A DNA stretch of 64,000 nt, from the NCBI RefSeq assembly GCF_003992015.1, contig NZ_RQVK01000002.1, forward strand, positions 1 to 64,000, read 5' to 3'. Within the stretch, counting starts at the first letter, position 1; each line of letters begins with the position of its first letter. The position numbers were made by a program, and so were the translations under genes. The stretch comes from Veillonella sp. VA137. Its GTDB lineage: Bacteria; Bacillota; Negativicutes; Veillonellales; Veillonellaceae. Shown here in pieces: positions 1 through 64,000 of this stretch. The notes under the pieces are model-generated. The model searched no databases. It saw nothing but the letters and a program-made list of their open reading frames with translations, and was not told where the DNA came from.

Positions 1-47
1 ACGAACTGGATACCAAAAGAGTTATCTGTAAGTTAGAACTTGCATAA
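1..47 (+). CDS. 3' end of an immunity-like gene (partial)
   Basis: The first 47 bases read in frame as the last 14 codons plus stop of a protein ending in LELA. The same ending closes the gene at 4792-5427, and the DNA is identical to that copy. The gene body lies left of the window. It is therefore a paralogue of the acidic, unrecognised protein at 4792-5427, and like it sits directly before a DMP19-type gene. Confidence 0.75.
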   Translation, partial: ELDTKRVICKLELA

Positions 48-75
48 GTTTATCAATTACGAGAGGTAAAATATG
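1..75 (+). repeat. Direct repeat, copy 1 (identical to 5381-5455)
   Basis: Bases 1-75 match 5381-5455 without a mismatch by eye. They cover the end of one immunity-like gene and the ribosome-binding site and ATG of the next short reading frame. After the ATG the two copies diverge. The true left end of the repeat is outside the window. Confidence 0.9.
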
Positions 76-155
76 GCACCGACGAAAGAAGAATTCTGAA
101 AATTAAGCAATGAAGACAAGTTGAAATGTATTCAAATATAGAGGAGACAAATGAA

Positions 156-701
156 ATGGGTGAAACACAAACGAAATTAAAATACGCAAAGATTACCATA
201 GAGGACATTCTAAATATTGAGGAGTCTTGGGATATCTGTGATCCCATGTTCAATATGATTAAGGGTTATGAAGGATATGATAAATATTTAAAAACGTCAG
301 AGAGATTTACTTTAGAACAAAGATATTTATGTGCTATTCATTGGTATTTTGGAGAAGTAATGAACGGGGGGCATCATCAATTTTTCTACAACTCTACAGG
401 AATTGTTTGGGAAGATGTGTTAAATGGTTTTAAATATTTTGAAATGCTAGAGCTTGCAGCTAATTTCCAAAAAGTAATTAATTATTGTGGTGGAAAAATT
501 TCCTTTGATAGAGAAGAACGATGGGATATGCTAGAAATGTTGGAAGAAAAATACGGAGAAGAATTTTTTAAGATATTGGATGAAGCCGATGATTTCATTT
601 ATGATTATACAGGTGAAGAAAACGAACTAAACTACATCAAATCTCATCCTGAAAAGTTTGTATTTGAAGGGGAATACGAGAGCTTTTACAATCGGCGTTA
701 A
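156..701 (+). CDS. DMP19-family (DUF4375) protein, immunity-like, copy 1
   Basis: A 181-residue acidic protein. The central NGGHHQFFYN motif followed by GIVWED is typical of the DMP19/DUF4375 family. Neisserial DMP19 is a DNA mimic that binds a nucleoid or repressor protein, and relatives occur among polymorphic-toxin immunity genes. The start at 156 is chosen over an in-frame ATG at 126 because a GAGGAG Shine-Dalgarno lies at 141-146 and the product then begins MGET, exactly as its paralogue at 5530 does. The C-terminal third is nearly identical to that paralogue while the N-terminal part has diverged, suggesting gene conversion. The target is unknown; an immunity role is inferred from context. 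Confidence 0.8.
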   Translation: MGETQTKLKYAKITIEDILNIEESWDICDPMFNMIKGYEGYDKYLKTSERFTLEQRYLCAIHWYFGEVMNGGHHQFFYNSTGIVWEDVLNGFKYFEMLELAANFQKVINYCGGKISFDREERWDMLEMLEEKYGEEFFKILDEADDFIYDYTGEENELNYIKSHPEKFVFEGEYESFYNRR

Positions 702-711
702 AAAAGAAAAA

Positions 712-827
712 GTAATGCTATTTTTGAGCGAGTGATTGGCGAGTTATTAGGCTTGAAAATATGGTATATTCCTGATGAAATTAAAATTTGGGACAGACGA
801 TTTGGCAGTTTATTTGAAACAAAATAA
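712..827 (+). pseudogene. C-terminal fragment of an unidentified protein
   Basis: An open frame without a start codon runs to a stop at 825-827 and encodes about 37 residues containing KIWYIPDEIK and WDRRFG. It follows the DMP19 gene directly and looks like the tail of a lost immunity-type gene. A further 23-codon frame (832-903) follows it. Both look like debris; no function can be assigned. Confidence 0.4.
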
Positions 828-990
828 TGGAATGAATGAAGTAGTATTTGAAAGAAAGATGAAAGAGTTATTTGAAATCAAGAAAACGTTTATGGAAATA
901 TAGAAACTTAATACAAAATTTGAAGTTTATGCGATCTACATGCATAGTGAAAAGGTAAAGTAGCAAACTGAGAAACAGGAGAAACTAAGT

Positions 991-1410
991 ATGAGTTATG
1001 ATTTAATGGTTTTTGAAAAAACAAAAGCACCTAATACAAAAAAACAATTTATGGTTTGGTATGATAAGCAAACAGAATGGGAAGAAGAACATGATTATGA
1101 AACGATAGGGGTATCTTCTTCTGATTTGCAAAATTGGTTTATGGAAATGAAAGAAAATTTTCCACCTATGAATGGAGAATATGCACCTAATTTTGATAAT
1201 CTTGATGATGATGAAGCTGAAAAATTGGAAATGCGTATGGCTGATTACTGTATAGGATATGATGTAATTTATGTAGCTTTTCCTTGGTCTGTAGCAGACG
1301 AAGCGTATGAAGTTATGCGAGATTTAGCTAAAAAACATAATGTGGGATTTTTTGATGTGAGTGGAGAAAAAGGCGATATTATATTACCAGATGGCACTAG
1401 GATTAAGTAG
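991..1410 (+). CDS. Small acidic hypothetical protein, immunity-like
   Basis: A 139-residue soluble protein beginning MSYDLMVFEK, rich in Asp, Glu and Trp, with no membrane segment. The AGGAGAA before the ATG is a good ribosome-binding site. I recall similar 'MSYDLMVFE' proteins next to secreted polymorphic toxins in Gram-positive bacteria, which fits an immunity role, but I cannot name a family. It stands alone between gene debris and the next small gene. Confidence 0.7.
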   Translation: MSYDLMVFEKTKAPNTKKQFMVWYDKQTEWEEEHDYETIGVSSSDLQNWFMEMKENFPPMNGEYAPNFDNLDDDEAEKLEMRMADYCIGYDVIYVAFPWSVADEAYEVMRDLAKKHNVGFFDVSGEKGDIILPDGTRIK

Positions 1411-1561
1411 TTATATTAATAAGCATTTCTTATTTAACTTCCTGAATGATAAATCGGAAACCACAGCGTGCAAGCATGAACTTTCTTGAGTGGCTTGATC
1501 TTATGTGTTAGTTAAATAGATAGTATAGAATCAAAATTGAACTTGAGTGGGGGGATTAAAA

Positions 1562-1813
1562 TTGAAAAAATACAAACAAATGACATGGCAATTTGAAATT
1601 GCAGGTGTGGAAGGGAATGTAATTCTGTTTGATACAAATATTTTTGAGTATGACTGGCATGAAACAGGGGAATACGTATCAGTAACGGAGCCACTATATC
1701 ATCAGAGTTGTAGGTTTCCTATTTATGTTGTGTATATTAACGATGAACTTCATAAATTTGCTGCTGGTGAATTTAGTAATAATGTATGGGGATTTTATAT
1801 ACTTAAGTATTAA
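1562..1813 (+). CDS. Small hypothetical protein, immunity-like
   Basis: About 83 residues if translation starts at TTG 1562, which has the G-run at 1549-1555 as a suitably spaced Shine-Dalgarno. A GTG at 1547 is also in frame but would place the G-run inside the coding region, and an in-frame ATG occurs at 1580. The protein is soluble and rich in aromatic residues (WQFEIAG, WGFYILKY). No family recognised. Its place in the array suggests immunity. Confidence 0.5.
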   Translation: MKKYKQMTWQFEIAGVEGNVILFDTNIFEYDWHETGEYVSVTEPLYHQSCRFPIYVVYINDELHKFAAGEFSNNVWGFYILKY

Positions 1814-1871
1814 AGTGATAATTTCAGTTTATTGGGAGATGGAAACAAATTTGAATTTGTGAGGGGATATG

Positions 1872-2615
1872 ATGATGGAAGCTATAAATGAGAAGCTACT
1901 TTCCTTGGTAGAGGGCAGGGAAACCCCTGAAAGCTATCAAAATTGGTGGCTAAAACACGAACATGAATTAGAGAGGGTTTTAAATAGGGGAGAATTTTTA
2001 AGACTTAAGCCAAAAGACCATGATTTCCTCTGGGTGCCGATTTTAACAAGCCAAAAAGGAGCCATAGCCATACTGGAGAGGAAAGGGCTACCTTTTTCTA
2101 AAAGCAATCTGTATCAAGAGAAATATTTAGAGGAGCTGGATGTCTATTGTAAGGATAAGAAAAAAAGAGAGCAAGAAAAGAAAAAGAAGGTTAAAGAAGA
2201 GCATCCAAATTTGTTTGAGCATTATCCAAAGTTTACAAATGCTTTAGTGAAATCTCTTGATGAAAATGACGTTATAAAACAAGGTGCTACACAAGAGGAA
2301 ATTCGGAAAGCAGAAGAAAAATTAAGTTTTGCCTTTCCTGAACAAGTACAAAGGTTTTTCTTAATCACAAGCGGCATTGATCTTTCAACTGGCATAAAAG
2401 TTGTGCTAAACGAAATGTTTTCAATGGAAATAAAAGAGAAGCAATATTTGGTTCTTGGAGAGTTTTGGAAAGAGGCAGACGGAGATCAGCTATTGCTTTG
2501 TCATGATGAAGAAACAATTTGGTACTATGCCCATGAACAGAATAAAGTAAAGAAGCTTTGCAATGATATGAATGAATTTCTTGAGAAGAAACTATCTAGG
2601 TATCTGAGCAGGTAA
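1872..2615 (+). CDS. SMI1/KNR4 (SUKH) domain immunity-like protein
   Basis: About 247 residues; three consecutive ATGs (1869, 1872, 1875) follow the GAGGGG site at 1861, so the exact start is uncertain. The N-terminal half is charged and helical with a Lys/Glu-rich stretch near residues 95-112. The C-terminal half has the SUKH signature: GATQEEIRKAEEKL, then FPEQVQRFF and SGI. SUKH is the commonest immunity superfamily in polymorphic-toxin systems, where it neutralises nucleases. The gene ends 20 bases before the next one. Family call firm; target unknown. Confidence 0.75.
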   Translation: MMEAINEKLLSLVEGRETPESYQNWWLKHEHELERVLNRGEFLRLKPKDHDFLWVPILTSQKGAIAILERKGLPFSKSNLYQEKYLEELDVYCKDKKKREQEKKKKVKEEHPNLFEHYPKFTNALVKSLDENDVIKQGATQEEIRKAEEKLSFAFPEQVQRFFLITSGIDLSTGIKVVLNEMFSMEIKEKQYLVLGEFWKEADGDQLLLCHDEETIWYYAHEQNKVKKLCNDMNEFLEKKLSRYLSR

Positions 2616-2635
2616 AGACAAATATGGAGGAATTT

Positions 2636-3382
2636 ATGGAAATCGTAAGAGTAGGGTCTAAATCTAAACCAGTTAAAATCATTGATGTAGACTTTGATAC
2701 ACTCGTTGATATTAACAAGGACCATAGGTTTTATGATCAAGAGGAAAAGGCTATTTTGCATTATTGGTCTGATGGAAAAACAGTGTACTGGAGGCATAGA
2801 CTTGTCTCTAAAGATGTAGAACATTTTCAAGTGTTTAATGGCACATTTGCAAAAGATAGTAAATCTTGTTATCTATATGATACCAAACTACGCGGTGCTA
2901 ACAATGAGACATTTAAAGCCTTGAACTATAGCTATGCTTTTGATGGAAAGACTGTATGGACTATATCTGGCCGTTTTGAACCAGCAGATCCTAAAACTTT
3001 TGATGTGTGCGACGATGGTTTTTGGCTATCTGAAATTAAAATTACATTGACTGATGGCAAGGAATATACTGAAATTCTTCATATTCCTTATGGCTTTGCG
3101 AAAGACAGCAAGCAGGTTTATTACGAAAACTATGAAGGTAAGATTAAAATTTTAAAGAAAGCTGATCCTGAAAGTTTTGTGTCTAATAAGGATGGATATT
3201 TTGGTTGGGACAAAAGCAATGTCTATTATGGGAAAAATCTTTTGCCAGGGGCTTCGCCAAAGAACTGGCGGGTCATTGATGATAAGAGAAAGATTTCAAC
3301 TGATGGAAAGTATTTTTATAGATTGAATAAAAAGATTTCTGAGGAAGAGGCCTATGAGTGGATAAATAATCCACGTTTGTGA
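2636..3382 (+). CDS. DKNYY-family repeat protein
   Basis: A 248-residue protein with repeated units of the form 'FAKDSK-x-CYLYD', 'FAKDSKQVYYEN', 'GWDKSNVYYG' and 'ISTDGKYFY', the hallmark of DKNYY-domain proteins. DKNYY proteins often lie beside toxin/immunity loci; molecular function is not established. Start 2636 is preferred because GGAGG lies at 2626-2630; an in-frame ATG at 2624 would overlap that site. No signal peptide, so likely cytoplasmic. Confidence 0.7.
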   Translation: MEIVRVGSKSKPVKIIDVDFDTLVDINKDHRFYDQEEKAILHYWSDGKTVYWRHRLVSKDVEHFQVFNGTFAKDSKSCYLYDTKLRGANNETFKALNYSYAFDGKTVWTISGRFEPADPKTFDVCDDGFWLSEIKITLTDGKEYTEILHIPYGFAKDSKQVYYENYEGKIKILKKADPESFVSNKDGYFGWDKSNVYYGKNLLPGASPKNWRVIDDKRKISTDGKYFYRLNKKISEEEAYEWINNPRL

Positions 3383-3390
3383 AATCATGA

Positions 3391-3693
3391 TTTGAAAAGG
3401 ATAAGAGAAAGAGATGTAAAACAGGTTTAGAATATCGTTCAAAAGTTGAAATATCACCGGATGATGTAGAGACTATTTGGGAGGAATTTAATACATTTTT
3501 TGAAAAAACATATACGGCAGATATTGAGCGTATTTCGACTAATGAAGAAATAGGACGATATGAATTTATGGCGACAAATTCTAAGGGGGATAGAATTCAA
3601 TGTATGATTTATTTATCTGGTGAATGGAATATACCTTTGGTGTATCTTTCGGCTTTTGTTACAGCCAGATATAAAAATGTGGATTATGTATGA
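3391..3693 (+). pseudogene. 5'-truncated immunity-like gene
   Basis: A frame open from about 3391 to the stop at 3691-3693 encodes roughly 100 residues (SPDDVETIWEEF, RYEFMATNSKGDR, WNIPLVYLSAF) but has no usable start codon. An ATG just upstream at 3388 is out of frame, so one small indel could have broken it. The acidic, aromatic composition resembles its neighbours. I read it as a decayed immunity gene; family not recognised. Confidence 0.5.
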
Positions 3694-3784
3694 TAAATCT
3701 CAGCTTGTTGAGCAGATAGCAAAGCCAGCCGAGCCAGTCAATGGCAATCTGAAAAATCCAAATCCACAGCGGGGACGGAAGTAA
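3686..3784 (+). other. Short frame, possible tail of a lost toxin
   Basis: A 32-codon frame starting inside the end of the previous fragment encodes KPAEPVNGNLKNPNPQRGRK at its C-terminus. The Pro/Asn/Arg-rich tail is unlike the acidic immunity proteins around it and is basic, as nuclease toxin ends often are. There is no clear ribosome-binding site. It may be residue of a toxin C-terminus captured with the cassette; weakly supported. Confidence 0.25.
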
Positions 3785-3817
3785 AGAACAATACGGTAAA
3801 ATATGGAGGAAAAATAA

Positions 3818-4309
3818 ATGGGATTGATTGCAAATTATCAGTCAACTACTGACATTGAATTAGAAAAATGTATGTGTCTTGATGATGTGGAAGAAGCACA
3901 GGATAATGAGAACTTAGAAATATGTGATATAGATAAAATGTGGGACGCACTTCATTTTTTGTTGACAGGAAAATCTGCCGGCGAACCGATTAAAGATAAT
4001 TTAATCAGCGAAGCGATTGTAGGCCAGTTCAATATTTCTGGGGAAGAAATTGAAGAATTTATATCTGGAACGAAAACTGATAGAGTGAAAGAAATTGCAA
4101 AGGCATTGCAAGAGCTTGATTTTGAAACATATATTGATAAATTTGATATGAATGCGTTTCACCAAAACGATATTTACCCTAATATTTGGGAATACGAAGA
4201 TGAAGCAGATGAAATTAAAGATGATTTAAGAACCTCATTTGAAAGTTTGAAAAAATTTTATGAGAAAATGGCGGCACAAGAGAGCGCCGTTTTAGTGTCA
4301 ATCTATTAA
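3818..4309 (+). CDS. YfbM-family (DUF1877) protein
   Basis: A 163-residue acidic protein with the family's DIDKMWDALHFLLTG motif near residues 40-55 and a C-terminal helical segment. DUF1877/YfbM proteins are of unknown biochemical function and recur in toxin-immunity neighbourhoods. GGAGG lies 9 bases before the ATG. The gene is preceded by 120 bases of debris and followed by a DinJ-like antitoxin. Confidence 0.8.
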   Translation: MGLIANYQSTTDIELEKCMCLDDVEEAQDNENLEICDIDKMWDALHFLLTGKSAGEPIKDNLISEAIVGQFNISGEEIEEFISGTKTDRVKEIAKALQELDFETYIDKFDMNAFHQNDIYPNIWEYEDEADEIKDDLRTSFESLKKFYEKMAAQESAVLVSIY

Positions 4310-4344
4310 CTGTTCAACTTAGAAAAATTTGTATAGGGAGGGAG

Positions 4345-4656
4345 TTGCAATGTTTGAAAACAGCAAAGACAGGTAATGTAAATGTAAGAATCCATGAGCA
4401 TATCAAACAACAAGCGGAACAAATTTTAGAGACTATAGGCATTTCTCGTGCGGCCGCTATTGATATGTTTTATAGACAAATTATTTTAAATAATGGTATT
4501 CCGTTTCCCTTAACAATACCTAAAGAGTTACCGATACATGAGAATATGGATGAAAGTACATTTAATGCTTTAATGAAAACAGGGTACTCCCAGGCACTAC
4601 GAGGGGAAACGTATTCTGTTGCAGAAGTATTTGAAGAGCTAGAACGAGGACTATAA
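4345..4656 (+). CDS. RelB/DinJ-family antitoxin, apparently orphan
   Basis: A ribbon-helix-helix antitoxin: NVNVRIHEHIKQQAE, then GISRAAAIDMFYRQI and NGIPFPL, the conserved DinJ/RelB core that binds operator DNA and wraps a RelE/YafQ toxin. The start is unclear: TTG 4345 and TTG 4354 are in frame, while the well-placed ATG 4350 is out of frame and ends after eight codons, hinting at a small frameshift. Only a 29-codon frame without RelE features follows (4656-4745), so no partner toxin is visible. Confidence 0.75.
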   Translation: MQCLKTAKTGNVNVRIHEHIKQQAEQILETIGISRAAAIDMFYRQIILNNGIPFPLTIPKELPIHENMDESTFNALMKTGYSQALRGETYSVAEVFEELERGL

Positions 4657-4791
4657 TGGAAACGTATAGAAGTGGTTATCATCGCTGTAGTTTATGTAAG
4701 AATGGATCAGCTGAAATAGTTAGAAAAATAGAACTTGATAATTAGTTGTGGTAGATATACGATTTAGTCATGAAACTAGTTCAGGAAACAT

Positions 4792-5427
4792 TTGAGGCTT
4801 TGGGTATCTGAGACATTCTGTAGAAATGATGACGTATTTAATAACGCTATGATAATTAAGCGAGCAAACAAAGTGAGAGTACCAACTTATATTAAAGAAG
4901 AAAATTACAATATAATAAATATAGATGATACATTTACAAGTATTAGTATTTGCAACAACTTAGAAAGTGGAGATACCAACGAACTGTATGAAATTTATTT
5001 TTATGGTTCACTTTTTGAAGAACATATGATTTGTGGTATGTATGATGAAAAAAATGAGATTAGCGATCCTTGCATGATAGTAGCAAAATGTATACATACA
5101 GGAAAAGAAATTTTACTCTATGATGGAGGTAAATATGGATACAACCCTATGTTCTGTGATGAGATACATTTAGAAGATATCAAAAAACGTTCACTTTCTA
5201 AATTAGAAATTCCAAACTCTAACATTGAAATAGATTTTGCCTATAGCATTGACTTTGATGAAGAGAAAGAAGATTTTGAATTTGATGAAGATGACTTTAC
5301 AGAAACTATTAACGGAGAAAAAATTTCTTTTGAAGAAGTGAAGAGAAATGGATTTGATTATATAAAAATTACTGCTATAGACGAACTGGATACCAAAAGA
5401 GTTATCTGTAAGTTAGAACTTGCATAA
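4792..5427 (+). CDS. Acidic hypothetical protein, immunity-like
   Basis: Up to 211 residues from TTG 4792; the first in-frame ATG is 4849 and neither start has a strong Shine-Dalgarno, so the 5' end may be truncated. The C-terminal third is strikingly acidic (DFDEEKEDFEFDEDDF). The last codons and the sequence after the stop are duplicated at 1-75, so a paralogue lies just left of the window. Not recognised as a named family; its pairing with a downstream DMP19 gene in both copies suggests a two-gene cassette. Confidence 0.6.
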   Translation: MRLWVSETFCRNDDVFNNAMIIKRANKVRVPTYIKEENYNIINIDDTFTSISICNNLESGDTNELYEIYFYGSLFEEHMICGMYDEKNEISDPCMIVAKCIHTGKEILLYDGGKYGYNPMFCDEIHLEDIKKRSLSKLEIPNSNIEIDFAYSIDFDEEKEDFEFDEDDFTETINGEKISFEEVKRNGFDYIKITAIDELDTKRVICKLELA

Positions 5428-5455
5428 GTTTATCAATTACGAGAGGTAAAATATG
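5381..5455 (+). repeat. Direct repeat, copy 2 (identical to 1-75)
   Basis: Matches 1-75 exactly. Here the ATG at 5453 opens a 15-codon frame (MKPPILTEKYFEYIN) and in copy 1 an 8-codon frame (MAPTKEEF). Both look like 5' stubs of different genes fused to the same conserved leader. Confidence 0.9.
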
Positions 5456-5529
5456 AAACCTCCTATTTTAACAGAGAAATATTTTGAATATATTAATTAA
5501 GAAAATGAAAATATAGAGGAGACAAATGA

Positions 5530-6081
5530 ATGGGCGAAACAGAAAAGAAATTAAAATACGCAAAGCTTACCATAGAAAATATTAAAAGTTTAGATGAAAA
5601 CTCTTATTATGATGTTGTTGATCCAATGTGGGAAACAATTAATATTTATGATGGATATGATGAGTATATTCAATCAGCGCAGACTTTCACTTTAGAGCAA
5701 AGATATTTATTAGCCATTACTTGGTATTTTGTAGAAGTAAATAATGGAGGTCATCATCAGTTTTTATATAATCCTACAGGGATAGTTTGGGAAGATGCAA
5801 TAAAAGGTTTCAAACATTTTGGAATGAACGAATATGCAGGTAATTTTCAAAAAGTTGTAGACTATTGTGGTGGGACAATATCGTTTGGTAGAGAAGAAAG
5901 ATATCATATGCTAGAAATGTTGGAAGAAAAATACGGAGAAGAATTTTTTAAGATATTAGATGAAGCCGATGATTTCATTTATGATTATGAAGGTGAAGAA
6001 AACGAACTAAACTACATCAAATCTCACCCTGAAAAGTTTGTATTTGAAGGAGAATACGAGAGCTTTTACAATCGGCGGTAA
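5530..6081 (+). CDS. DMP19-family (DUF4375) protein, immunity-like, copy 2
   Basis: A 183-residue paralogue of the gene at 156-701, starting MGETEKKLKYAK with a GAGGAG site 11 bases upstream. It has NGGHHQFLYN followed by GIVWED. From about residue 127 to the end it is nearly identical to copy 1, including 3' flanking bases, while the first two thirds differ at many positions. This mosaic pattern fits diversification of immunity specificity with recombination at the 3' end. Confidence 0.8.
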   Translation: MGETEKKLKYAKLTIENIKSLDENSYYDVVDPMWETINIYDGYDEYIQSAQTFTLEQRYLLAITWYFVEVNNGGHHQFLYNPTGIVWEDAIKGFKHFGMNEYAGNFQKVVDYCGGTISFGREERYHMLEMLEEKYGEEFFKILDEADDFIYDYEGEENELNYIKSHPEKFVFEGEYESFYNRR

Positions 6082-6197
6082 AAAAGAAAAAGTAATCTTC
6101 TAAAAAGTTGAGAGAATGGCGCTTGAATGAAGAATCTTAGCGTGTGAAAAAGAGAAATAATGAGAGAAATGCTTGATGGAGGAAGTGGATAAACGAT

Positions 6198-6443
6198 ATG
6201 GATGAAGTATTTGAATGGTTAACAGTACATTACCAGTATGTCTTGATAGCAGGTGGATTACTATTTTTAATCGGTGCTATACGAGATTGGAAATGGGTGT
6301 ATCAAGCTACAGTCGGAGATAAGGCAAGGCACGCATTTATTTTTGAAGTGTGGGGTGAGAAAGGATATAGAGTCTTTATAGGAATATGTGGATTGTTGCT
6401 TGTCATTTGTGGGGTTATATTTTTAATGTTGGATAAACGATAA
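6198..6443 (+). CDS. Immunity protein 17 family, small membrane protein
   Basis: An 81-residue protein with two hydrophobic helices (about residues 15-25 and 58-76) separated by RDWKWVYQATVGDKAR and EKGYRVFIGICG. This layout, small with two membrane passes and a basic loop, matches the Imm17 family found beside polymorphic toxins. It is followed after 19 bases by the DUF695-RraB gene, probably in one transcript. Its membrane location suggests protection against a membrane-acting or translocating toxin; inferred. Confidence 0.7.
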   Translation: MDEVFEWLTVHYQYVLIAGGLLFLIGAIRDWKWVYQATVGDKARHAFIFEVWGEKGYRVFIGICGLLLVICGVIFLMLDKR

Positions 6444-6462
6444 AAAGCGGAGGTAACTTAAC

Positions 6463-7692
6463 ATGAAATGGAACTCAGAAAATCGTGAAGAATTTTTTGC
6501 GTATATAGAAAAGCTTACAGATGAAGATTCATATACGGAATGTATGACAGCATTGGAAAGCATCCCTATGGAAGAACGGGATTACCAAGTATGGTATCAG
6601 CTTGCTCGTGCGTATCAAAACTTTGCGATTATCGGAAATGATGATCAAGGAACACCTAGTTTTATTGGCGATAAATTTTTATTAAAATCGATAGATATTT
6701 TGAATTCAGTTAGAGATGAGGGGCAAGATAAAGCTGAATGGAATATGCGTATGGCATATGCCTATCAATATTTAACTCATGAGGAAGAAAAAGCGATTCC
6801 TTATGCCTTGCGTTGGGCGGAGTTAGATCCTGAGGATGAAAATGCATTGGAAGTAGTAAAAGAGTGTAAAGAAGAAATAGAAAAAAGAGTAAATGTGGCT
6901 ACGGAGAAAGTGATCGTTCAAGAAACTGCTGACATTGATGAAGACTGGGGCGTTTATCTATGCAACGCATTTGCTTACAACTTGCCGGCTGTGATTAGAG
7001 TCAATTTAGCTCTTAGGGATTTTGAATATACTGCAAACTATCCTAAAAGATTACATTTACAAATATTATATAAGAATGCTGATGACAGCGGGTTTCCTAC
7101 AAGAGAAGAAGGGGAATATGTATATCATATAGAAGACGCTGTAGAAGAGATTGTTGAACAACATGGAGATATGTTAGTAGGCGTTGTGAAATGCGATGAA
7201 CGAGCACATATTTTTGCGTATGCTAAGAATGAGTTGGGGTACGACAATGCAATTTCTAAGATGATGTCAGAAAACTTCCCTGACTATGCCTATACATTGG
7301 CAGTCGTTGAAGATGAGGACTGGGAACTGTATTTTAATGGACTGTATCCTGACAGATATGAATATCAAAGCATTATGAATATGAGGCTCATTGAGGATAT
7401 TAAAAATGATGGTGATAGTATGGTGCCGAGAGTGCTTGAACATTGCCTACTCTTTAAAACAGAAGAAAATGGAGAAGCCTTTTTAGCCAAAGTAATGGAA
7501 GACGGTTTTATAAAACTTTCATCAGAAGATCTGAGCAACAATGAAGTTATAGATAAGGAACATCCATATGTACTTGTCATTGGTAGGGAAGAGGCTTTTG
7601 AAAATATCGATGGAATTGTCTGGTATCTTATGGATCTAGCAGAAGAGTTTGACGGAGAATATAGTGGCTGGGGATGCCATATTGTGAAGTAA
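6463..7692 (+). CDS. TPR-like / DUF695 / RraB-like multidomain protein
   Basis: A 409-residue soluble protein. Residues 1-140 are helical and TPR-like ([26 protein letters not shown]). A central DUF695-like region begins [18 protein letters not shown]. The last 100 residues resemble RraB, the inhibitor of ribonuclease E ([34 protein letters not shown]). DUF695-RraB proteins occur in immunity arrays, where an RNase-inhibitor fold would suit antidote function. This is the last gene of the array before core genes resume. Confidence 0.7.
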
Positions 7693-7752
7693 TCTATTGT
7701 CACAAATGTTTGACTACCGTAGAGATATTGCCATGAAAGTATAGCTATTTCC

Positions 7753-7781
7753 TTGTAAAATCCTAAAATAAAGTATATAAT
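7753..7781 (+). promoter_or_regulatory. Promoter of typA
   Basis: TTGTAA at 7753-7758 and a perfect TATAAT at 7776-7781 are separated by 17 bases, giving a start near 7788 and a leader of about 60 bases. The leader contains a perfect 12-base palindrome CTACTTAAGTAG (7822-7833). Confidence 0.7.
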
Positions 7782-7848
7782 AGACTGTCGTAGTACGATT
7801 TGTACAAATGTTAGGAATATCCTACTTAAGTAGATAAAGGAGTATAGA

Positions 7849-9660
7849 ATGATTCGTGAAAATCTTCGCAATGTGGCGATTATCGCCCACGTTGACCATG
7901 GTAAAACAACATTGGTAGACGCATTGCTTAAACAAAGCCATATTTTCCGTGATAATGAAAAAGTTGCTGAGCGTGTAATGGACTCTAATGACCTAGAACG
8001 TGAAAGAGGGATTACGATCCTTTCCAAAAACACAGCAGTTATGCATAACGATGTAAAAATCAACATCGTGGACACACCGGGCCATGCTGACTTCGGTGGT
8101 GAAGTAGAACGTGTATTGAACATGGTTGACGGCGTATTGTTATTGGTGGACTCTTTTGAAGGCCCAATGCCACAAACTAAATATGTATTGCGCAAAGCTT
8201 TGGAACAAGGTTTGAAACCAATCGTGGTTATCAATAAAATTGACCGTCCTGACCAACGTGTTCATGAAGTTGAAGACGAAGTATTAGAATTGTTCATGGA
8301 ATTGGAAGCAGACGATGATCAATTGGACTTCCCAGTGGTATACGCATCTGCTCGTGATGGCATTGCGAAAGCATCCATGGAAGATGATTCCACAGATATG
8401 ACTGCATTATTCGATGTATTGATCAAAGAAATTCCTGCTCCACAAGGCGACATCGATGGTCCATTGCAATTCATGGTAACTACCCTTGACTATGATGATT
8501 TCGTAGGTAAAATTGCAGTAGGTCGTATCGTTCGTGGCCGTATGAAAACTAATCAACAAGTGGTGTTGATGAATGGTGAAAGTACTCGTAAAGGTAAAAT
8601 CGGCCGTGTGTACACATACAATGGCTTAAATCGTGTAGAAACAGATGAAGCAGGCATGGGCGACATTATCGCTTTTGTAGGTATCGATGACATCAATATC
8701 GGTGAGACTGTAGCGGATGCAGAAAATCCAGAAGCACTACCAACAATCTCTATCGACGAGCCAACATTGTCCATGATGTTCTCTGTTAATAACTCTCCAT
8801 TCGCAGGCCGTGAAGGTGATTATGTAACAAGCCGTCATTTACGTGACCGTTTGTTCAAAGAAGTAGAAACTAACGTATCCATGCGTGTAGAAGAAACAGA
8901 TTCTCCGGACTCTTTCAAAGTATCTGGCCGTGGCGAATTGCATTTGGCAGTATTGATTGAAACGATGCGCCGTGAAGGTTATGAATTACAAGTGGGTAAA
9001 CCTCGTGTAATTTTCAAAGAGATCAATGGTCAAAAATGTGAACCATTGGAGCATTTAACTATTGACGTGCCACAAGAATTTATGGGTGCTGTAATGGAAA
9101 ACTTAGGTGTTCGTAAAGCGGAGTTGATCAACATGGTTGAATTAGCTGGTTACTTACGTATGGAATTCGTAGTCCCTGCTCGTGGTTTGATTGGTTTCCG
9201 TGCACAATTCTTAACAGCTACAAAAGGTAATGGTATCATGAATCATGTATTCCATGGCTATGCACCATACAAAGGGGATATCCCAGGCCGTACTCGTGGT
9301 GCCTTGGTAGCTTTTGAAGATGGTGAAACTACACCATATGGCTTGAACTCTGTACAAGACCGTGGTACTTTATTCTTAGGTGCTAACGTACCAGTATATA
9401 CGGGTCAAGTTATTGGCGAAAATGCTCGTGAAAATGACATGGACGTAAACCCTAACAAAAAGAAACATGTTACTAACATGCGTTCTAGCTCCTCTGATGA
9501 GGCAGTTCGTTTAACACCTCCACGTATCTTCAGTTTGGAACAAGCTCTAGAGTGGATCAACGATGACGAATTGGTAGAAGTAACACCAGAAAATATCCGT
9601 ATGCGTAAAGCTATTTTGGATCGTTCTGCTCGTGCGAAAGCAGCAAAAGCAGCAAAATAA
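7849..9660 (+). CDS. typA: Ribosome-associated GTPase TypA/BipA
   Basis: A 603-residue translational GTPase acting on the ribosome in stress adaptation and 50S assembly. The GTP site is complete: [10 protein letters not shown] (G1), RGITI (G2), [12 protein letters not shown] (G3), NKIDR (G4). EF-G-like domains III and V and the TypA-specific C-terminal domain follow, with PARGLIGFR and [11 protein letters not shown]. Length is normal. Single-gene transcription unit with its own promoter and a hairpin terminator at 9698-9740. Codon use is regular, unlike the AT-rich array before it. Confidence 0.97.
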
Positions 9661-9697
9661 TTACATATACTAGACTAGGAATAGTCTATGTACATAG

Positions 9698-9740
9698 AAA
9701 TAGAGAAAGTAGTGGGATACCATGGCTTTCTCTATTTTGT
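9698..9740 (+). terminator. Terminator after typA
   Basis: A 12-base perfect stem, AAATAGAGAAAG pairing with CTTTCTCTATTT, around a 16-base loop; the stem itself ends in T-rich sequence. Confidence 0.7.
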
Positions 9741-9819
9741 TGTGTTTTATAGGGGTGAAAGCCTATAATAGATATATAAGTAATACATTAGTAATGATAT
9801 AGGAACTACAGGAGATAGG

Positions 9820-10683
9820 ATGAAAGAACTTCGCACACTGCCAGATGGCAGCATTACTTATGAACTGCATAGAAAACGCGTGAAGAACATGAATCTTCGT
9901 GTCACCACCAGTGGTGTGGTGCGAGTGTCTGCCTCTCCTCGTGTCCCCTTAGGAATGATTGAAGAATTTATCTGTCGTCATCGAGCTTTCATTGAAAAAG
10001 CACTGCAAAATCGAAAGGACAGAGGTGGACATCCGATGGTACCAGATTTAGATACAGAAATCATTGTGATGGGTAAGATGTATCGAGTAGTACTAGAAAA
10101 GCCTCACACAGTATCTGCCTACTTGGAAACATCTTCGCAGGATGGTCAATTAAGTGATACTCCGTCAGATTCTCCATTGAAAGGTAGTTCATCAAAAAGG
10201 AAGGGCGCACAAGGAAGCCTATCACAAAGAAAACTGTCGAGAGGGAACGCCTCTACCTATGCAGTAACGGTGGTAGACGACATATTGTTGGTACGCTACC
10301 CAAGTAATCACGAGACCTTGGATGCTAGCAAAGTAGAACGGATGTGGCTTAATTTTTGGAAATCTATAGGTCAGGACTTTATGGAGAAGTTATCGCAACA
10401 AGTACATGGTGAATTTCAACAAGCGGGCTATACCGTGCCGATACCGACCTTACGATTGCGGTACATGACAAGCCGCTGGGGCTCTTGTATGCCTGTAAAA
10501 GAAGTTATCACCATGAATACACGATTGCTCTTAGGCCCTACAGAGTTTGCTCACTATGTGATGGTTCATGAATTTGCCCATTTTATCGAGGCGAACCATT
10601 CGTCACGCTTTTACAAGGTTATGAGCGATGTGTTGCCAACGTGGCAGCAAGTGAAAGCGGAGATGAAGGCATATTATACATAA
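9820..10683 (+). CDS. YgjP-like M48-type metallopeptidase domain protein
   Basis: A 287-residue protein of the YgjP/DUF45 family. The zinc site HEFAHFIEANHS (HExxH plus a further His) lies near residues 248-259, preceded by the family's SRWGSC motif. Residues about 105-145 form a Ser/Lys-rich, low-complexity insert not usual for the family, which is generally about 230 residues long. Cytoplasmic. The ATG follows a purine-rich site (GGAGATAGG). The substrate is unknown. Confidence 0.85.
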   Translation: MKELRTLPDGSITYELHRKRVKNMNLRVTTSGVVRVSASPRVPLGMIEEFICRHRAFIEKALQNRKDRGGHPMVPDLDTEIIVMGKMYRVVLEKPHTVSAYLETSSQDGQLSDTPSDSPLKGSSSKRKGAQGSLSQRKLSRGNASTYAVTVVDDILLVRYPSNHETLDASKVERMWLNFWKSIGQDFMEKLSQQVHGEFQQAGYTVPIPTLRLRYMTSRWGSCMPVKEVITMNTRLLLGPTEFAHYVMVHEFAHFIEANHSSRFYKVMSDVLPTWQQVKAEMKAYYT

Positions 10684-10726
10684 GCAGAGTTAGGTAATGT
10701 ACAATTATAGAGATAAAGAGGTTCCT

Positions 10727-11773
10727 ATGAAATATTTTAGATATGCCATTGATAGAGGTTTATTGCAGGTTAAAAGTCACATATATCGTATTTCTACCTA
10801 TCATTATAATTGGCATAATCATATTGAGTTATTATGGGTATTAAAGGGAGCTTTAGAAGTGTGTGTAGAGGGGCAGACCTATACATTACAACGAGATGAC
10901 ATGATTTTGTATTCATCACAATGTGGGCATGCTACATTGGCTTTAGAAGAGGATACGATTGCTCTCGTCTTTCATGTAGAACCACAATGGTTTTTGCAGT
11001 ATGATCAGGATTTTATGAAGTATCGATTTGTGTCAGTCTCCACACAAGATATAAATATTGCTGAAAGGTATAAAGAGCTTCGCCAATCGTTAGCGTATAT
11101 TATGAATCATCATACTGCAGAAATAAGCATTAGTGCGCTAGAAACCATGAAGGTAGATGGTGTTATATATACAGTGTTGTCAAATGTGTATGAGATTATA
11201 CTGGCTAGTCGATACGAGAATCAATTATCCACTAAGATATTGCATCAAGAAGAAAATTTTGAACGGATGGTTCATTTTATCGATGAACATTTTCGCGACC
11301 GTCTTGAGTTAGCAACGATTGCTGATGTAGGCGGATATACTGAAAGCTACACCTCTCAACTATTTAAACGGCAGCTGGGGATTACTTTTTTAGAATATGT
11401 GTCACGTATGCGATTGCGTGAGGCAGCGATACGATTGGTAAATACGGATGATATGGTTATTCATATTGCAAGTTATTGTGGGTTCCCTGACGTAAAAGCT
11501 TTTAATAGTGCATTTAAAAAGCATTTTAAACTAACTCCTTCTGCCTATCGTGAACGGGCAAAGAGAATTGAGCGTCATACAGTGTTAGAAGATTGGAAAG
11601 AATATATTAGCTCTGATGATACAGAAATTAAGGGGATATTAACAATGTATGGAAGCTGCCTTGCTAAGGAAAATATGAAGTATGAGGAAAATGAATATAC
11701 GAAACAAAGCCTTGTTAGTAAGGTTCAGAGGGTTAAAGAAGAATTACAGCAGCTATTGCAGACACTAGAATGA
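10727..11773 (+). CDS. AraC-family transcriptional regulator
   Basis: About 348 residues: an N-terminal cupin sensor (HNHIELLWVLKG near residue 30, then a -GQTYTL-DD- strand) and a C-terminal double helix-turn-helix (ATIADVGGYTESYTSQLFKR, then HIASYCGFPDVKAFNSAFKK). An in-frame ATG at 10697 exists, but ATG 10727 has an AAAGAGG site at 10715-10721 and gives a conventional N-terminus. It precedes the permease-ttdAB operon on the same strand with a long intergenic region containing a perfect inverted repeat, so it probably senses tartrate or a related acid; inferred. Confidence 0.88.
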   Translation: MKYFRYAIDRGLLQVKSHIYRISTYHYNWHNHIELLWVLKGALEVCVEGQTYTLQRDDMILYSSQCGHATLALEEDTIALVFHVEPQWFLQYDQDFMKYRFVSVSTQDINIAERYKELRQSLAYIMNHHTAEISISALETMKVDGVIYTVLSNVYEIILASRYENQLSTKILHQEENFERMVHFIDEHFRDRLELATIADVGGYTESYTSQLFKRQLGITFLEYVSRMRLREAAIRLVNTDDMVIHIASYCGFPDVKAFNSAFKKHFKLTPSAYRERAKRIERHTVLEDWKEYISSDDTEIKGILTMYGSCLAKENMKYEENEYTKQSLVSKVQRVKEELQQLLQTLE

Positions 11774-11862
11774 GGTAGGTATACTTTGCTTGCATATATG
11801 CAATAATATGTATGTAGGTATATTTTTATATAATAAAAATAATGTAAATATATTAAATGATG

Positions 11863-11904
11863 AAAAACACTGTATTATTACATGTAATAACATGGTGTTT
11901 TTTT
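11863..11904 (+). terminator. Terminator after the AraC gene
   Basis: AAAAACAC...TATTATTA / TAATAA...GTGTTTTTTT forms an imperfect stem around CATG followed by seven T residues. Confidence 0.65.
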
Positions 11905-11919
11905 ATATATTCTATGCTT

Positions 11920-11962
11920 AAAACTATAAAAATATAAGAAAAATCTACAGTTTTATAGTTTT
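11920..11962 (+). promoter_or_regulatory. Perfect 12-base inverted repeat, candidate operator
   Basis: AAAACTATAAAA (11920-11931) and its exact reverse complement TTTTATAGTTTT (11951-11962) are separated by 19 bases, in the region before the SLC13-type permease and ttdAB. The half-site spacing of about 31 bases (three helical turns) would suit a dimeric AraC-type regulator such as the one encoded just upstream. No T-run follows, so a terminator is unlikely. Confidence 0.45.
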
Positions 11963-12055
11963 GTATGATGATGAATATTGGATAGAGAGGAGTTGTGTAA
12001 ATAGCTATAATGAGGGCATACATTGATACGGTACTAGAGATTCAGGAGGAATGGA

Positions 12056-13324
12056 ATGGATGCAGTTAGTATTACGTTATGTTATTTAGTGTTTGCCATA
12101 GTCATGTTTGTATGGGAGAAGATACCTTTATCGATTACGGCGATGTTAGTATCAGTTGGTCTAGTCTTATCTGGAGTTTTATCTCCTAAAGAGGCCTTTG
12201 CAGGCTTTGTAGATGGTAATGTTCTTTTATTTATGGCTATGTTTATCGTGGGTGCAGCATTCTTTGAAACTGGTGTGGCACAAGTGGTAGGTAGTGTAGT
12301 TACAAAAATGGCTAGCACTGAAAAAATGCTCATTGTTGCAGTTATGCTAATTACAGGATTATTATCTGGCTTCTTGTCTAATACGGGAACTGCAGCGGTA
12401 TTGATTCCTGTTGCCATTGGGATTGCACAAAAATCAGGATTTAATCAATCAAAATTTTTAATCCCCTTAGTATTGGCATCGGCTATGGGTGGTAATCTTA
12501 GTTTAATTGGAGCTCCAGGGAATATGATCGCACAAGCAGGATTAGAAAAAATTGGCTTATCCTTTGGATTCTTTGATTATGCTTTAATTGGTGGGCCAAT
12601 TTTGCTGGTAGGTATTATTTACTTCTTGTTATTGGGATATAAATTATTGCCAGACAAACCAAGTCGTGCTGTAGATTCTACCTGTGATACAGTGGAAGAT
12701 TATAGCCATGTACCAAAATGGAAACAATGGATGGCGACATTGGTATTGGTAGGTACTATCTTAGCAATGATTTTTGAATCTCAAATTGGTGTTAAGCTGT
12801 ATGTATCTGCATGGATTGGGGCACTTATTTTAGTGGCTACGAATGTGGTGACTGAAACAGAGGCGGTAAAATCTATTGATATGAAAACAATATTTTTGTT
12901 CGTTGGTTCCTTATCTATTGCTACAGCTCTTGTGAAAACAGGTGCGGGTTCTGTAGTAGCAAATACAATTATGGGGTTATTAGGTAGCAATCCAAGCCCA
13001 TACATTGTGATGGCAGTGATTTTTATCTTATCCGCTGTGTTAACAAACTTTATGTCTAATACGGCAGCCACAGCACTGTTGGTGCCTATCGGTTTGCAAT
13101 TAGCACAGTCTATGGGAGCAGATCCCAAAGCGGTGTTGATGGCTACTGTTATCGGTGCATCTTGTGCATATGCAACACCAATTGGTATGCCTGCCAATAC
13201 CATGGTGTACAACATTGGAGGATATAGTTTTATGGACTACGTGAAAGTAGGGGTTCCTCTCATTGTGATAGTGACAATCGTGTCATTAATTATTTTGCCA
13301 ATATTCTTTCCCTTTTACCCATAA
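12056..13324 (+). CDS. SLC13/ArsB-NhaD-type anion permease, probable tartrate carrier
   Basis: A 422-residue integral membrane protein with about 11 hydrophobic segments and two inverted-repeat halves, each containing a conserved re-entrant motif: SNTGTAAVLIPVA (about residue 100) and SNTAATALLVPI (about 332). These SNT motifs bind substrate and sodium in the DASS/ion-transporter superfamily. AGGAGG lies 6 bases before the ATG. Fifteen bases separate it from ttdA, so it very likely imports the tartrate used by ttdAB, possibly in exchange for succinate. Substrate is inferred from context. Confidence 0.85.
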   Translation: MDAVSITLCYLVFAIVMFVWEKIPLSITAMLVSVGLVLSGVLSPKEAFAGFVDGNVLLFMAMFIVGAAFFETGVAQVVGSVVTKMASTEKMLIVAVMLITGLLSGFLSNTGTAAVLIPVAIGIAQKSGFNQSKFLIPLVLASAMGGNLSLIGAPGNMIAQAGLEKIGLSFGFFDYALIGGPILLVGIIYFLLLGYKLLPDKPSRAVDSTCDTVEDYSHVPKWKQWMATLVLVGTILAMIFESQIGVKLYVSAWIGALILVATNVVTETEAVKSIDMKTIFLFVGSLSIATALVKTGAGSVVANTIMGLLGSNPSPYIVMAVIFILSAVLTNFMSNTAATALLVPIGLQLAQSMGADPKAVLMATVIGASCAYATPIGMPANTMVYNIGGYSFMDYVKVGVPLIVIVTIVSLIILPIFFPFYP

Positions 13325-13338
13325 TTTAGGAGGTTTCT

Positions 13339-14238
13339 ATGAATAAAGAAGAACAAGTGTTACGAATGACAAAGATCGTTAGTGATTTTGTAGGCCATGT
13401 TGCTAAAGTATTACCTGACGATGTGCAAGAAAAAATTACAGAATTAGCAAATGATGAACGAAATCCGCTAGCGAAAACAATTTATGCGACTATGAAAGAA
13501 AATATGAAGTTAGCAAAAGAGTTAAGTCGCCCATCCTGCCAAGATACAGGGGTATTGCAATATTGGGTGAAAGTAGGTGCTAATTATCCATTGCTTGGTG
13601 AATTGGAAAGTATCTTGAGAAATGCAACGTATCAAGCAACACAGGAAACTCCGCTTCGACATAATTGCGTAGAAACATTTGATGAATATAATACTGGAAA
13701 AAACATTGGTACTTTAGCACCTTATATTTTATGGGATATCGTGCCAGATCGAGATGATGTTGAAATTTTTCCTTATATGGCAGGTGGTGGGTGTTCCTTG
13801 CCAGGTAGTGGTAAAACGTTGATGCCTGGAGAAGGCTATGAGGGAGTAGCAAAGTTTGTCTTAGATTTGATGACATCCTACGGATTAAATGCGTGCCCAC
13901 CATTGTTAATTGGTGTCGGTGTGGCTACGTCTATTGATACAGCGGCATTACTTTCAAAAAAAGCGTTAATGAGACCAGTAAGTTCCGTAGCACCTAATGA
14001 ACGAGCAGCAAAAATGGAACAATTGCTAGAAGATGGGATTAATTCCTTGCATATTGGCCCACAAGGTATGGGTGGAGATAAGTGCTTGCTAGGCGTCAAT
14101 ATTGAGCATGGGGCTCGTCATCCATCGGTTATTTCTGTTGCAGTTAATGTGGGATGTTGGAATCACCGCAGAGGTCATATGGTATTTGATAAAGATGGAC
14201 AATGTACAATTCTATCGCATAGTGGGGTGACATATTAA
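13339..14238 (+). CDS. ttdA: L(+)-tartrate dehydratase subunit alpha
   Basis: A 299-residue iron-sulfur hydro-lyase subunit. It dehydrates L-tartrate to oxaloacetate with TtdB. It aligns throughout with E. coli TtdA as I remember it: [49 protein letters not shown] and [21 protein letters not shown]. Cysteines at [14 protein letters not shown] and GCWNHR are placed to bind the cluster. A class I fumarase alpha domain is the main alternative; the closer match to TtdA and the neighbouring permease favour tartrate. The stop overlaps the ttdB start (TAATG). Confidence 0.88.
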
Positions 14239-14849
14239 TGGAAAAGAAAGTATTAACAACGCCGATTCAGCGGAAAGATTTAGAAGGTATTAAAGCAGGG
14301 GACATCATTTATTTAACAGGTCATATTACGACCTGTCGTGACGTAGCGCATCGTCGGTTGATTGAATTAGGCCGTGAATTGCCTGTGGATGTACGGGATG
14401 GCGCCATCTTACATGCGGGGCCTATCGTCCGAGATCTGGGAGATGACACATTTGAAATGGTGTCTGTAGGACCTACTACAAGTATGCGTATGGAAAAATT
14501 TGAGTATGACTTTGTAAAAGAGACCGGTGTACGCCTTATTGTTGGTAAAGGTGGTATGGGACCGAATACAGAACGTGCTTGTAAAGAGTTTGGAGCCTTG
14601 CATCTAGTATTTCCTGCGGGCAATGCTGTACTAGCGGCTACAGAAGTGGAAGAAATTGAAAGTGCTAACTGGCGAGAGCTAGGTATGCCAGAAACACTTT
14701 GGACATGTCGTGTGAAAGAGTTTGGTCCTTTAATTGTATCCATTGATACAGAAGGCAATAACTGGTTTGAACAGAAAAAAGTAGAGTATAATGCGAAAAA
14801 AGAAGAAGTATTAGAATCTATCTACCAAGAAGTAAAGTTTATTAAATAA
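14238..14849 (+). CDS. ttdB: L(+)-tartrate dehydratase subunit beta
   Basis: A 203-residue partner of TtdA. Motifs [37 protein letters not shown] and VGKGGMGP are those of the TtdB/fumarase C-terminal domain and form the substrate-binding half. It starts one base inside the ttdA stop, so the subunits are translationally coupled. A strong hairpin terminator follows. Confidence 0.88.
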
Positions 14850-14855
14850 TGTAAA

Positions 14856-14899
14856 GCCTATGTAGTTTGTTATACAGATTACATAGGCATTTTTATTTT
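14856..14899 (+). terminator. Terminator after ttdB
   Basis: GCCTATGTA (14856-14864) pairs with TACATAGGC (14880-14888), followed by a T-rich tail. Confidence 0.8.
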
Positions 14900-15014
14900 G
14901 TAAGTATCCATGGATTGATAGATGACAAACGCTTTCACGGTACACTGAAATATGCAAATTATGATATAATAAAGGGAATGAAAGCATACCGTGTTACGTT
15001 AGTAAGGAGGGCCC

Positions 15015-18000
15015 ATGAGACCATTTGTACATCTGCATAGTCATAGTGAATATAGCCTCATTGATGGCATTAGCCGATTGCCACAAATGGTGAGTCGTGC
15101 GAAAGAACTTAATATGCCTGCCCTAGCGTTAACGGACCATGGTAATATGTATGGTGCTATTTATTTTTATAAAGAGGCTATAGCACAAGGTATCAAACCC
15201 ATCTTAGGATGCGAAGTATATGTGACCGAAGGCAGTCGTTTTGACCGCCCTGAAGGTAAGACCTATGAACGATTAAAGCATTTAATTCTCTTAGCAGAAA
15301 CCATGGAAGGATACGAAAATATTGTAAAAATCGTGTCTAAGTCTTCTACAGAAGGGTTCTACCGCAAACCTCGTGCAGATAGAGAATTATTGGCAACATA
15401 TAACAAAGGAATTATTGCCTTAAGTGCTTGTATTGCAGGAGAAATTCCGCAACTGATTTTACAGGACAACATTGAGGGCGCTCATCGAGCCCTCGAATGG
15501 TATATTGAGACTTATGGGAAAGAGAACTTTTTCTTAGAAGTTCAGAATCATGGAGACCCAAAAGAATTGCGTGTCCAAGATGTGCTAGTAGAGATGGCGG
15601 AGCAATATGGTGTAGGTCTAGTATGCTCCAATGACTTTCACTATGTCTATGCAGACGATGCGGAAGCTCATGATATTAAGGTATGTATTGCTACGGGTGC
15701 AAGGCGGAATGATGTAGATCGCATGAAGTTTTTCAGTAATGAGTTTTACATGAAAAGCGGCGATGAAATGGAAGAACTCTTTGGTCATATTCCAGAAGCT
15801 TTGGATAATACTTTGAAGATTGCGGAACGTTGCCATGTAGAGTTCAATTTTGATGCGCACCATTTGCCGAAATTTGATGTACCAGAAGGGGAAACAGCAC
15901 ATTCTTACTTGCGTAAAGTGTGTGAGTCCTATATTCCTCAATTCTATCCGGAGGTAACACCGGTATTACAAGAGCGACTCGATTATGAGTTAGGTGTTAT
16001 TAGTCGCATGGGTTTTGAAGATTACTTCCTCATCGTTTGGGACTATGTTAAATATGCACGTGAACATGGGGTACTAGTAGGCCCAGGCCGTGGTAGTGCA
16101 GCAGGGTCTGTAGTAGCTTATTTATTAGGGATTACAGGTTTAGATCCTATTAAATACGATTTGCTCTTTGAACGGTTCTTGAACCCAGAGCGGGTAAGCA
16201 TGCCCGATATCGATATCGACTTCTGCTATGAAACTCGTAATAAGGTTATCGACTATGTGACAGAAAAATATGGACAAGAGCGAGTGGCTCAAATTATTAC
16301 TTTCGGTACCGAAGCGGCTCGTGCTGTTATCCGTGACGTAGGTCGTGTATTAGATATGCCTTTACCAGAGGTGAATCGATTAGCTAAGATGATTCCTAAT
16401 GAATTGGGCATTACATTAAAAAAAGCCTTAGAAGTAAAAGAACTCAAAGACTTGTATGATACAGACGAATCCGTAAAAGAATTATTTGACCTTTGCTTGC
16501 GTTTAGAAGGAATTGCTAGAAACTCCTCTACCCATGCAGCGGGGGTTGTAATTTCAGCAGCACCATTAGATGAGTATGTGCCGGTACAAAATTCCAATGA
16601 AGATGGATTTGTGACACAATATGATAAAGATAATATCGAAGAACTAGGCCTATTGAAGATGGACTTTTTGGGACTTCGCACGTTGACTGTAATGGGCGAG
16701 GCACTGCGCTTGATTAAAGAAAATCACGGTATCGACTTAGACTTGGATGCCATCCCATTAGATGACAAGGCTTCCTGTGAAATCTTATGTAAAGGTGAAA
16801 CCGCAGGGGTCTTCCAGTTAGAGTCAGAAGGGATTACAAAATTAGTAATGGATTTGAAGCCAGAACATTTTGAAGATTTAATTCCTTTAGTGGCCCTCTA
16901 TCGGCCGGGACCGTTGGGATCGGGCATGGTAGAAGATTTTATCAAGCGCCGTCATAAAGAAAAAGAAGTGACCTACTTGCATCCTATATTAGAGCCTATT
17001 TTAGAGGATACATTTGGGGTTATCCTATACCAAGAACAAGTTATGCAGATTGCCTCCGCCATGGGCGGATTCTCCTTGGGACAAGCGGATTTAATGCGCC
17101 GTGCCATGGGTAAGAAAAAGGAATCTGTACTAAAAGCACAACGAGACTCCTTTGTGACTGGTTCTGTGAATAATGGTATCGATGAGAAATTGGCTAACGA
17201 AGTATTTGATCTCTTGCTATATTTCGCAGGTTATGGATTTAATAAATCCCACTCTGCTGCTTATGCCTATATTGCGTATCAAACGGCGTATCTGAAAGCC
17301 CATTATTTCCCAGAGTTTATGGCAGCTACTATGACTAGCTTTATGGGTAATATGGATAAAATGACGAATTACATCAATGTGTGTAAAGCGAAACAAGTGG
17401 CTGTATTAGGACCAGATATTAACCATTCAGAGCGTATGTTTACCGTACAAAATGGACAAATTCGTTTTGGTTTAGGTGGTATCAAACATGTAGGTGATAA
17501 TGCGATCGAAGAATTACTAGCAGAACGTAAGGCAAATGGGCAATTTACATCCATTGTTGATTTCTGCGAACGTATACCATACCGTGTGGTCAATAAGCGT
17601 TTGTTGGAAAGTTTAATTCGATGCGGGGCTATGGATTCTTTCAAAGAAAATCGAAATCAGCTGTTACAGATTTATGAACAAGCCCAAGGAATTGGTTCTA
17701 AAGGGCAAAAAAATAGTGCTTTAGGGGCGGTGAGTCTCTTTGCGGAGGTAGAGGAAATGGAAACCATCCATGTTCCAGACTTGCCAGACTTGCCTAAAGA
17801 ACTAAAGCTGAAAGATGAAAAGGAATATACTGGTTTTTATATTACGGGCCATCCTTTAGATGCCTATCGTGATGAATTGGAAGGACTATTTCAATTAGGT
17901 CGGTTAGCAGAAAATCCAGAGGATTTTGATGGCAAAACTGTTACGATTGGTGGATTGATTACAGAAAAAGTGGATCGATTAACGAAGGCGAAACAGGAAA

Positions 18001-18422
18001 AAATGTGCACTTTAACCTTGGAAGATTTCACAGGCACCGTACAAGTAGTAGTATTCCCACAAGGGTATCAAAAAAGTCATATGCTATTGCAACGAGATGG
18101 TGTGGTAGCTATTGAGGGACGCATTGATGCAGATGAAAAAGGTGTGCAATGCATTGCTAGTTCCGTACAGTTATTGAAAGTAGAATATGATAAAGTACGA
18201 CAGATTCGTATTCATATTGATACAGCTCATGATACACCGCAAGTGAGCCAACAATTACAAAAGCTGTTGCAAGAATTACAAGGAGATATACCAGTTACTC
18301 TATTCTTGCAACGTCAAAAGCGCAGCTTAGCGGTGAACCGTAGTTTTTATTTCACCCCATCGAAAGAGTCTATTGGGCGTGTGCAAGCCTTACTAGGGGC
18401 CAATGCAGTAGAGTTACTATAA
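15015..18422 (+). CDS. dnaE: DNA polymerase III subunit alpha (DnaE)
   Basis: A 1135-residue replicative polymerase of the DnaE type. The N-terminal PHP domain begins HLHSHSEYSLIDG; the catalytic palm has PGRGSAAGSVVAYLLGIT and the metal-binding PDIDIDF (about residues 395-401); a helix-hairpin-helix region and an OB-fold (TVTIGGLITEKVDR) follow. AAGGAGGG precedes the ATG. TATAAT at 14965-14970 is a likely -10 with a weak -35. pyk begins 10 bases after the stop. Confidence 0.97.
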   Translation: MRPFVHLHSHSEYSLIDGISRLPQMVSRAKELNMPALALTDHGNMYGAIYFYKEAIAQGIKPILGCEVYVTEGSRFDRPEGKTYERLKHLILLAETMEGYENIVKIVSKSSTEGFYRKPRADRELLATYNKGIIALSACIAGEIPQLILQDNIEGAHRALEWYIETYGKENFFLEVQNHGDPKELRVQDVLVEMAEQYGVGLVCSNDFHYVYADDAEAHDIKVCIATGARRNDVDRMKFFSNEFYMKSGDEMEELFGHIPEALDNTLKIAERCHVEFNFDAHHLPKFDVPEGETAHSYLRKVCESYIPQFYPEVTPVLQERLDYELGVISRMGFEDYFLIVWDYVKYAREHGVLVGPGRGSAAGSVVAYLLGITGLDPIKYDLLFERFLNPERVSMPDIDIDFCYETRNKVIDYVTEKYGQERVAQIITFGTEAARAVIRDVGRVLDMPLPEVNRLAKMIPNELGITLKKALEVKELKDLYDTDESVKELFDLCLRLEGIARNSSTHAAGVVISAAPLDEYVPVQNSNEDGFVTQYDKDNIEELGLLKMDFLGLRTLTVMGEALRLIKENHGIDLDLDAIPLDDKASCEILCKGETAGVFQLESEGITKLVMDLKPEHFEDLIPLVALYRPGPLGSGMVEDFIKRRHKEKEVTYLHPILEPILEDTFGVILYQEQVMQIASAMGGFSLGQADLMRRAMGKKKESVLKAQRDSFVTGSVNNGIDEKLANEVFDLLLYFAGYGFNKSHSAAYAYIAYQTAYLKAHYFPEFMAATMTSFMGNMDKMTNYINVCKAKQVAVLGPDINHSERMFTVQNGQIRFGLGGIKHVGDNAIEELLAERKANGQFTSIVDFCERIPYRVVNKRLLESLIRCGAMDSFKENRNQLLQIYEQAQGIGSKGQKNSALGAVSLFAEVEEMETIHVPDLPDLPKELKLKDEKEYTGFYITGHPLDAYRDELEGLFQLGRLAENPEDFDGKTVTIGGLITEKVDRLTKAKQEKMCTLTLEDFTGTVQVVVFPQGYQKSHMLLQRDGVVAIEGRIDADEKGVQCIASSVQLLKVEYDKVRQIRIHIDTAHDTPQVSQQLQKLLQELQGDIPVTLFLQRQKRSLAVNRSFYFTPSKESIGRVQALLGANAVELL

Positions 18423-18432
18423 GGAGATAGAA

Positions 18433-20169
18433 ATGAATAAAAAGACAAAGATTGTTTGTACCATGGGACCCAGTACAGATAGTTTAGAAATGGTAGAATC
18501 CTTATTGCGAGCAGGTATGAACGTAGCACGTTTTAACTTCTCTCATGGTTCTCATGAAGAGCAAGCAAAACGTATGGAGCTCGTTCGCTTAGCCTCTACT
18601 AGAACGGGGATTCCAGTGGCATTAATGCTAGATACAAAGGGACCTGAAATTCGCCTTGGCTTATTTAAAGAAGGCAAAGTGTGCCTAGAAGAAGGACAAG
18701 CTTTCACGTTGACGACAAGAGATGTGGAAGGAACGAAGGAGATTTGCTCCGTGAATCATGCAGGATTGCCAGAAGATGTGAAAGAGGCAAAACAAATTCT
18801 CTTATCTGATGGATTAGTGACATTGCGTATTGATTCTATCGAGGGTACGGAGATTCATACGACTGTTATGAATACAGGTATGATGAGCAATCGCAAACGA
18901 GTGGCTGTGCCAGGAGTATCCTTATCCTTGCCGCCAGTGTCGGAACAAGATGAAAAAGATTTGGTATTTGGTTGTGAAATGGGTGTGGACTATGTAGCAG
19001 CTTCTTTCATGCAACGGGCCAGTGATGTAGTGGCAATTCGTCGTATTTTGGAATCCAAAGGGGCAGATGTTCGAATCATTTCTAAAATCGAAAATGAAGA
19101 AGGGCTTAATAATTTAGACGACATTTTAGAAGTCTCTGATGGATTAATGGTGGCTCGTGGTGACTTGGGTGTAGAAATTCCAGCCGAAGAAGTACCTGTA
19201 TTGCAAAAAATGATGATTCAAAAATGTAATGCCGCCTCCAAGCCTGTTATTACAGCGACTCAGATGTTAGAGTCCATGGTAACCAATCCAAGACCGACAA
19301 GAGCAGAAGCTAGTGACGTTGCGAATGCCATATTAGATGGTACGGATGCGGTCATGTTATCTGGGGAAACTGCAGGTGGGGACTATCCATTGGAAGCGGT
19401 GACCACTATGGCTCGTATTGCTAAAGTAACAGAAACATCTGATTTATATGTGAATAGTAATCATACAGTACCGTTAGAAGAAGCGAAAACCACAGATGCT
19501 ATTTGTTCTGCTACTGTTGAAGTGGGACGTTCTTTGGGAGCTGGTGCTATCATTACTTGCACTGAATCTGGCATTACAGCCATGAGCATTTCCCGTCATC
19601 GTCCAAACTGCCAAATCATTGCGGTAACACCACATGAGAGCGCCTTACGCCGTATGCAGTTATATTGGGGTGTAACAGCTATCCAAGGACCATCTCACTC
19701 CAATTCAGATGAAATGGTACACTGCGCTATGAGTGCCGCTTTAGGAGAGGGATTGATTCAATCTGGTGATTTAGTAGTTGTGACAGCTGGTGTGCCATCT
19801 GGCTTATCTGGCACAACGAATATGATTCGTGTTCATGTCACAGGTAATGTATTGATTAAAGGTCGCGGAGTTGGTAAACTATCTGTAACAGGACCAATCC
19901 ATCACGCTGACTCTAAAGAGCCTATGGTAGATGGAAGTATTCTAGTAGTTCGTGATTTAGAACCAGAATATATGGAACTAGCAAAACGAGCTGGTGCTAT
20001 TATTACAGCAGAAGAAGGATACACATCGACAGCAGCGATTGCAGGTATTCAGTTTGGTATTCCTGTTATTTTAGGTGCTCATGATCAATCGCAATTGACA
20101 AATGGTCAAGTGGTAACAGTAGATGGCATTCGTGGTAATGTCTATGAAGGTATTGCAAACGCAAGATAG
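18433..20169 (+). CDS. pyk: Pyruvate kinase with C-terminal PEP-utiliser-like domain
   Basis: A 578-residue glycolytic enzyme (phosphoenolpyruvate + ADP to pyruvate + ATP). It has DTKGPEIR, KIENEEGLNNLDDIL, MVARGDLGVEIP and TATQMLESM, the standard catalytic and metal-binding motifs. It is about 100 residues longer than E. coli enzymes; the extension (from about residue 475: ITAEEGYTSTAAI, PVILGAH) is the PPDK-mobile-domain-like module of bacillar-type pyruvate kinases. Probably co-transcribed with dnaE and the Bax-inhibitor gene, a dnaE-pyk order also seen in other Firmicutes. Confidence 0.96.
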   Translation: MNKKTKIVCTMGPSTDSLEMVESLLRAGMNVARFNFSHGSHEEQAKRMELVRLASTRTGIPVALMLDTKGPEIRLGLFKEGKVCLEEGQAFTLTTRDVEGTKEICSVNHAGLPEDVKEAKQILLSDGLVTLRIDSIEGTEIHTTVMNTGMMSNRKRVAVPGVSLSLPPVSEQDEKDLVFGCEMGVDYVAASFMQRASDVVAIRRILESKGADVRIISKIENEEGLNNLDDILEVSDGLMVARGDLGVEIPAEEVPVLQKMMIQKCNAASKPVITATQMLESMVTNPRPTRAEASDVANAILDGTDAVMLSGETAGGDYPLEAVTTMARIAKVTETSDLYVNSNHTVPLEEAKTTDAICSATVEVGRSLGAGAIITCTESGITAMSISRHRPNCQIIAVTPHESALRRMQLYWGVTAIQGPSHSNSDEMVHCAMSAALGEGLIQSGDLVVVTAGVPSGLSGTTNMIRVHVTGNVLIKGRGVGKLSVTGPIHHADSKEPMVDGSILVVRDLEPEYMELAKRAGAIITAEEGYTSTAAIAGIQFGIPVILGAHDQSQLTNGQVVTVDGIRGNVYEGIANAR

Positions 20170-20178
20170 GAGGTAATT

Positions 20179-20877
20179 ATGGAGTATCGTATTCCTACAC
20201 AAGCAGATACAGTGGTAGTAGAAGAAATTGTAAATCGTAAATTACGCAATTCTATGCTTTGGATGGTATGGGGGTTATTGACTACAGCCATCATTGGATT
20301 TATGGCGTTGACGAACTCTAGTTGGTTGCGCTTTGCCCATTCCAACTTTAATATCATTTTGTTAGCCGAAGTGGCGGTGGTGTTCTTATTTTCCTTCCGT
20401 CAATACACAGCGTCTAACACATTTTTGAAAGCTATGTTTTTCCTCTATTCCATCATGAATGGATTGACCTTGACCGCCATCGCGTTACACTATTCTTTTG
20501 AGGCGGTAGTATATGCTTTAACAGGGGCTGTAGCGGTGTTTGGTAGTTTTGCCTTTTTAGGTGTAGTGGTAAAAAAAGATTTGTCTGGATTAGGCACATT
20601 TTTAATGGGTGCAGTGATTGCGCTACTCATTGCTAGTTTGATTATGATGTTCTTCGGTGCTAGCGACTTTGGATTATTAGTATACAGCTATATAGCCGTA
20701 GGGATTTTCTCCTTATTTACCATGTATGATGTATATCGCATTAAATGGACCATAATGGAAGTAGCTTATGAAGATGAAAGTGTCTTGGAACGTGTTGAAT
20801 TGATTGGTGCTTTAGGTTTATATCTAGATTTTATCAATATTTTCATCAATCTACTTCGCATTTTCGGTCGTCGATAA
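20179..20877 (+). CDS. Bax inhibitor-1/YccA-family membrane protein
   Basis: A 232-residue protein with seven hydrophobic segments and the conserved C-terminal end of the BI-1/YccA family (FTMYDVYRIK and LGLYLDFINIFINLLRIFG). Bacterial members act as calcium-leak or pH-sensitive membrane channels or protease modulators; the role here is unknown. AGGAGG sits before the ATG, 9 bases after pyk, and a terminator follows. Confidence 0.9.
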   Translation: MEYRIPTQADTVVVEEIVNRKLRNSMLWMVWGLLTTAIIGFMALTNSSWLRFAHSNFNIILLAEVAVVFLFSFRQYTASNTFLKAMFFLYSIMNGLTLTAIALHYSFEAVVYALTGAVAVFGSFAFLGVVVKKDLSGLGTFLMGAVIALLIASLIMMFFGASDFGLLVYSYIAVGIFSLFTMYDVYRIKWTIMEVAYEDESVLERVELIGALGLYLDFINIFINLLRIFGRR

Positions 20878-20911
20878 TGTATCGTTAATTTGTGAGTGCA
20901 CATTTATATAA

Positions 20912-20938
20912 GGGGGGAGCTATCAGCTCTCCCTTTTA
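20912..20938 (+). terminator. Terminator after dnaE-pyk-BI-1 unit
   Basis: GGGGGGAGCT and AGCTCTCCC pair around ATC, followed by TTTT. Confidence 0.75.
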
Positions 20939-21002
20939 GTATGCAAATCTTTCGATATATGAGATAATATATAATAGAATAACACAAGTAAGGAGGTTGT
21001 AT

Positions 21003-21905
21003 ATGGAAGCAAAAGAATGGCAAACCTTCGTCACAGTGGTGGAAGAAGGCAATATTACGAAAGCAGCAGAAAAATTATTTCTTTCACAGCCTGCACTAAG
21101 CTACCGATTAAAACAAGTAGAAGATATCTTAGGGCGCCCCTTATTAATTCGTGCTAATGATGGCATTGCGTTAACTGCAGAAGGTGAGCTGTATTACGAT
21201 TATTGTCGACGTATGATTCGGTCACGGGAGGAATTGCGACAAAATATTGGAAAGGTGACAGGAAAAATACAAGGCACCTTAAAAATTGCTGCATCCATTA
21301 ATTTTGCGGACTACGAGTTGCCTCATTTACTCAATAATTTTACAAAACAGTATCCCAAGATTCGCATCGAAGTGAAGACAGGTTATAGTTCTCACGTGAA
21401 TAAAATGTTTAATTCTGGAGAAGTGATGATTGCTTTTGCCAGAGGAGAGTATAATCATGTGCCCAATGGTGTGCGTCTTTTTGATGAACCCTATTGTTTA
21501 GTGTATAAACATCCTGTGGATTACAAGGAATTACGGGATATTCCGATGATTAACTATCGCACGGATGGATCCATTGCGACAGTGGTAGAAAATTGGAAGA
21601 AAGAACATAGCGTGGGAGATGTGAGACCAGCCATGGAACTGGACTCTATGGTGACTTGTCGTCACTTCGTACGAGAAGGACTAGGTTGGGCTATTTTGCC
21701 GTATTTAGGATTAGGTAGTTGCCGTGAACATGGTATTTATGTAGAACCTTTACGGATGAAAGATGATCGTCCATTGGTACGTTCTACCTATTTGTTCCAT
21801 GATGAAGTAAGCACAAAGCTAATTGCAGTGAAAACTTTCATTGATTATGTAACAGAGTATTACGAAAATCACCAAATCGTTACATTACCGGGATATACAA
21901 GCTAA
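21003..21905 (+). CDS. LysR-family regulator of the adjacent citrate genes (inferred)
   Basis: A 300-residue LysR-type protein: the winged helix-turn-helix is EGNITKAAEKLFLSQPALSYRLKQVE, followed by a periplasmic-binding-like effector domain. The ATG at 21003 is chosen over TTG 20997 because AAGGAGG (20990-20996) is then correctly spaced. It lies upstream of, and on the same strand as, the CitT-like carrier and citDEF, separated by a terminator and a 450-base regulatory region, so it is the likely regulator of that operon. Confidence 0.88.
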   Translation: MEAKEWQTFVTVVEEGNITKAAEKLFLSQPALSYRLKQVEDILGRPLLIRANDGIALTAEGELYYDYCRRMIRSREELRQNIGKVTGKIQGTLKIAASINFADYELPHLLNNFTKQYPKIRIEVKTGYSSHVNKMFNSGEVMIAFARGEYNHVPNGVRLFDEPYCLVYKHPVDYKELRDIPMINYRTDGSIATVVENWKKEHSVGDVRPAMELDSMVTCRHFVREGLGWAILPYLGLGSCREHGIYVEPLRMKDDRPLVRSTYLFHDEVSTKLIAVKTFIDYVTEYYENHQIVTLPGYTS

Positions 21906-21934
21906 AGGGGGAGGATCAAAATCTCCCCTTTTAG
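21904..21934 (+). terminator. Terminator after the LysR gene
   Basis: AAAGGGGGAG and TCTCCCCTTTT form a stem overlapping the stop codon, with a short T-rich end. Confidence 0.6.
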
Positions 21935-22381
21935 TATGTCCGAATGTTTTGCAATGGACAGATTGTTCTAACAGCAATTTTGATTAGTTTAGAATACTAT
22001 TAACGCACCGTTAATGTATATGAAAGTAGCAATTATCATAGATATATATCATGAAAATAGGAACAATTTAGTAGGAATAATATAAAAACCGCATGATACC
22101 TATGTTTACAATGTATTCTCTAAATGCATACATGAAGACTTTTTGAGGATAATAAAATTTTTATAAGCCTTATAAAGGATTTTTATTTTTACCTTCTGAA
22201 ATGATTGGATATAATGAGAGCGTAAAAAGACCTAGACATTTGCACGTTCTAGTATTCTAGTAAGTGGTGAACCGCCCTTATATACATTCATATATATATA
22301 TTAAGTTTCACGTTTATAGAAAGTAAGAGTGCAAGCAACATAGGCAATGTATTTATATCTTATGTAGTAAGGAGACACAAG
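21935..22381 (+). promoter_or_regulatory. Regulatory region before citT-like gene with a 17-base palindrome
   Basis: No gene is visible in this AT-rich stretch. It holds a perfect palindrome TTTATAAG-C-CTTATAAA (22160-22176) that could be a LysR operator, and a Shine-Dalgarno (AAGGAG) for the carrier at its end. A promoter cannot be placed with confidence because many TA-rich hexamers compete. Confidence 0.4.
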
Positions 22382-23803
22382 ATGAACAAAAAAGTAATCA
22401 ATGCTTTGATTATGTTGTTAATCCCAATCGTGATCTGGTATAGCCCAGCTCCAGAAGGATTAGCAGATGGTGCTTGGAAACTATTTGGTTTCTATTTAGC
22501 AGCTATCGTAGGCTTAATTTTGAAGCCATTTCCAGCTCCTGTTGTAGTATTATCCGCTATCGCAGGTTCTGCATTATTTTTAGGTAACACAAAAGCAGTT
22601 CTTTCTGGTTATGCAACAACAACAGCATGGTTGGTATTCTCTGCATTTGCTTTATCTGTAGCATTTGTAAAGACTGGCTTAGGTCGTCGTATTGCCTACC
22701 ATCTAATCAATGCATTTGGTGGTACAGTACTTCGTTTAGGCTATGTAACAGCATTGCTTGACTTTGTTGTATCCCCTGCAACACCATCTAATACAGCTCG
22801 TTGTGGTGGTATCGTATTCCCAATTATGAATGCAGTGGCAAAATCCTTAGGTTCTGAACCAGGTGAAACAGCTAATAAAGCTGGTCGTTTCTTAATGGTT
22901 AATACGTACATGGTAACAAAAGTTACGTCCTTAATGTTCTTAACAGCCATGGCACCTAATGCATTGGCGGGTGACTTCATGGCTAAAATGTTAGGTGTAC
23001 ATTTAGATTGGGGCTTATGGGCTCTAGCGATGATTGTACCAGGTATTGCTATGTTATTAGTAGTTCCATACATCACGTACTTGTTTAACAAACCAACTAT
23101 GACAACAGTAGACAATAAAAAAATTGCTGCTGAAGGGTTAGCGGAATTAGGACCTATGTCCCGATCTGAAAAAACATTGGTTGGTATCTTTATCTTCGCT
23201 TTATTAGGGTGGGCATTGCCTTCCATTTTGGCAGCATTCGGCATTAAATTCAAAATTGATGCTACAGCTGTGGCAATTGTATCCATGGTAGCTTCCTTCT
23301 GCTTGGGTGCTATTAAATGGGATGATATGGTTGCTAATAAAGGTGGCTGGAACACATTGATGTGGTTCGGTGGTATCATCGGTTTATCTGATGCATTAGC
23401 TAAAGCTAAATTCTTCGAATGGTTAGCAGATGTAATGCAAACACATCTTCATTTTGGAGACAATGGATTTGTAGCACTTGTTATTATCGGAATTATTTCC
23501 GTAGCAATTCGTTACTTATTCGCATCTGGTTCTGCTTATGTAGTAGCAATGCTTCCAGTATTCTTGGCAGTAGGCCCTGCAGCTGGTGTAAACCCTATGG
23601 CATTAGCATTAGTATTGTGCGCATCTAATTCCTATGGTGGTGCATTAACACATTACGGCGGCGCGGCAGCACCTATCGTATTTGGCGCAGGCTATAACGA
23701 TGTAAAAGATTGGTGGATCACTGGCGGTGTAGTAGCAGTCATTTGCTTAGTGCATACATTCGTAATTGGTTATCCATGGTGGGGTATGTTAGGTATCCTA
23801 TAA
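22382..23803 (+). CDS. DASS-family citrate/dicarboxylate carrier (CitT-like)
   Basis: A 473-residue membrane protein with 12 or more hydrophobic segments. DASS signatures are present: VVSPATPSNTARCGGIVFPI in the first half and ASGSAYVVAMLPV with SNSYGGALTHYGGAAAPIVFGAGY in the second. CitT-type members exchange citrate for succinate, TtdT members tartrate for succinate. The gene leads into citDEF after 90 bases, so citrate is the most likely substrate. No signal peptide is needed; the first helix starts at residue 4. Confidence 0.9.
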   Translation: MNKKVINALIMLLIPIVIWYSPAPEGLADGAWKLFGFYLAAIVGLILKPFPAPVVVLSAIAGSALFLGNTKAVLSGYATTTAWLVFSAFALSVAFVKTGLGRRIAYHLINAFGGTVLRLGYVTALLDFVVSPATPSNTARCGGIVFPIMNAVAKSLGSEPGETANKAGRFLMVNTYMVTKVTSLMFLTAMAPNALAGDFMAKMLGVHLDWGLWALAMIVPGIAMLLVVPYITYLFNKPTMTTVDNKKIAAEGLAELGPMSRSEKTLVGIFIFALLGWALPSILAAFGIKFKIDATAVAIVSMVASFCLGAIKWDDMVANKGGWNTLMWFGGIIGLSDALAKAKFFEWLADVMQTHLHFGDNGFVALVIIGIISVAIRYLFASGSAYVVAMLPVFLAVGPAAGVNPMALALVLCASNSYGGALTHYGGAAAPIVFGAGYNDVKDWWITGGVVAVICLVHTFVIGYPWWGMLGIL

Positions 23804-23894
23804 TATAAATTGGATCATGTGAGTCAGGATCTACAGGGGTATTTCCTGCGGACCTGGCTTTTCATGATGTTGTTATGCATAGAAAGGATTAACT

Positions 23895-24164
23895 ATGAAA
23901 CATCTAGTGAAAGCAGCTATGGCTGGCTTTGATGAAAAAAATGATGTATTGGTGACAGTGGAACCAATTGCATCTGGTATCGAAGTAGAATTAAAATCAA
24001 AAGTTGAGCGTGCCTACGGTAAGCATATTCGTGCTTTCATTGAAGCCACTGTAAAAGAAGCAGGCTTCGATGGCGTGAAAGTAACAGCTATCGATAAAGC
24101 AGCTTGGGATTATACGATTAAAGCCCGTGTATTGGGTGCATTAGAAAGAGGGAGCGAAGCATAA
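23895..24164 (+). CDS. citD: Citrate lyase gamma subunit (CitD), atypical
   Basis: An 89-residue protein matching CitD, the acyl carrier protein of citrate lyase, over its whole length (VEPI, KSKVERAYGKHIRAFIE, DKAAWDYTIKARVLGALER). In classical CitD a serine in a G-T-L-E-S-x-D motif near residue 14 carries the phosphoribosyl-dephospho-CoA group. Here the aligned stretch reads AGFDEKNDVLV, with lysine in place of that serine, and no other serine nearby. The stop overlaps the citE start (TAATG). Identity firm; function as a carrier is doubtful. Confidence 0.85.
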   Translation: MKHLVKAAMAGFDEKNDVLVTVEPIASGIEVELKSKVERAYGKHIRAFIEATVKEAGFDGVKVTAIDKAAWDYTIKARVLGALERGSEA

Positions 24165-25096
24165 TGAGCCAATTAACTGAATTAGCAAAAAAACGTTTAT
24201 CTCGTTCCATGATGTTCGTGCCTGGTAACACGCCTAAAATGATCAACAGCGCTGATATCCACGGTGCAGACTCCATCATGTTTGACATTGAAGACTCCGT
24301 AGCAGTCACTGAAAAAGATACAGCTCGTTTACTAACAGCAGAAGCTTTGAAAACTTTAAAATTCAAAGGTGAAACAGTGGTTCGTATCAACCATCCAACA
24401 CAAACTCCATATGGTTATGCTGACCTTGATGTCATCGTACCAGCAAAACCTGACTTGATTCGTCTTCCAAAAACAGAAGATGTATCTGAAGTAGAAATTG
24501 TTGCTAAGAAAATTGAAGAAGTAGAAAAAGCGAACGGTTGGGAAGAAGGTACTATCAACATTATCGTAGCTATCGAATCCGTAAAAGGTCTATACAATGT
24601 ACGTGAAATCGCACAAGGTCCTCGTGTAGTAGCGATTGCTCTTGGTGCAGAAGATTACCGTGCTGACCTTCGTACAGGTAAACATAAACCAGCTCATGAA
24701 TTGTTATTTGCTCGTCAAACCATCCTTCATGCAGCTCGTGAAGCAGGTATCCGTGTACTTGACACAGTATTCTCCGATGTGAAAGACCCACAAGGCTTCC
24801 GTGAAGAAGTAGAATTCATTAAAGCCCTTGGTTACGATGGAAAATCTTGCATTCACCCAAGCCAAATCAAAATTATCCATGAAGTGTTTACGCCAGATGA
24901 AAAAGAAATTGCGCATTCTGTAAAAGTATTGAACTCCTATGCAGAAGCACTTCGCAACAATAAAGGCGTTATCGCTGTAGATGGTAAAATGATTGACGGT
25001 CCTATCGTAGTACGTGCACAACGCGTGGTAGATAAAGCCCGTGCAGCAGGTATCAAGGTAGAACTTGAGGAAGGAGCAGAAATCGATGTTAAATAA
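24164..25096 (+). CDS. citE: Citrate lyase beta subunit (CitE)
   Basis: A 310-residue (beta/alpha)8 enzyme that cleaves citryl-thioester to oxaloacetate and an acetyl-thioester. Motifs: SMMFVPGNTPKM, MFDIEDSVAVTEKD (metal-binding acid residues), RLPKTEDV, IALGAEDYRADLRT and GYDGKSCIHPSQI, all as in CitE. Length is normal. It overlaps citD by one base and citF by 11 bases, consistent with a stoichiometric complex. Confidence 0.95.
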   Translation: MSQLTELAKKRLSRSMMFVPGNTPKMINSADIHGADSIMFDIEDSVAVTEKDTARLLTAEALKTLKFKGETVVRINHPTQTPYGYADLDVIVPAKPDLIRLPKTEDVSEVEIVAKKIEEVEKANGWEEGTINIIVAIESVKGLYNVREIAQGPRVVAIALGAEDYRADLRTGKHKPAHELLFARQTILHAAREAGIRVLDTVFSDVKDPQGFREEVEFIKALGYDGKSCIHPSQIKIIHEVFTPDEKEIAHSVKVLNSYAEALRNNKGVIAVDGKMIDGPIVVRAQRVVDKARAAGIKVELEEGAEIDVK

Positions 25097-26636
25097 AATT
25101 GGTCGCGACATTCCTATGGAATTAGAATGCCTTCAAGGTCGTCGTGTATATGAAGGTCAATTCGCTATGACAGAAACTGGTACACGTGCAGGTAAACCAG
25201 TGAAACTTCACACTCCAGGTGAAAATAAATTACTAGGATCCATCGATGAAGCTATTGAAAAAGTAGGCTTGAAAGATGGGATGTCCATTTCCTTCCACCA
25301 TCATTTACGTAATGGTGACTATGTAATGAAACTTGTAATGGACCGTGTACAAGCCAAAGGAATCAAAGATATTACAATCCTTAACTCTTCCTTGGCTCCT
25401 TGTCATGAGTTCTTAATCGATATGATTAAAGATGGCACAGTAACAGCCATCGAAACATCTGGTCTTCGTGATGCATTGGGTAAATTCTTAAGCTTGAACC
25501 CAGGCGTATTAAAACGCCCAGTAGTGATTCGTTCCCATGGTGGACGTGCTCGTGCCGTTTGCACTGGGGAAGCTCATATTGACGTAGCTTTCATGGGCGT
25601 ACCTGCTTGTGATCGCCGTGGTAATGCCACAGGCCGTAAAGGTAAATCTGCTTGCGGTGCTTTAGGCTATGCTATGGTTGACTCTCATTATGCAGATCAA
25701 ACTGTATTGTTAACAGATAATTTAATTGACAATGTATACCCAATCTCCATCCCTCAAACAGATGTAGATTACATCGTAGAAGTAGAGGCTATTGGTGATC
25801 CAGAAGGTATCGCATCTGGTGCTGTGGGAATTACGAAAAACCCTGTACAAATTAAAATTGCGGAAATGGCAGCAGAATTCCTTGATGAAGCTGGTATTAT
25901 CCAAGAAGGTTTCTCTTTCCAATTGGGCGCTGGTGGAGCTCCATTGGCAGTAGCTAAATTTATCGGCGAAAAATTAGAGAAAAAAGGCGTTGTTGGTGGA
26001 TTCGGTGTTGGCGGTGCTACAGGCGTACTAGTAAGCATGCTTGAAAAAGGTCACATCAAAGCGATTTATGATACACAAACATTTGATACAACAGCAGCGG
26101 CATCTTTGGATACAAATCCAAATCATATCGAAATGAGCGCATCCATGTACGCAGACCCTACAACAGACTGCATGACAAACTACTTAGATGTAGTATTCTT
26201 GGGCGCTACAGAAATCGATACAGATTTCAACGTAAACTGTATGACTGACTCCAACGGTATCTTGATGGGTGCTTCTGGCGGTCACTCCGATACAGCGGCA
26301 GGTGCAAAAGTAACTGTTATCACTTGCCCATTAATTCGTGGTCGCTTACCAATGATTCGTGAACGTGTGGAAACAGTTATCACTCCAGGTGAAAGTATCG
26401 ACGTGTTGGTAACAGAACGTGGTATTGCAATCAATCCAAATCGCCAAGATTTGATCGAACGATTCAAAGATTCTAACTTACCAATTTATACAATTGAAGA
26501 GTTACAACAAATGGCGTACGACATGGTTGGTAAACCAGAAGGTATTGAAGTATCTCAAGACCCTAAAGATGTAGTAGCCATCATCGAATATCGTGATGGT
26601 TCTATCATTGACGTAGTACGTAAACCATTGCTATAA
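25086..26636 (+). CDS. citF: Citrate lyase alpha subunit (CitF)
   Basis: A 516-residue transferase that exchanges acetyl for citrate on the thioester carrier. It has SFHHHLRNGDYV, PVVIRSHGGRARAVC and GASGGHSDTAAGAK as in CitF. The start at 25086 is preferred because GAGGAAGGAG lies at 25068-25077; an upstream in-frame start would sit inside citE. The genes for the activating ligase (citC) and the prosthetic-group enzymes (citX, citG) do not follow; the operon ends in a terminator. Confidence 0.95.
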   Translation: MLNKIGRDIPMELECLQGRRVYEGQFAMTETGTRAGKPVKLHTPGENKLLGSIDEAIEKVGLKDGMSISFHHHLRNGDYVMKLVMDRVQAKGIKDITILNSSLAPCHEFLIDMIKDGTVTAIETSGLRDALGKFLSLNPGVLKRPVVIRSHGGRARAVCTGEAHIDVAFMGVPACDRRGNATGRKGKSACGALGYAMVDSHYADQTVLLTDNLIDNVYPISIPQTDVDYIVEVEAIGDPEGIASGAVGITKNPVQIKIAEMAAEFLDEAGIIQEGFSFQLGAGGAPLAVAKFIGEKLEKKGVVGGFGVGGATGVLVSMLEKGHIKAIYDTQTFDTTAAASLDTNPNHIEMSASMYADPTTDCMTNYLDVVFLGATEIDTDFNVNCMTDSNGILMGASGGHSDTAAGAKVTVITCPLIRGRLPMIRERVETVITPGESIDVLVTERGIAINPNRQDLIERFKDSNLPIYTIEELQQMAYDMVGKPEGIEVSQDPKDVVAIIEYRDGSIIDVVRKPLL

Positions 26637-26656
26637 ACTGCATAAACAAGTACATG

Positions 26657-26690
26657 AAAAAGACTAGGCTTTCGAGCTTAGTCTTTTTTA
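26657..26690 (+). terminator. Terminator after citDEF
   Basis: AAAAAGACTA (26657-26666) pairs with TAGTCTTTTT (26679-26688), with an inner GGCT/AGCT extension. Confidence 0.85.
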
Positions 26691-26800
26691 GTATTGCCTA
26701 AATATGATATAGTGAAAGTATAGGACATATCAGGTTTTGGGATGTGGTCATTATGTAATAGGGGTATTGCTATGAAAAAAGAAAGAAGAAAGAAGGAAGA

Positions 26801-26870
26801 AAGAAGTTTTTACTTATAAAACAACCTATGATGTGGTATATAAAATTGATGAAATTATTTTTATTGGGTG
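26801..26870 (+). pseudogene. Possible fossil of a toxin C-terminus
   Basis: A frame ending in a TGA just before the next gene encodes TYDVVYKIDEIIFIG. This resembles the C-terminal end of the nuclease toxin module at 27507-28049 (GFDVIYKVDDNPEVIQFLP). It has no start of its own. It may be the tail of an earlier toxin whose immunity gene is the next reading frame. Confidence 0.3.
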
Positions 26871-26877
26871 ATGAAGA

Positions 26878-27471
26878 ATGCGAAAAGTGTATGTATGGTT
26901 TTTAATAATTATGTCTTTAATGGGTACATTTTATCTATATATCAATATTCATCGGTATATGACTACAAAAACTTTTTTTCGATATGAAATAACCTATCTT
27001 TATGAATTGAGAGATTACTTTAATAATCTAACTATAGAAAATGATATGTATACGTATATTGTAAAAGGTGATAATTTATATACTTATGGATTATCAGGAT
27101 ATACAAAAATAAAATTGGGATTAGATATACATATTATTAAAATCTTAAATGGTGAATATGAAAAAAATTATATTACTGATGTAGAAGGAAGAGGCTCATT
27201 TTATTCGAGTATTGAGGAATTAAGATATGGGTATTTAGATGATATTACTCTTTTAACAAATTTTGAAGATATAGATGATGAAGATATAAATACCTTTTAT
27301 TTGTTGTATAAAAGAAGACCAGATATTGAAGTCTTTTTATCTTCTATAGAAAAATCTCGTTTCTCCTATAAAGATGGAAAAAAAGTAGCACAAGGTCTTC
27401 GGGAATTAAATGATTCCTTAATTAAAGAATATATGAAGAGGAATGGAGAAATAAACGATATCTCTAAATAA
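26878..27471 (+). CDS. Membrane-anchored hypothetical protein, immunity-like
   Basis: A 197-residue protein with one N-terminal hydrophobic helix (about residues 5-23) and a Tyr- and Asp-rich remainder, so probably an inner-membrane protein with one large domain. It sits between a toxin-tail-like fragment and a toxin module, in AT-rich DNA unlike the citrate operon. Not recognised; immunity function inferred from position only. Confidence 0.55.
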   Translation: MRKVYVWFLIIMSLMGTFYLYINIHRYMTTKTFFRYEITYLYELRDYFNNLTIENDMYTYIVKGDNLYTYGLSGYTKIKLGLDIHIIKILNGEYEKNYITDVEGRGSFYSSIEELRYGYLDDITLLTNFEDIDDEDINTFYLLYKRRPDIEVFLSSIEKSRFSYKDGKKVAQGLRELNDSLIKEYMKRNGEINDISK

Positions 27472-27506
27472 TAGTGAAAATCTAGATATTATGTAGAAAT
27501 TCATGA

Positions 27507-28049
27507 GTATCTTCTAAACAATCTACTACTGAAACAGCAAGCTCTACTACAAACACAACAAACTTAGCTGATAGTCCAGATGTTTATCGGAATGGTGAGC
27601 AATATAAACCGGGAGTGAAAACAAGAGAATTAAAAGAGAATATTGTATATGAGAGCAAAGGGTATTATTACCAAACGGATGAATTGGGTCGTATAAAGGC
27701 TGCCCAAGGTGATTTGCGATTAGAAGATGGTGTACGAAATAACGGAGATCAATTAAAAGCAGGTTATGAAGACCGATTACCAAACGACCATGGTGGACAT
27801 CTGATAGCTAAAATCTTTGGAGGATCAGGAGAGTTAGATAATCTAGTTGCTATGGATAAGATTGTGAACACTGTAGAATATAGAGAATTAGAAAGGGTTT
27901 GGTATAAAAGATTAAATGAAGGTAAAAAAGTAGAAGTTACAATTGATGTTAAATACGAAGAAGTTAATAAGCGACCAACGGGATTTGATGTTATATATAA
28001 AGTAGATGACAATCCTGAGGTTATTCAGTTTCTTCCTAATGGAGGATGA
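27507..28049 (+). CDS. Delivery-less DNA/RNA non-specific endonuclease toxin module
   Basis: The frame is open from 27507 to 28049 (180 codons). It begins with a Ser/Thr-rich linker, then YYYQTDELGRI and the endonuclease core LPNDHGGHLIAKIFGG and NLVAMDKIVN, matching the Endonuclea_NS_2 type of polymorphic-toxin C-terminal domain; the His of the DHGGHL motif is the expected catalytic base. A GTG at 27615 is the first plausible start but lacks a clear Shine-Dalgarno. The secretion and delivery domains are absent, so this is an orphan toxin cassette or a 5'-truncated toxin gene. The YezG-like gene follows after 4 bases. Confidence 0.75.
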   Translation, partial: VSSKQSTTETASSTTNTTNLADSPDVYRNGEQYKPGVKTRELKENIVYESKGYYYQTDELGRIKAAQGDLRLEDGVRNNGDQLKAGYEDRLPNDHGGHLIAKIFGGSGELDNLVAMDKIVNTVEYRELERVWYKRLNEGKKVEVTIDVKYEEVNKRPTGFDVIYKVDDNPEVIQFLPNGG

Positions 28050-28053
28050 ATAT

Positions 28054-29604
28054 ATGTTTGTAAAAGAAATGAAAGATGAAGTAGCAATTAAGTTGACTGA
28101 CTTACTAAAAGCTAGATTAAATATTTTGTTACAAGATAATTGGGAAAGTTTAGTTTTTTTTGGACAGTGCTGGAGGTCAAGTTTAGCACCAAGATACATA
28201 ATTACTTTTGAGGATGGAACATATATCATGGAGGGAGAGCTATTTTGTTTTTCCTCTGAACGTATTGGAGATAGGTCATTTTTTAATATATTAGTGGATA
28301 ATTTTCTCAAAGTATATAAGTTTAAGAATAAGGATAATGTGCACACTCTTAATATACTGAATATTGAGATTGGAAAAAATGGAGATTCTAGATATACATA
28401 TAGCGAAGATTTGTATGGTAACTATGAATATCCACATACACCGTATATTTTATGGTCATATGTAGAGGTAGGAAATACAAAGGGATTTATAAGGGAGGAG
28501 GAAATAGAAGCAGAAAAGTATATTGATAAGTACAGTTTACAACCTAAGAGGACATTACAACGTAGAATAAAGACTCTTAAAATATCTGCTTTACTAGAGA
28601 ACTTACTTTATAAACAAATTATGTATATTAATGGGTATTTGCCTACTAAAACTAGAAAGATATACTTTCATTTAGATGTGCTAGATAAAAAATGGAAACT
28701 TAGTCTTTACATTAATACTGCAGATAATAAATGGATAAGAATTAGAAACATACAATCTACTTATAATAGATGTATATATCAAGAGTTAATTGTCACATTA
28801 AAAGGTTGTATTGATGAAATTGATGAATTACATCGCATTTGCAGTAAAAAATATACAGCTATAGACTATGTCTACGATATTTCCACAGGCGAACTCTCGT
28901 ATGTATATGACAATATAACAGAAGATAATTTTACTGACGAATTGGCCTTAGTAAATGCTTGGGAAGAACGGTATTTTTCCAAAGATGGGGAACCACTGCT
29001 TACGCATGCAGTAGCACCTCATGAGGGATGTATCACAGGGACTATGCACATAGATATGTCTCAGTTTATTGAAGAGGAGGAAGAAGAAATGGTTAGTGTA
29101 GATCCAGCTATAGAATTTACAGGGGAAGATATTCACGAGTTGATTCCACAATATCTTCAAAATAGTTACGATATTTTGTATTCTATCTTGCCAGGTACAT
29201 ATCATCGGGTATACCTATATGTAGAGAATGATGGAACAGTATGCCGTCAACTAGGGTATATCATTGTCGACGGTGAATACCTTACTTTTGAGGAGATGAT
29301 AGACCATAAGGTGGTTTCTAAGGCTACTTATGATGCTACGATGGAACAACTAGCGCTGTGGTCGAATTACATGCGAAATGCATTTATTGCATGTCATCTT
29401 GAACCGTGGACGGTGTTCTCCTATATGTTAGATGAAGAACTGCATATTTCCAATAACTTTGGTTATGATGTATTAGCGGATCAATCTTATGACAATGAAC
29501 TCTTTGACCTATGGTCTTATGAAAAATTAGGAATTAAGAGTCCTAACTTACCTGAGGATAAGATAACAACTATTGTACCAGAGAATGAATATACAAAATT
29601 TTAA
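28054..29604 (+). CDS. Large YezG-like (DUF600) immunity protein
   Basis: A 516-residue protein. The C-terminal part (from about residue 370: SYDILYSILPGTYHRVYLYVE, then QLALWSNYMRNAF and EPWTVFSYMLDEE) resembles the YezG immunity family, whose B. subtilis member neutralises an LXG toxin with this nuclease type. The N-terminal half has a comparable layout (NWESLVFFGQCW, YIITFEDGTYI) and may be a diverged second domain. GGAGG at 28041-28045 supports ATG 28054; the toxin stop lies between the two, so toxin and antidote are coupled. An acidic linker (EEEEEE) lies near residue 335. Confidence 0.7.
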   Translation: MFVKEMKDEVAIKLTDLLKARLNILLQDNWESLVFFGQCWRSSLAPRYIITFEDGTYIMEGELFCFSSERIGDRSFFNILVDNFLKVYKFKNKDNVHTLNILNIEIGKNGDSRYTYSEDLYGNYEYPHTPYILWSYVEVGNTKGFIREEEIEAEKYIDKYSLQPKRTLQRRIKTLKISALLENLLYKQIMYINGYLPTKTRKIYFHLDVLDKKWKLSLYINTADNKWIRIRNIQSTYNRCIYQELIVTLKGCIDEIDELHRICSKKYTAIDYVYDISTGELSYVYDNITEDNFTDELALVNAWEERYFSKDGEPLLTHAVAPHEGCITGTMHIDMSQFIEEEEEEMVSVDPAIEFTGEDIHELIPQYLQNSYDILYSILPGTYHRVYLYVENDGTVCRQLGYIIVDGEYLTFEEMIDHKVVSKATYDATMEQLALWSNYMRNAFIACHLEPWTVFSYMLDEELHISNNFGYDVLADQSYDNELFDLWSYEKLGIKSPNLPEDKITTIVPENEYTKF

Positions 29605-29707
29605 TAAGAAGGAAAATGGGATTGATAGTGAATAAAGTAAGTCCATCTTTTAAGTATAGTATACAGATTAATACAGTGGTGTATCGATAAAAAAGGAAGG
29701 TATAGAT

Positions 29708-30208
29708 ATGATTGGATATATTAAGAAATATGGTGTAGAAATTATTTTAATACTTGCCTATATAGGCATTATGTCATTAGTGACAATAGTAATGTATACA
29801 CCAGATAACCCTCCATCCTTAAATGTTAAAAAAAATACGATAACTGGAAAATATGTAGCTGTCATGGAATCTGGAAATTATTCAAGAGTGATAGACCCTT
29901 ATGTGAAGGCACAGTATTTTACTAGAAGTTTTCAATATACGTACGGATCAATTGGATTTATGAGTCAATTCGTATTTAATGGCGATACTACCGTGGTATT
30001 AAATAAAAGTATGACAGATGAGGAAAAAGAAAAGCTAATCCAATTCCTAAAGGATATACGGAAGGATAAAGAATTAGGTCATCCTAGAATTTCTATTATT
30101 GAAGAAAAAGATTTGGATGAACGTAAGTATGAAATTATGAAAAAATTAGAAATGGAGGCACGAGAGAAGCCATTAGAAAATCGTTCCGAGAGATATAATA
30201 GATTGTGA
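29708..30208 (+). CDS. Membrane-anchored hypothetical protein
   Basis: A 166-residue protein with a hydrophobic helix at about residues 10-31, then a basic and acidic soluble part ending in a charged tail. GGAAGG lies before the ATG. Similar in plan, one N-terminal helix plus a small domain, to the protein at 26878. It closes the toxin/immunity island. No family recognised. Confidence 0.55.
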   Translation: MIGYIKKYGVEIILILAYIGIMSLVTIVMYTPDNPPSLNVKKNTITGKYVAVMESGNYSRVIDPYVKAQYFTRSFQYTYGSIGFMSQFVFNGDTTVVLNKSMTDEEKEKLIQFLKDIRKDKELGHPRISIIEEKDLDERKYEIMKKLEMEAREKPLENRSERYNRL

Positions 30209-30382
30209 TGTGAAGGAGTCTAGGATTGACAGCACATAAAATATTTGTAGGTCTCTTTACTAGCGATGATCTACGGTGGAAGCATGTAGTACATAGGAAT
30301 AGCCAACAGATTACAGAATTAGTGTAAGGTCTTACACATAAGACAAGGAATTCTTATGCTGGCATTTATTTTTAAGTAAAAT

Positions 30383-30424
30383 AATAGAGGAACGTTGAGT
30401 GTTAGATATCAACGTTCCTCTATT
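30383..30424. terminator. Bidirectional terminator between converging genes
   Basis: AATAGAGGAACGTTGA (30383-30398) pairs perfectly with TCAACGTTCCTCTATT (30409-30424), with A- and T-rich ends on both strands. Nearly the same stem recurs at 45981-46026. Confidence 0.85.
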
Positions 30425-31300
30425 TTAGTCTATATTATTTTTTATATACGAAATAAATGTTTGAACAGCTCTACGTTGTAGTGCATTTGCTTGATAATAA
30501 AGCTTTGTTTCTCGCAATAGAGGTGTACCATCTTCCCATAGTAAAGGTTCAAAGGTAAATTCATCAGAGAACCTTCCCAATCCTGTTTCTGGGAGAACAG
30601 ACCATCCTAAATTTTTTCTGATGAATTGTCGACATGTAGCCATGGTATCAACTTTTATACTATCGTTGGGAGGGACTTGGTAATGCTGTTTCCACCATTT
30701 ATCGATGATAGTATATAAATCATGGGCTGTTGCATATCGTATAAATGGCAAAGTTAAGATGTCTTCTCTGGGCATAGGTTTAGAAGGTAAGGATGTATTG
30801 GTTACTAAACCAATGCGATCTGTGTGAATTAACAATGATTCACTATCAATGGATTGAGGGCCGCGAATAATGGCGACATCTACCTCATTAGATTGAAATA
30901 ATTGAGCAATTTTAGAACTAATACCAGTATAAACCTCTAACTTTACCTTTGGATAGGCTCGGGTAAATCCTGATAAAATATCAGGTAACATATAATTGGC
31001 ATAGATGCTAGAGACGCCAAGCCGTAATGTCCCCGTTATTTCTTCACTATAATTGGATAGAGTGTTTTCAAATTCACGTTTTCTATGTAGCATATCTAAG
31101 GCATAGTGATAATATAATTCCCCTGTTTCTGTTAAGGTAACACCACGAGATGTACGTATAAATAAAGGTTTATTGAACTGTTTTTCTAGTTGCTGTAGAC
31201 GATACGATAACGCAGGCTGAGAGATATATAAACGATTGGCTGCCTTTGTCATATTTCCTTCTTCTGCAATAGCAATAAAAAAATGCCAATCTTTTTCCAT
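30425..31300 (-). CDS. LysR-family regulator divergent from aconitase-prpF
   Basis: A 291-residue LysR-type regulator (EEGNMTKAANRLYISQPALSYRLQQLEKQF) with an effector domain. The start at 31300 is preferred over an upstream in-frame ATG at 31333 because AAAGGAGGG lies correctly before it. It is transcribed away from the aconitase gene, the usual LysR arrangement, and shares with it a 143-base regulatory gap. It is similar in length and motifs to the LysR at 21003. Confidence 0.88.
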   Translation of the reverse strand: MEKDWHFFIAIAEEGNMTKAANRLYISQPALSYRLQQLEKQFNKPLFIRTSRGVTLTETGELYYHYALDMLHRKREFENTLSNYSEEITGTLRLGVSSIYANYMLPDILSGFTRAYPKVKLEVYTGISSKIAQLFQSNEVDVAIIRGPQSIDSESLLIHTDRIGLVTNTSLPSKPMPREDILTLPFIRYATAHDLYTIIDKWWKQHYQVPPNDSIKVDTMATCRQFIRKNLGWSVLPETGLGRFSDEFTFEPLLWEDGTPLLRETKLYYQANALQRRAVQTFISYIKNNID

Positions 31301-31333
31301 AGTTTCCCTCCTTTTATAAAAATATTTTATCAT

Positions 31334-31358
31334 ATAAGATAAATGTAATCTATTTTAT
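31334..31358. promoter_or_regulatory. Candidate LysR operator between divergent genes
   Basis: ATAAGATA and TATTTTAT form an 8-base inverted repeat with one mismatch and a 9-base spacer, in the gap between the LysR gene and the aconitase gene. Size and position suit a LysR box, but the surrounding DNA is very AT-rich. Confidence 0.35.
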
Positions 31359-31443
31359 TTATTTCCTCACAACATATATACTTAAACTATAAGAGCCTTC
31401 AAGTAAGGTAAAACCGTAGTTAGTCATAAGTAGGAGGACTAAG

Positions 31444-33378
31444 ATGGCAGGAAAAAGTTTAATCTATAAAATATTAGAAACTCATTTAGTAGAGGGAACA
31501 CTGGTTGCAGGTGAAGATATTGCAATCAGCATTGACCAAACTTTAACACAAGATGCCACAGGGACTATGGCATATTTAGAATTTGAATCTTTAGGGTTAG
31601 ACAGAGTAAAGACCCTATCTGTATCCTATGTAGATCATAATACATTACAAGATGGATTTGAAAATGCAGATGATCATAAATATTTACAAGATGTAGCAAG
31701 TAAATATGGTATTTATTATTCGAAAGCAGGTAATGGGATTTGCCATCAAGTACATTTAGAACGATTCGCTAGGCCAGGTCAAACCTTAGTAGGTGCAGAT
31801 AGTCATACTCCAACTGCTGGAGGTTTAGGGATGTTTGCTGTCGGTGTTGGGGGTATGGACGTGGCAGCATCTATGGCAGGAAAGCCATTCCATTTAACTT
31901 GTCCTAAAGTTACTAATATAAAATTAAATGGGCGTTTACAACCTTGGTGTGCAGCAAAAGATATCGTGCTAAAAGTATTAAGTATTTTAACCACTAAAGG
32001 AAATGTTGGAACAGCCATCGAGTATACAGGTGAAGGTGTGGCATCTTTAACAGTACCAGAGAGAGCAACCATCACGAATATGGGTGCAGAAATGGGAATT
32101 ACTACATCGATTTTCCCAAGTGATGCAAAAACAAAAGAGTTTTTACGCGCTCAAGGTCGTGAAGATGTATGGGTAGAATTACAGACAGATGAAGATGCAC
32201 AGTATGATGAAGTCATTGAAATTGATCTAAATACATTAGTGCCTATGATTGCATGTCCACACTCTCCAGATAATGTAAAAACAGTAGCAGAATTAAAAGA
32301 TGTTGTAGTAGACCAAGTACTAGTAGGAAGCTGCACCAATTCCAGTTATCGAGACTTAATGATGGTGGCATCTATGTTGAAAGGACGTAAAATTCATCCA
32401 GATGTGAGTTTTGGGGTAGCTCCTGGATCCAAGCAAGCATTAGCTATGATTACAAAAAATGGAGCCTTAGCAGATATCATTGCTTCTGGAGCACGTCTGT
32501 TTGAAAGTGCTTGTGGATTCTGTGTAGGTTGCGGACAAGCGCCACGAACAAAGTCTATTTCTTTGCGTACGAATAACCGTAACTATGAAGGTCGTAGTGG
32601 TACCAAAGATGCCTTAGTGCATTTAGTTTCAGTAGAAACAGCGGTAGCCTCTGCTTTAACGGGAACGATTACGGATCCTCGTGAAATAGGCTTAGAAGTA
32701 CCAACAATTGAGCTTCCTGAGGTGTATGAAATTGATGATTCCTTGATTGTTGCACCAAAATGCGATGTAAACCAATCTATTTTACGAGGTCCTAATATTG
32801 GAGAGCCTCCTAGCAATATTGCCTTACCAGAAACAATTTCTGCTAAAGTGACGATTAAAGTAGAAGATAAAATTACAACAGATCATATTATGCCAGCTGG
32901 ACCATATTTGAAATTTAGATCCAATGTACCTAAATATAGTCAATATGTATTCAGCCCTGTAAAACCAGATTTTGCAGAAGAATGTAAAGAAAATGTTGAG
33001 CATGGATACTATAATGTGATTGTAGCTCGTGAAAGTTATGGACAAGGATCTTCTCGTGAACATGCCGCACTTTGCCCAATGTATTTAGGAGTAAAAGCAG
33101 TGATTGCAAAATCTATTGAACGGATTCATATGGATAATCTTGTTAACTTTGGTATTTTGCCTTTATTATTTGAAAATGATGCAGATTATGAGAGTATTCA
33201 AGAAGGTGATGAATTATTCTATCATTGTGATGATGCTTCCTTTGCAGCTGGTGTATTTACCGTAGAAAATAAAACAAAATCTACGACCTACACATTAAGA
33301 ACACCATTAAATGAACGACAATTAGAAATTGTTCGAGCAGGAGGTAAATTGAACTTCTTGCGTAATGGTGGACAATAA
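31444..33378 (+). CDS. Aconitate hydratase (short aconitase form)
   Basis: A 644-residue [4Fe-4S] hydro-lyase interconverting citrate, cis-aconitate and isocitrate. Cluster cysteines are visible in VGSCTNSS and in ESACGFCVGCGQ; GADSHTPTAGGLGMFAVGVGG and the C-terminal swivel motif YGQGSSREHAA are present. The length fits the compact aconitases of Clostridia and Negativicutes, shorter than the 850-900 residues of AcnA/B. A PrpF-type isomerase follows, which points to aconitate catabolism. Confidence 0.92.
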   Translation: MAGKSLIYKILETHLVEGTLVAGEDIAISIDQTLTQDATGTMAYLEFESLGLDRVKTLSVSYVDHNTLQDGFENADDHKYLQDVASKYGIYYSKAGNGICHQVHLERFARPGQTLVGADSHTPTAGGLGMFAVGVGGMDVAASMAGKPFHLTCPKVTNIKLNGRLQPWCAAKDIVLKVLSILTTKGNVGTAIEYTGEGVASLTVPERATITNMGAEMGITTSIFPSDAKTKEFLRAQGREDVWVELQTDEDAQYDEVIEIDLNTLVPMIACPHSPDNVKTVAELKDVVVDQVLVGSCTNSSYRDLMMVASMLKGRKIHPDVSFGVAPGSKQALAMITKNGALADIIASGARLFESACGFCVGCGQAPRTKSISLRTNNRNYEGRSGTKDALVHLVSVETAVASALTGTITDPREIGLEVPTIELPEVYEIDDSLIVAPKCDVNQSILRGPNIGEPPSNIALPETISAKVTIKVEDKITTDHIMPAGPYLKFRSNVPKYSQYVFSPVKPDFAEECKENVEHGYYNVIVARESYGQGSSREHAALCPMYLGVKAVIAKSIERIHMDNLVNFGILPLLFENDADYESIQEGDELFYHCDDASFAAGVFTVENKTKSTTYTLRTPLNERQLEIVRAGGKLNFLRNGGQ

Positions 33379-33452
33379 TTAGGAATAATAGTTAATAGAT
33401 ACAGTAGGAGATGGCACAGTGGAGACTGTGTCATCCTCTATATGCGAGGTAT

Positions 33453-34622
33453 ATGATGAAAGATTATATGAAATTACCCGTATTATATATGCGTGGCGGA
33501 ACTAGTAAAGGAGCTTATTTATATGCTCCAGACTTGCCAACAGATCCAACAGAACGAGATGCAATGATCCTATCCCTCTATGGGAGTCCAGATGTACGAC
33601 AAATTGATGGGATTGGAGGAGCAGACCCTTTAACGAGTAAACTGGCTATTGTGGGACCTGCTTCGGTGGAAGGATGTGATGTAGACTATACATTTGCTTA
33701 CGTAGGTATCGATACGGCAGTTGTCGATTATGAAGGTAATTGTGGTAACATTTCATCTGGAGTTGGCATTTTTGCTATGTTGCGTGGTTTGGTGGAACCA
33801 GTAGAGCCAATAACTGTAGTTCGCATACATAATACGAATACCCATAAAATCATAGAAGCGCATATACCTGTACAAGATGGATTACCAGTGGTAACAGGGG
33901 ACTTTGCCATCGATGGAGTTCCTGGTACAGGGGCACAAATTATGCTCTACTTTCAATCCCCTAGTGGGGCTAAAACGGGGAAATTACTGCCAACGGGGAA
34001 TGCGCGAGATACCATCACTTTGGAAGTGGGAAATGCGCATACAGCGAAGAATAATCATAGGATAGACGTAAGTTTTGTGGACTCTGCCACACCGGGTGTA
34101 TTTGTGAAAGCAAAAGATTTAGGATATACAGGAACAGAAATGCCAAGTGATATCGAAGCAGATGCAGAGGGTCTATTAGATATATTAGAGGATATTCGTA
34201 GGACTGCCGCTGTCAGAATGGGATTAGCTACATCAAAAGAAAGCGCTAGTCCAGCCATTCCAAAGGTATGTATGGTGGGTACTGCTTCTACGTATACCGA
34301 TATACAGGGTCGTGTGATTGAAGGTGCCTCCATAGATATAGTAGCACGCACAAAAGCATTACAAGTGATTCATAAGGCCTATGCAGTCACTGGCGGTATT
34401 GCTACTGCAACAGCAGCACTTATTCCAGGGACGATTGTCAATGATGTAGTCAGTGAAGCAGCTAAGTGTACAAAAACAGTAACATTAGGTCACCCAAGTG
34501 GGACTTTCACATTTAATATTGATATAGATACAGAGAGTTTATGTGTTACCAAAGCAGGGGTAGCAAGAACTGCTCGCCCGATTATGGATGGCATTGCCTA
34601 TGTTAAGGTTGGTACATACTAA
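33453..34622 (+). CDS. prpF: PrpF-family aconitate isomerase
   Basis: About 389 residues. LYMRGGTSKGAYL near the N-terminus, IDGIGGADPLTSKLAIV and YEGNCGNISSGVGIFA are PrpF signatures. PrpF proteins isomerise trans-aconitate or 2-methylaconitate to the form used by aconitase. The start is uncertain: ATG 33453, 33456 or 33468; the first two follow GCGAGG. An ATG at 33411 also exists but would add an unusual Arg/Trp-rich leader and overlap a small hairpin (GGCACAGT/ACTGTGTC). With no prpBCD nearby, trans-aconitate is the more likely substrate. Confidence 0.85.
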   Translation: MMKDYMKLPVLYMRGGTSKGAYLYAPDLPTDPTERDAMILSLYGSPDVRQIDGIGGADPLTSKLAIVGPASVEGCDVDYTFAYVGIDTAVVDYEGNCGNISSGVGIFAMLRGLVEPVEPITVVRIHNTNTHKIIEAHIPVQDGLPVVTGDFAIDGVPGTGAQIMLYFQSPSGAKTGKLLPTGNARDTITLEVGNAHTAKNNHRIDVSFVDSATPGVFVKAKDLGYTGTEMPSDIEADAEGLLDILEDIRRTAAVRMGLATSKESASPAIPKVCMVGTASTYTDIQGRVIEGASIDIVARTKALQVIHKAYAVTGGIATATAALIPGTIVNDVVSEAAKCTKTVTLGHPSGTFTFNIDIDTESLCVTKAGVARTARPIMDGIAYVKVGTY

Positions 34623-34670
34623 TAGAATATAGTAGAAACAAGTTATTGTAACAGATATAACCTGATATAT

Positions 34671-34711
34671 GGAGGAAAGCCCATCTATAGTATGGACTTT
34701 CCTCTAATTTT
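34671..34711 (+). terminator. Terminator after acn-prpF
   Basis: GAGGAAAG-CCAT and ATGG-CTTTCCTC pair with one mismatch, followed by TAATTTTATTTTT. Confidence 0.8.
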
Positions 34712-34844
34712 ATTTTTGTAGTATGGCGGGAATCAAAAAAATATCTATTTTTGTGAATAGATGTATGTACACCTTGTAATGAAGGATAAATTATTTTATT
34801 ATATAGCTATATATACTCTGTATTTTTAAGGAGAGGTGTTACTT

Positions 34845-35570
34845 ATGAAACAACCATTAATCGGTATCTCAGGTTCTCATATGATTGACCAAGGCGGTCC
34901 ATTTCCGGGATATAAACGATCCTATGTGAATGATGATTATGTGCAGTCTGTATTAGAAGCAGGCGGCATTCCTGTGATTATTCCATTCCAAGAAGATGAA
35001 GCAACATTGAAAGCATTGGTAGAACGATTAGATGGTCTCATTCTTTCAGGTGGTCATGACATTGCCCCACAATTTTATGGAGAAGAGCCAGAGCGTGGAT
35101 TAGGTGCTATATGGCCAGAACGCGATATCTTTGATATGCGTTTATTAGCTTTCGCAAAAGAATGCAAGCTTCCTATCATGGGGATTTGCCGTGGACATCA
35201 AATTATCAACGTTGCTCATAAAGGATCCTTATATCAAGACTTACCTGCCTTTGCTACGATTAAGCATTCGCAAAACCAAACAGCAGGATTGCCAACGCAC
35301 TCTATGGTGATTGAAAAGGATTCTAAACTATTTGGTATCTTAGACTCTGAAACAGTGATGGTTAACTCTCATCACCACCAAATTGTGAAAGAAGTAGGAG
35401 AAGGCTTGCGTGTAGTAGGCCGTGCTAAAGATACTGTAGTAGAAGCTATGGAAGGCACAGACTACCCATACCTACGTACGTACCAATTCCATCCGGAAAT
35501 GATGCGTCATACAGAGTTGAATGCAGCGATTTTCAAAGACTTTGTAGAGGCAGCTAAGAAAGAGGCCTAA
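34845..35570 (+). CDS. Class I glutamine amidotransferase-like (C26) hydrolase
   Basis: A 241-residue gamma-glutamyl-type hydrolase of the PuuD/peptidase C26 family. The nucleophile elbow GICRGHQIINV and the catalytic YQFHPE are present, with LSGGHDIAPQFYGEEP earlier. These enzymes cleave gamma-glutamyl amides such as gamma-glutamyl-GABA. ATG 34845 is preferred over GTG 34836, which is part of the AAGGAGAGG ribosome-binding site. The amino-acid permease starts 2 bases after the stop, so import and hydrolysis are probably linked. Confidence 0.88.
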   Translation: MKQPLIGISGSHMIDQGGPFPGYKRSYVNDDYVQSVLEAGGIPVIIPFQEDEATLKALVERLDGLILSGGHDIAPQFYGEEPERGLGAIWPERDIFDMRLLAFAKECKLPIMGICRGHQIINVAHKGSLYQDLPAFATIKHSQNQTAGLPTHSMVIEKDSKLFGILDSETVMVNSHHHQIVKEVGEGLRVVGRAKDTVVEAMEGTDYPYLRTYQFHPEMMRHTELNAAIFKDFVEAAKKEA

Positions 35571-35571
35571 T

Positions 35572-36897
35572 ATGGAACAAAAAGATAGTAAATTTGGCTT
35601 TTGGAGTATCGTTCTCCTCGGCATTAACGCTATTGTAGGAACAGGGATTTTCTTATTGCCGAATAAAGCATATGCTCTTATGGGGCCAGCGAGTTTAGGG
35701 GTGCTGTTATTTGATGCATTCCTTGCCATTTGTATTGCCTTATGCTTTGCTGAAGTAGCGGGATTCTTCACTCGTAATGGAGGACCCTATTTATACGCAA
35801 AGCATTCCTTAGGTGACTTTTGGGGATTTGAAGTAGGTGTTCTTAAATGGATTGTTGTGCTCATCGCTTGGGCAGTTATGGCAGTAGGATTTGCGACAGC
35901 CTTGGGGGCAGCCATTCCGGCGCTATCTGGGGATTTTATGAAAGATGTCATCGCCACGATCATCATCGTCTTATTAACGGTGATTAATATTATTGGCGTT
36001 AATATGACTAAAATTCTGAATAATTTGATTACCGTATCTAAATTAGTGCCTTTATTTGCATTCATTGTCATCGGGTTGTTTGCCATTAATGGAACAAACT
36101 TTACACCGTTTGTACCAGATTTTGTGGAACTTTCAGATGGAGGCGTATCGGGAGCATTCGCAGCCACTGCGATATTGCTATTCTTTGCGTATACCGGATT
36201 TGAAGCCATTGCAGTAGCCGCAGAAGATATGGAAAATCCTAAAAAGAATTTGCCTCGTGCCATCATTACGGTCATGATCATCGTATCTGTGTTATATATG
36301 TTGGTATTGGCAGTATGTATCGGTATTATGGGTGATAGCCTTGCTAATGATAAAGCACCATTGCAAACGGCATTTGGTCAAATTATGGGACCATGGGGCA
36401 TGTACTTCGTGCTAGCCGGTACGTTGTTATCTATGGGTGGTATTAACATTGCTCAGTCATTCCTAGGACCTCGTATTGCAACGTCTCTGGCAGAAGATGG
36501 TATGTTACCAAGTATCCTAGCCAAACGTACTAGTTGGGGCACGCCAGTTGTAGCATGTATTGTGACAGGTGTATTTAGCTTATTACTAGCATGGAGCGGT
36601 AGCTTTGTTCAATTGGCAGCCATCAGCGCCGTATCTCGGTTTACGCAGTATTTACCAACTTGTGTTTCTGTCATTATTTTCCGTAAAAAATGGGCTCATA
36701 AAGAGCGTCCGTACAAAATTCCAGGAGGTATTATTATACCTGTGATTGCCATCATTACATCTCTTTGGATGTTGGCACAAGCAAAACCAAATCAATTGAT
36801 TTGGGGTCTTGGTGGTTGTATTATTATCTTGCCACTGTATTTCTTATATCTAAATAAGAAAAAACGAGGCTTAATCAAAGAAACAGAAGAATTATAA
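35572..36897 (+). CDS. APC-family amino acid permease
   Basis: A 441-residue membrane protein with 12 hydrophobic segments. The first helix has the APC signature GINAIVGTGIFLLPN and a later one FFAYTGFEAIAVAAEDMENPKKN in consensus form. It probably exchanges or imports an amino acid or gamma-glutamyl compound acted on by the preceding hydrolase. Two bases separate the genes. A GC-rich terminator follows. Confidence 0.9.
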   Translation: MEQKDSKFGFWSIVLLGINAIVGTGIFLLPNKAYALMGPASLGVLLFDAFLAICIALCFAEVAGFFTRNGGPYLYAKHSLGDFWGFEVGVLKWIVVLIAWAVMAVGFATALGAAIPALSGDFMKDVIATIIIVLLTVINIIGVNMTKILNNLITVSKLVPLFAFIVIGLFAINGTNFTPFVPDFVELSDGGVSGAFAATAILLFFAYTGFEAIAVAAEDMENPKKNLPRAIITVMIIVSVLYMLVLAVCIGIMGDSLANDKAPLQTAFGQIMGPWGMYFVLAGTLLSMGGINIAQSFLGPRIATSLAEDGMLPSILAKRTSWGTPVVACIVTGVFSLLLAWSGSFVQLAAISAVSRFTQYLPTCVSVIIFRKKWAHKERPYKIPGGIIIPVIAIITSLWMLAQAKPNQLIWGLGGCIIILPLYFLYLNKKKRGLIKETEEL

Positions 36898-36906
36898 TTG
36901 GATATG

Positions 36907-36933
36907 AAAAAAGGGTCCTTCGGGACCCTTTTG
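36907..36933. terminator. Bidirectional terminator
   Basis: AAAAGGGTCC-TTCG-GGACCCTTTT is a perfect stem with a TTCG tetraloop between the permease and the converging LysR gene. Confidence 0.92.
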
Positions 36934-36943
36934 TATTACTATA

Positions 36944-37843
36944 TTATTCTCCACCAGAATGTGCTTTATAGAACTCTAAAAACTGTTGTGCCACCATGGA
37001 CAAAGGTTGTCCTTTGATGGTGATAAAGGCTTTATAGAATGTATTTGTTAGCTCTGAAAGTCTAATGCGTGTCATATCTGGATGGGATACGGTTTCCTGT
37101 CCGTCCATTGGGATAATCGCTATGGTACGCCCAGATTGAGCCCATTCAATAGCGGAGCTCTTCGTAGTCGTTACAGAAATGACATTAAGAGAAGAGAAGT
37201 CGTTGTGGTGAGCTTGCATGAGCATACGTACAGAACCACCAGATAAGCTGAGAGGACATTTGGAAATATCTTTCCAAGAAATACTTTCCAAGTCACGGTC
37301 TGTCCAAAATAAATCTTTTCGGAACAGCGCATATAAGTCCTCTGTTTGCGTGTAGAGAACATCAAATTTGTTGGTATCTACCATTTGCTCATTGCATAGA
37401 CCAATTTCAGCGCTACCATTTAATAAGGATTCCGTTACATCTGTCATTAATCCTTCATAAATTTCATAACGCACTACAGGGTATTGGCGGGAAAAGAAAT
37501 GCAAATATTGCTGAATTAAGGCGGTAGACCTTGAGGCAGAAGAGGCAATGCGTAAGGTGCCTTCTACTTCAGAACTAAGACGTTTTACATCAGCGTAGGT
37601 AGACTCTTCAATGGAACACAATTGCTGTGCTTTTTCATAGAAAATACGGCCAGCTTCGGTCAGATGAAAACTAGCTCCACGTTGACCGCGTTTGATGACT
37701 AATAGGGGGGTACCAAATTCTGCTTCTAAGTACTTGAGTTGCTTACTTAAAGCTGGTTGTGTAATATGCAGTATCTCTGCTGCTTGCGTCATATTCCCCG
37801 TTTGTACTAAGATGATAAAATTATAATAGTAAGATGTATCCAT
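36944..37843 (-). CDS. LysR-family regulator divergent from the symporter
   Basis: A 299-residue LysR-type protein with the helix-turn-helix QTGNMTQAAEILHITQPALSKQLKYLEAEFG. AGGAGG precedes its ATG. It is divergent from the dicarboxylate/amino-acid symporter at 38175, which it may control, and converges on the amidotransferase-permease unit. The effector is unknown. Confidence 0.88.
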   Translation of the reverse strand: MDTSYYYNFIILVQTGNMTQAAEILHITQPALSKQLKYLEAEFGTPLLVIKRGQRGASFHLTEAGRIFYEKAQQLCSIEESTYADVKRLSSEVEGTLRIASSASRSTALIQQYLHFFSRQYPVVRYEIYEGLMTDVTESLLNGSAEIGLCNEQMVDTNKFDVLYTQTEDLYALFRKDLFWTDRDLESISWKDISKCPLSLSGGSVRMLMQAHHNDFSSLNVISVTTTKSSAIEWAQSGRTIAIIPMDGQETVSHPDMTRIRLSELTNTFYKAFITIKGQPLSMVAQQFLEFYKAHSGGE

Positions 37844-38174
37844 GGTATCCTCCTAAACATACGTAGTCAGATGTCATGTTAGTTCGTTTCTATTCATGGG
37901 CGCACATCATCGTACAATAGATCTCTTATTGTTAACCTTTACTATTCTATTGTACTATAAATTTTATAATTCGTCTTCTATATTTATTGGTTAATGGTAT
38001 TAAATTATAGTATTTTTCATGCTTATAACTCATGAATATAACCCTATATAATATGTAGGATATAGACAAAGGTATATTGAGAATGATATAATAAAGCGTA
38101 TTGTTGCCTGTATAGTACAGGGACGTAAAAGTAAATTGGACTATAGTTTAGTCTGGAAAGGAAGGAGAATTTGT
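37844..38174. promoter_or_regulatory. Divergent regulatory region with symporter promoter
   Basis: No gene here. A plus-strand promoter is visible: TAGACA at 38063-38068 and TATAAT at 38087-38092, 18 bases apart. Just upstream, TTATA (38023-38027) and TATAA (38037-38041) form a short inverted repeat with 9 bases between, a possible LysR site. Confidence 0.5.
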
Positions 38175-39563
38175 ATGGATATGCCATTTTTTACACAATT
38201 TCTCATGATTAGCGATCCTATGACGATAGGTATACTCGTGTTATTCGTTATCGCCTTAGGATATGTGTATTTTCTTCAGAAAAGAAATATTCACTTCGGT
38301 ACATTAGTAATGGTTGCCACTGGAGTAGGTGCTGTACTAGGGGTTGCGGTGCAACTGATTGCAGGATTCCCTAACAATCCGATGGATGTGGTATTCATCA
38401 AGGAAAGCACGAAGTGGTTCTCTCTTATCGGGGGAGGATTCATTGATTTAATTCGTATGCTCGTTATTCCTGTGGTATTTATTTCCATTGTTCATGTTAT
38501 CTTACATATGGATACGAATGCGAACTTAAAGCGTCTTGTATCCTCCACAGGTGTGGTAGCCTTAGTCATGGTTGGTATTGCTGCTATCGTAGGCTTAGTG
38601 CTAGGTACAGTAACTGGATTAGGGGAAGGTACCTTAGCAGTGGCTGGTGATTCCAAAATGCGTGAAGTAAAACCAGTAGTAGACACATTGCGTGCCTTGA
38701 TTCCTTCCAATCCTGTGAATGCTATGGCGCAAACGAATGTTATTGCTATTGTAGTATTCGGCGTTATCATCGGCGGTATTGCTAGACTGGTTAAACAACA
38801 TGGTGCCAGTGATTTAGAAGTGATGACAAAACTATTTGATGAAGCCTATACCGTGATTTTCTGGGTAGCTGATTTCATCATTGGTTTGATGCCATATGGT
38901 GTTGTTGCATTGTTGGCTACTACATTAGCGCAAAAAGGCTTTGGCGCTATTGCTGATATGGCATTGTTCATCATCTTGATCTATGTAGGCGTAGTGATTA
39001 TGTTACTTGTACAAGCCGTATTATTAACAGTATTCGGTGTGAGCCCTATTATGTACTTCCGTAAAGCAAAAGAGGCATTAATCTTAGCTTTCACATCTCG
39101 TTCTAGTATGGGTGTGTTACCATTGACGGTAGAAACATTGACTAAAAAATTAGGTGTTAATCCTGCCACTGCGAATACAGTAGCAAGTTTTGGTACCACA
39201 GCAGGTATGCAAGGTTGTGCAGGTATCTTCCCAGCGTTATGTATCATCTATATTGCTCGAGTATCTGGTGTGCCATTAGACTTTACAATGTATGTAATGA
39301 GCGTTATCGTTATCGCTTTAGGCTCCTTGGGAATTGCTGGTGTACCTGGTACAGCGACGATGGCAGCCTCTGTTTCCTTGTCTGGTACTGGTATGGGTGC
39401 TTTCTTCGGCTCCATTTCTCCAATTTTAGCAGTAGATCCTATCGTTGATATGGGACGTACAATGTTAAATGTAAGTGGTTCTATGACAAATGCTATCGTA
39501 GTAGATCGGTTGCAAGGAACTTTCGACCAAGAAGCATTTAACGACACAAAAACAATTCGATAA
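38175..39563 (+). CDS. Cation:dicarboxylate/amino acid symporter (DAACS, TcyP-like)
   Basis: A 462-residue protein with about 9 membrane segments. It has the DAACS/SLC1 features: FIDLIRMLVIPVVFISI, FTSRSSMGVLPLTVETLTKKLGV and the substrate motif ASFGTTAGMQGCAGIFPA, closest in my judgement to the cystine carriers TcyP/YdjN. The long frame opens with TTG 38136, but GGAAGGAG at 38160-38167 supports ATG 38175. Two terminators follow. Confidence 0.87.
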   Translation: MDMPFFTQFLMISDPMTIGILVLFVIALGYVYFLQKRNIHFGTLVMVATGVGAVLGVAVQLIAGFPNNPMDVVFIKESTKWFSLIGGGFIDLIRMLVIPVVFISIVHVILHMDTNANLKRLVSSTGVVALVMVGIAAIVGLVLGTVTGLGEGTLAVAGDSKMREVKPVVDTLRALIPSNPVNAMAQTNVIAIVVFGVIIGGIARLVKQHGASDLEVMTKLFDEAYTVIFWVADFIIGLMPYGVVALLATTLAQKGFGAIADMALFIILIYVGVVIMLLVQAVLLTVFGVSPIMYFRKAKEALILAFTSRSSMGVLPLTVETLTKKLGVNPATANTVASFGTTAGMQGCAGIFPALCIIYIARVSGVPLDFTMYVMSVIVIALGSLGIAGVPGTATMAASVSLSGTGMGAFFGSISPILAVDPIVDMGRTMLNVSGSMTNAIVVDRLQGTFDQEAFNDTKTIR

Positions 39564-39621
39564 GGTATAAGTAATGTATTAGATGCATCATGTATCTATG
39601 ATGAAAGTATTAAAAGATATA

Positions 39622-39756
39622 CGGCTGCAACCTACAGATATAGGGTAGGTTGCAGCTTTTTTCTATCATAGAGTTGAAGAAAATAGGCTATTCCTTGAGT
39701 GTGCCATGACAGATGTAAAATAAGGACCTCTATCGGGGAATAGAGGTCCTTATTTG
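39622..39756 (+). terminator. Two tandem terminators
   Basis: GGCTGCAACCTAC/GTAGGTTGCAGC with a T-run (39623-39662), and TAAGGACCTCTA/TAGAGGTCCTTA (39721-39752). The second is symmetrical and could also serve the converging gene on the minus strand. Confidence 0.85.
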
Positions 39757-39845
39757 TGTGGGGTATATGTTGATATAGGGAAGGGAATATAAAAGAATAT
39801 AGGTAAGGGTAATATAAGGGTGTTTAAGGGTATATATAGGAAACC

Positions 39846-40337
39846 TTACCAGCGATCAACGCCAAGGTGTTTTTCCATGCGGCGCATCATGCGTGCGAAG
39901 GCATCATCTTCCTCTTTTTTCTGGGATTTTGTCTCCTCAGCTGCAGGAATGATATTATCAGATGTGATAATCACTGTATCTCCGAAAGAATGATAGGTAT
40001 GACCACCTACACGTTTAGTTTGGGAGTAACTTTCATCATAGGAGTAAGGCTCAACACGGTCTTTGTGGAAAAAATCATCCTTGTTATATTCGCGTACACC
40101 GGCATTGTAAGTATCGATAGCAGCACGTTTTTTAGTAATCAACATTTGAATCACTGCATCTGTATCAGCTAGATAATTTTCTAAGTCATTTGTATAAGCT
40201 TTCATCTCTTCCGTAGATGCCATTTTAAAGGATACCGGTTTATGGTCTCCTTGGAAACTAGGGTAGTTAATGGATGAAGCAAAAGCGGAAGAACCGATAG
40301 TCATGGCTAGTGTCGTTAATAGTAATGTGCGTTTCAT
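39846..40337 (-). CDS. Small secreted hypothetical protein
   Basis: A 163-residue protein beginning with a Sec signal peptide (MKRTLLLTTLAMTIGSSAFASS; cleavage likely near residue 20). The mature part is highly charged with a predicted helical segment (LENYLADTDAVIQMLITKKRAAIDTYNAG). The start is set by AAGGAG upstream of 40337; an in-frame ATG at 40385 would bury the signal peptide. Periplasmic in a diderm Firmicute. No family recognised. Confidence 0.75.
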   Translation of the reverse strand: MKRTLLLTTLAMTIGSSAFASSINYPSFQGDHKPVSFKMASTEEMKAYTNDLENYLADTDAVIQMLITKKRAAIDTYNAGVREYNKDDFFHKDRVEPYSYDESYSQTKRVGGHTYHSFGDTVIITSDNIIPAAEETKSQKKEEDDAFARMMRRMEKHLGVDRW

Positions 40338-40616
40338 AAGTGTCTCCTTCGTATTATCTAGTTTATAAACGTTAATTAGGTACACCCTATTAGTAGCTTA
40401 CCACATAGCGTATTATATGCTGTTTCAAGGCTTTTATAGGGAGAAACTATGAATTAAGCATATAGTTAGAAGTATAAGAGTTAAAACTAATGTAGTGTAC
40501 CCTGTTATCTGTATCTAAAGTATATCTTACGAATATGAAGAGAAGATGATGAATACTACAAGATAGTTATATCGGTTAGGTAGATGATAGTCATAAGCTT
40601 GTATAGGTTAATATGC
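40338..40616. other. Intergenic stretch without a visible gene
   Basis: AT-rich DNA between the secreted protein and the rubrerythrin transcript end. A TATAAT on the minus strand near 40415 may be the -10 of the secreted-protein promoter, but no good -35 is seen. Confidence 0.5.
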
Positions 40617-40645
40617 AAAAAAGCGACTGTTTTCACAGTCGCTTT
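40617..40645 (-). terminator. Terminator of the rubrerythrin transcript
   Basis: AAAGCGACTG (40620-40629) pairs with CAGTCGCTTT (40636-40645). On the minus strand the hairpin is followed by six T residues, so it ends the leftward rubrerythrin transcript about 200 bases after its stop codon. Confidence 0.85.
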
Positions 40646-40837
40646 AGTATACTTATACTAGATCTAACCCACTTGGGATAACGTATATGTAATTTGACCC
40701 ACTTGGGTAGACATCATTACTACTTAGTATATTATTTGTTTCGGGTACATACCCTTAGAACTACTTAGTTCTTAATGTAGGTTGTTTGTATCACTTGATA
40801 CAATGTTATAGTACTTATCTAAGAAACCACTCGGTTT
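40645..40837 (-). ncRNA. 3' UTR hairpin cluster with ACTT (RNA: AAGT) loops
   Basis: Eight short hairpins lie in 193 bases. Six have an ACTT loop on the plus strand: 40645-40660 (6-pair stem), 40668-40677 (3, extended past a mismatch), 40697-40708 (4), 40718-40729 (4), 40757-40772 (6) and 40786-40803 (7). Two have related loops: ACAT at 40743-40754 and ACTC at 40824-40837. Stem sequences differ while the loop is kept. All lie between the rubrerythrin stop codon and the terminator, so they are in its 3' UTR. Confidence 0.75.
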
Positions 40838-40842
40838 ACTAA

Positions 40843-41391
40843 TTAGATAAGAGTTTCTCCGTGTTGAGAGAAGAATGCTTGTGGATGAGCACATACTGGG
40901 CAAAGTTTTGGAGCTTCTTCGCCGATGTGGATGTAACCACAGTTAGCACAGATCCAAGCAACTGGTTGTTCACGTTTGAACACTGTACCGCCTTCAACAG
41001 CTGTTACAAGGTCAAGGTAACGTTCTTCGTGACGAGCTTCGATAACACCAACTTGTTCGAATAAGTAAGCGATTTTAGCGAAACCTTCTTCTTTTGCAAC
41101 TTTAGCAAATTCTGGGTACATTACAGTGTGTTCGTAGTGTTCGCCAGCAGCAGCATCTTTTAAGTTGATTGCTACGTCAGCGTTTACATCGCCACCGTGT
41201 AACAATTTGAACCATACTTTAGCATGAGCGGATTCGTTGATTGCTGTTTCTTCGAAGTAATCAGCGATTTTGTTCATACCAGCTTTACGAGCTGCACTTG
41301 CATAGTATGTATATTTACGGTTAGCTTGAGATTCACCAGCGAATGCTGCTTGAAGATTTTTTTCTGTTTGAGTACCTTTTAATTCTGGCAT
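40843..41391 (-). CDS. rbr: Rubrerythrin
   Basis: A 182-residue peroxide-reducing diiron protein. The four-helix diiron domain has LQAAFAGESQANRKYTYYA, EETAINESAHAKVWF and GVIEARHEERY (Glu and His ligands). The C-terminal rubredoxin-like domain has CANCGY and CPVC for one iron. It removes hydrogen peroxide in anaerobes. Length is typical. GGAGG precedes the ATG. Its mRNA has an unusually long 5' leader and 3' UTR, both rich in small hairpins. Confidence 0.96.
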   Translation of the reverse strand: MPELKGTQTEKNLQAAFAGESQANRKYTYYASAARKAGMNKIADYFEETAINESAHAKVWFKLLHGGDVNADVAINLKDAAAGEHYEHTVMYPEFAKVAKEEGFAKIAYLFEQVGVIEARHEERYLDLVTAVEGGTVFKREQPVAWICANCGYIHIGEEAPKLCPVCAHPQAFFSQHGETLI

Positions 41392-41403
41392 TTTCTTTCC
41401 TCC

Positions 41404-41497
41404 ATGTACTTTACATTGTTGTAATAAAATAAATACTTATTTGTATATGGGGATCACTCACTTGAGTGATTCCCTATCGATTTCGTTACTTAACGAA
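41404..41497 (-). ncRNA. 5' leader of rubrerythrin mRNA with ACTT-loop hairpins
   Basis: Within the roughly 115-base leader: ATGTA-CTT-TACAT just before the Shine-Dalgarno (41404-41416), AAAT-ACTT-ATTT (41431-41442), a strong 11-pair stem GGGATCACTC-ACTT-GAGTGATTCCC with one G-T pair (about 41449-41474), and TTCGTT-ACTT-AACGAA (41482-41497). The loop is the same as in the 3' UTR cluster. Confidence 0.75.
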
Positions 41498-41514
41498 TAA
41501 TCATTGTTGATTAC

Positions 41515-41543
41515 ATTATAGACTATGAAAATGAGAAATGCAA
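41515..41543 (-). promoter_or_regulatory. Promoter of rubrerythrin
   Basis: On the minus strand TTGCAT (41543-41538) and TATAAT (41520-41515) are separated by exactly 17 bases. Transcription would start near 41508. Confidence 0.8.
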
Positions 41544-41912
41544 GTCTTTTTTTAGAAAAATTTAAAAATTTTTTATAAATGATAAAGTCTCTCAATCGGC
41601 TATAATATCGCATTTATAGCTATTTAATTCCCTATAAAAACAAGGGGATTACACAGAAAAGGAAATTGAGAATCGAACTCAAGAGATAAAGCTGTAATGA
41701 TAATACATAGAAATCCCTCTATTTATAGGTTTTCTTAGTTATGAAATAGAAAAGGGTAGTTGTCAGTTGCTAACAAGTGATAGCAGTCATCAGTACTGAT
41801 GAGAGGGTTAACAGACTTAGTGCAAACTTTTAGTAATACCTATACGGCCCTATAGAGAAATATAAAGTTAGATGATATACTATAAACATAATCATGGAAA
41901 TAGGAGGTGCCT
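41544..41912. promoter_or_regulatory. Intergenic region with a 16-base palindrome
   Basis: No gene is visible. A perfect palindrome TCATCAGTACTGATGA occupies 41787-41802, upstream of the DUF951-selD genes, and may be an operator. GCTATAA...TTATAGC (about 41600-41620) forms a further small inverted repeat. A TAGGAGG at 41901-41907 serves the next gene. Confidence 0.4.
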
Positions 41913-42119
41913 ATGGGATTTATAAAATACCAAGTAGGTGATGTGGTACAAATGAAGAAACCCCATCCTTGTGGTAGTCAGAATTGGGAGATTAAACGAA
42001 CTGGCGTTGATTTCGTAACAGTCTGTGAAGGCTGTGGGCATCAAGTGATGATACCACGACCTAAGTTTGAAAAAAATGTAAAAAAGATAGTATCCAGAAA
42101 AGAAGCAAGAGAAGGATAA
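41913..42119 (+). CDS. DUF951-family small zinc-ribbon-like protein
   Basis: A 68-residue protein with the DUF951 pattern: YQVGDVVQMKKPHPCG, then W-E-I-K-R-TGVD and CEGCGHQVMIPRPKFEK. Three cysteines (CG...CEGC) could bind metal. Such genes are widespread in Firmicutes, often near ychF and rpsF; biochemical role unknown. ATG 41913 is chosen because AGGAGG is at 41902-41907; the GTG at 41907 overlaps it. selD follows after 45 bases. Confidence 0.85.
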   Translation: MGFIKYQVGDVVQMKKPHPCGSQNWEIKRTGVDFVTVCEGCGHQVMIPRPKFEKNVKKIVSRKEAREG

Positions 42120-42164
42120 GCAGTGATTCGTACATCATGATAGTTTTCTAGGAGAGGGATACCT

Positions 42165-43193
42165 ATGGTTGATTTAACGAAATATGCAGCCAAGGGCGGT
42201 TGCGCCTGTAAAATTGGGCCGCACATCTTAGAGGATGTGTTACAGCATATGAAGATGCCCACACATCCAGCTGTATTGACTGATGCATCTGGTATGGAAG
42301 ATGCAGGGGTGTATCAAATTAATGAAAGTCAAGCCATTGTACAGACGGTGGATTTTTTTACACCTCCAGTGGCAGATCCGAGACTCTTTGGTCGTGTGGC
42401 AGCTTGTAATAGTTTAAGTGATATATACGCCATGGGGGGCACGCCTATATCGGCATTGAATATTGTAGGTTTTCCTGTGCCTTTAGTGAAAGAAGGTGTC
42501 CTTCGTGACGTTTTAGAGGGGGCTAATGAGGTTTTACTGGAGACGGGAGTGGCTCTTCTTGGTGGTCACAGTATCGAAAATGAAGTGCCTATTTTTGGAA
42601 TGGCTGTGACGGGTCTCATTGATCCACGTCATATTTGGACCAATGGAGATGCTCAAGTGGGTGATGTCTTAATTCTATCTAAACCGATTGGAACGGGCAT
42701 TATGAACACGGCTGCAAAAGGTGGCGTATTCCCTGAAGGCGTGCAGGAAGCTGTGCACAGTATGGGAACGATTAATAAAGGAGCTCGAGATGTGGCTGCG
42801 CAGTTTACCATTCATGGTTGCACAGATATTACGGGATTCAGTCTGATTGGTCATGTATCTGAAATGGCAAAAGCTAGTGGAACATCTGTGGAACTCTATG
42901 CGGAGCAAATTCCTCTCTTTACCGATGTATTAGAAGCTGCTCGTATGGGCCTAGTCCCAGCGGCTACCTATGGGAATCGTAAGGCATTAGGCGATCAAGC
43001 TGAGTTTGCTGACCATTTAGATCCAGTATGGAGCGATATTTGCTTTGATCCACAAACATCGGGTGGTTTATTATTTGCTTGTTCTGAAAGTGAAGGAAAG
43101 CAGTTACTTTCAGAGTTACAAGCAAAGGGTTTACAGGCCGCACAGATTGGCCGTGTTATTCAGGAAGGAAGGAGACAAGTTTATGTCAAATAA
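42165..43193 (+). CDS. selD: Selenide, water dikinase (SelD), cysteine form
   Basis: A 342-residue enzyme making selenophosphate from selenide and ATP. The active site GGCACKIGP has Cys at the position that is Cys or Sec in the family, followed by the catalytic Lys; the codon is TGC, so it is not a selenoprotein. VQTVDFFTPPV, DIYAMGGTPISALNIVGFP and GGLLFA follow. It overlaps yedF by 11 bases. No selA, selB or selC is in the window, so use for selenouridine, Sec or a selenium cofactor cannot be decided here. Confidence 0.95.
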   Translation: MVDLTKYAAKGGCACKIGPHILEDVLQHMKMPTHPAVLTDASGMEDAGVYQINESQAIVQTVDFFTPPVADPRLFGRVAACNSLSDIYAMGGTPISALNIVGFPVPLVKEGVLRDVLEGANEVLLETGVALLGGHSIENEVPIFGMAVTGLIDPRHIWTNGDAQVGDVLILSKPIGTGIMNTAAKGGVFPEGVQEAVHSMGTINKGARDVAAQFTIHGCTDITGFSLIGHVSEMAKASGTSVELYAEQIPLFTDVLEAARMGLVPAATYGNRKALGDQAEFADHLDPVWSDICFDPQTSGGLLFACSESEGKQLLSELQAKGLQAAQIGRVIQEGRRQVYVK

Positions 43194-44055
43194 AGAAGTA
43201 ACGATAGATATGCGAGGCCAAGTATGCCCAGCACCTGTGATTGAAGCAAAGAAGGCTATGGATGCGGATGCAAATACGTATGTAAAAGTCATTGTCGATA
43301 ATGATGTGAGCCGTGACAATGTGGTGAAATTAGGGGAATACCGAGGCTATGAAAACCATGTATTAGAACAAGAGGGAAATTATATCGTTGTATTGATTCC
43401 TCCTACAGCGGTGAAAGCGGAAGTGGCTACAGCTAGTGCTGCCAACATTCAAACGTCGAATGATTTAGAGGACCTAGATTTGGAAGCTATTTTTGAAAAT
43501 GAATTTGCCGCACCTTTAGGAAAGGTTGTGACGAATACAACGATTGCCGGTGGAGAGGCCCCATTTTATATGACAAATGGAACAGGTAGTTTGGAACGTA
43601 GTATCGCAGCTTATGAAAAAACAAAAGCAGAAAAAGCTGCAATGGGTGCGCCGATTAGTCAAGATACAGTTCCCCTTGAATTGATGGGCGCTGTAGTACC
43701 ATCTGTGCCAACCTCTTCTATGGGTGGCAAAGTACTACTATTCACGAAGGATTATTTAGGCGAAGGTAGTGAAGAGTTAGGCCGTAACTTGATGAAAACG
43801 TTCATCTATGTATTGACGGAAACAGATGTGAAACCCAAAGCCATCTATTGCATTAATAGTGCTGTAAAAATGCTCGTAGAAGGGTCTGAACATATTGAAA
43901 ACTTCAAAGCCTTAGAAGCAGCAGGGGTAACTGTTAGTGGCTGTGGCATTTGCTTAGACTTTTATGAAGTAAAAGACAAAGTGCAAGTAGGCACTATTAC
44001 GAATCTGTATGCCATTACCGAAAGTATGATGCAAGAACCCTTTGTTACATTGTAA
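43183..44055 (+). CDS. yedF: Selenium-metabolism protein YedF, extended form
   Basis: A 290-residue protein. Residues 1-70 form a TusA-like sulfurtransferase domain with DMRGQVCPAPVIEAKKA (reactive Cys). Residues about 180-290 are DsrE-like (GKVLLFTKDYLG, VSGCGICLDFYEV). Typical YedF proteins are near 200 residues; here about 80 extra residues lie between the domains, with an acidic stretch (DLEDLDLEAIFENEF). ATG 43183 has AAGGAAGGAG upstream and overlaps the end of selD, so the two are coupled. Likely a selenium or sulfur carrier for SelD. Confidence 0.88.
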   Translation: MSNKEVTIDMRGQVCPAPVIEAKKAMDADANTYVKVIVDNDVSRDNVVKLGEYRGYENHVLEQEGNYIVVLIPPTAVKAEVATASAANIQTSNDLEDLDLEAIFENEFAAPLGKVVTNTTIAGGEAPFYMTNGTGSLERSIAAYEKTKAEKAAMGAPISQDTVPLELMGAVVPSVPTSSMGGKVLLFTKDYLGEGSEELGRNLMKTFIYVLTETDVKPKAIYCINSAVKMLVEGSEHIENFKALEAAGVTVSGCGICLDFYEVKDKVQVGTITNLYAITESMMQEPFVTL

Positions 44056-44114
44056 TTAGATACGTGGTAACATTGGCAGATAGAACTGGAAAGATTGCAT
44101 GAGGGGAGACAGAC

Positions 44115-44420
44115 ATGAATGTTTTTGAGGTAGATAGCAAGAAACTAGACGTATGTAGAGATAAGGAACTACAAAAAATTCTTATTCTATTTAGTTCTTA
44201 CTATTTTGCAGATAAAGCAGATAAAATGTTAGGGCAATATAAAGTGCCTCATCAGTTGATGCCAGTTCCACCAGAGCTATCTAGCGCTTGTGGGCTCTCT
44301 ATTGGTGTGCAAGAAGAATACATAGAAGAAGTGTTGCGTATCTTTGAAGTGGAAAAAATAACCCCTTCTCATATGTATTATTATGAAAAGGGAAAAGAAC
44401 CGATAGAATACAAGCATTGA
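44115..44420 (+). CDS. DUF3343 protein, putative Se/S carrier-like
   Basis: A 101-residue protein with ILFSSYYFADKADKML near residue 24, then PVPPELSSACGLSIGV, the DUF3343 signature with its single conserved Cys. Members cluster with selD and yedF, and with selenium-dependent molybdenum hydroxylase genes, and are thought to move or bind activated selenium or sulfur. GAGGGGAGA precedes the ATG. Third gene of a selenium operon; a terminator follows. Confidence 0.85.
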   Translation: MNVFEVDSKKLDVCRDKELQKILILFSSYYFADKADKMLGQYKVPHQLMPVPPELSSACGLSIGVQEEYIEEVLRIFEVEKITPSHMYYYEKGKEPIEYKH

Positions 44421-44469
44421 TGTTATTAACATAGGTGCTGAGAAATATTTTTGACATAGGTATATATAG

Positions 44470-44512
44470 AAAAGCTAGGCGCACTCAAAGAAGTGTACCT
44501 AGCTTTTTGCTA
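44470..44512 (+). terminator. Terminator of the selD operon
   Basis: AAAAGCTAGG and CCTAGCTTTTT pair around a 17-base interior that itself contains GCACT/AGTGT. Confidence 0.85.
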
Positions 44513-44590
44513 TGGATAGCGTCGTGGATATGTAAGAATTTTATAATAGCTAAGCAGATTATGTGAAATAGCATATAAGGTGTTGCATCT

Positions 44591-44641
44591 AAAAAGGCAT
44601 ATACAGGTGTATTCTGATCAGGGGAATACTGTATATGCCTT
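44591..44641 (-). terminator. Terminator of ychF
   Basis: AGGCATATACAG and CTGTATATGCCT form a 12-base stem with an inner GTATTC/GAATAC pairing. On the minus strand a T-run (44595-44591) follows. Confidence 0.85.
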
Positions 44642-44658
44642 ATGTGTTAGTATGGTAA

Positions 44659-45765
44659 TTATACGTTGAAACGGAAATGTGTTACATCGCCGTCTTTCAT
44701 GATATAGTCTTTACCTTCTAGGCGAACAAGACCTTTTTCTTTGGCAGCATTTTGACTACCGCAAGCTTCTAAATCATCAAAGGATACGATTTCTGCGCGA
44801 ATGAAGCCTTTTTCGATGTCAGAATGGATTTTACCAGCTGCTTGAGGGGCTTTTGTGCCTTCTACAATAGTCCAAGCGCGAGCCTCCATTTCGCCAGCTG
44901 TGAAGTAGTTAATTAGACCCAATAAGGAATAACTAGCTTTGATTAATTTTGTTAAGCCACTTTCTTCTAACCCAAGGTCAGCTAAGAAAGCCGTTGCTTC
45001 TTCGTCGGATAATTCAGCGATTTCAGATTCAATGCGAGCAGATACTACAACTACGCCAGAGCCTTCTTTGGCTGCGTATGCTTCTACTTGCTTTACAAAT
45101 TCGTTGCCAGAGTAATCGGATACTTCGTCTTCTCCTACGTTGGCTACATATAAAGATTTTTTTGCTGTCAATAGTGTTAAATCTTTTAAAATATCTAATT
45201 CATCTTCTGTTAAGCCTTGGGCACGAACAGGGATGGCATCTCCTAATGCAGCAGATACTTTTTCTAAAATCGGAGCTTCCACACGAGCATCTTTGTCGCC
45301 AGATTTTGCTAATTTAGCAATACGTTGTAAGCGTTTGTCTACGCTTTCAAGGTCAGCTAAGCAAAGTTCAGTGTTGATAATTTCAATATCACGAACAGGA
45401 TCTACAGAGCCTGCCACATGTGTGATGTTAGGGTCATCAAAACAACGGATAACTTGGGCGATGGCATCAACTTGGCGGATATGGCTCAGGAATTTGTTGC
45501 CCAAACCCTCCCCTTTGGAAGCGCCAGCTACTAAGCCTGCAATGTCTACAAATCGCATGGCAGCAGGTAAGATGCGTTTAGAACCGAACATCTCGGCCAA
45601 CACAGCTAATCGAGCATCTGGTACGTCAACAACACCTACATTTGGTTCAATCGTACAGAATGGATAGTTCGCCGCTTCTGCGCCAGCTTTTGTAATAGCG
45701 TTAAACAATGTACTTTTTCCGACATTTGGAAGGCCTACAATGCCTACTTCTAAATTTGTGCTCAT
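44659..45765 (-). CDS. ychF: Redox-regulated ATPase YchF
   Basis: A 368-residue Obg-family P-loop ATPase that associates with ribosomes. GLPNVGKSTLFNAIT (G1), DIAGLVAGASKGEGLGNKFL (G3) and the NxxE-type specificity loop YVANVGEDE, which shifts preference to ATP, are visible; a TGS-like C-terminus ends in KDYIMKDGDVTHFRFNV. The start 45765 (MSTNLEVGIVG) has AGGAG upstream; an in-frame ATG at 45804 lies inside the structured leader region. Confidence 0.96.
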   Translation of the reverse strand: MSTNLEVGIVGLPNVGKSTLFNAITKAGAEAANYPFCTIEPNVGVVDVPDARLAVLAEMFGSKRILPAAMRFVDIAGLVAGASKGEGLGNKFLSHIRQVDAIAQVIRCFDDPNITHVAGSVDPVRDIEIINTELCLADLESVDKRLQRIAKLAKSGDKDARVEAPILEKVSAALGDAIPVRAQGLTEDELDILKDLTLLTAKKSLYVANVGEDEVSDYSGNEFVKQVEAYAAKEGSGVVVVSARIESEIAELSDEEATAFLADLGLEESGLTKLIKASYSLLGLINYFTAGEMEARAWTIVEGTKAPQAAGKIHSDIEKGFIRAEIVSFDDLEACGSQNAAKEKGLVRLEGKDYIMKDGDVTHFRFNV

Positions 45766-45811
45766 TGGTGGGTAACTCCTTTTATGATTGCAATAAATTA
45801 TCAAAATAATA

Positions 45812-45905
45812 TAAATGCCTAACGATATAAGGTTTCGCGTACCTTAACACGTTAGGCATTTCGATTTTTGATACGTTTCGAGATGAGCTTAACGCCTAGT
45901 ACACG
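45812..45905 (-). ncRNA. Structured leader element before ychF (copy 1)
   Basis: Read on the minus strand: GTTAAGCTCATCTCG, then GCCTAACG...CGTTAGGC enclosing an inner AAGGT/ACCTT stem. The same order (AAGCTCATCTCG, then GCCTAACGTG, an inner hairpin, ATA, CGTTAGGC) occurs at 55033-55110 on the plus strand with a different inner stem. A transcript entering ychF would carry it in its 5' leader. Confidence 0.55.
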
Positions 45906-45980
45906 TTATGGGCTCTCTTTTTTACAGTCCTAGTATACCATAATTGCATACTACCTGCCAATAGATTTATAGAAAATATA

Positions 45981-46026
45981 AAAATAGAGGAACGTTGATA
46001 GTATTTGACCAACGTTCCTCTATTTT
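45981..46026 (-). terminator. Terminator of ddh
   Basis: AAAATAGAGGAACGTTG (45981-45997) pairs perfectly with CAACGTTCCTCTATTTT (46010-46026). The stem is almost the same as that at 30383-30424. Confidence 0.85.
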
Positions 46027-46092
46027 ATTTTGGCTAATGTATTACAGCCTCGTGTATCTCATGAACGAAGATACTATTATCAAACGTATATC

Positions 46093-47067
46093 TTATAGAT
46101 AATGTGCACGTAATTCTTCAGCAGATTTTGGAGATAACCAAGCTGGTGCGATGTCGAATACTGTGAAAGCACCACGGCCACCATGTGCTGCTAAGCGGTG
46201 TACGCCACGAGCGAAGGCTACCAATACAGCACCAGTAAATTCAGGGTTAGAATCTAGTTGTAAACCGAATTCGTAGATGTGTTTTGTACCTGTTGTAGTT
46301 TCGCCGCTGCGAATCACAAGACCACCATGTGGGATGCCTTTGTGATTAGCATCTAATTCTTCTTGGGAGATGAATGTTACAGCTGTCTCATAGCCAACGA
46401 AGTAGTTAGGCATTGTTTTAATTTCGTTTTCGATGCGAGCTGCGTCAGCGCCTTCTTCAAGGACCACATAGCATTCACGAAGGTGAGAAGAAGTAGCTGT
46501 CACTTCTGGTGTTTCACCATTGCGGATAGCGGAGATGATTTCTTGTTTAGGCACAGTGTATTGGCGAGCATCTGCTACGCCTTCGATGCGACGGATAGCA
46601 TCGGAATGACCTTGGGATACGCCGCGGCCCCAGAATGTGTAAGAATCGCCTTGCGGTAAGATACTTTCAGCATACACACGTTGCAAAGAGAACATGCCAG
46701 GGTCCCATCCACAAGAAATAAGAGCAGCAGTGCCAGCTTCTTGTGCTACTTTGCGCACGTTTTCGAAATGTTCAGGGATGCGAGCATGTGTGTCGAAGCT
46801 GTCGATCACATTGAAATGCGCTGCAATAGCAGGAGTTTGGTCGATTAGGTCTGTCGCACTACCGCCGCATAATACCATGACATCGATTTTGCCTTTGAAA
46901 GATTCTACTTCTTCCATTGTGTAGCTAGGTACGCCACTAACAGTTTGTAAACCAGAACGGCGAGAGAATACGCCTACCAATTCCATATCTGGTTGTAATG
47001 CTACAGCCGCTTCTACACCGCGGCCAAGGTTACCGTATCCAACGATACCAATACGAATGTTGCTCAT
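46093..47067 (-). CDS. ddh: meso-Diaminopimelate D-dehydrogenase
   Basis: A 324-residue NADP-dependent enzyme that reductively aminates tetrahydrodipicolinate directly to meso-diaminopimelate for peptidoglycan and lysine. It has the Rossmann motif GIVGYGNLGRGVEAAV, then CGGSATDL, SFDTHARIPEHFENV and SCGWDPGMFS, as in Ddh. The start at 47067 is chosen from the MSNIRIG N-terminus and a GGAAG site; an upstream in-frame ATG at 47100 adds a short basic leader. It lies directly downstream of dapL on the same strand. Confidence 0.93.
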   Translation of the reverse strand: MSNIRIGIVGYGNLGRGVEAAVALQPDMELVGVFSRRSGLQTVSGVPSYTMEEVESFKGKIDVMVLCGGSATDLIDQTPAIAAHFNVIDSFDTHARIPEHFENVRKVAQEAGTAALISCGWDPGMFSLQRVYAESILPQGDSYTFWGRGVSQGHSDAIRRIEGVADARQYTVPKQEIISAIRNGETPEVTATSSHLRECYVVLEEGADAARIENEIKTMPNYFVGYETAVTFISQEELDANHKGIPHGGLVIRSGETTTGTKHIYEFGLQLDSNPEFTGAVLVAFARGVHRLAAHGGRGAFTVFDIAPAWLSPKSAEELRAHYL

Positions 47068-47228
47068 GTTACTTCCTTTCGTGAAAGTTGATACTTTCAA
47101 TACGATTACTATTATACGAACTGTAATGAGAAATTACAGTATATGATGACATAAAATAGGGCACTGTGTCCGCTATTTTCGCATGTACCATTATAGCGAA
47201 AAATTCTCATAGAGAAAAGGGGGGGATA

Positions 47229-48458
47229 TTAAAATTGTAATGTTTTAATGCGATCGACTGCACGAATGGTGTTTTCTCGGCTGCCGAATGCAGTGAGACG
47301 TAAATAGCCTTCGCCTTCTGGACCAAAGCCAGAACCAGGAGTGCTTACAATGTGTACCTTTTCTAATAAGGTATCGAATAAGTCCCAGCTAGTCATGCCT
47401 TTTGGTGCTTGAATCCAAATGTATGGAGCATCAACACCACCAAATACAGTTAGGCCAATGGCTTCTAAGCCTTCACGGATAATGCGAGCATTTTCCATGT
47501 AGTAAGCGATGTGTTCTTTAATTTGTGCACGACCTTCTGGTGTGTAAACAGCAGCAGCACCACGTTGAATGATGTAAGGAACACCATTGAATTTTGTGGT
47601 TTGGCGACGATTCCACATAGGATTTAGAGGAACTCGGTTACCCTCTGCATTTTTAGCAGTTACTTCATGAGGAACGACTGTATAAGCGCAACGAGTACCA
47701 GTGAAACCTGCCGTTTTAGAGAAAGAACGGAATTCGATAGCCACTTCACGAGCACCTTTGATTTCATAAATAGAACGAACTGTATCCGTAGAAGTGATGA
47801 AAGCTTCATAAGCAGAGTCAAACATCAAGATTGCTTCGTTATCTTTACACCATTGCACCCATTCTGCTAAGCGAGCACGGCTTAATACAGTACCAGTTGG
47901 ATTATTAGGGCAGCAAAGATATACGATATCTACTCGTTCTTTTGGGAATGCCGGAGAAAAATCATTTTCCGCATTGGTTGGTAAATATACCACTTTTTCA
48001 TAGATGCCGTCGATAGCTTTACCAGTGCGACCACTCATCACATTAGAATCTAAATATACAGGGTATACAGGATCAGTAATAGCGATGATGTTGTCTTCGG
48101 AGAAAATTTCTTGGATGTTACCCACATCAGATTTTGCGCCATCAGATACGAAGATTTCGTCGGCTTGAATGGTGATGCCTAGGGGAGCATAATCTCCTTC
48201 AGCAATAGCATTGCGCAAGAAATCGTAGCCTTGCTCAGGACCATAACCTCGGAATGTATCGGCAGAACCCATTTCTTCCACAGCGGCGTGCATAGCTTCA
48301 ATGACAGCTGGCACAAGAGGGCGAGTCACATCGCCGATACCAAGGCGAATGATGTCTGCCTCAGGATGACTTTCTTTGAAAGCTTCTACTTTACGAGCAA
48401 TATTAGCGAATAAATAAGAACCTTGTAGGTTTTCATAATTTGGATTTACAGTAGCCAT
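47229..48458 (-). CDS. dapL: LL-Diaminopimelate aminotransferase (DapL)
   Basis: A 409-residue PLP-dependent class I aminotransferase converting tetrahydrodipicolinate to LL-diaminopimelate. RLGIGDVTRPLVPAV, YGPEQGYDFLRNAIA, EIFVSDGAKSDVGNIQ, CCPNNPTGTVL and the PLP-lysine motif SFSKTAGFTG are all seen. AGAAGGAG precedes ATG 48458; the longer frame to 48590 lacks support. Its product needs DapF for meso-DAP, whereas the adjacent ddh bypasses that step. Confidence 0.93.
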   Translation of the reverse strand: MATVNPNYENLQGSYLFANIARKVEAFKESHPEADIIRLGIGDVTRPLVPAVIEAMHAAVEEMGSADTFRGYGPEQGYDFLRNAIAEGDYAPLGITIQADEIFVSDGAKSDVGNIQEIFSEDNIIAITDPVYPVYLDSNVMSGRTGKAIDGIYEKVVYLPTNAENDFSPAFPKERVDIVYLCCPNNPTGTVLSRARLAEWVQWCKDNEAILMFDSAYEAFITSTDTVRSIYEIKGAREVAIEFRSFSKTAGFTGTRCAYTVVPHEVTAKNAEGNRVPLNPMWNRRQTTKFNGVPYIIQRGAAAVYTPEGRAQIKEHIAYYMENARIIREGLEAIGLTVFGGVDAPYIWIQAPKGMTSWDLFDTLLEKVHIVSTPGSGFGPEGEGYLRLTAFGSRENTIRAVDRIKTLQF

Positions 48459-48813
48459 AGGAGCTCCTTCTTTTACAAAATAATAAAGATACATGTATAT
48501 AAAGACATCGAAGCGGTATGTATATTTCAGCATAATAGATATGTGTATATGCCGTGAGTTGGTTATGCAGACACGCAAGACGAGGAACATTTATATATAG
48601 ATGTAATAATAATTAATGAATATAAAAGGGGGTTGAATAGATCCCTTAAATTACATTTCTATATTCTATAGTATTTATAACAATATGTCAAAAGCAAAAT
48701 GGAGGTATAGCGTGCTTGTTATACTAGTCAATTTACCTATCGAGGTTTCGGTTGGTGCTATATGTTTTGTGCCAATGGTTGTGTCTAATTACCTGTGTAT
48801 GTCGTTATCACAT
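48459..48813. other. Intergenic stretch without a supported gene
   Basis: The upstream region of dapL (minus strand). A plus-strand frame of 103 codons starting at 48685 has an apparent Shine-Dalgarno but runs into the MATE gene on the other strand and its terminator and has no protein-like features, so it is not called. Confidence 0.5.
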
Positions 48814-48843
48814 AAAAACGAGGCTGTTCATGGAACGCCTCGT
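48814..48843 (-). terminator. Terminator of the MATE gene
   Basis: ACGAGGC (48818-48824) pairs with GCCTCGT (48837-48843). On the minus strand the stem is followed by TTTTT. Confidence 0.85.
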
Positions 48844-48874
48844 CATTTAAAAGGTTTAGTTTTAATTAATGACT

Positions 48875-50218
48875 TTAGAATGACATGTTCAGTACATTGC
48901 GCTGGACTTTACGTAATCGATACATATAGCAGAGTGCAGCCGAAGACGTGCTTGATAATAATCCAATCCAAACGGAGTAAGGCCCGAAGTCTGTGAATAG
49001 GTAGCAAAGGTATGCAACGGGTACGGTCACGCCCCAATAGGTGCCGATGGTAATAATAGAAACGCTAGTTACATCACGATAGGCTCGGAGAACTCCTTGT
49101 AAAGGGGTGCCTACAGCATCGATAATTGTGAAAAATACGGCGTAAGAAATGAAACTTTCAATAAGTGGAATCATGTGTTCTTCCTTGGTATATAGGCTGG
49201 CTAAGAAGTCGATATGAGTGAAAGAATAGGTTCCAATGCAAAGTGCTATGAAAGCTGCTACGCCACGAGTAATCCATGTGTAAGTAATAGCATTTTGATA
49301 TCGTTTAGCTCCTAACTCATAGGCGATGACGATGGTGGATGCCATACTTAAGCTGAGGGGGAAAGAAAATGTTAATCCAAGGAAACTAGACGCTGCTTGA
49401 TGGGCCGCTATAATTTCTGCGCCGAACTTAGTCATAGCAATCCCAGCAGCACTAAAAATGCTGATTTCTGCAAAGATAGATAAGCCAATAGGAATCCCTA
49501 GAGCTAATTGATCTCGAATGAGTATCCAACTAGGACCAGTGAAAGAAGACCAAAATCGATACTGTTTGAAGTGTTTATGGATTGTAATGAGCCCGAGAAA
49601 ACATAACATCATATACCAATAGGCGATGGCCGTTGAAATACCGGCACCAAAGCCCCCAAGAGCGGGGATGGGGCCATAACCTTGTATGAATAGTACATTG
49701 AAAATAGACTGAAATAACACACTACTGCCAATGATGTATAAAGAGTAGCGAGTATTTCCGTGAGCGTCGACAATGTAGCGGAATCCAGACATAATCATCA
49801 TAGCTGGAAAGGCGACGCACATGGCGTTCATATATTGGATGCAAACAAATTTTGCCGCCGGTTCTAATCCCAATAGATCTAACAAAGGAGATAAACCAAA
49901 TAGGGTGGCAAGTATGAGAACTGTTGCAAATGCAAGCCCTAAATAGATATTTTGCCACATAGTAGCAGCTACCGATTCAGTTTTTTTAGCCCCTAAGGCA
50001 TGAGAAATAATCGGGGTCACACCAAGGAGAATTCCTGATAGACCAAAAAAAGCGGCGACCCATAAGTTGTACCCCACACCAATAGCTGCTAAATCTATAG
50101 TACTGTATTGCCCCGTTAATGTGACTGCTATAAAACTACCAACAATGATAGAAAATTGTGTAGCAATGACGGGGGCAGCTACAAGTAGGAAATGTTTAAT
50201 CATAGAAACTAAAGACAT
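48875..50218 (-). CDS. MATE-family efflux transporter
   Basis: A 447-residue membrane protein with 12 hydrophobic helices in two halves, of the NorM/MATE type: FIAVTLTGQYSTIDLAAIGVG and GILLGVTPIISHALGAKK in the first half; AAHQAASSFLGLTFSFPLSLSMAS in the second. It would expel cationic drugs or metabolites using sodium or protons. The start 50218 (MSLVSMIKH) has GGGAGG upstream; an ATG at 50245 is in frame but less likely. Confidence 0.9.
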   Translation of the reverse strand: MSLVSMIKHFLLVAAPVIATQFSIIVGSFIAVTLTGQYSTIDLAAIGVGYNLWVAAFFGLSGILLGVTPIISHALGAKKTESVAATMWQNIYLGLAFATVLILATLFGLSPLLDLLGLEPAAKFVCIQYMNAMCVAFPAMMIMSGFRYIVDAHGNTRYSLYIIGSSVLFQSIFNVLFIQGYGPIPALGGFGAGISTAIAYWYMMLCFLGLITIHKHFKQYRFWSSFTGPSWILIRDQLALGIPIGLSIFAEISIFSAAGIAMTKFGAEIIAAHQAASSFLGLTFSFPLSLSMASTIVIAYELGAKRYQNAITYTWITRGVAAFIALCIGTYSFTHIDFLASLYTKEEHMIPLIESFISYAVFFTIIDAVGTPLQGVLRAYRDVTSVSIITIGTYWGVTVPVAYLCYLFTDFGPYSVWIGLLSSTSSAALCYMYRLRKVQRNVLNMSF

Positions 50219-50384
50219 ACTACCTCCCAAAACTAACTTACCCATACAATATGATGTTTAATAACTTTTAATTTTACCACTATATATACTATATGTCTAT
50301 AGCTACTAGGGGCTATTGTCTCTTAAAAGAACATGGTGTATAATGATGACAATTCAGTTATATCAATGGATATGACATAGTATA

Positions 50385-50507
50385 TTGCGAGAAAAACTAC
50401 TAAAGTATATAATTTTTGCATATATGGGAGACTGCTCTTGCGTGGGTGGTCTCCTTATTTGTTATGGACGCTAAAAAAAAGAACCTGCCCGCCGGCAGGT
50501 TCTTTTT
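50385..50507 (+). ncRNA. Candidate small RNA with promoter and terminator
   Basis: TTGCGA (50385-50390) and a perfect TATAAT (50408-50413) are spaced by 17 bases. The predicted RNA (about 50420-50507) folds into a GGAGAC/GTCTCC hairpin (50427-50454) and then a strong intrinsic terminator, AAAGAACCTGCC/GGCAGGTTCTTT with a T-run. A 16-codon frame (ATG 50464) runs through the terminator stem and is probably not translated. No flanking gene starts within 600 bases downstream. Confidence 0.6.
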
Positions 50508-50640
50508 AGGATGATGATGTACGCCCATACAAAATCATGACAACTATATCAACACTTTGAGTGCTAATACCATAAGGTAATTGTACTTGACCAGATAAGG
50601 CAATCATCAATATGTGACGTATCCCATACAACGCATATTG
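50506..50640 (-). pseudogene. Remnant downstream of the B12 riboswitch
   Basis: After the riboswitch terminator the minus strand has an open frame encoding LLLQYALYGIRHIL, then MIALSGQVQLPYGIS and a stop at 50508-50506. Only 33 codons follow the first ATG (50607), without a Shine-Dalgarno. It may be the debris of the gene once controlled by the riboswitch. Confidence 0.3.
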
Positions 50641-50647
50641 TAATAAT

Positions 50648-50688
50648 AAAAAATCCTTTTTCTTGTGTTTTGGAGTATCAGAAAAAGG
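50648..50688 (-). terminator. Terminator downstream of the cobalamin aptamer
   Basis: On the minus strand CCTTTTTCT pairs with AGAAAAAGG and is followed by ATTTTTT. It lies about 50 bases after the aptamer and is the likely expression platform or end of the leader transcript. Confidence 0.75.
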
Positions 50689-50737
50689 CCTTTGATTCTC
50701 CTCCCTATCTCTCGTAGGTCAAGTGGTGAATGATGAA

Positions 50738-50881
50738 TAGGCAGTTCTCCTGACTCAGCTTCAACGCGCCTCCAGCCTTCCCAGTTTCCCAGTGACATAA
50801 TTTGGATTTGCTCTGCTTTACAGTGGCGGGACCGTGCCAGACTTTAACTGGCTTCTCTATTATGCTTTCGCACCTATTCCC
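50738..50881 (-). ncRNA. Cobalamin (B12) riboswitch
   Basis: Read on the minus strand the sequence has the cobalamin aptamer landmarks in order: AATAGGTGCGAAAGC, GCCAGTTAAAGTCTGGCACGG, TCCCGCCACTGTAA, CACTGGGAAACTGGGAAGG, and the B12 box GAGTCAGGAGAACTGCC. A promoter lies upstream and a terminator downstream. No intact B12-transport or biosynthesis gene follows: the next minus-strand gene is the MATE exporter, 430 bases further on and beyond another hairpin. Confidence 0.92.
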
Positions 50882-50903
50882 GAATGTTTGATTGTATGTG
50901 TGT

Positions 50904-50932
50904 ATTGTACTCTTTTGGTTTTTCAATGTCAA
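50904..50932 (-). promoter_or_regulatory. Promoter of the riboswitch leader
   Basis: A consensus TTGACA (50932-50927) and TACAAT (50909-50904) on the minus strand with a 17-base spacer. Confidence 0.85.
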
Positions 50933-51029
50933 GAACAAGATGAATAAGTATGACTATTTTGTAATTAGAACGGCATAATTGTGACTTTTATTACTAATTG
51001 TCATGATTGAGATCGGAGTACTCCTTTTC

Positions 51030-51058
51030 TTGCTAAATGGATAGCATTAATTTATAAT
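51030..51058 (+). promoter_or_regulatory. Promoter of thrC
   Basis: TTGCTA (51030-51035) and TATAAT (51053-51058) are separated by 17 bases, giving a leader of about 40 bases before thrC. Confidence 0.8.
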
Positions 51059-51103
51059 GAATGAAGATAATACAATATATTGTGAAACATAAAGGATGAA
51101 AGA

Positions 51104-52603
51104 ATGAAGTATACAAGTACGCGCAGTCATGAAACGGTAAGTGAGACCTTTGCATTGCTCCATGGATTGGCGAGTGATGGTGGTTTATATGTGCCGGCAG
51201 AGTTTCCGGAACAATGTTTGTCCTACCGCGATGTGGCAGACAAAAGCTATGAAGAAATTGCACTGGTGGTATTGAGTAAGTTATTTACGACTTTCACAGA
51301 AGCAGAATTAGAAACGATGATTCGCAGTGCCTATAATACAGTGAACTTTGATACTCCAGATATGGCACCAATGCATTCCTTGTTAGAGTGCGTGTCAGTG
51401 TTGGAGTTGTTCCACGGTCGCACTCAAGCCTTTAAAGATATGGCATTATCCTTGTTCCCATACTTACTAGTGGCAGCAAAGGAAGCGGAAAAAGAAACAA
51501 AAGAAGTGTTGATATTGACGGCTACCTCTGGTGATACTGGAAAAGCCGCTTTAGAAGGCTTTAAAGATGTGCCAGGAACGCACATTCAAGTGTTCTTCCC
51601 TACAGACGGCGTTAGCCCAATGCAACAAGAACAAATGCAAAAGCAAGAAGGGGCGAATGTCAATGTAACAGCTATCGAAGGTAACTTTGATGATGCGCAA
51701 CAATTCTTGAAACGTCTCTTTGTGGATGCAGAGGTAGCAAAGGAAGTGGCAGACAAAGGCGTGAAGTTCTCGTCTGCTAACTCTATTAATATCGGCCGTC
51801 TAGCGCCACAAGTAGTATACTATGTGGCAGCCTATGCTGAATTGGTAAATACAGGGGCTATCCACGAAGACGAAGCGTTCAATGTGGTAGTACCAACAGG
51901 TAATTTTGGAAATATTTTGGCTGCTTACTATGCAAAACGCATGGGTATTCCGGTTGGTAAATTAATTTGTGCATCCAATCAAAACAATGTGCTCGCAGAT
52001 TTCTTCAGCACTGGTACCTATGATATGAATCGTCCATTCTATACGACTATATCTCCGTCCATGGATATTTTGGAAAGTTCTAACTTTGAACGCTTTATCT
52101 ATTATGTGAGCGGTGAAAATGCAGAATTGACAGCTGAGCGCATGAAAGCGCTGAAAGCAGATGGTAAATTCTCTGTCACTCCAGAAGAACTACAAGCGGT
52201 GCAAAAAGAATTTGCTGGCGCCTACGTAGACGATGACATGACAAAGGCTGTCATCGAGCAAGTGTACAACTCCTATGGCTATGTAATGGATCCGCACACA
52301 GCGGTGGCGATGGGTGCTTACATGAAAGAATTGGAAACTCATCCAGAAGATGGTCATCGTCACACGATAATTGCCTCCACGGCACATCCTTTCAAATTCC
52401 CAACACCGATTTGTGAAGCTTTGGATATCAAAGTAGGGGCAACTCCTTATGAAAGCTTAGACAATATTTCCGCTGTCACAGGCGTAGGTTGCCCAAAACA
52501 ATTGGCGGAGTTGCAACATAAACCATTGCGTTTCACTAAAGTGATTCCAAAAGAATCTATGAAAGAAGAAATTCTATCCTTTGTGGATACGTTCAAACAG
52601 TAG
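51104..52603 (+). CDS. thrC: Threonine synthase
   Basis: A 499-residue PLP enzyme converting O-phosphohomoserine to threonine. MKYTSTR at the N-terminus, the PLP-lysine motif HGRTQAFKDMAL, ILTATSGDTGKAAL and VPTGNFGNILAAYYAKRMG (phosphate and PLP contacts) are those of the longer, E. coli-type threonine synthases. The ATG follows AAAGGATGAAAG. The DMT exporter begins 7 bases after the stop, suggesting joint expression. Confidence 0.96.
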   Translation: MKYTSTRSHETVSETFALLHGLASDGGLYVPAEFPEQCLSYRDVADKSYEEIALVVLSKLFTTFTEAELETMIRSAYNTVNFDTPDMAPMHSLLECVSVLELFHGRTQAFKDMALSLFPYLLVAAKEAEKETKEVLILTATSGDTGKAALEGFKDVPGTHIQVFFPTDGVSPMQQEQMQKQEGANVNVTAIEGNFDDAQQFLKRLFVDAEVAKEVADKGVKFSSANSINIGRLAPQVVYYVAAYAELVNTGAIHEDEAFNVVVPTGNFGNILAAYYAKRMGIPVGKLICASNQNNVLADFFSTGTYDMNRPFYTTISPSMDILESSNFERFIYYVSGENAELTAERMKALKADGKFSVTPEELQAVQKEFAGAYVDDDMTKAVIEQVYNSYGYVMDPHTAVAMGAYMKELETHPEDGHRHTIIASTAHPFKFPTPICEALDIKVGATPYESLDNISAVTGVGCPKQLAELQHKPLRFTKVIPKESMKEEILSFVDTFKQ

Positions 52604-52610
52604 GTGGCCT

Positions 52611-53468
52611 ATGGTACAAGCATTTTTCTTTTCCCTCATGTCCTCCTTCGCCTTCAGTATTATGAATTTATTTGTGAAACTCTTAGGTGATGGTATGCCG
52701 GCGGCAGAGGTGACATTTTTTAGAGGATTGATAGGAACAATTGCCGTACTCATAGTGATGCGACAAAAAGGAATTTCTTTTTCTACAGAACATCGAGGGT
52801 TATTAACCTTACGTGGTATCTTTGGTGGACTAGGGAATTTGAGTAATTTCGTGGCCCTCGTGTATATGTCCATGGCAGATGCATCTATTTTATTCCAACT
52901 GTCGGGCATATTCGTGCTGATTTTCAGCAACATTGTATTGAAAGAAAAATTACCCAATGGATCTGCTAAATGGCTTGGGTTAATTTTCATAGCCGTTGTG
53001 TATATGATTCAGCCTTGGAATTTATCAGGCTTACATTGGTATTCTTTTATTGCCATTGCAGGCGCAGCCTTATCGGCAGCGGCCTATACAACGATTCGCA
53101 CCATTAGCTTAAAAGGTGGTCACAGTTCCTATGAAATCATGTTTTATTTCTTAGTCACCACCATGCTAGTAGGCGGTATCGTGATGATACCAGACTTTGT
53201 GTGGCCGAATGCAACGCAAACGCTCTACTTAGGGGTTATTGGTGCCATTTCCGTAGTGGCACAATTCTTCCTAACTGGTGCATTTGTGGCGACGAATGCG
53301 GTGGTGGCACAATTTATGCAATATGTAGGGGTATTTTTTAACTCCTTCTGGGGATTTATCGTCTTCGGAGAAAACCTAGCTTTGGCGACCGTCATAGCAG
53401 GTATTATTATGTTTAGTTCATCAGTGATGTTGGCTCGTTTGAAAGAAGAACAAGCTCACACACGGTAG
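52611..53468 (+). CDS. DMT-superfamily (EamA) transporter
   Basis: A 285-residue protein with ten hydrophobic helices in two EamA repeats (FFRGLIGTIAVL, LTLRGIFGGLGNLSNFVALVYMS, and GAALSAAAYTTIRTIS in the second). Such proteins export amino acids or other metabolites. ATG 52611, with AGGTGG before it, is preferred over TTG 52581, which lies inside thrC. Coupling to thrC hints at threonine or a related amino acid, but the substrate is not known. Confidence 0.87.
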   Translation: MVQAFFFSLMSSFAFSIMNLFVKLLGDGMPAAEVTFFRGLIGTIAVLIVMRQKGISFSTEHRGLLTLRGIFGGLGNLSNFVALVYMSMADASILFQLSGIFVLIFSNIVLKEKLPNGSAKWLGLIFIAVVYMIQPWNLSGLHWYSFIAIAGAALSAAAYTTIRTISLKGGHSSYEIMFYFLVTTMLVGGIVMIPDFVWPNATQTLYLGVIGAISVVAQFFLTGAFVATNAVVAQFMQYVGVFFNSFWGFIVFGENLALATVIAGIIMFSSSVMLARLKEEQAHTR

Positions 53469-53491
53469 TCAATCAAGAAAGAGGTATGACG

Positions 53492-54907
53492 ATGAGTGAA
53501 AAATTATATCAATTTGGTCTAGTTGGTTTGGCTGTTATGGGACAAAACTTGGCCCGCAACATTGCCCGTCATGGATTCAGCATTGCTGTGTACAACCGTA
53601 CACCACAAAAAACAGACGATTTTGTAGCCAATTATAGCCACGAAGGAACCATCGGTGGGGCTCATACACCAGAAGAGTTTGTAGCGATGTTAGAAAAACC
53701 TCGCAAAATCATGTTCTTGGTAAAAGCAGGCCAACCTGTGGACGACATGATTGAAGCATTTTTGCCATATTTAGACCAAGGAGATACATTAATCGATGGC
53801 GGTAACTCCCATTACCCAGATACGATCCGTCGTACAAAATACTTAGAATCCAAAGGTTTCCGTTTCTTAGGCGTTGGCGTATCTGGCGGTGAAGAAGGTG
53901 CCTTGAATGGCCCAAGCTTGATGCCAGGCGGCAATGAAGCATCTTATAACGAATTGGCGCCAATCTTCACATCCATTGCAGCCCAAGTGGCAGATGGCCC
54001 TTGCTGCACATATGTAGGCGATAATGGTGCAGGTCACTACGTAAAAATGGTGCATAATGGCATCGAATACGGTGATATGCAATTAATCTCCGAAGCTTAC
54101 TTCATGATGAAAGAATTACTTCGCATGAGCGATGATGAAATCGGCGATGTATTTGCGAAATGGAATACAGGATTATTAGATTCCTACCTTATTGAAATTA
54201 CTTCCAAAATTATGAAAGTCAAAGATACTGATGGAACTCCATTAGTAGAAAAAATCTTGGACAAAGCAGGTCAAAAAGGTACTGGTAAATGGACTAGCCA
54301 AGAAGGTTTAGACCTTGGCGTGCCAATCCCAACTATTGCTGAAGCGGTATTTGCTCGTGCTATGTCTGCTTATAAATCTGAACGAGTGTTGGCAGAGCCA
54401 GTGCTAGCAGGCCCTACAGAAGTCTTTGAAGGCAATAAAGAAGCACTAGTAGATGCTATCCATTCTGCGTTATATGCGTCTAAAATCTGTTCCTATGCAC
54501 AAGGTTTTGCGTTGATTAAAGCGGCTGCAAAAGAATATAAATGGAATATCAACTTCGGTGACATGGCATTGTTGTGGCGTGGTGGTTGCATTATCCGTGC
54601 AGCTTTCTTAGAAGATATTAAACAAGCGTTCACGAATAACCCAGAGTTGAACAACTTGATGTTGGATCCATTCTTTGCAGAAGCATTGCAAACACACCAA
54701 GCAAAATGGCGTGAAGCCATCATTGCTGCGAAACGTTATGGTATCCCAACACCAGCATTTAGTGCATCCTTAGATTACTTCGATTCCTATCGTCGTGGCG
54801 TATTACCAGCGAACCTAATCCAAGGACAACGTGACTTCTTCGGCGCTCATACATACGAACGTACAGACAAAGAAGGCACATTCCATACAGAGTGGGCGGA
54901 AGCGTAG
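53492..54907 (+). CDS. gnd: 6-Phosphogluconate dehydrogenase, decarboxylating
   Basis: A 471-residue enzyme of the pentose phosphate pathway (6-phosphogluconate + NADP to ribulose-5-phosphate). GLAVMGQNLARNIARHGF binds the coenzyme, GVGVSGGEEGALNGPSLMPGG and KMVHNGIEYGDMQ hold catalytic residues (Lys, Asn), and the C-terminal helical domain is complete. An in-frame ATG lies two codons earlier (53486), but AAGAGG at 53478-53483 better suits 53492. A terminator follows. Confidence 0.95.
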   Translation: MSEKLYQFGLVGLAVMGQNLARNIARHGFSIAVYNRTPQKTDDFVANYSHEGTIGGAHTPEEFVAMLEKPRKIMFLVKAGQPVDDMIEAFLPYLDQGDTLIDGGNSHYPDTIRRTKYLESKGFRFLGVGVSGGEEGALNGPSLMPGGNEASYNELAPIFTSIAAQVADGPCCTYVGDNGAGHYVKMVHNGIEYGDMQLISEAYFMMKELLRMSDDEIGDVFAKWNTGLLDSYLIEITSKIMKVKDTDGTPLVEKILDKAGQKGTGKWTSQEGLDLGVPIPTIAEAVFARAMSAYKSERVLAEPVLAGPTEVFEGNKEALVDAIHSALYASKICSYAQGFALIKAAAKEYKWNINFGDMALLWRGGCIIRAAFLEDIKQAFTNNPELNNLMLDPFFAEALQTHQAKWREAIIAAKRYGIPTPAFSASLDYFDSYRRGVLPANLIQGQRDFFGAHTYERTDKEGTFHTEWAEA

Positions 54908-54947
54908 GAAATATATAGCTAGATTCTGTGAAATAAATATATAGCAA

Positions 54948-54980
54948 ACATCCCTAGGTGGAGGTCTAGGGATGTTGACT
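54948..54980. terminator. Terminator after gnd
   Basis: ACATCCCTAG (54948-54957) pairs with CTAGGGATGT (54966-54975), followed by TGACTTTT. The stem is symmetrical and may also end the leftward toxin transcript. The -35 box of the antisense RNA overlaps its right end. Confidence 0.75.
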
Positions 54981-55112
54981 TTTACAGTACAATGATTTAC
55001 TATATACATAAGAAGAGCAATTGATGTCTAACAGCGTCAAGCTCATCTCGGCTAACAAGATGAGGCCTAACGTGCAGAGTACTAGGAATACTCTACATAT
55101 ACGTTAGGCCTT
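54975..55112 (+). ncRNA. Candidate type I antitoxin RNA (with structured element copy 2)
   Basis: TTGACT (54975-54980) and TACTAT (54998-55003), 17 bases apart, give a predicted start near 55011-55014. The RNA would begin AGAGCAATTGATGT, then fold CTCATCT/AGATGAG (about 55040-55063) and GCCTAACGT/ACGTTAGGC (to 55109) around an inner AGAGTA/TACTCT stem. It runs toward, and is antisense to, the 3' region of the toxin mRNA on the other strand. Confidence 0.6.
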
Positions 55113-55124
55113 AATACTTATATA

Positions 55125-55223
55125 TTACTTGATCAATGTAATGATCATGACAATACATGTGATTAAAAGTACCACTAAGGTACATGAAGTTAATGCGATC
55201 ATTAAAGCTTCAAATACAGTCAT
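55125..55223 (-). CDS. Holin-like type I toxin (TxpA/BsrG-like)
   Basis: A 32-codon frame too short for usual gene finders. The peptide begins MTVFEALMIALTSC and continues as one hydrophobic helix ending IITLIK. MTV-[FY]-E-[AS]-LM is the hallmark start of the putative holin-like/TxpA/BsrG toxins, which damage the membrane. A near-perfect Shine-Dalgarno, AAAGGAGGTG, lies 7 bases before the ATG. The long structured mRNA ends and a convergent antisense RNA match type I toxin-antitoxin organisation. Confidence 0.8.
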   Translation of the reverse strand: MTVFEALMIALTSCTLVVLLITCIVMIITLIK

Positions 55224-55339
55224 GGCACTCACCTCCTTTCGAGGGGGATTTAACAAGTAAATCCGAAGTCTACTAAGAGATGAGCCAAACGCATATCGCC
55301 CCTAGGGGCAACATCAATTGCTCTACGTTTAGTATAGCA
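55224..55339 (-). promoter_or_regulatory. Toxin mRNA leader and extended -10 promoter
   Basis: On the minus strand TGC-TATACT (55339-55331) forms an extended -10 element with no good -35. The RNA would start near 55324 with AGAGCAATTGATGT, identical to the start of the antisense RNA, and contains GGCTCATCTC further on. Because the same 14 bases occur inverted at 55014-55027, the 5' and 3' ends of the toxin mRNA are complementary if it reads that far. Confidence 0.55.
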
Positions 55340-55367
55340 CTTTATAACTGGATAATACATAGCGAAA

Positions 55368-55412
55368 CGACTACTTCTTACAGGTAACTGTGAGGGGTGG
55401 TCGCTTTTTACT
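55368..55412 (+). terminator. Conserved hairpin, left copy
   Basis: CGACTACTTCTTAC and GTGAGGGGTGGTCG form a 14-pair stem (four G-T pairs) with loop AGGTAACT and a T-run. No plus-strand gene precedes it closely. A related copy lies at 58499-58543. Confidence 0.6.
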
Positions 55413-55543
55413 TTGGCGATTATATATTCTTGCTTTAGTGTTGACTTTATGTAAATTTGTTTTTTATAATTATGCATAGGTTCAGCAATATAGAGGATAG
55501 ATTTTTATATTGTGAAGATGGTTTACAGTAAGGGGGACGTGTT

Positions 55544-58420
55544 ATGAGTGTTTTTTTCTTTTTTCTTGTTTTGTGGATTATTCTTTGGCTATTTACGGAT
55601 AGTCCGTGGACATATTTGTTGTATTTTATAGGCGGGAGTATTGGGCTATTTATAGTATGGGAAATTTTACAAAAACTCTATTATTACACTAAACAAGTGG
55701 TTGTTTTCACGTATAGATATTTATTGTTGCCAGCAATAGTTATAGGGACTCTAATTTATTTTTGGGATGAAGTTTTCGAAGGACTGATGTTTATTCATCA
55801 AAGTATAATGGATCAACCTTATAATTATGGATTTATTGCTATCTTAGGTGGTATATACTATTTATTTAAACCAAATGAGGGGTCAGTAAATAAATATATT
55901 TCTAGTAAAACGATATCTCAAGTAAATATGTTGTGGATGTTTCTAGGTATAACCATTCTAAATTATGCCGTAGTTAGTATACTTACTTTGGATGTGATAA
56001 CTGTTACATTTAATGATTTTATATCTGTTCTACATGTTGGTAGTATAGATAAAAGATTTGCTATATTAAGGCATTTGGCAAATGATTTTAGCGTTTTATT
56101 TGTGAAAGAATACATTAAAGTAGGGACGCTTTTTATATTGTCAGGCATATTCTTTTATAAATTGTTGATACGTGCTCAGTATGATTCGACCTTAGAAGAT
56201 ACTGGATATATCACAAAACTAAAAGAAACTAGATGTGCAAATGTTCTTAGTGCAAGTATAATGTATTTAATTTTTAACGTCTTGGATATTCCAATATTAG
56301 CTGAAAATATTGCGTTTTCTATAGCAAGTATATTATTGGCTATAATACCACCAATGAAAAAACCAGATAAAATATTACAGTTAATTTTAGTTAAGTTAGC
56401 TATGGATACAAGAAGCACAGTTGATGAGATTCATAACTATCTGGTTTCTAAAAATATAGAGCTTTTAAAGAGTGAGTTAGAAGTATTTTTAGAAATATTG
56501 ATATTAGAAGGTGGAATTATAAATTTATATGGGAATCTGTATCATGTAAATACAATATCTAATGTGCTTAAGAAATTAGAAGAAGAGTATGACTGTGTCG
56601 GGTTACAAAAGGTATTAGAACGGCTAAATATCACTAGTGTTTATGGTAGTGATATAGATAAAAATAAGGTGCCTGAAGATAACAGTAATATTGATGCACT
56701 TGCATGTTTGCTTATTTCAGATAATTTTGCAGGTGGATATATAAAGAATAGTGCTCAGTTCACTTTAGTAAATACGGCGGGAGCATATAGTGTATGTGAG
56801 TACTGCGAAACAGCATATAAAAAAGAGGAAAGATCTGATAATTACTGTTGTGATGCGTGTGCTACGGCTGATAAGAATGAAAAGAATCTTGCAATAACTT
56901 TATCGAATGATATAAGTAGAAAGCATATTAGTAGTGCAGGGTATCAAATACCAGCTGAGGTTCATGATGTGTATTTAGAGGAAGAGTCTAAAATTCCCGA
57001 TAATGGTGGTGTATATGCGACGGTGGTAGAGGAAGTTGATCGTACACGCCATATGCTTTCAACGCCTCAGGGACATGGATTTGCTGCAGAAGAGGCGAAC
57101 ACTCTTATTGATACGGTGACAGGAAATGATGCTCAAGTTGTAGGATATGATAATGCTAAATCTGGTGCAGATAGATGTGTTGACGGAATGTTGATTCAAA
57201 CTAAATACTATAAAACAGTGAGTGGTAGTATAGGAGCGTGTTTTGAAAATGGTGCATATAAATATCTAAAACCTAATGGAAAACCAATGCAAGTTGAGAT
57301 TCCAGCCGACCAATATGAAAAAGGCGTAAGATTAATGCAAGAACGCATCAAAAATGGTGAAGTTCCAGGAATAAAAGATCCTAGATATGCACGCCGACTT
57401 GTTAGAAAAGGGCATGTTAGTTATGCTCAAGCTAAAGCAGCAGCTCAATTTGGTACAATTGAATCCTTATCTATGGACTTAACTAGCGGTGCTATTCAGG
57501 CAACAAATACGATGGGGATTACGGTCGCTATGGAACTAGCTAATTCTTTGTGGAGAGGAGAATCAGTAGATAAAGCATTGGAACGGGCATGCTCAAGTTT
57601 GGTATCAGTAGGTGGACGTACATTAGCAATTTCTACTATAAGTAGTCAAATATTAAGAACATCAGCTGGATCATTTGTTAGACAAAGCGCAGGTATTATC
57701 GTAAAGGAGACGGGTGAAATATTTTTTTCTAAAGCGACATCTCAAATGTTGGGAAATATAGCTAAGAATAATATCATTACTGGAGGCATAACCCTTGCTG
57801 TAATGAATTTTGATAAATTTGACCAATACATGAGTGGAAAAATATCTGGACGAGAATTTGGTAATGCAGTTGGTAGTAGTGCACTTAGTTTAGCTGGAGG
57901 TCTTGTAGGAGGGGAAGCAATTGGGGGAGCAATCGGGACATTAATCCCTGTTCCGGTTGTAGGAACATTGATTGGAATGACAATAGGAGGTTTTGTTGGT
58001 TCTGCGATAGGGAAATTATTTTTCAATAACGAAAAATATGAAGAAGAACGAAGACGAGAGGCAGAAAGAGAATATTTGGCTGAAAAGCAGAGGATTGAAC
58101 AAGAAAATCGAGATGTACAAACTTTTTTTGAAGTTTTGAATAAACAACTTTCTAAATGGTCGAATGTGTATATTTTGAGTGAACGTGAAATCGAGGAAGT
58201 TATACAAAAGGTCAGTGAAGGTTATGGTTTGGATGGCTATGACCTACGGTTATCATTTTTAAATAAAGCTAGATCATCAAATGGACAAATAGCAGAAGCT
58301 ACTATATATCTAAAACAATTGATGGTAGAAATTGTATCGAATCGTCCAGTTGTTGAAACTATAGAGGCAGATGTAGTAGGAAAGAGTTTGTTGGGGTATA
58401 TTGATAAAGCAGAAGCATAA
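55544..58420 (+). CDS. 958-residue membrane protein with zinc-ribbon and nuclease-like motif
   Basis: The first 270 residues hold about seven hydrophobic segments (2-18, 22-43, 55-74, 93-107, 128-150, 190-208 and a pair near 238-270). A possible zinc knuckle follows: C418-x2-C421 and C435/C436 to C439. Then comes GHGFAAEEAN (510-519) and GADRCVDGMLIQTKYY (541-556), whose D-x(n)-QTK resembles the Mrr-type PD-(D/E)xK active site. A glycine-rich hydrophobic segment lies at about 780-825 and a charged coiled coil at 832-862. I do not recognise the whole protein. AT-rich composition, isolation, and flanking hairpin repeats suggest horizontal acquisition; a defence or effector role is inferred. Confidence 0.6.
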   Translation: MSVFFFFLVLWIILWLFTDSPWTYLLYFIGGSIGLFIVWEILQKLYYYTKQVVVFTYRYLLLPAIVIGTLIYFWDEVFEGLMFIHQSIMDQPYNYGFIAILGGIYYLFKPNEGSVNKYISSKTISQVNMLWMFLGITILNYAVVSILTLDVITVTFNDFISVLHVGSIDKRFAILRHLANDFSVLFVKEYIKVGTLFILSGIFFYKLLIRAQYDSTLEDTGYITKLKETRCANVLSASIMYLIFNVLDIPILAENIAFSIASILLAIIPPMKKPDKILQLILVKLAMDTRSTVDEIHNYLVSKNIELLKSELEVFLEILILEGGIINLYGNLYHVNTISNVLKKLEEEYDCVGLQKVLERLNITSVYGSDIDKNKVPEDNSNIDALACLLISDNFAGGYIKNSAQFTLVNTAGAYSVCEYCETAYKKEERSDNYCCDACATADKNEKNLAITLSNDISRKHISSAGYQIPAEVHDVYLEEESKIPDNGGVYATVVEEVDRTRHMLSTPQGHGFAAEEANTLIDTVTGNDAQVVGYDNAKSGADRCVDGMLIQTKYYKTVSGSIGACFENGAYKYLKPNGKPMQVEIPADQYEKGVRLMQERIKNGEVPGIKDPRYARRLVRKGHVSYAQAKAAAQFGTIESLSMDLTSGAIQATNTMGITVAMELANSLWRGESVDKALERACSSLVSVGGRTLAISTISSQILRTSAGSFVRQSAGIIVKETGEIFFSKATSQMLGNIAKNNIITGGITLAVMNFDKFDQYMSGKISGREFGNAVGSSALSLAGGLVGGEAIGGAIGTLIPVPVVGTLIGMTIGGFVGSAIGKLFFNNEKYEEERRREAEREYLAEKQRIEQENRDVQTFFEVLNKQLSKWSNVYILSEREIEEVIQKVSEGYGLDGYDLRLSFLNKARSSNGQIAEATIYLKQLMVEIVSNRPVVETIEADVVGKSLLGYIDKAEA

Positions 58421-58498
58421 TAATTTATAATTGATATACGGAACTTTTATAACTTATCTTAAAACTCTGTTGGTTGCATTTAAGTATTAAATTAAAAG

Positions 58499-58543
58499 AT
58501 GACTGCTTCTTACGGGTAACTGTGAGGAGTAGTCGTTTTTATG
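58499..58543 (+). terminator. Conserved hairpin, right copy; terminator of the 958-residue gene
   Basis: GACTGCTTCTTAC-GGGTAACT-GTGAGGAGTAGTC followed by TTTTT. It matches the left copy at 55368 at about 37 of 43 positions, with changes on both sides of the stem. Confidence 0.75.
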
Positions 58544-58636
58544 TATACACTTTCAATATCTTGCGACTTACTTTCCTTGAATGATATAATTTACTTAATA
58601 AATATGATATATAAGTATATATAAGGAGGTATTCTT

Positions 58637-59311
58637 ATGAGTAATGTAACGTTAACGTATTATGGTCATGCTACATTTGCTTTGAGCAATGGTGAGGTCA
58701 CTTTGGTGTGTGATCCGTTCTTTACAGGTAATACTTGGGATGTGGTAAAGGCAGAGGATATAGAGTGTCAATATATTTTTGTATCTCATGGTCATGATGA
58801 TCATTATGGTGATACAGATTTGATTGCAAAGAAAAATGATGCCCTTGTTATCTCTACGGCAGAGGTAGCAGGTAAAGCGGCGTCAGCAGGTGCTCGCACT
58901 CATGCAATGCATTTAGGCGGCAAGTTTGACTTCCCATTTGGTTCCATTCGTTTGACACCAGCTTTCCATGGTTCTGGTGTACCAGGTGGTCATGCGGCAG
59001 GTGTGGTGATTGAGTTCTTTGGTAAACGAGTGTACTTTGCAGGTGACACTGCTTTGTTCAGTGATATGAAATTAATTAGTCGCCATGGTGAAATCGACTA
59101 TGCTTTGTTGCCAATCGGTGATAACTTTACTATGGGTGTGGAAGATGCTGTGACAGCAGCTTCTTGGATTCAAGCGAATACAACTATTCCGATTCACTAC
59201 AAAACATGGCCTGTGATTGATAAAGAGCCAGCAACCTTCGTGGCGTTGCTAGAAGCAAAACATAAACAAGCTGGACTTGTGGTGGATCCAGGTCAAACTA
59301 TTGAACTTTAA
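58637..59311 (+). CDS. UPF0173 metal-dependent hydrolase
   Basis: A 224-residue metallo-beta-lactamase-fold protein. YYGHATFAL at the start, the metal motif SHGHDDHYGD, AFHGSGVPGGHAAG, and AGDTALFSDM are family markers; the final His is in IPIHYKTWP. Members are putative hydrolases of unknown substrate (YtkL group). AAGGAGG lies before the ATG. The AT-rich DNA ends here and core-gene codon use resumes. Confidence 0.92.
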   Translation: MSNVTLTYYGHATFALSNGEVTLVCDPFFTGNTWDVVKAEDIECQYIFVSHGHDDHYGDTDLIAKKNDALVISTAEVAGKAASAGARTHAMHLGGKFDFPFGSIRLTPAFHGSGVPGGHAAGVVIEFFGKRVYFAGDTALFSDMKLISRHGEIDYALLPIGDNFTMGVEDAVTAASWIQANTTIPIHYKTWPVIDKEPATFVALLEAKHKQAGLVVDPGQTIEL

Positions 59312-59627
59312 TTACATATCGCTAAGCTTATATTCATTTGGTAAGATAAAAGTATCTTTCCGTGATGAAGTGAAAAAGAAAAGAGCTATCCTTAAAACAT
59401 TTTGGACTGGTTCTTTTCTTTTTGCATTATTTTCTAATAAATGTACTGCTTGTAAATAGATTATATGTGGAAGTTTTATAAATATTTTAAATCCTTTGTA
59501 TTGCCGACATATGTTTTGCTATCCATTTACCCATTACGAGTGATTCAAATATCGCTATCTTTCACTGTATAGATTACTGACGTCAATCCCTTCTCTATGG
59601 TATAATAATCTTCACATGGAGGTATCT
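59312..59627. other. Intergenic region with weak hairpin and moaC promoter
   Basis: AAAAAGAAAAGAGC and a T-rich complement (59371-59425) form a weak hairpin that may end the hydrolase transcript. TATAAT at about 59602-59607 with CTGACG upstream is a plausible moaC promoter. No gene is seen. Confidence 0.45.
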
Positions 59628-60098
59628 ATGAAATTAACACATTTTGATGAAGGCGGTAATGCGCATATGGTGGATGTATCCGCTAAGGATCACACAGAGC
59701 GCGTGGCTGTAGCAGAAGGGTTTATTACGCTCAGTGAGGAAGCTTTTAGTATTGTGGCTAGTGGAAATGTCAAAAAAGGTGATGTTCTGGCAGTGGCACA
59801 ATTGGCAGCCATCATGGGAGCGAAGCAAACGTCCAACCTCATTCCGCTCTGCCATCCATTGGCGTTGACGAAGGTGAGTGTAGACTGTTCCTTAGTAGAA
59901 GAACAACGTGCCGTGTGCATTCGTAGCACGGTGAAAACTACGGGCCCTACAGGGGTGGAAATGGAAGCGTTAACAGCGGTTCAAGTGGGTCTATTAACTG
60001 TCTATGATATGGTGAAAGCCGTCGATAAAAGCATGACCATTGGTCCAGTCTATCTTGTGGAAAAACAAGGTGGTAAAAGCGGACATTTTAAACGGTAA
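59628..60098 (+). CDS. moaC: Cyclic pyranopterin monophosphate synthase (MoaC)
   Basis: A 156-residue enzyme of molybdenum cofactor synthesis, acting after Moa[36 protein letters not shown] (active-site His) and [25 protein letters not shown] (catalytic Glu, Asp, Lys region) are diagnostic. ATG 59628 is preferred over 59616 because GGAGG (59618-59622) lies between them. trmL follows after 15 bases. No other mo- gene is in the window. Confidence 0.95.
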
Positions 60099-60113
60099 GG
60101 TGGTAGGAGACTT

Positions 60114-60602
60114 ATGGAAATTGTATTAGTAGAACCGGAAATTCCTGGTAATACGGGCAACATTGCACGCCTTTGTGCGGCGAATCATATGACACTACAC
60201 TTGGTAGAACCATTGGGGTTTTCCATTGAAGATAAGTATTTAAAACGGGCGGGCCTTGATTATTGGCATCTAGTAGATGTAAAAATACATAAGTCCTTAG
60301 ATAAAGTGTATGAACAATATAAAGACCGGCGCTTTTGGTATGCTACAACAAAGGCAGCCCATACCCATGCAGAAGTGCAATATGAAATTGGAGATATGCT
60401 CGTATTTGGTAAAGAAACGAAGGGCTTGCCAGAAGAAATTGTGGCTGCCAATCCAGATACTTGCATCCGGATTCCTATGATTGATGAGGCGAGATCTTTA
60501 AATTTATCCAATGCAGTGGCAATCATTGCCTATGAAGCTATGCGCCAACTGGATTTCCCAGATTTGCAGGCTGTTGGACCAGGTGTATCTATCGAGGTGT
60601 AA
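60114..60602 (+). CDS. trmL: tRNA (cytidine(34)-2'-O)-methyltransferase TrmL
   Basis: A 162-residue SPOUT-fold methyltransferase modifying the wobble ribose of leucine tRNAs. VEPEIPGNTGNIARLCAAN near the start, FGKETKGLPEEI and IPMIDEARSLNLSNAVAIIAYEA in the knotted S-adenosylmethionine site are typical. Length is that of the minimal family without extra domains. Probably co-transcribed with moaC. Confidence 0.94.
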   Translation: MEIVLVEPEIPGNTGNIARLCAANHMTLHLVEPLGFSIEDKYLKRAGLDYWHLVDVKIHKSLDKVYEQYKDRRFWYATTKAAHTHAEVQYEIGDMLVFGKETKGLPEEIVAANPDTCIRIPMIDEARSLNLSNAVAIIAYEAMRQLDFPDLQAVGPGVSIEV

Positions 60603-60794
60603 GCTCTTGATATCCGGCGTTGCCCTCATAGAAAATAGTGTATATAGTCAGTCTAATCATACGGCATAACCTAGTATGGTGAAATACGATAGACTTTCAC
60701 GGGACGAACGAAGATTAGATATGGTAGACTGTATGGCATACACAATATATGAATGTATATAAAAATGAAATCCGTACAGGATTGAGGAGGAATT

Positions 60795-61145
60795 ATGAAT
60801 TACGATGTAGCTTATGAATTACAAAAAGCAATGCGTGACAGTGAAGAGCATAAAGAAATGATGGCAGCCCAAGAGGCAATTAAAGACGACCAAGCAGCAA
60901 AAGGCATGGTAGAAGAATTTATGTCTTTACAAATGCAATTGGAATATGCAAAAATTGCAGATGCTCCTGAAGCGGAAGAATTGTTGAAAAAATTAGAAGG
61001 TTTATTGCCGATGGTGCAAGCTAATTCTGGTGCGAATGCGTATTTAACAGCCCATGCACGTTGGACACAAGTGGCGAATGATATTTATCGCATCATTAGC
61101 GAACCAATCACTGAAGGTATGAAAATTTTAGAAAAGGCACAGTAA
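60795..61145 (+). CDS. YlbF/YmcA-family (DUF964) protein
   Basis: A 116-residue all-helical protein (YELQKAMRDSEEHKEMMAAQEAI, then YLTAHARWTQVANDIYRII), matching the YlbF/YmcA family. In B. subtilis these form a complex affecting RNase Y, competence and biofilm; the role in Negativicutes is unknown. AGGAGG precedes the ATG, and murB starts 1 base after the stop. Confidence 0.85.
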   Translation: MNYDVAYELQKAMRDSEEHKEMMAAQEAIKDDQAAKGMVEEFMSLQMQLEYAKIADAPEAEELLKKLEGLLPMVQANSGANAYLTAHARWTQVANDIYRIISEPITEGMKILEKAQ

Positions 61146-61146
61146 T

Positions 61147-62589
61147 ATGAACGCTGTATGGGAAGCATTGCAACAGGTGGTTCCATCGGATCGTATCCAA
61201 AGAAATGCCTTGTTGGCGCCTTTTACGACCTTTCAAATAGGAGGACCTGCGGATTTACTTGTACTACCTCATTCTGTACAGGAATTGCAAGATTGTATGC
61301 ATGTATTGAGCGAACATGGTATTGAACCTTTTGTACTAGGTTTAGGATCTAATGTGCTCATCCAAGATGGTGGTATGCGTGGTGTCGTTCTTTGCTTGAA
61401 AGAATTGCAAGAGGAGCAACACCGCAACGGTACAACCATTACTATGAGCGCTGGGTATACTTTGAAAGAAGTGTCCGAATATGCCCAACGTGAAAGTTTA
61501 AGTGGCTTGGAATTTGCCATCGGCATTCCTGGTAGTTTGGGTGGCGCTGTATTTATGAATGCAGGTGCCTATGATGGTGAAATGGATCAAGTAGTAACCG
61601 GTGTGGATGCGGTAGATATGCAAGGGAACTTGCACCACTATAGTCGCGAAGAATTGCAGTTTGCCTATCGCCATAGTCGCTTTCACGATGAACATGAAAT
61701 CATCGTACGGGTGACGATGGAATTACAGGAAGGAAATCCTGTTGATATTCAAAGCCGTATGGATGAACTGACGGAAAAACGAGAGTCTAAACAACCATTG
61801 GGGCATGCCAGTGCAGGGTCTACTTTCAAGCGCCCACCGGGATATTATGCAGGAACTTTGATTGACCAAACAGGCTTGAAAGGATTATCTGTAGGGCCTG
61901 CAGAGGTATCTATGAAGCATGCTGGATTCGTGGTCAATCGAGGTGGCGCTACTGCGAATGATGTGCTAGGTGTGATTCATGAGGTGCAAAAGCGGATTCA
62001 TGCAGTTCATGGAGTGCAGTTAGAACCAGAGGTGCGCATTCTAGGGGAATCTCGGGAACAAACGGGTTCTGTTGTCACCATTGTAAGAGCTCAAGAGACA
62101 GATATTCCAGCATTGTCTAACTTGTGTGCCGACACATTTAGAGAAACTTTCAGGCATGACAATACGGAAGAGGAATTACAAGTCTTCTTTGATGAGGCCT
62201 ATAACCATGATGTATTGAAACGTGAGTTGGGCCATGACGAGAGCGAAACATATCTAGCTTACGTAGATGACGCGTTGGCAGGGTATTTGAAAGTAAACTG
62301 GGGCGGCGCACAAACAGAACGTAAATTAGAGAATGCCTTTGAAGTGCAACGCATATATGTGCTCAAAGAGTACCATGGACAAGGCGTGGGCAAAGCCTTG
62401 TTTGAAAAAGCCTTGCGCATCGCTGAGTCTGGTGACTTTGATTGGGCTTGGCTTGGCGTTTGGGAGAGAAATTATAAAGCACAGCATTTTTATAAACGTT
62501 ATGGGTTTGAAAAATTTGGAGAACACCAATTTGTTGTGACTCCAGAGAAGACGGATATCGATTGGTTGTTGAAGAAATCTTTACGATAA
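61147..62589 (+). CDS. murB: MurB-GNAT fusion protein
   Basis: A 480-residue fusion. Residues 1-308 are UDP-N-acetylenolpyruvoylglucosamine reductase: FQIGGPADLLVLP, LGLGSNVLIQDGG, GIPGSLGGAVFMNAGAYDGEM (FAD site), GSTFKRPPGYYAG and GVQLEPEVRILGE. Residues 309-480 form a GNAT N-acetyltransferase with the acetyl-CoA loop YHGQGVGKALFEKAL and WERNYKAQHFYKRYGFE. No stop or start separates them at about 62071. MurB makes UDP-MurNAc; the GNAT substrate is unknown. A normal MurB is about 300 residues. Confidence 0.9.
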   Translation: MNAVWEALQQVVPSDRIQRNALLAPFTTFQIGGPADLLVLPHSVQELQDCMHVLSEHGIEPFVLGLGSNVLIQDGGMRGVVLCLKELQEEQHRNGTTITMSAGYTLKEVSEYAQRESLSGLEFAIGIPGSLGGAVFMNAGAYDGEMDQVVTGVDAVDMQGNLHHYSREELQFAYRHSRFHDEHEIIVRVTMELQEGNPVDIQSRMDELTEKRESKQPLGHASAGSTFKRPPGYYAGTLIDQTGLKGLSVGPAEVSMKHAGFVVNRGGATANDVLGVIHEVQKRIHAVHGVQLEPEVRILGESREQTGSVVTIVRAQETDIPALSNLCADTFRETFRHDNTEEELQVFFDEAYNHDVLKRELGHDESETYLAYVDDALAGYLKVNWGGAQTERKLENAFEVQRIYVLKEYHGQGVGKALFEKALRIAESGDFDWAWLGVWERNYKAQHFYKRYGFEKFGEHQFVVTPEKTDIDWLLKKSLR

Positions 62590-62592
62590 ACC

Positions 62593-62622
62593 TTGACATA
62601 TCCATTGTATTTTGAGTATAAT
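62593..62622 (+). promoter_or_regulatory. Promoter of rplM-rpsI
   Basis: A consensus TTGACA (62593-62598) and TATAAT (62617-62622) with an 18-base spacer. Confidence 0.88.
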
Positions 62623-62629
62623 ATTTCGG

Positions 62630-62680
62630 TAAGCAATTTGTACGGACTTCCACTAGCCCCGGAAGGTGGCAATTGCTTCT
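62630..62680 (+). promoter_or_regulatory. Structured leader of rplM mRNA
   Basis: AAGCAATT (62631-62638) pairs with AATTGCTT (62671-62678), enclosing an ACTTCC/GGAAGG inner stem. Position and shape suit an L13-type ribosomal protein leader through which L13 represses its own operon; the match to the known Firmicute L13 leader is by layout only. Confidence 0.55.
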
Positions 62681-62714
62681 GTTAATACATTCTTGTTATT
62701 AGGAGGAAAGCAGC

Positions 62715-63155
62715 ATGAAAACTACATTTATGGCCAATGCGGACAATATTGAACGCAAATGGTATGTTGTTGACGCTGAAGGTAAAACTTTAGGACGTCT
62801 TGCTGCCGAAGTTGCTAAAGTTCTTCGGGGCAAACATAAACCAACTTTTACACCACATGCAGACACTGGTGACCACGTTATCGTTGTGAACGCAGAAAAA
62901 GTTCGTGTAACAGGTAAAAAATTATTACAAAAAGAATACTTCCGTCATTCTGGTTATCCAGGCGGATCCCGTTTCACTACACTTGCTATGATGTTGGAAA
63001 AACATCCTGAGCGCGTAATCGAAATGGCAGTTAAAGGTATGCTTCCAAAAAATAAATTGGGTGCACAACAATACCGTAAATTGAATGTATACGCTGGCGC
63101 AGAGCATCCACATGCTGCTCAAAAACCAGAAGTTTTGGAATTAGATATCCGTTAA
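62715..63155 (+). CDS. rplM: 50S ribosomal protein L13
   Basis: A 146-residue protein of the large subunit. [47 protein letters not shown] and [12 protein letters not shown] are standard L13 motifs, and the length is normal. AGGAGG precedes the ATG. It forms the conserved rplM-rpsI operon with the next gene, 21 bases away. Confidence 0.98.
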
Positions 63156-63176
63156 TACCGGGAGGAGGAACATATA

Positions 63177-63569
63177 ATGGCAGTAGCACAATACTACGGC
63201 ACTGGTCGTAGAAAATCTTCCGTTGCTAGAGTTCGTCTGGTACCGGGTACAGGTAAAATCACTGTAAACAAACGCGAATTAAATGAATATTTCGGTCGTC
63301 AAACTCTTGAGTTGATTGTTAAACAACCATTGGTATTAACAAACACTTTAGAACAATACGACGTTGTGGCAACTGTAGCTGGTGGCGGCCCATCCGGTCA
63401 AGCTGGTGCAATTCGTCACGGTGTGTCCCGTGCATTATTAGAAGTTGATGGCGAACTTCGTCAAGGTCTTAAAAAGGCTGGCTTCTTGACTCGTGACCCA
63501 CGTATGAAAGAACGTAAAAAATACGGTCTTAAAAAAGCTCGTAAAGCATCTCAATTCTCCAAACGTTAA
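63177..63569 (+). CDS. rpsI: 30S ribosomal protein S9
   Basis: A 130-residue small-subunit protein. [35 protein letters not shown] and the basic C-terminus [17 protein letters not shown], whose last arginine/lysine pair reaches the P-site tRNA, are intact. GGGAGGAGG precedes the ATG. A strong terminator follows. Confidence 0.98.
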
Positions 63570-63583
63570 TTTGGCGATTACAG

Positions 63584-63616
63584 AGCCCAGTATCCTTTGT
63601 GGTGCTGGGCTTTTTC
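63584..63616 (+). terminator. Terminator of rplM-rpsI
   Basis: AGCCCAG and CTGGGCT with an inner ATCC/GGTG region, followed by TTTTTCTTG. Confidence 0.88.
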
Positions 63617-63659
63617 TTGTCTATGAACCTGTGTAGAAAGTGGAAAGGAATGATACTAC

Positions 63660-64000
63660 ATGGATAAACTACTAAGATTATTGGGCGTTGTAGCTGTAGC
63701 GCTTGTGATTTGGTTTTTGCCACATACACCAGAGATTTCTGATCAAGGATGGCATTTATTAGCTATCTTTACGGCTACTATTGTGGGATTTATATTGCGA
63801 CCATACCCGACAGGGGTCATGGCCTTTATGGGATCTGCGGCGGCAGTAGCTACGAGCTCCATTAAGATGAATGAAGCGTTATTAGGCTATGCAGAGCCTA
63901 ATGTTTGGCTTATCGTGTCGGCTATCTTCTTTTCTAGAGGAATCATCAATTCAGGATTAGGTCGACGCATTGCGTATACCTTAATTCATTGGTTTGGTAC
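63660..64000 (+). CDS. DASS-family anion carrier (partial, 3' end outside window)
   Basis: The first 113 codons of a CitT/TtdT-like carrier: a first helix (LLGVVAVALVIWFLP), then FTATIVGFILRPYPTGVMAFMGSA and VSAIFFSRGIINSGLGRRIAYTLI. The plan matches the carrier at 22382 (FGFYLAAIVGLILKP..., GLGRRIAYHLI), so it is a paralogue. GGAAAGGAA precedes the ATG. The rest lies beyond the window, as do any genes that would reveal its substrate. Confidence 0.85.
   Translation, partial: MDKLLRLLGVVAVALVIWFLPHTPEISDQGWHLLAIFTATIVGFILRPYPTGVMAFMGSAAAVATSSIKMNEALLGYAEPNVWLIVSAIFFSRGIINSGLGRRIAYTLIHWFG

Follow-up and report, generated by a model that had tools for sequence, protein, structure and literature searches.

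A conserved serine-less CitD in the citrate lyase operon of Veillonella and its relatives

Results

The window, by which we mean the whole 64,000-nucleotide stretch of contig NZ_RQVK01000002.1 from Veillonella sp. VA137 that was analysed, contains a citrate lyase operon on the forward strand, with the citD-citE-citF trio in the gene order of the classical enzyme. The first gene, citD (23895..24164), encodes the gamma subunit, a protein of 89 residues recognised by alignment and by PF06857 (76.8 bits); citE (24164..25096) encodes the lyase (beta) subunit (TIGR01588, 350.7 bits; PF03328); and citF (25086..26636) encodes the acyl/CoA transferase (alpha) subunit of 516 residues (TIGR01584), which matches PDB entry 2hj0 with E=1e-171. 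The start of CitF is most likely the ATG at 25086 and not the TTG at 25065 implied by the listing of open reading frames, because the ribosome site GAGGAAGGAG precedes 25086 and the alignment with 2hj0 starts there. Upstream of citD lies a gene for a DASS-family (CitT-like) sodium:carboxylate transporter (22382..23803, forward strand; TIGR00785, 431.7 bits; PF00939), an arrangement that is conserved in most Veillonella, preceded by a gene for a LysR-family regulator (20997..21905, forward strand) whose position is also conserved. An inverted repeat and T-run read from the sequence after citF (26658..26695, forward strand) form a likely terminator, and an aconitase (aconitate hydratase) gene found approximately 5 kb downstream (31444..33378, forward strand; NF005558, 912.6 bits, over the cut-off) is a possible supplier of citrate from aconitate or isocitrate. 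The region between citF and the LysR/aconitase pair (26878-30208) has the appearance of a toxin/immunity-like insertion, in which an open reading frame with a DNA/RNA non-specific endonuclease domain (27615-28049) is followed by one with a YezG-like immunity domain (28006-29604), together with small open reading frames; YezG-like frames are found again in one sister genome (L033), and the gene set at this place differs in L032.

The CitD sequence around the prosthetic-group site reads ...AAMAGFDEKNDVLV..., and Lys15 of its A-G-F-D-E-K-N-D motif (codon AAA, 23937..23939, forward strand) falls in the column of the serine in the classical GT[LV]ES[SNG]D, in a part of the family alignment that is ungapped. 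The first-pass annotation had given this motif and had claimed that lysine stands in place of the attachment serine; both readings are correct, and a wide alignment of CitD proteins brings no other serine to the attachment site that would overturn them. The only serines in the window CitD are S27, S35 and S87, of which S35 is a structural Ser/Thr position also kept in Ser-type CitD, and the alignment is free of gaps and reveals no alternative conserved serine, which excludes a shift of the attachment residue to somewhere near the site. Besides Lys15, the clade to which this protein belongs is marked by Phe12 and Trp71. The window CitD scores above the cut-off of the subfamily model NF009726 (74.7 bits against 65) and marginally below the equivalog threshold of TIGR01608 (63.3 bits against 63.5); a sequence search for relatives of CitD in the PDB found none.

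CitD is under purifying selection, with dN/dS of ~0.05-0.2 between Veillonella species, an approximate range as synonymous sites are near saturation. In the V. ratti/seminalis/intestinalis group (L039, L041, L043-L046) it is fused to the N-terminus of CitE through a short linker in a single open frame, giving proteins of 422-433 residues. A CitE-CitD fusion in L198 has arisen independently.

The partner subunits are well preserved. Window CitE keeps D44, R74, E138, D164 and D278, the Asp/Arg/Glu/Asp/Asp catalytic set, which 59 of 59 sequences share (an additional Asp is present in 58), and the metal and acid/base residues of CitE have assigned roles (PMC3832036). The window also retains 28 of the 29 CitE columns and 47 of the 52 CitF columns that are invariant in Ser-type enzymes. 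CitF exceeds the cut-off of the citrate lyase alpha model TIGR01584 (654.3 bits against 501.45), and CitE lies well under the equivalog cut-off of its own model (443.4). The clade carries marks in both subunits: Lys25, Asn28 and His231 in CitE, together with a one-residue insertion (Pro) directly after the active-site R74, and an Asn-Pro insertion in CitF.

Genome-wide statements of presence and absence rest on profile searches. The source genome (1.90 Mb in 35 contigs, 99.98% complete), whose closest relatives among named genomes are Veillonella spp. VA139, VA142, 3310, CHU740 and 3891, gave no match to CitX or CitG; its sole match to the CitC profile, at 27.8 bits, is a 168-residue open reading frame that is probably CoaD and not CitC. 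The lack of citC, citX and citG that had been remarked on for the operon thus extends to the whole genome. A second citDEFXG cluster elsewhere can be excluded, as the searches found neither an additional CitD or CitF nor any CitX or CitG.

This pattern holds across relatives. Our sample comprised 100 genomes, with CitD read in every member of the family, and in 29 of them every CitD is of the Ser-less kind (26 family members together with G049, G067 and G097). CitX and CitG are found in none of these 29, whereas each of the 25 genomes that carry one or more Ser-type CitDs has both, counting G056, where CitG is a contig-end fragment. CitC is also missing from the 29, with the exception of a full CitC in G067 (77% complete). 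The chance of such a contrast would be ~6e-16 if the genomes were independent, but 26 of the 29 belong to one family, and there are about four independent contrasts in the association. The best of these lies within one Megasphaera-like genus, in which G049 has a Ser-less operon only and no CitX, while G056 has two Ser-less operons and one Ser-type operon with CitX present. Among named genomes, CitX is absent from Pectinatus cerevisiiphilus, P. haikarae, P. brassicae and P. frisingensis, and from Megasphaera paucivorans, V. parvula SKV38, V. montpellierensis and V. magna; it is present in V. seminalis, whose genome matches that of G006 with its additional Ser-type operon. Elsewhere in the same order (families f2 and f3, G028-G050), a full-length CitC of ~230 bits occurs without CitD, CitX or CitG, as an orphan ligase.

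The loss of the attachment residue and of the accessory genes might be taken to mark a decaying, inactive remnant of citrate lyase. We regard this as extremely unlikely, given the purifying selection on CitD, the retention of the catalytic residues, the presence of CitD and CitF in every family genome, and the observation that citrate lyase gene expression in V. dispar changes between growth phases (PMC10100942).

Lys-type CitD is present in 28 of 28 family genomes including that of the window, two of which (G006 and G009) also carry a Ser-type protein. The same type of CitD, mostly with lysine, is found in Pectinatus, Megasphaera paucivorans, Sporomusaceae relatives and further Negativicutes, with threonine at the site in L057 and L061. 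These Ser-less types group as one clade on the CitE tree and on the CitF tree, with a support of 1.0 on the combined tree; a path from serine through threonine to lysine by single base changes (TCA-ACA-AAA) would fit the threonine seen in the basal branch. Inside this clade, one operon (L108, citD at 5980-6273) has a serine in the motif GFVESND together with the other marks of the clade. Its genome encodes five CitDs and also CitX, and the serine may have been regained by reversion or kept from an earlier state.

The combined tree has Ser-less CitD at three or more other positions, the number of events being uncertain on a midpoint root. These are a Bacillota group with GT[DE]EKND (L194-L196); L199 and L042, with GMEKKND and GSENKGD; and L198 and L200, with GTDRKGD and GTEERGD, L200 being from a Thermotogaceae MAG without CitX. 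Where the surroundings of the further Ser-less operons were fetched, no citC, citX or citG adjoins them, whereas the Ser-type operons retrieved with them mostly have these genes; within the single genome G154, the Ser-less operon L196 lacks all three and the Ser-type operon L197 has all three. The replacement of serine by lysine or arginine recurs in other lineages, serine seems to have been lost several times, and Ser-less CitD is a conserved and recurrent class and not an oddity of one genome. The Veillonella genome G015 carries L042 (6213-11362) as a second, highly divergent Ser-less citDEF, followed by a DASS transporter split across two frames.

The favouring of lysine or arginine at the site in several lineages raises the question of whether CitD still bears a covalent cofactor, at Lys15 or at another residue, attached by some other transferase, and the absence of CitX and CitG is compatible with the work of a different enzyme. 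Threonine at the site in L057 and L061, the lack of any conserved serine beyond the structural one, and the absence also of CitG, which makes the precursor, render this highly improbable.

We considered His231 of CitE (codon 24854..24856, forward strand), which lies in the sequence IHPSQ, as a marker of the Ser-less complexes. In the Negativicutes, a CitE beside a Ser-less CitD always has His at this position of the IHPxQ motif and a CitE of the Ser-type has Asn, or rarely Ser, with L108 as the exception. Outside the Negativicutes the association is broken both ways, with a Ser-type CitD beside a His-bearing CitE in Fusobacterium vincentii and others, and a Lys-type CitD beside an Asn-bearing CitE in L194-L196, and we therefore rejected the residue as a diagnostic. 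Solved structures of free-CoA lyases have His at this position, as does the window CitE, and IHPxQ is also found in six plasmid-borne CitE homologues, most of which are annotated as CoA ester lyase; His231 may give a slight hint of free-CoA use.

The genes adjoining Ser-less operons encode carriers of several families (DASS, CitMHS, CitS-like CCS, DcuC, TctA/TctC and DctM) and enzymes that include PEP carboxykinase, an oxaloacetate/pyruvate carboxylase-type (oxaloacetate decarboxylase-type) subunit, aconitase and an aconitase-like hydratase; a second Ser-less lineage adjoins TctA/TctC and aconitase. The occurrence of such carriers and of oxaloacetate-using enzymes next to the operons favours citrate over another substrate, and fits an uptake of citrate and its conversion to oxaloacetate. 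A free-CoA enzyme acting on citramalate or another hydroxy-tricarboxylate or dicarboxylate, to give acetyl-CoA and a 2-oxoacid, would accord with the clade-specific proline after R74 of CitE, with the score of CitE under its equivalog cut-off and with the fact that DASS and DcuC carriers are not specific for citrate. We nevertheless think it unlikely, as operons of the same type lie beside CitMHS (L054, L060 and L104), a CitS-like carrier (L051), PEP carboxykinase and the oxaloacetate decarboxylase-type subunit, the nearest Ser-type relatives are operons with CitMHS and DcuS/DpiB-like sensor kinases, and CitF exceeds the citrate lyase cut-off. Divergent citDEF operons with Lys- or Arg-type CitD in two unrelated genomes (L198 and L133/L200) adjoin ADP-ribosylglycohydrolase genes, and the substrate of L198 and L200 may be other than citrate.

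No Si-citrate synthase was found in the 28 family genomes, and no Re-citrate synthase is evident in the source genome, where the HMGL-family proteins resemble LeuA, a carboxylase/decarboxylase subunit and pyruvate carboxylase. CitDEF run backwards could in principle fill this gap, making citrate from oxaloacetate, acetyl-CoA and acetate. The source genome has a single protein of the Iso_dh family (isocitrate/isopropylmalate dehydrogenase), encoded close to leuA and probably LeuB, leaving no apparent isocitrate dehydrogenase in that family, to which the search was confined. Citrate made in this way would have no obvious use, and the uptake carriers adjoining citDEF point to catabolism, making a synthetic role distinctly improbable. 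The genome that encodes the aconitase at 31444-33378 lacks Si-citrate synthase and, by the Iso_dh search, isocitrate dehydrogenase; the simplest reading is that citrate, aconitate or isocitrate is imported and catabolised. We found no documentation of Veillonella growth on citrate in the accessible literature. Acidaminococcus fermentans, in which citDEF adjoins citrate transporters (PMC3035267), was set aside as a biochemical precedent, the genus not having been met in our scan of named genomes.

Discussion

Citrate lyase is the textbook case of an enzyme that depends on a covalently bound, CoA-derived group, which needs three helper genes. The enzyme described here has neither the serine that would bear this group, nor the synthesis of its precursor, nor the transferase, which makes a cycle of free acetyl-CoA and citryl-CoA the likeliest alternative. 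Isolated CitF and CitE are reportedly able to act on acetyl-CoA and citryl-CoA, in work by Dimroth and Eggerer in 1975 that is cited in PMC3832036. We propose that the window encodes what is probably a free-CoA citrate lyase, which would cycle acetyl-CoA and citryl-CoA and employ unmodified CitD as a structural subunit. CitF would move CoA from free acetyl-CoA to citrate, yielding citryl-CoA and acetate, and CitE would cleave citryl-CoA to oxaloacetate and acetyl-CoA, the latter re-entering the cycle; the net conversion of citrate to acetate and oxaloacetate would thus proceed without CitC, CitX or CitG. As acetyl-CoA would be catalytic in this scheme, CitC would not be needed, and CitD would serve as a scaffold joining CitE and CitF in the complex.

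The use of free CoA, the structural role of CitD and the identity of the substrate as citrate are each inferred from the patterns described above. The first-pass annotation had offered free CoA, another substrate or a purely structural CitD as options. The first and last of these gain support from the genome-wide loss of the cofactor genes along with the serine, from the conservation of CitD and its fusion to CitE, and from the kept residues of CitE and CitF; the transporters and neighbouring genes speak for citrate and against another substrate.

The preference for lysine or arginine at the old tether point suggests that the residue may help to hold free CoA, while threonine in two members argues against a strict need for it. 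A more specific and rather doubtful possibility is that cofactor loss is a recurrent evolutionary switch in citrate lyases and that the basic residue which takes the place of serine (lysine in at least three lineages, arginine in one) has a function. It would occupy the former tether point of the adenosine end of the cofactor and contact the 3'-phosphate of free CoA, so that a covalent carrier becomes a dock to which CoA binds non-covalently.

Citrate lyase appears to operate without the covalent group throughout a genus of bacteria that are common in the mouth and gut, and our search of the open-access literature, limited in its coverage, found no prior description of a Ser-less, cofactor-free citrate lyase. 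If this is true, citrate use in these bacteria is annotated with the wrong mechanism, the absence of CitC, CitX and CitG should not be taken to mean that function is lost, and the purpose of the tethered cofactor becomes a question, as related enzymes manage without it. The apparent repeated loss of the serine provides natural replicates, and G049 and G056 a natural contrast within one genus.

Comparison with known systems places the window enzyme close to the classical CitDEF with CitC, CitX and CitG, as in Klebsiella, E. coli and Enterococcus, with which it shares the gene trio and its order, the CitF and CitD families, the fold and catalytic residues of CitE and an adjoining carboxylate carrier; it differs in the loss of the attachment serine and of CitC, CitX and CitG, and in CitE and CitD scores under the curated equivalog cut-offs. 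The malonate decarboxylase carrier MdcC/MdcD has the same PF06857 carrier fold and a cofactor made by a CitG homologue, but it keeps the serine (GVxGSGD; L055, L058 and L059) and has other partners. The free-CoA CitE-like lyases, namely malyl-CoA lyase, the citramalyl-CoA lyase CLYBL and RipC, share the HpcH/HpaI TIM barrel and the metal and acid/base residues with the window CitE, and also IHPxQ, a motif that some Ser-type CitE have too, as well as the use of CoA thioesters that we propose here; these enzymes stand alone or in other clusters without CitD, whereas the window CitE is phylogenetically of the CitDEF type. The ATP-independent citryl-CoA route of isolated CitF and CitE consists of the same two half reactions, which there take place in vitro on dissociated subunits and which we propose to be physiological in Veillonella and its relatives.
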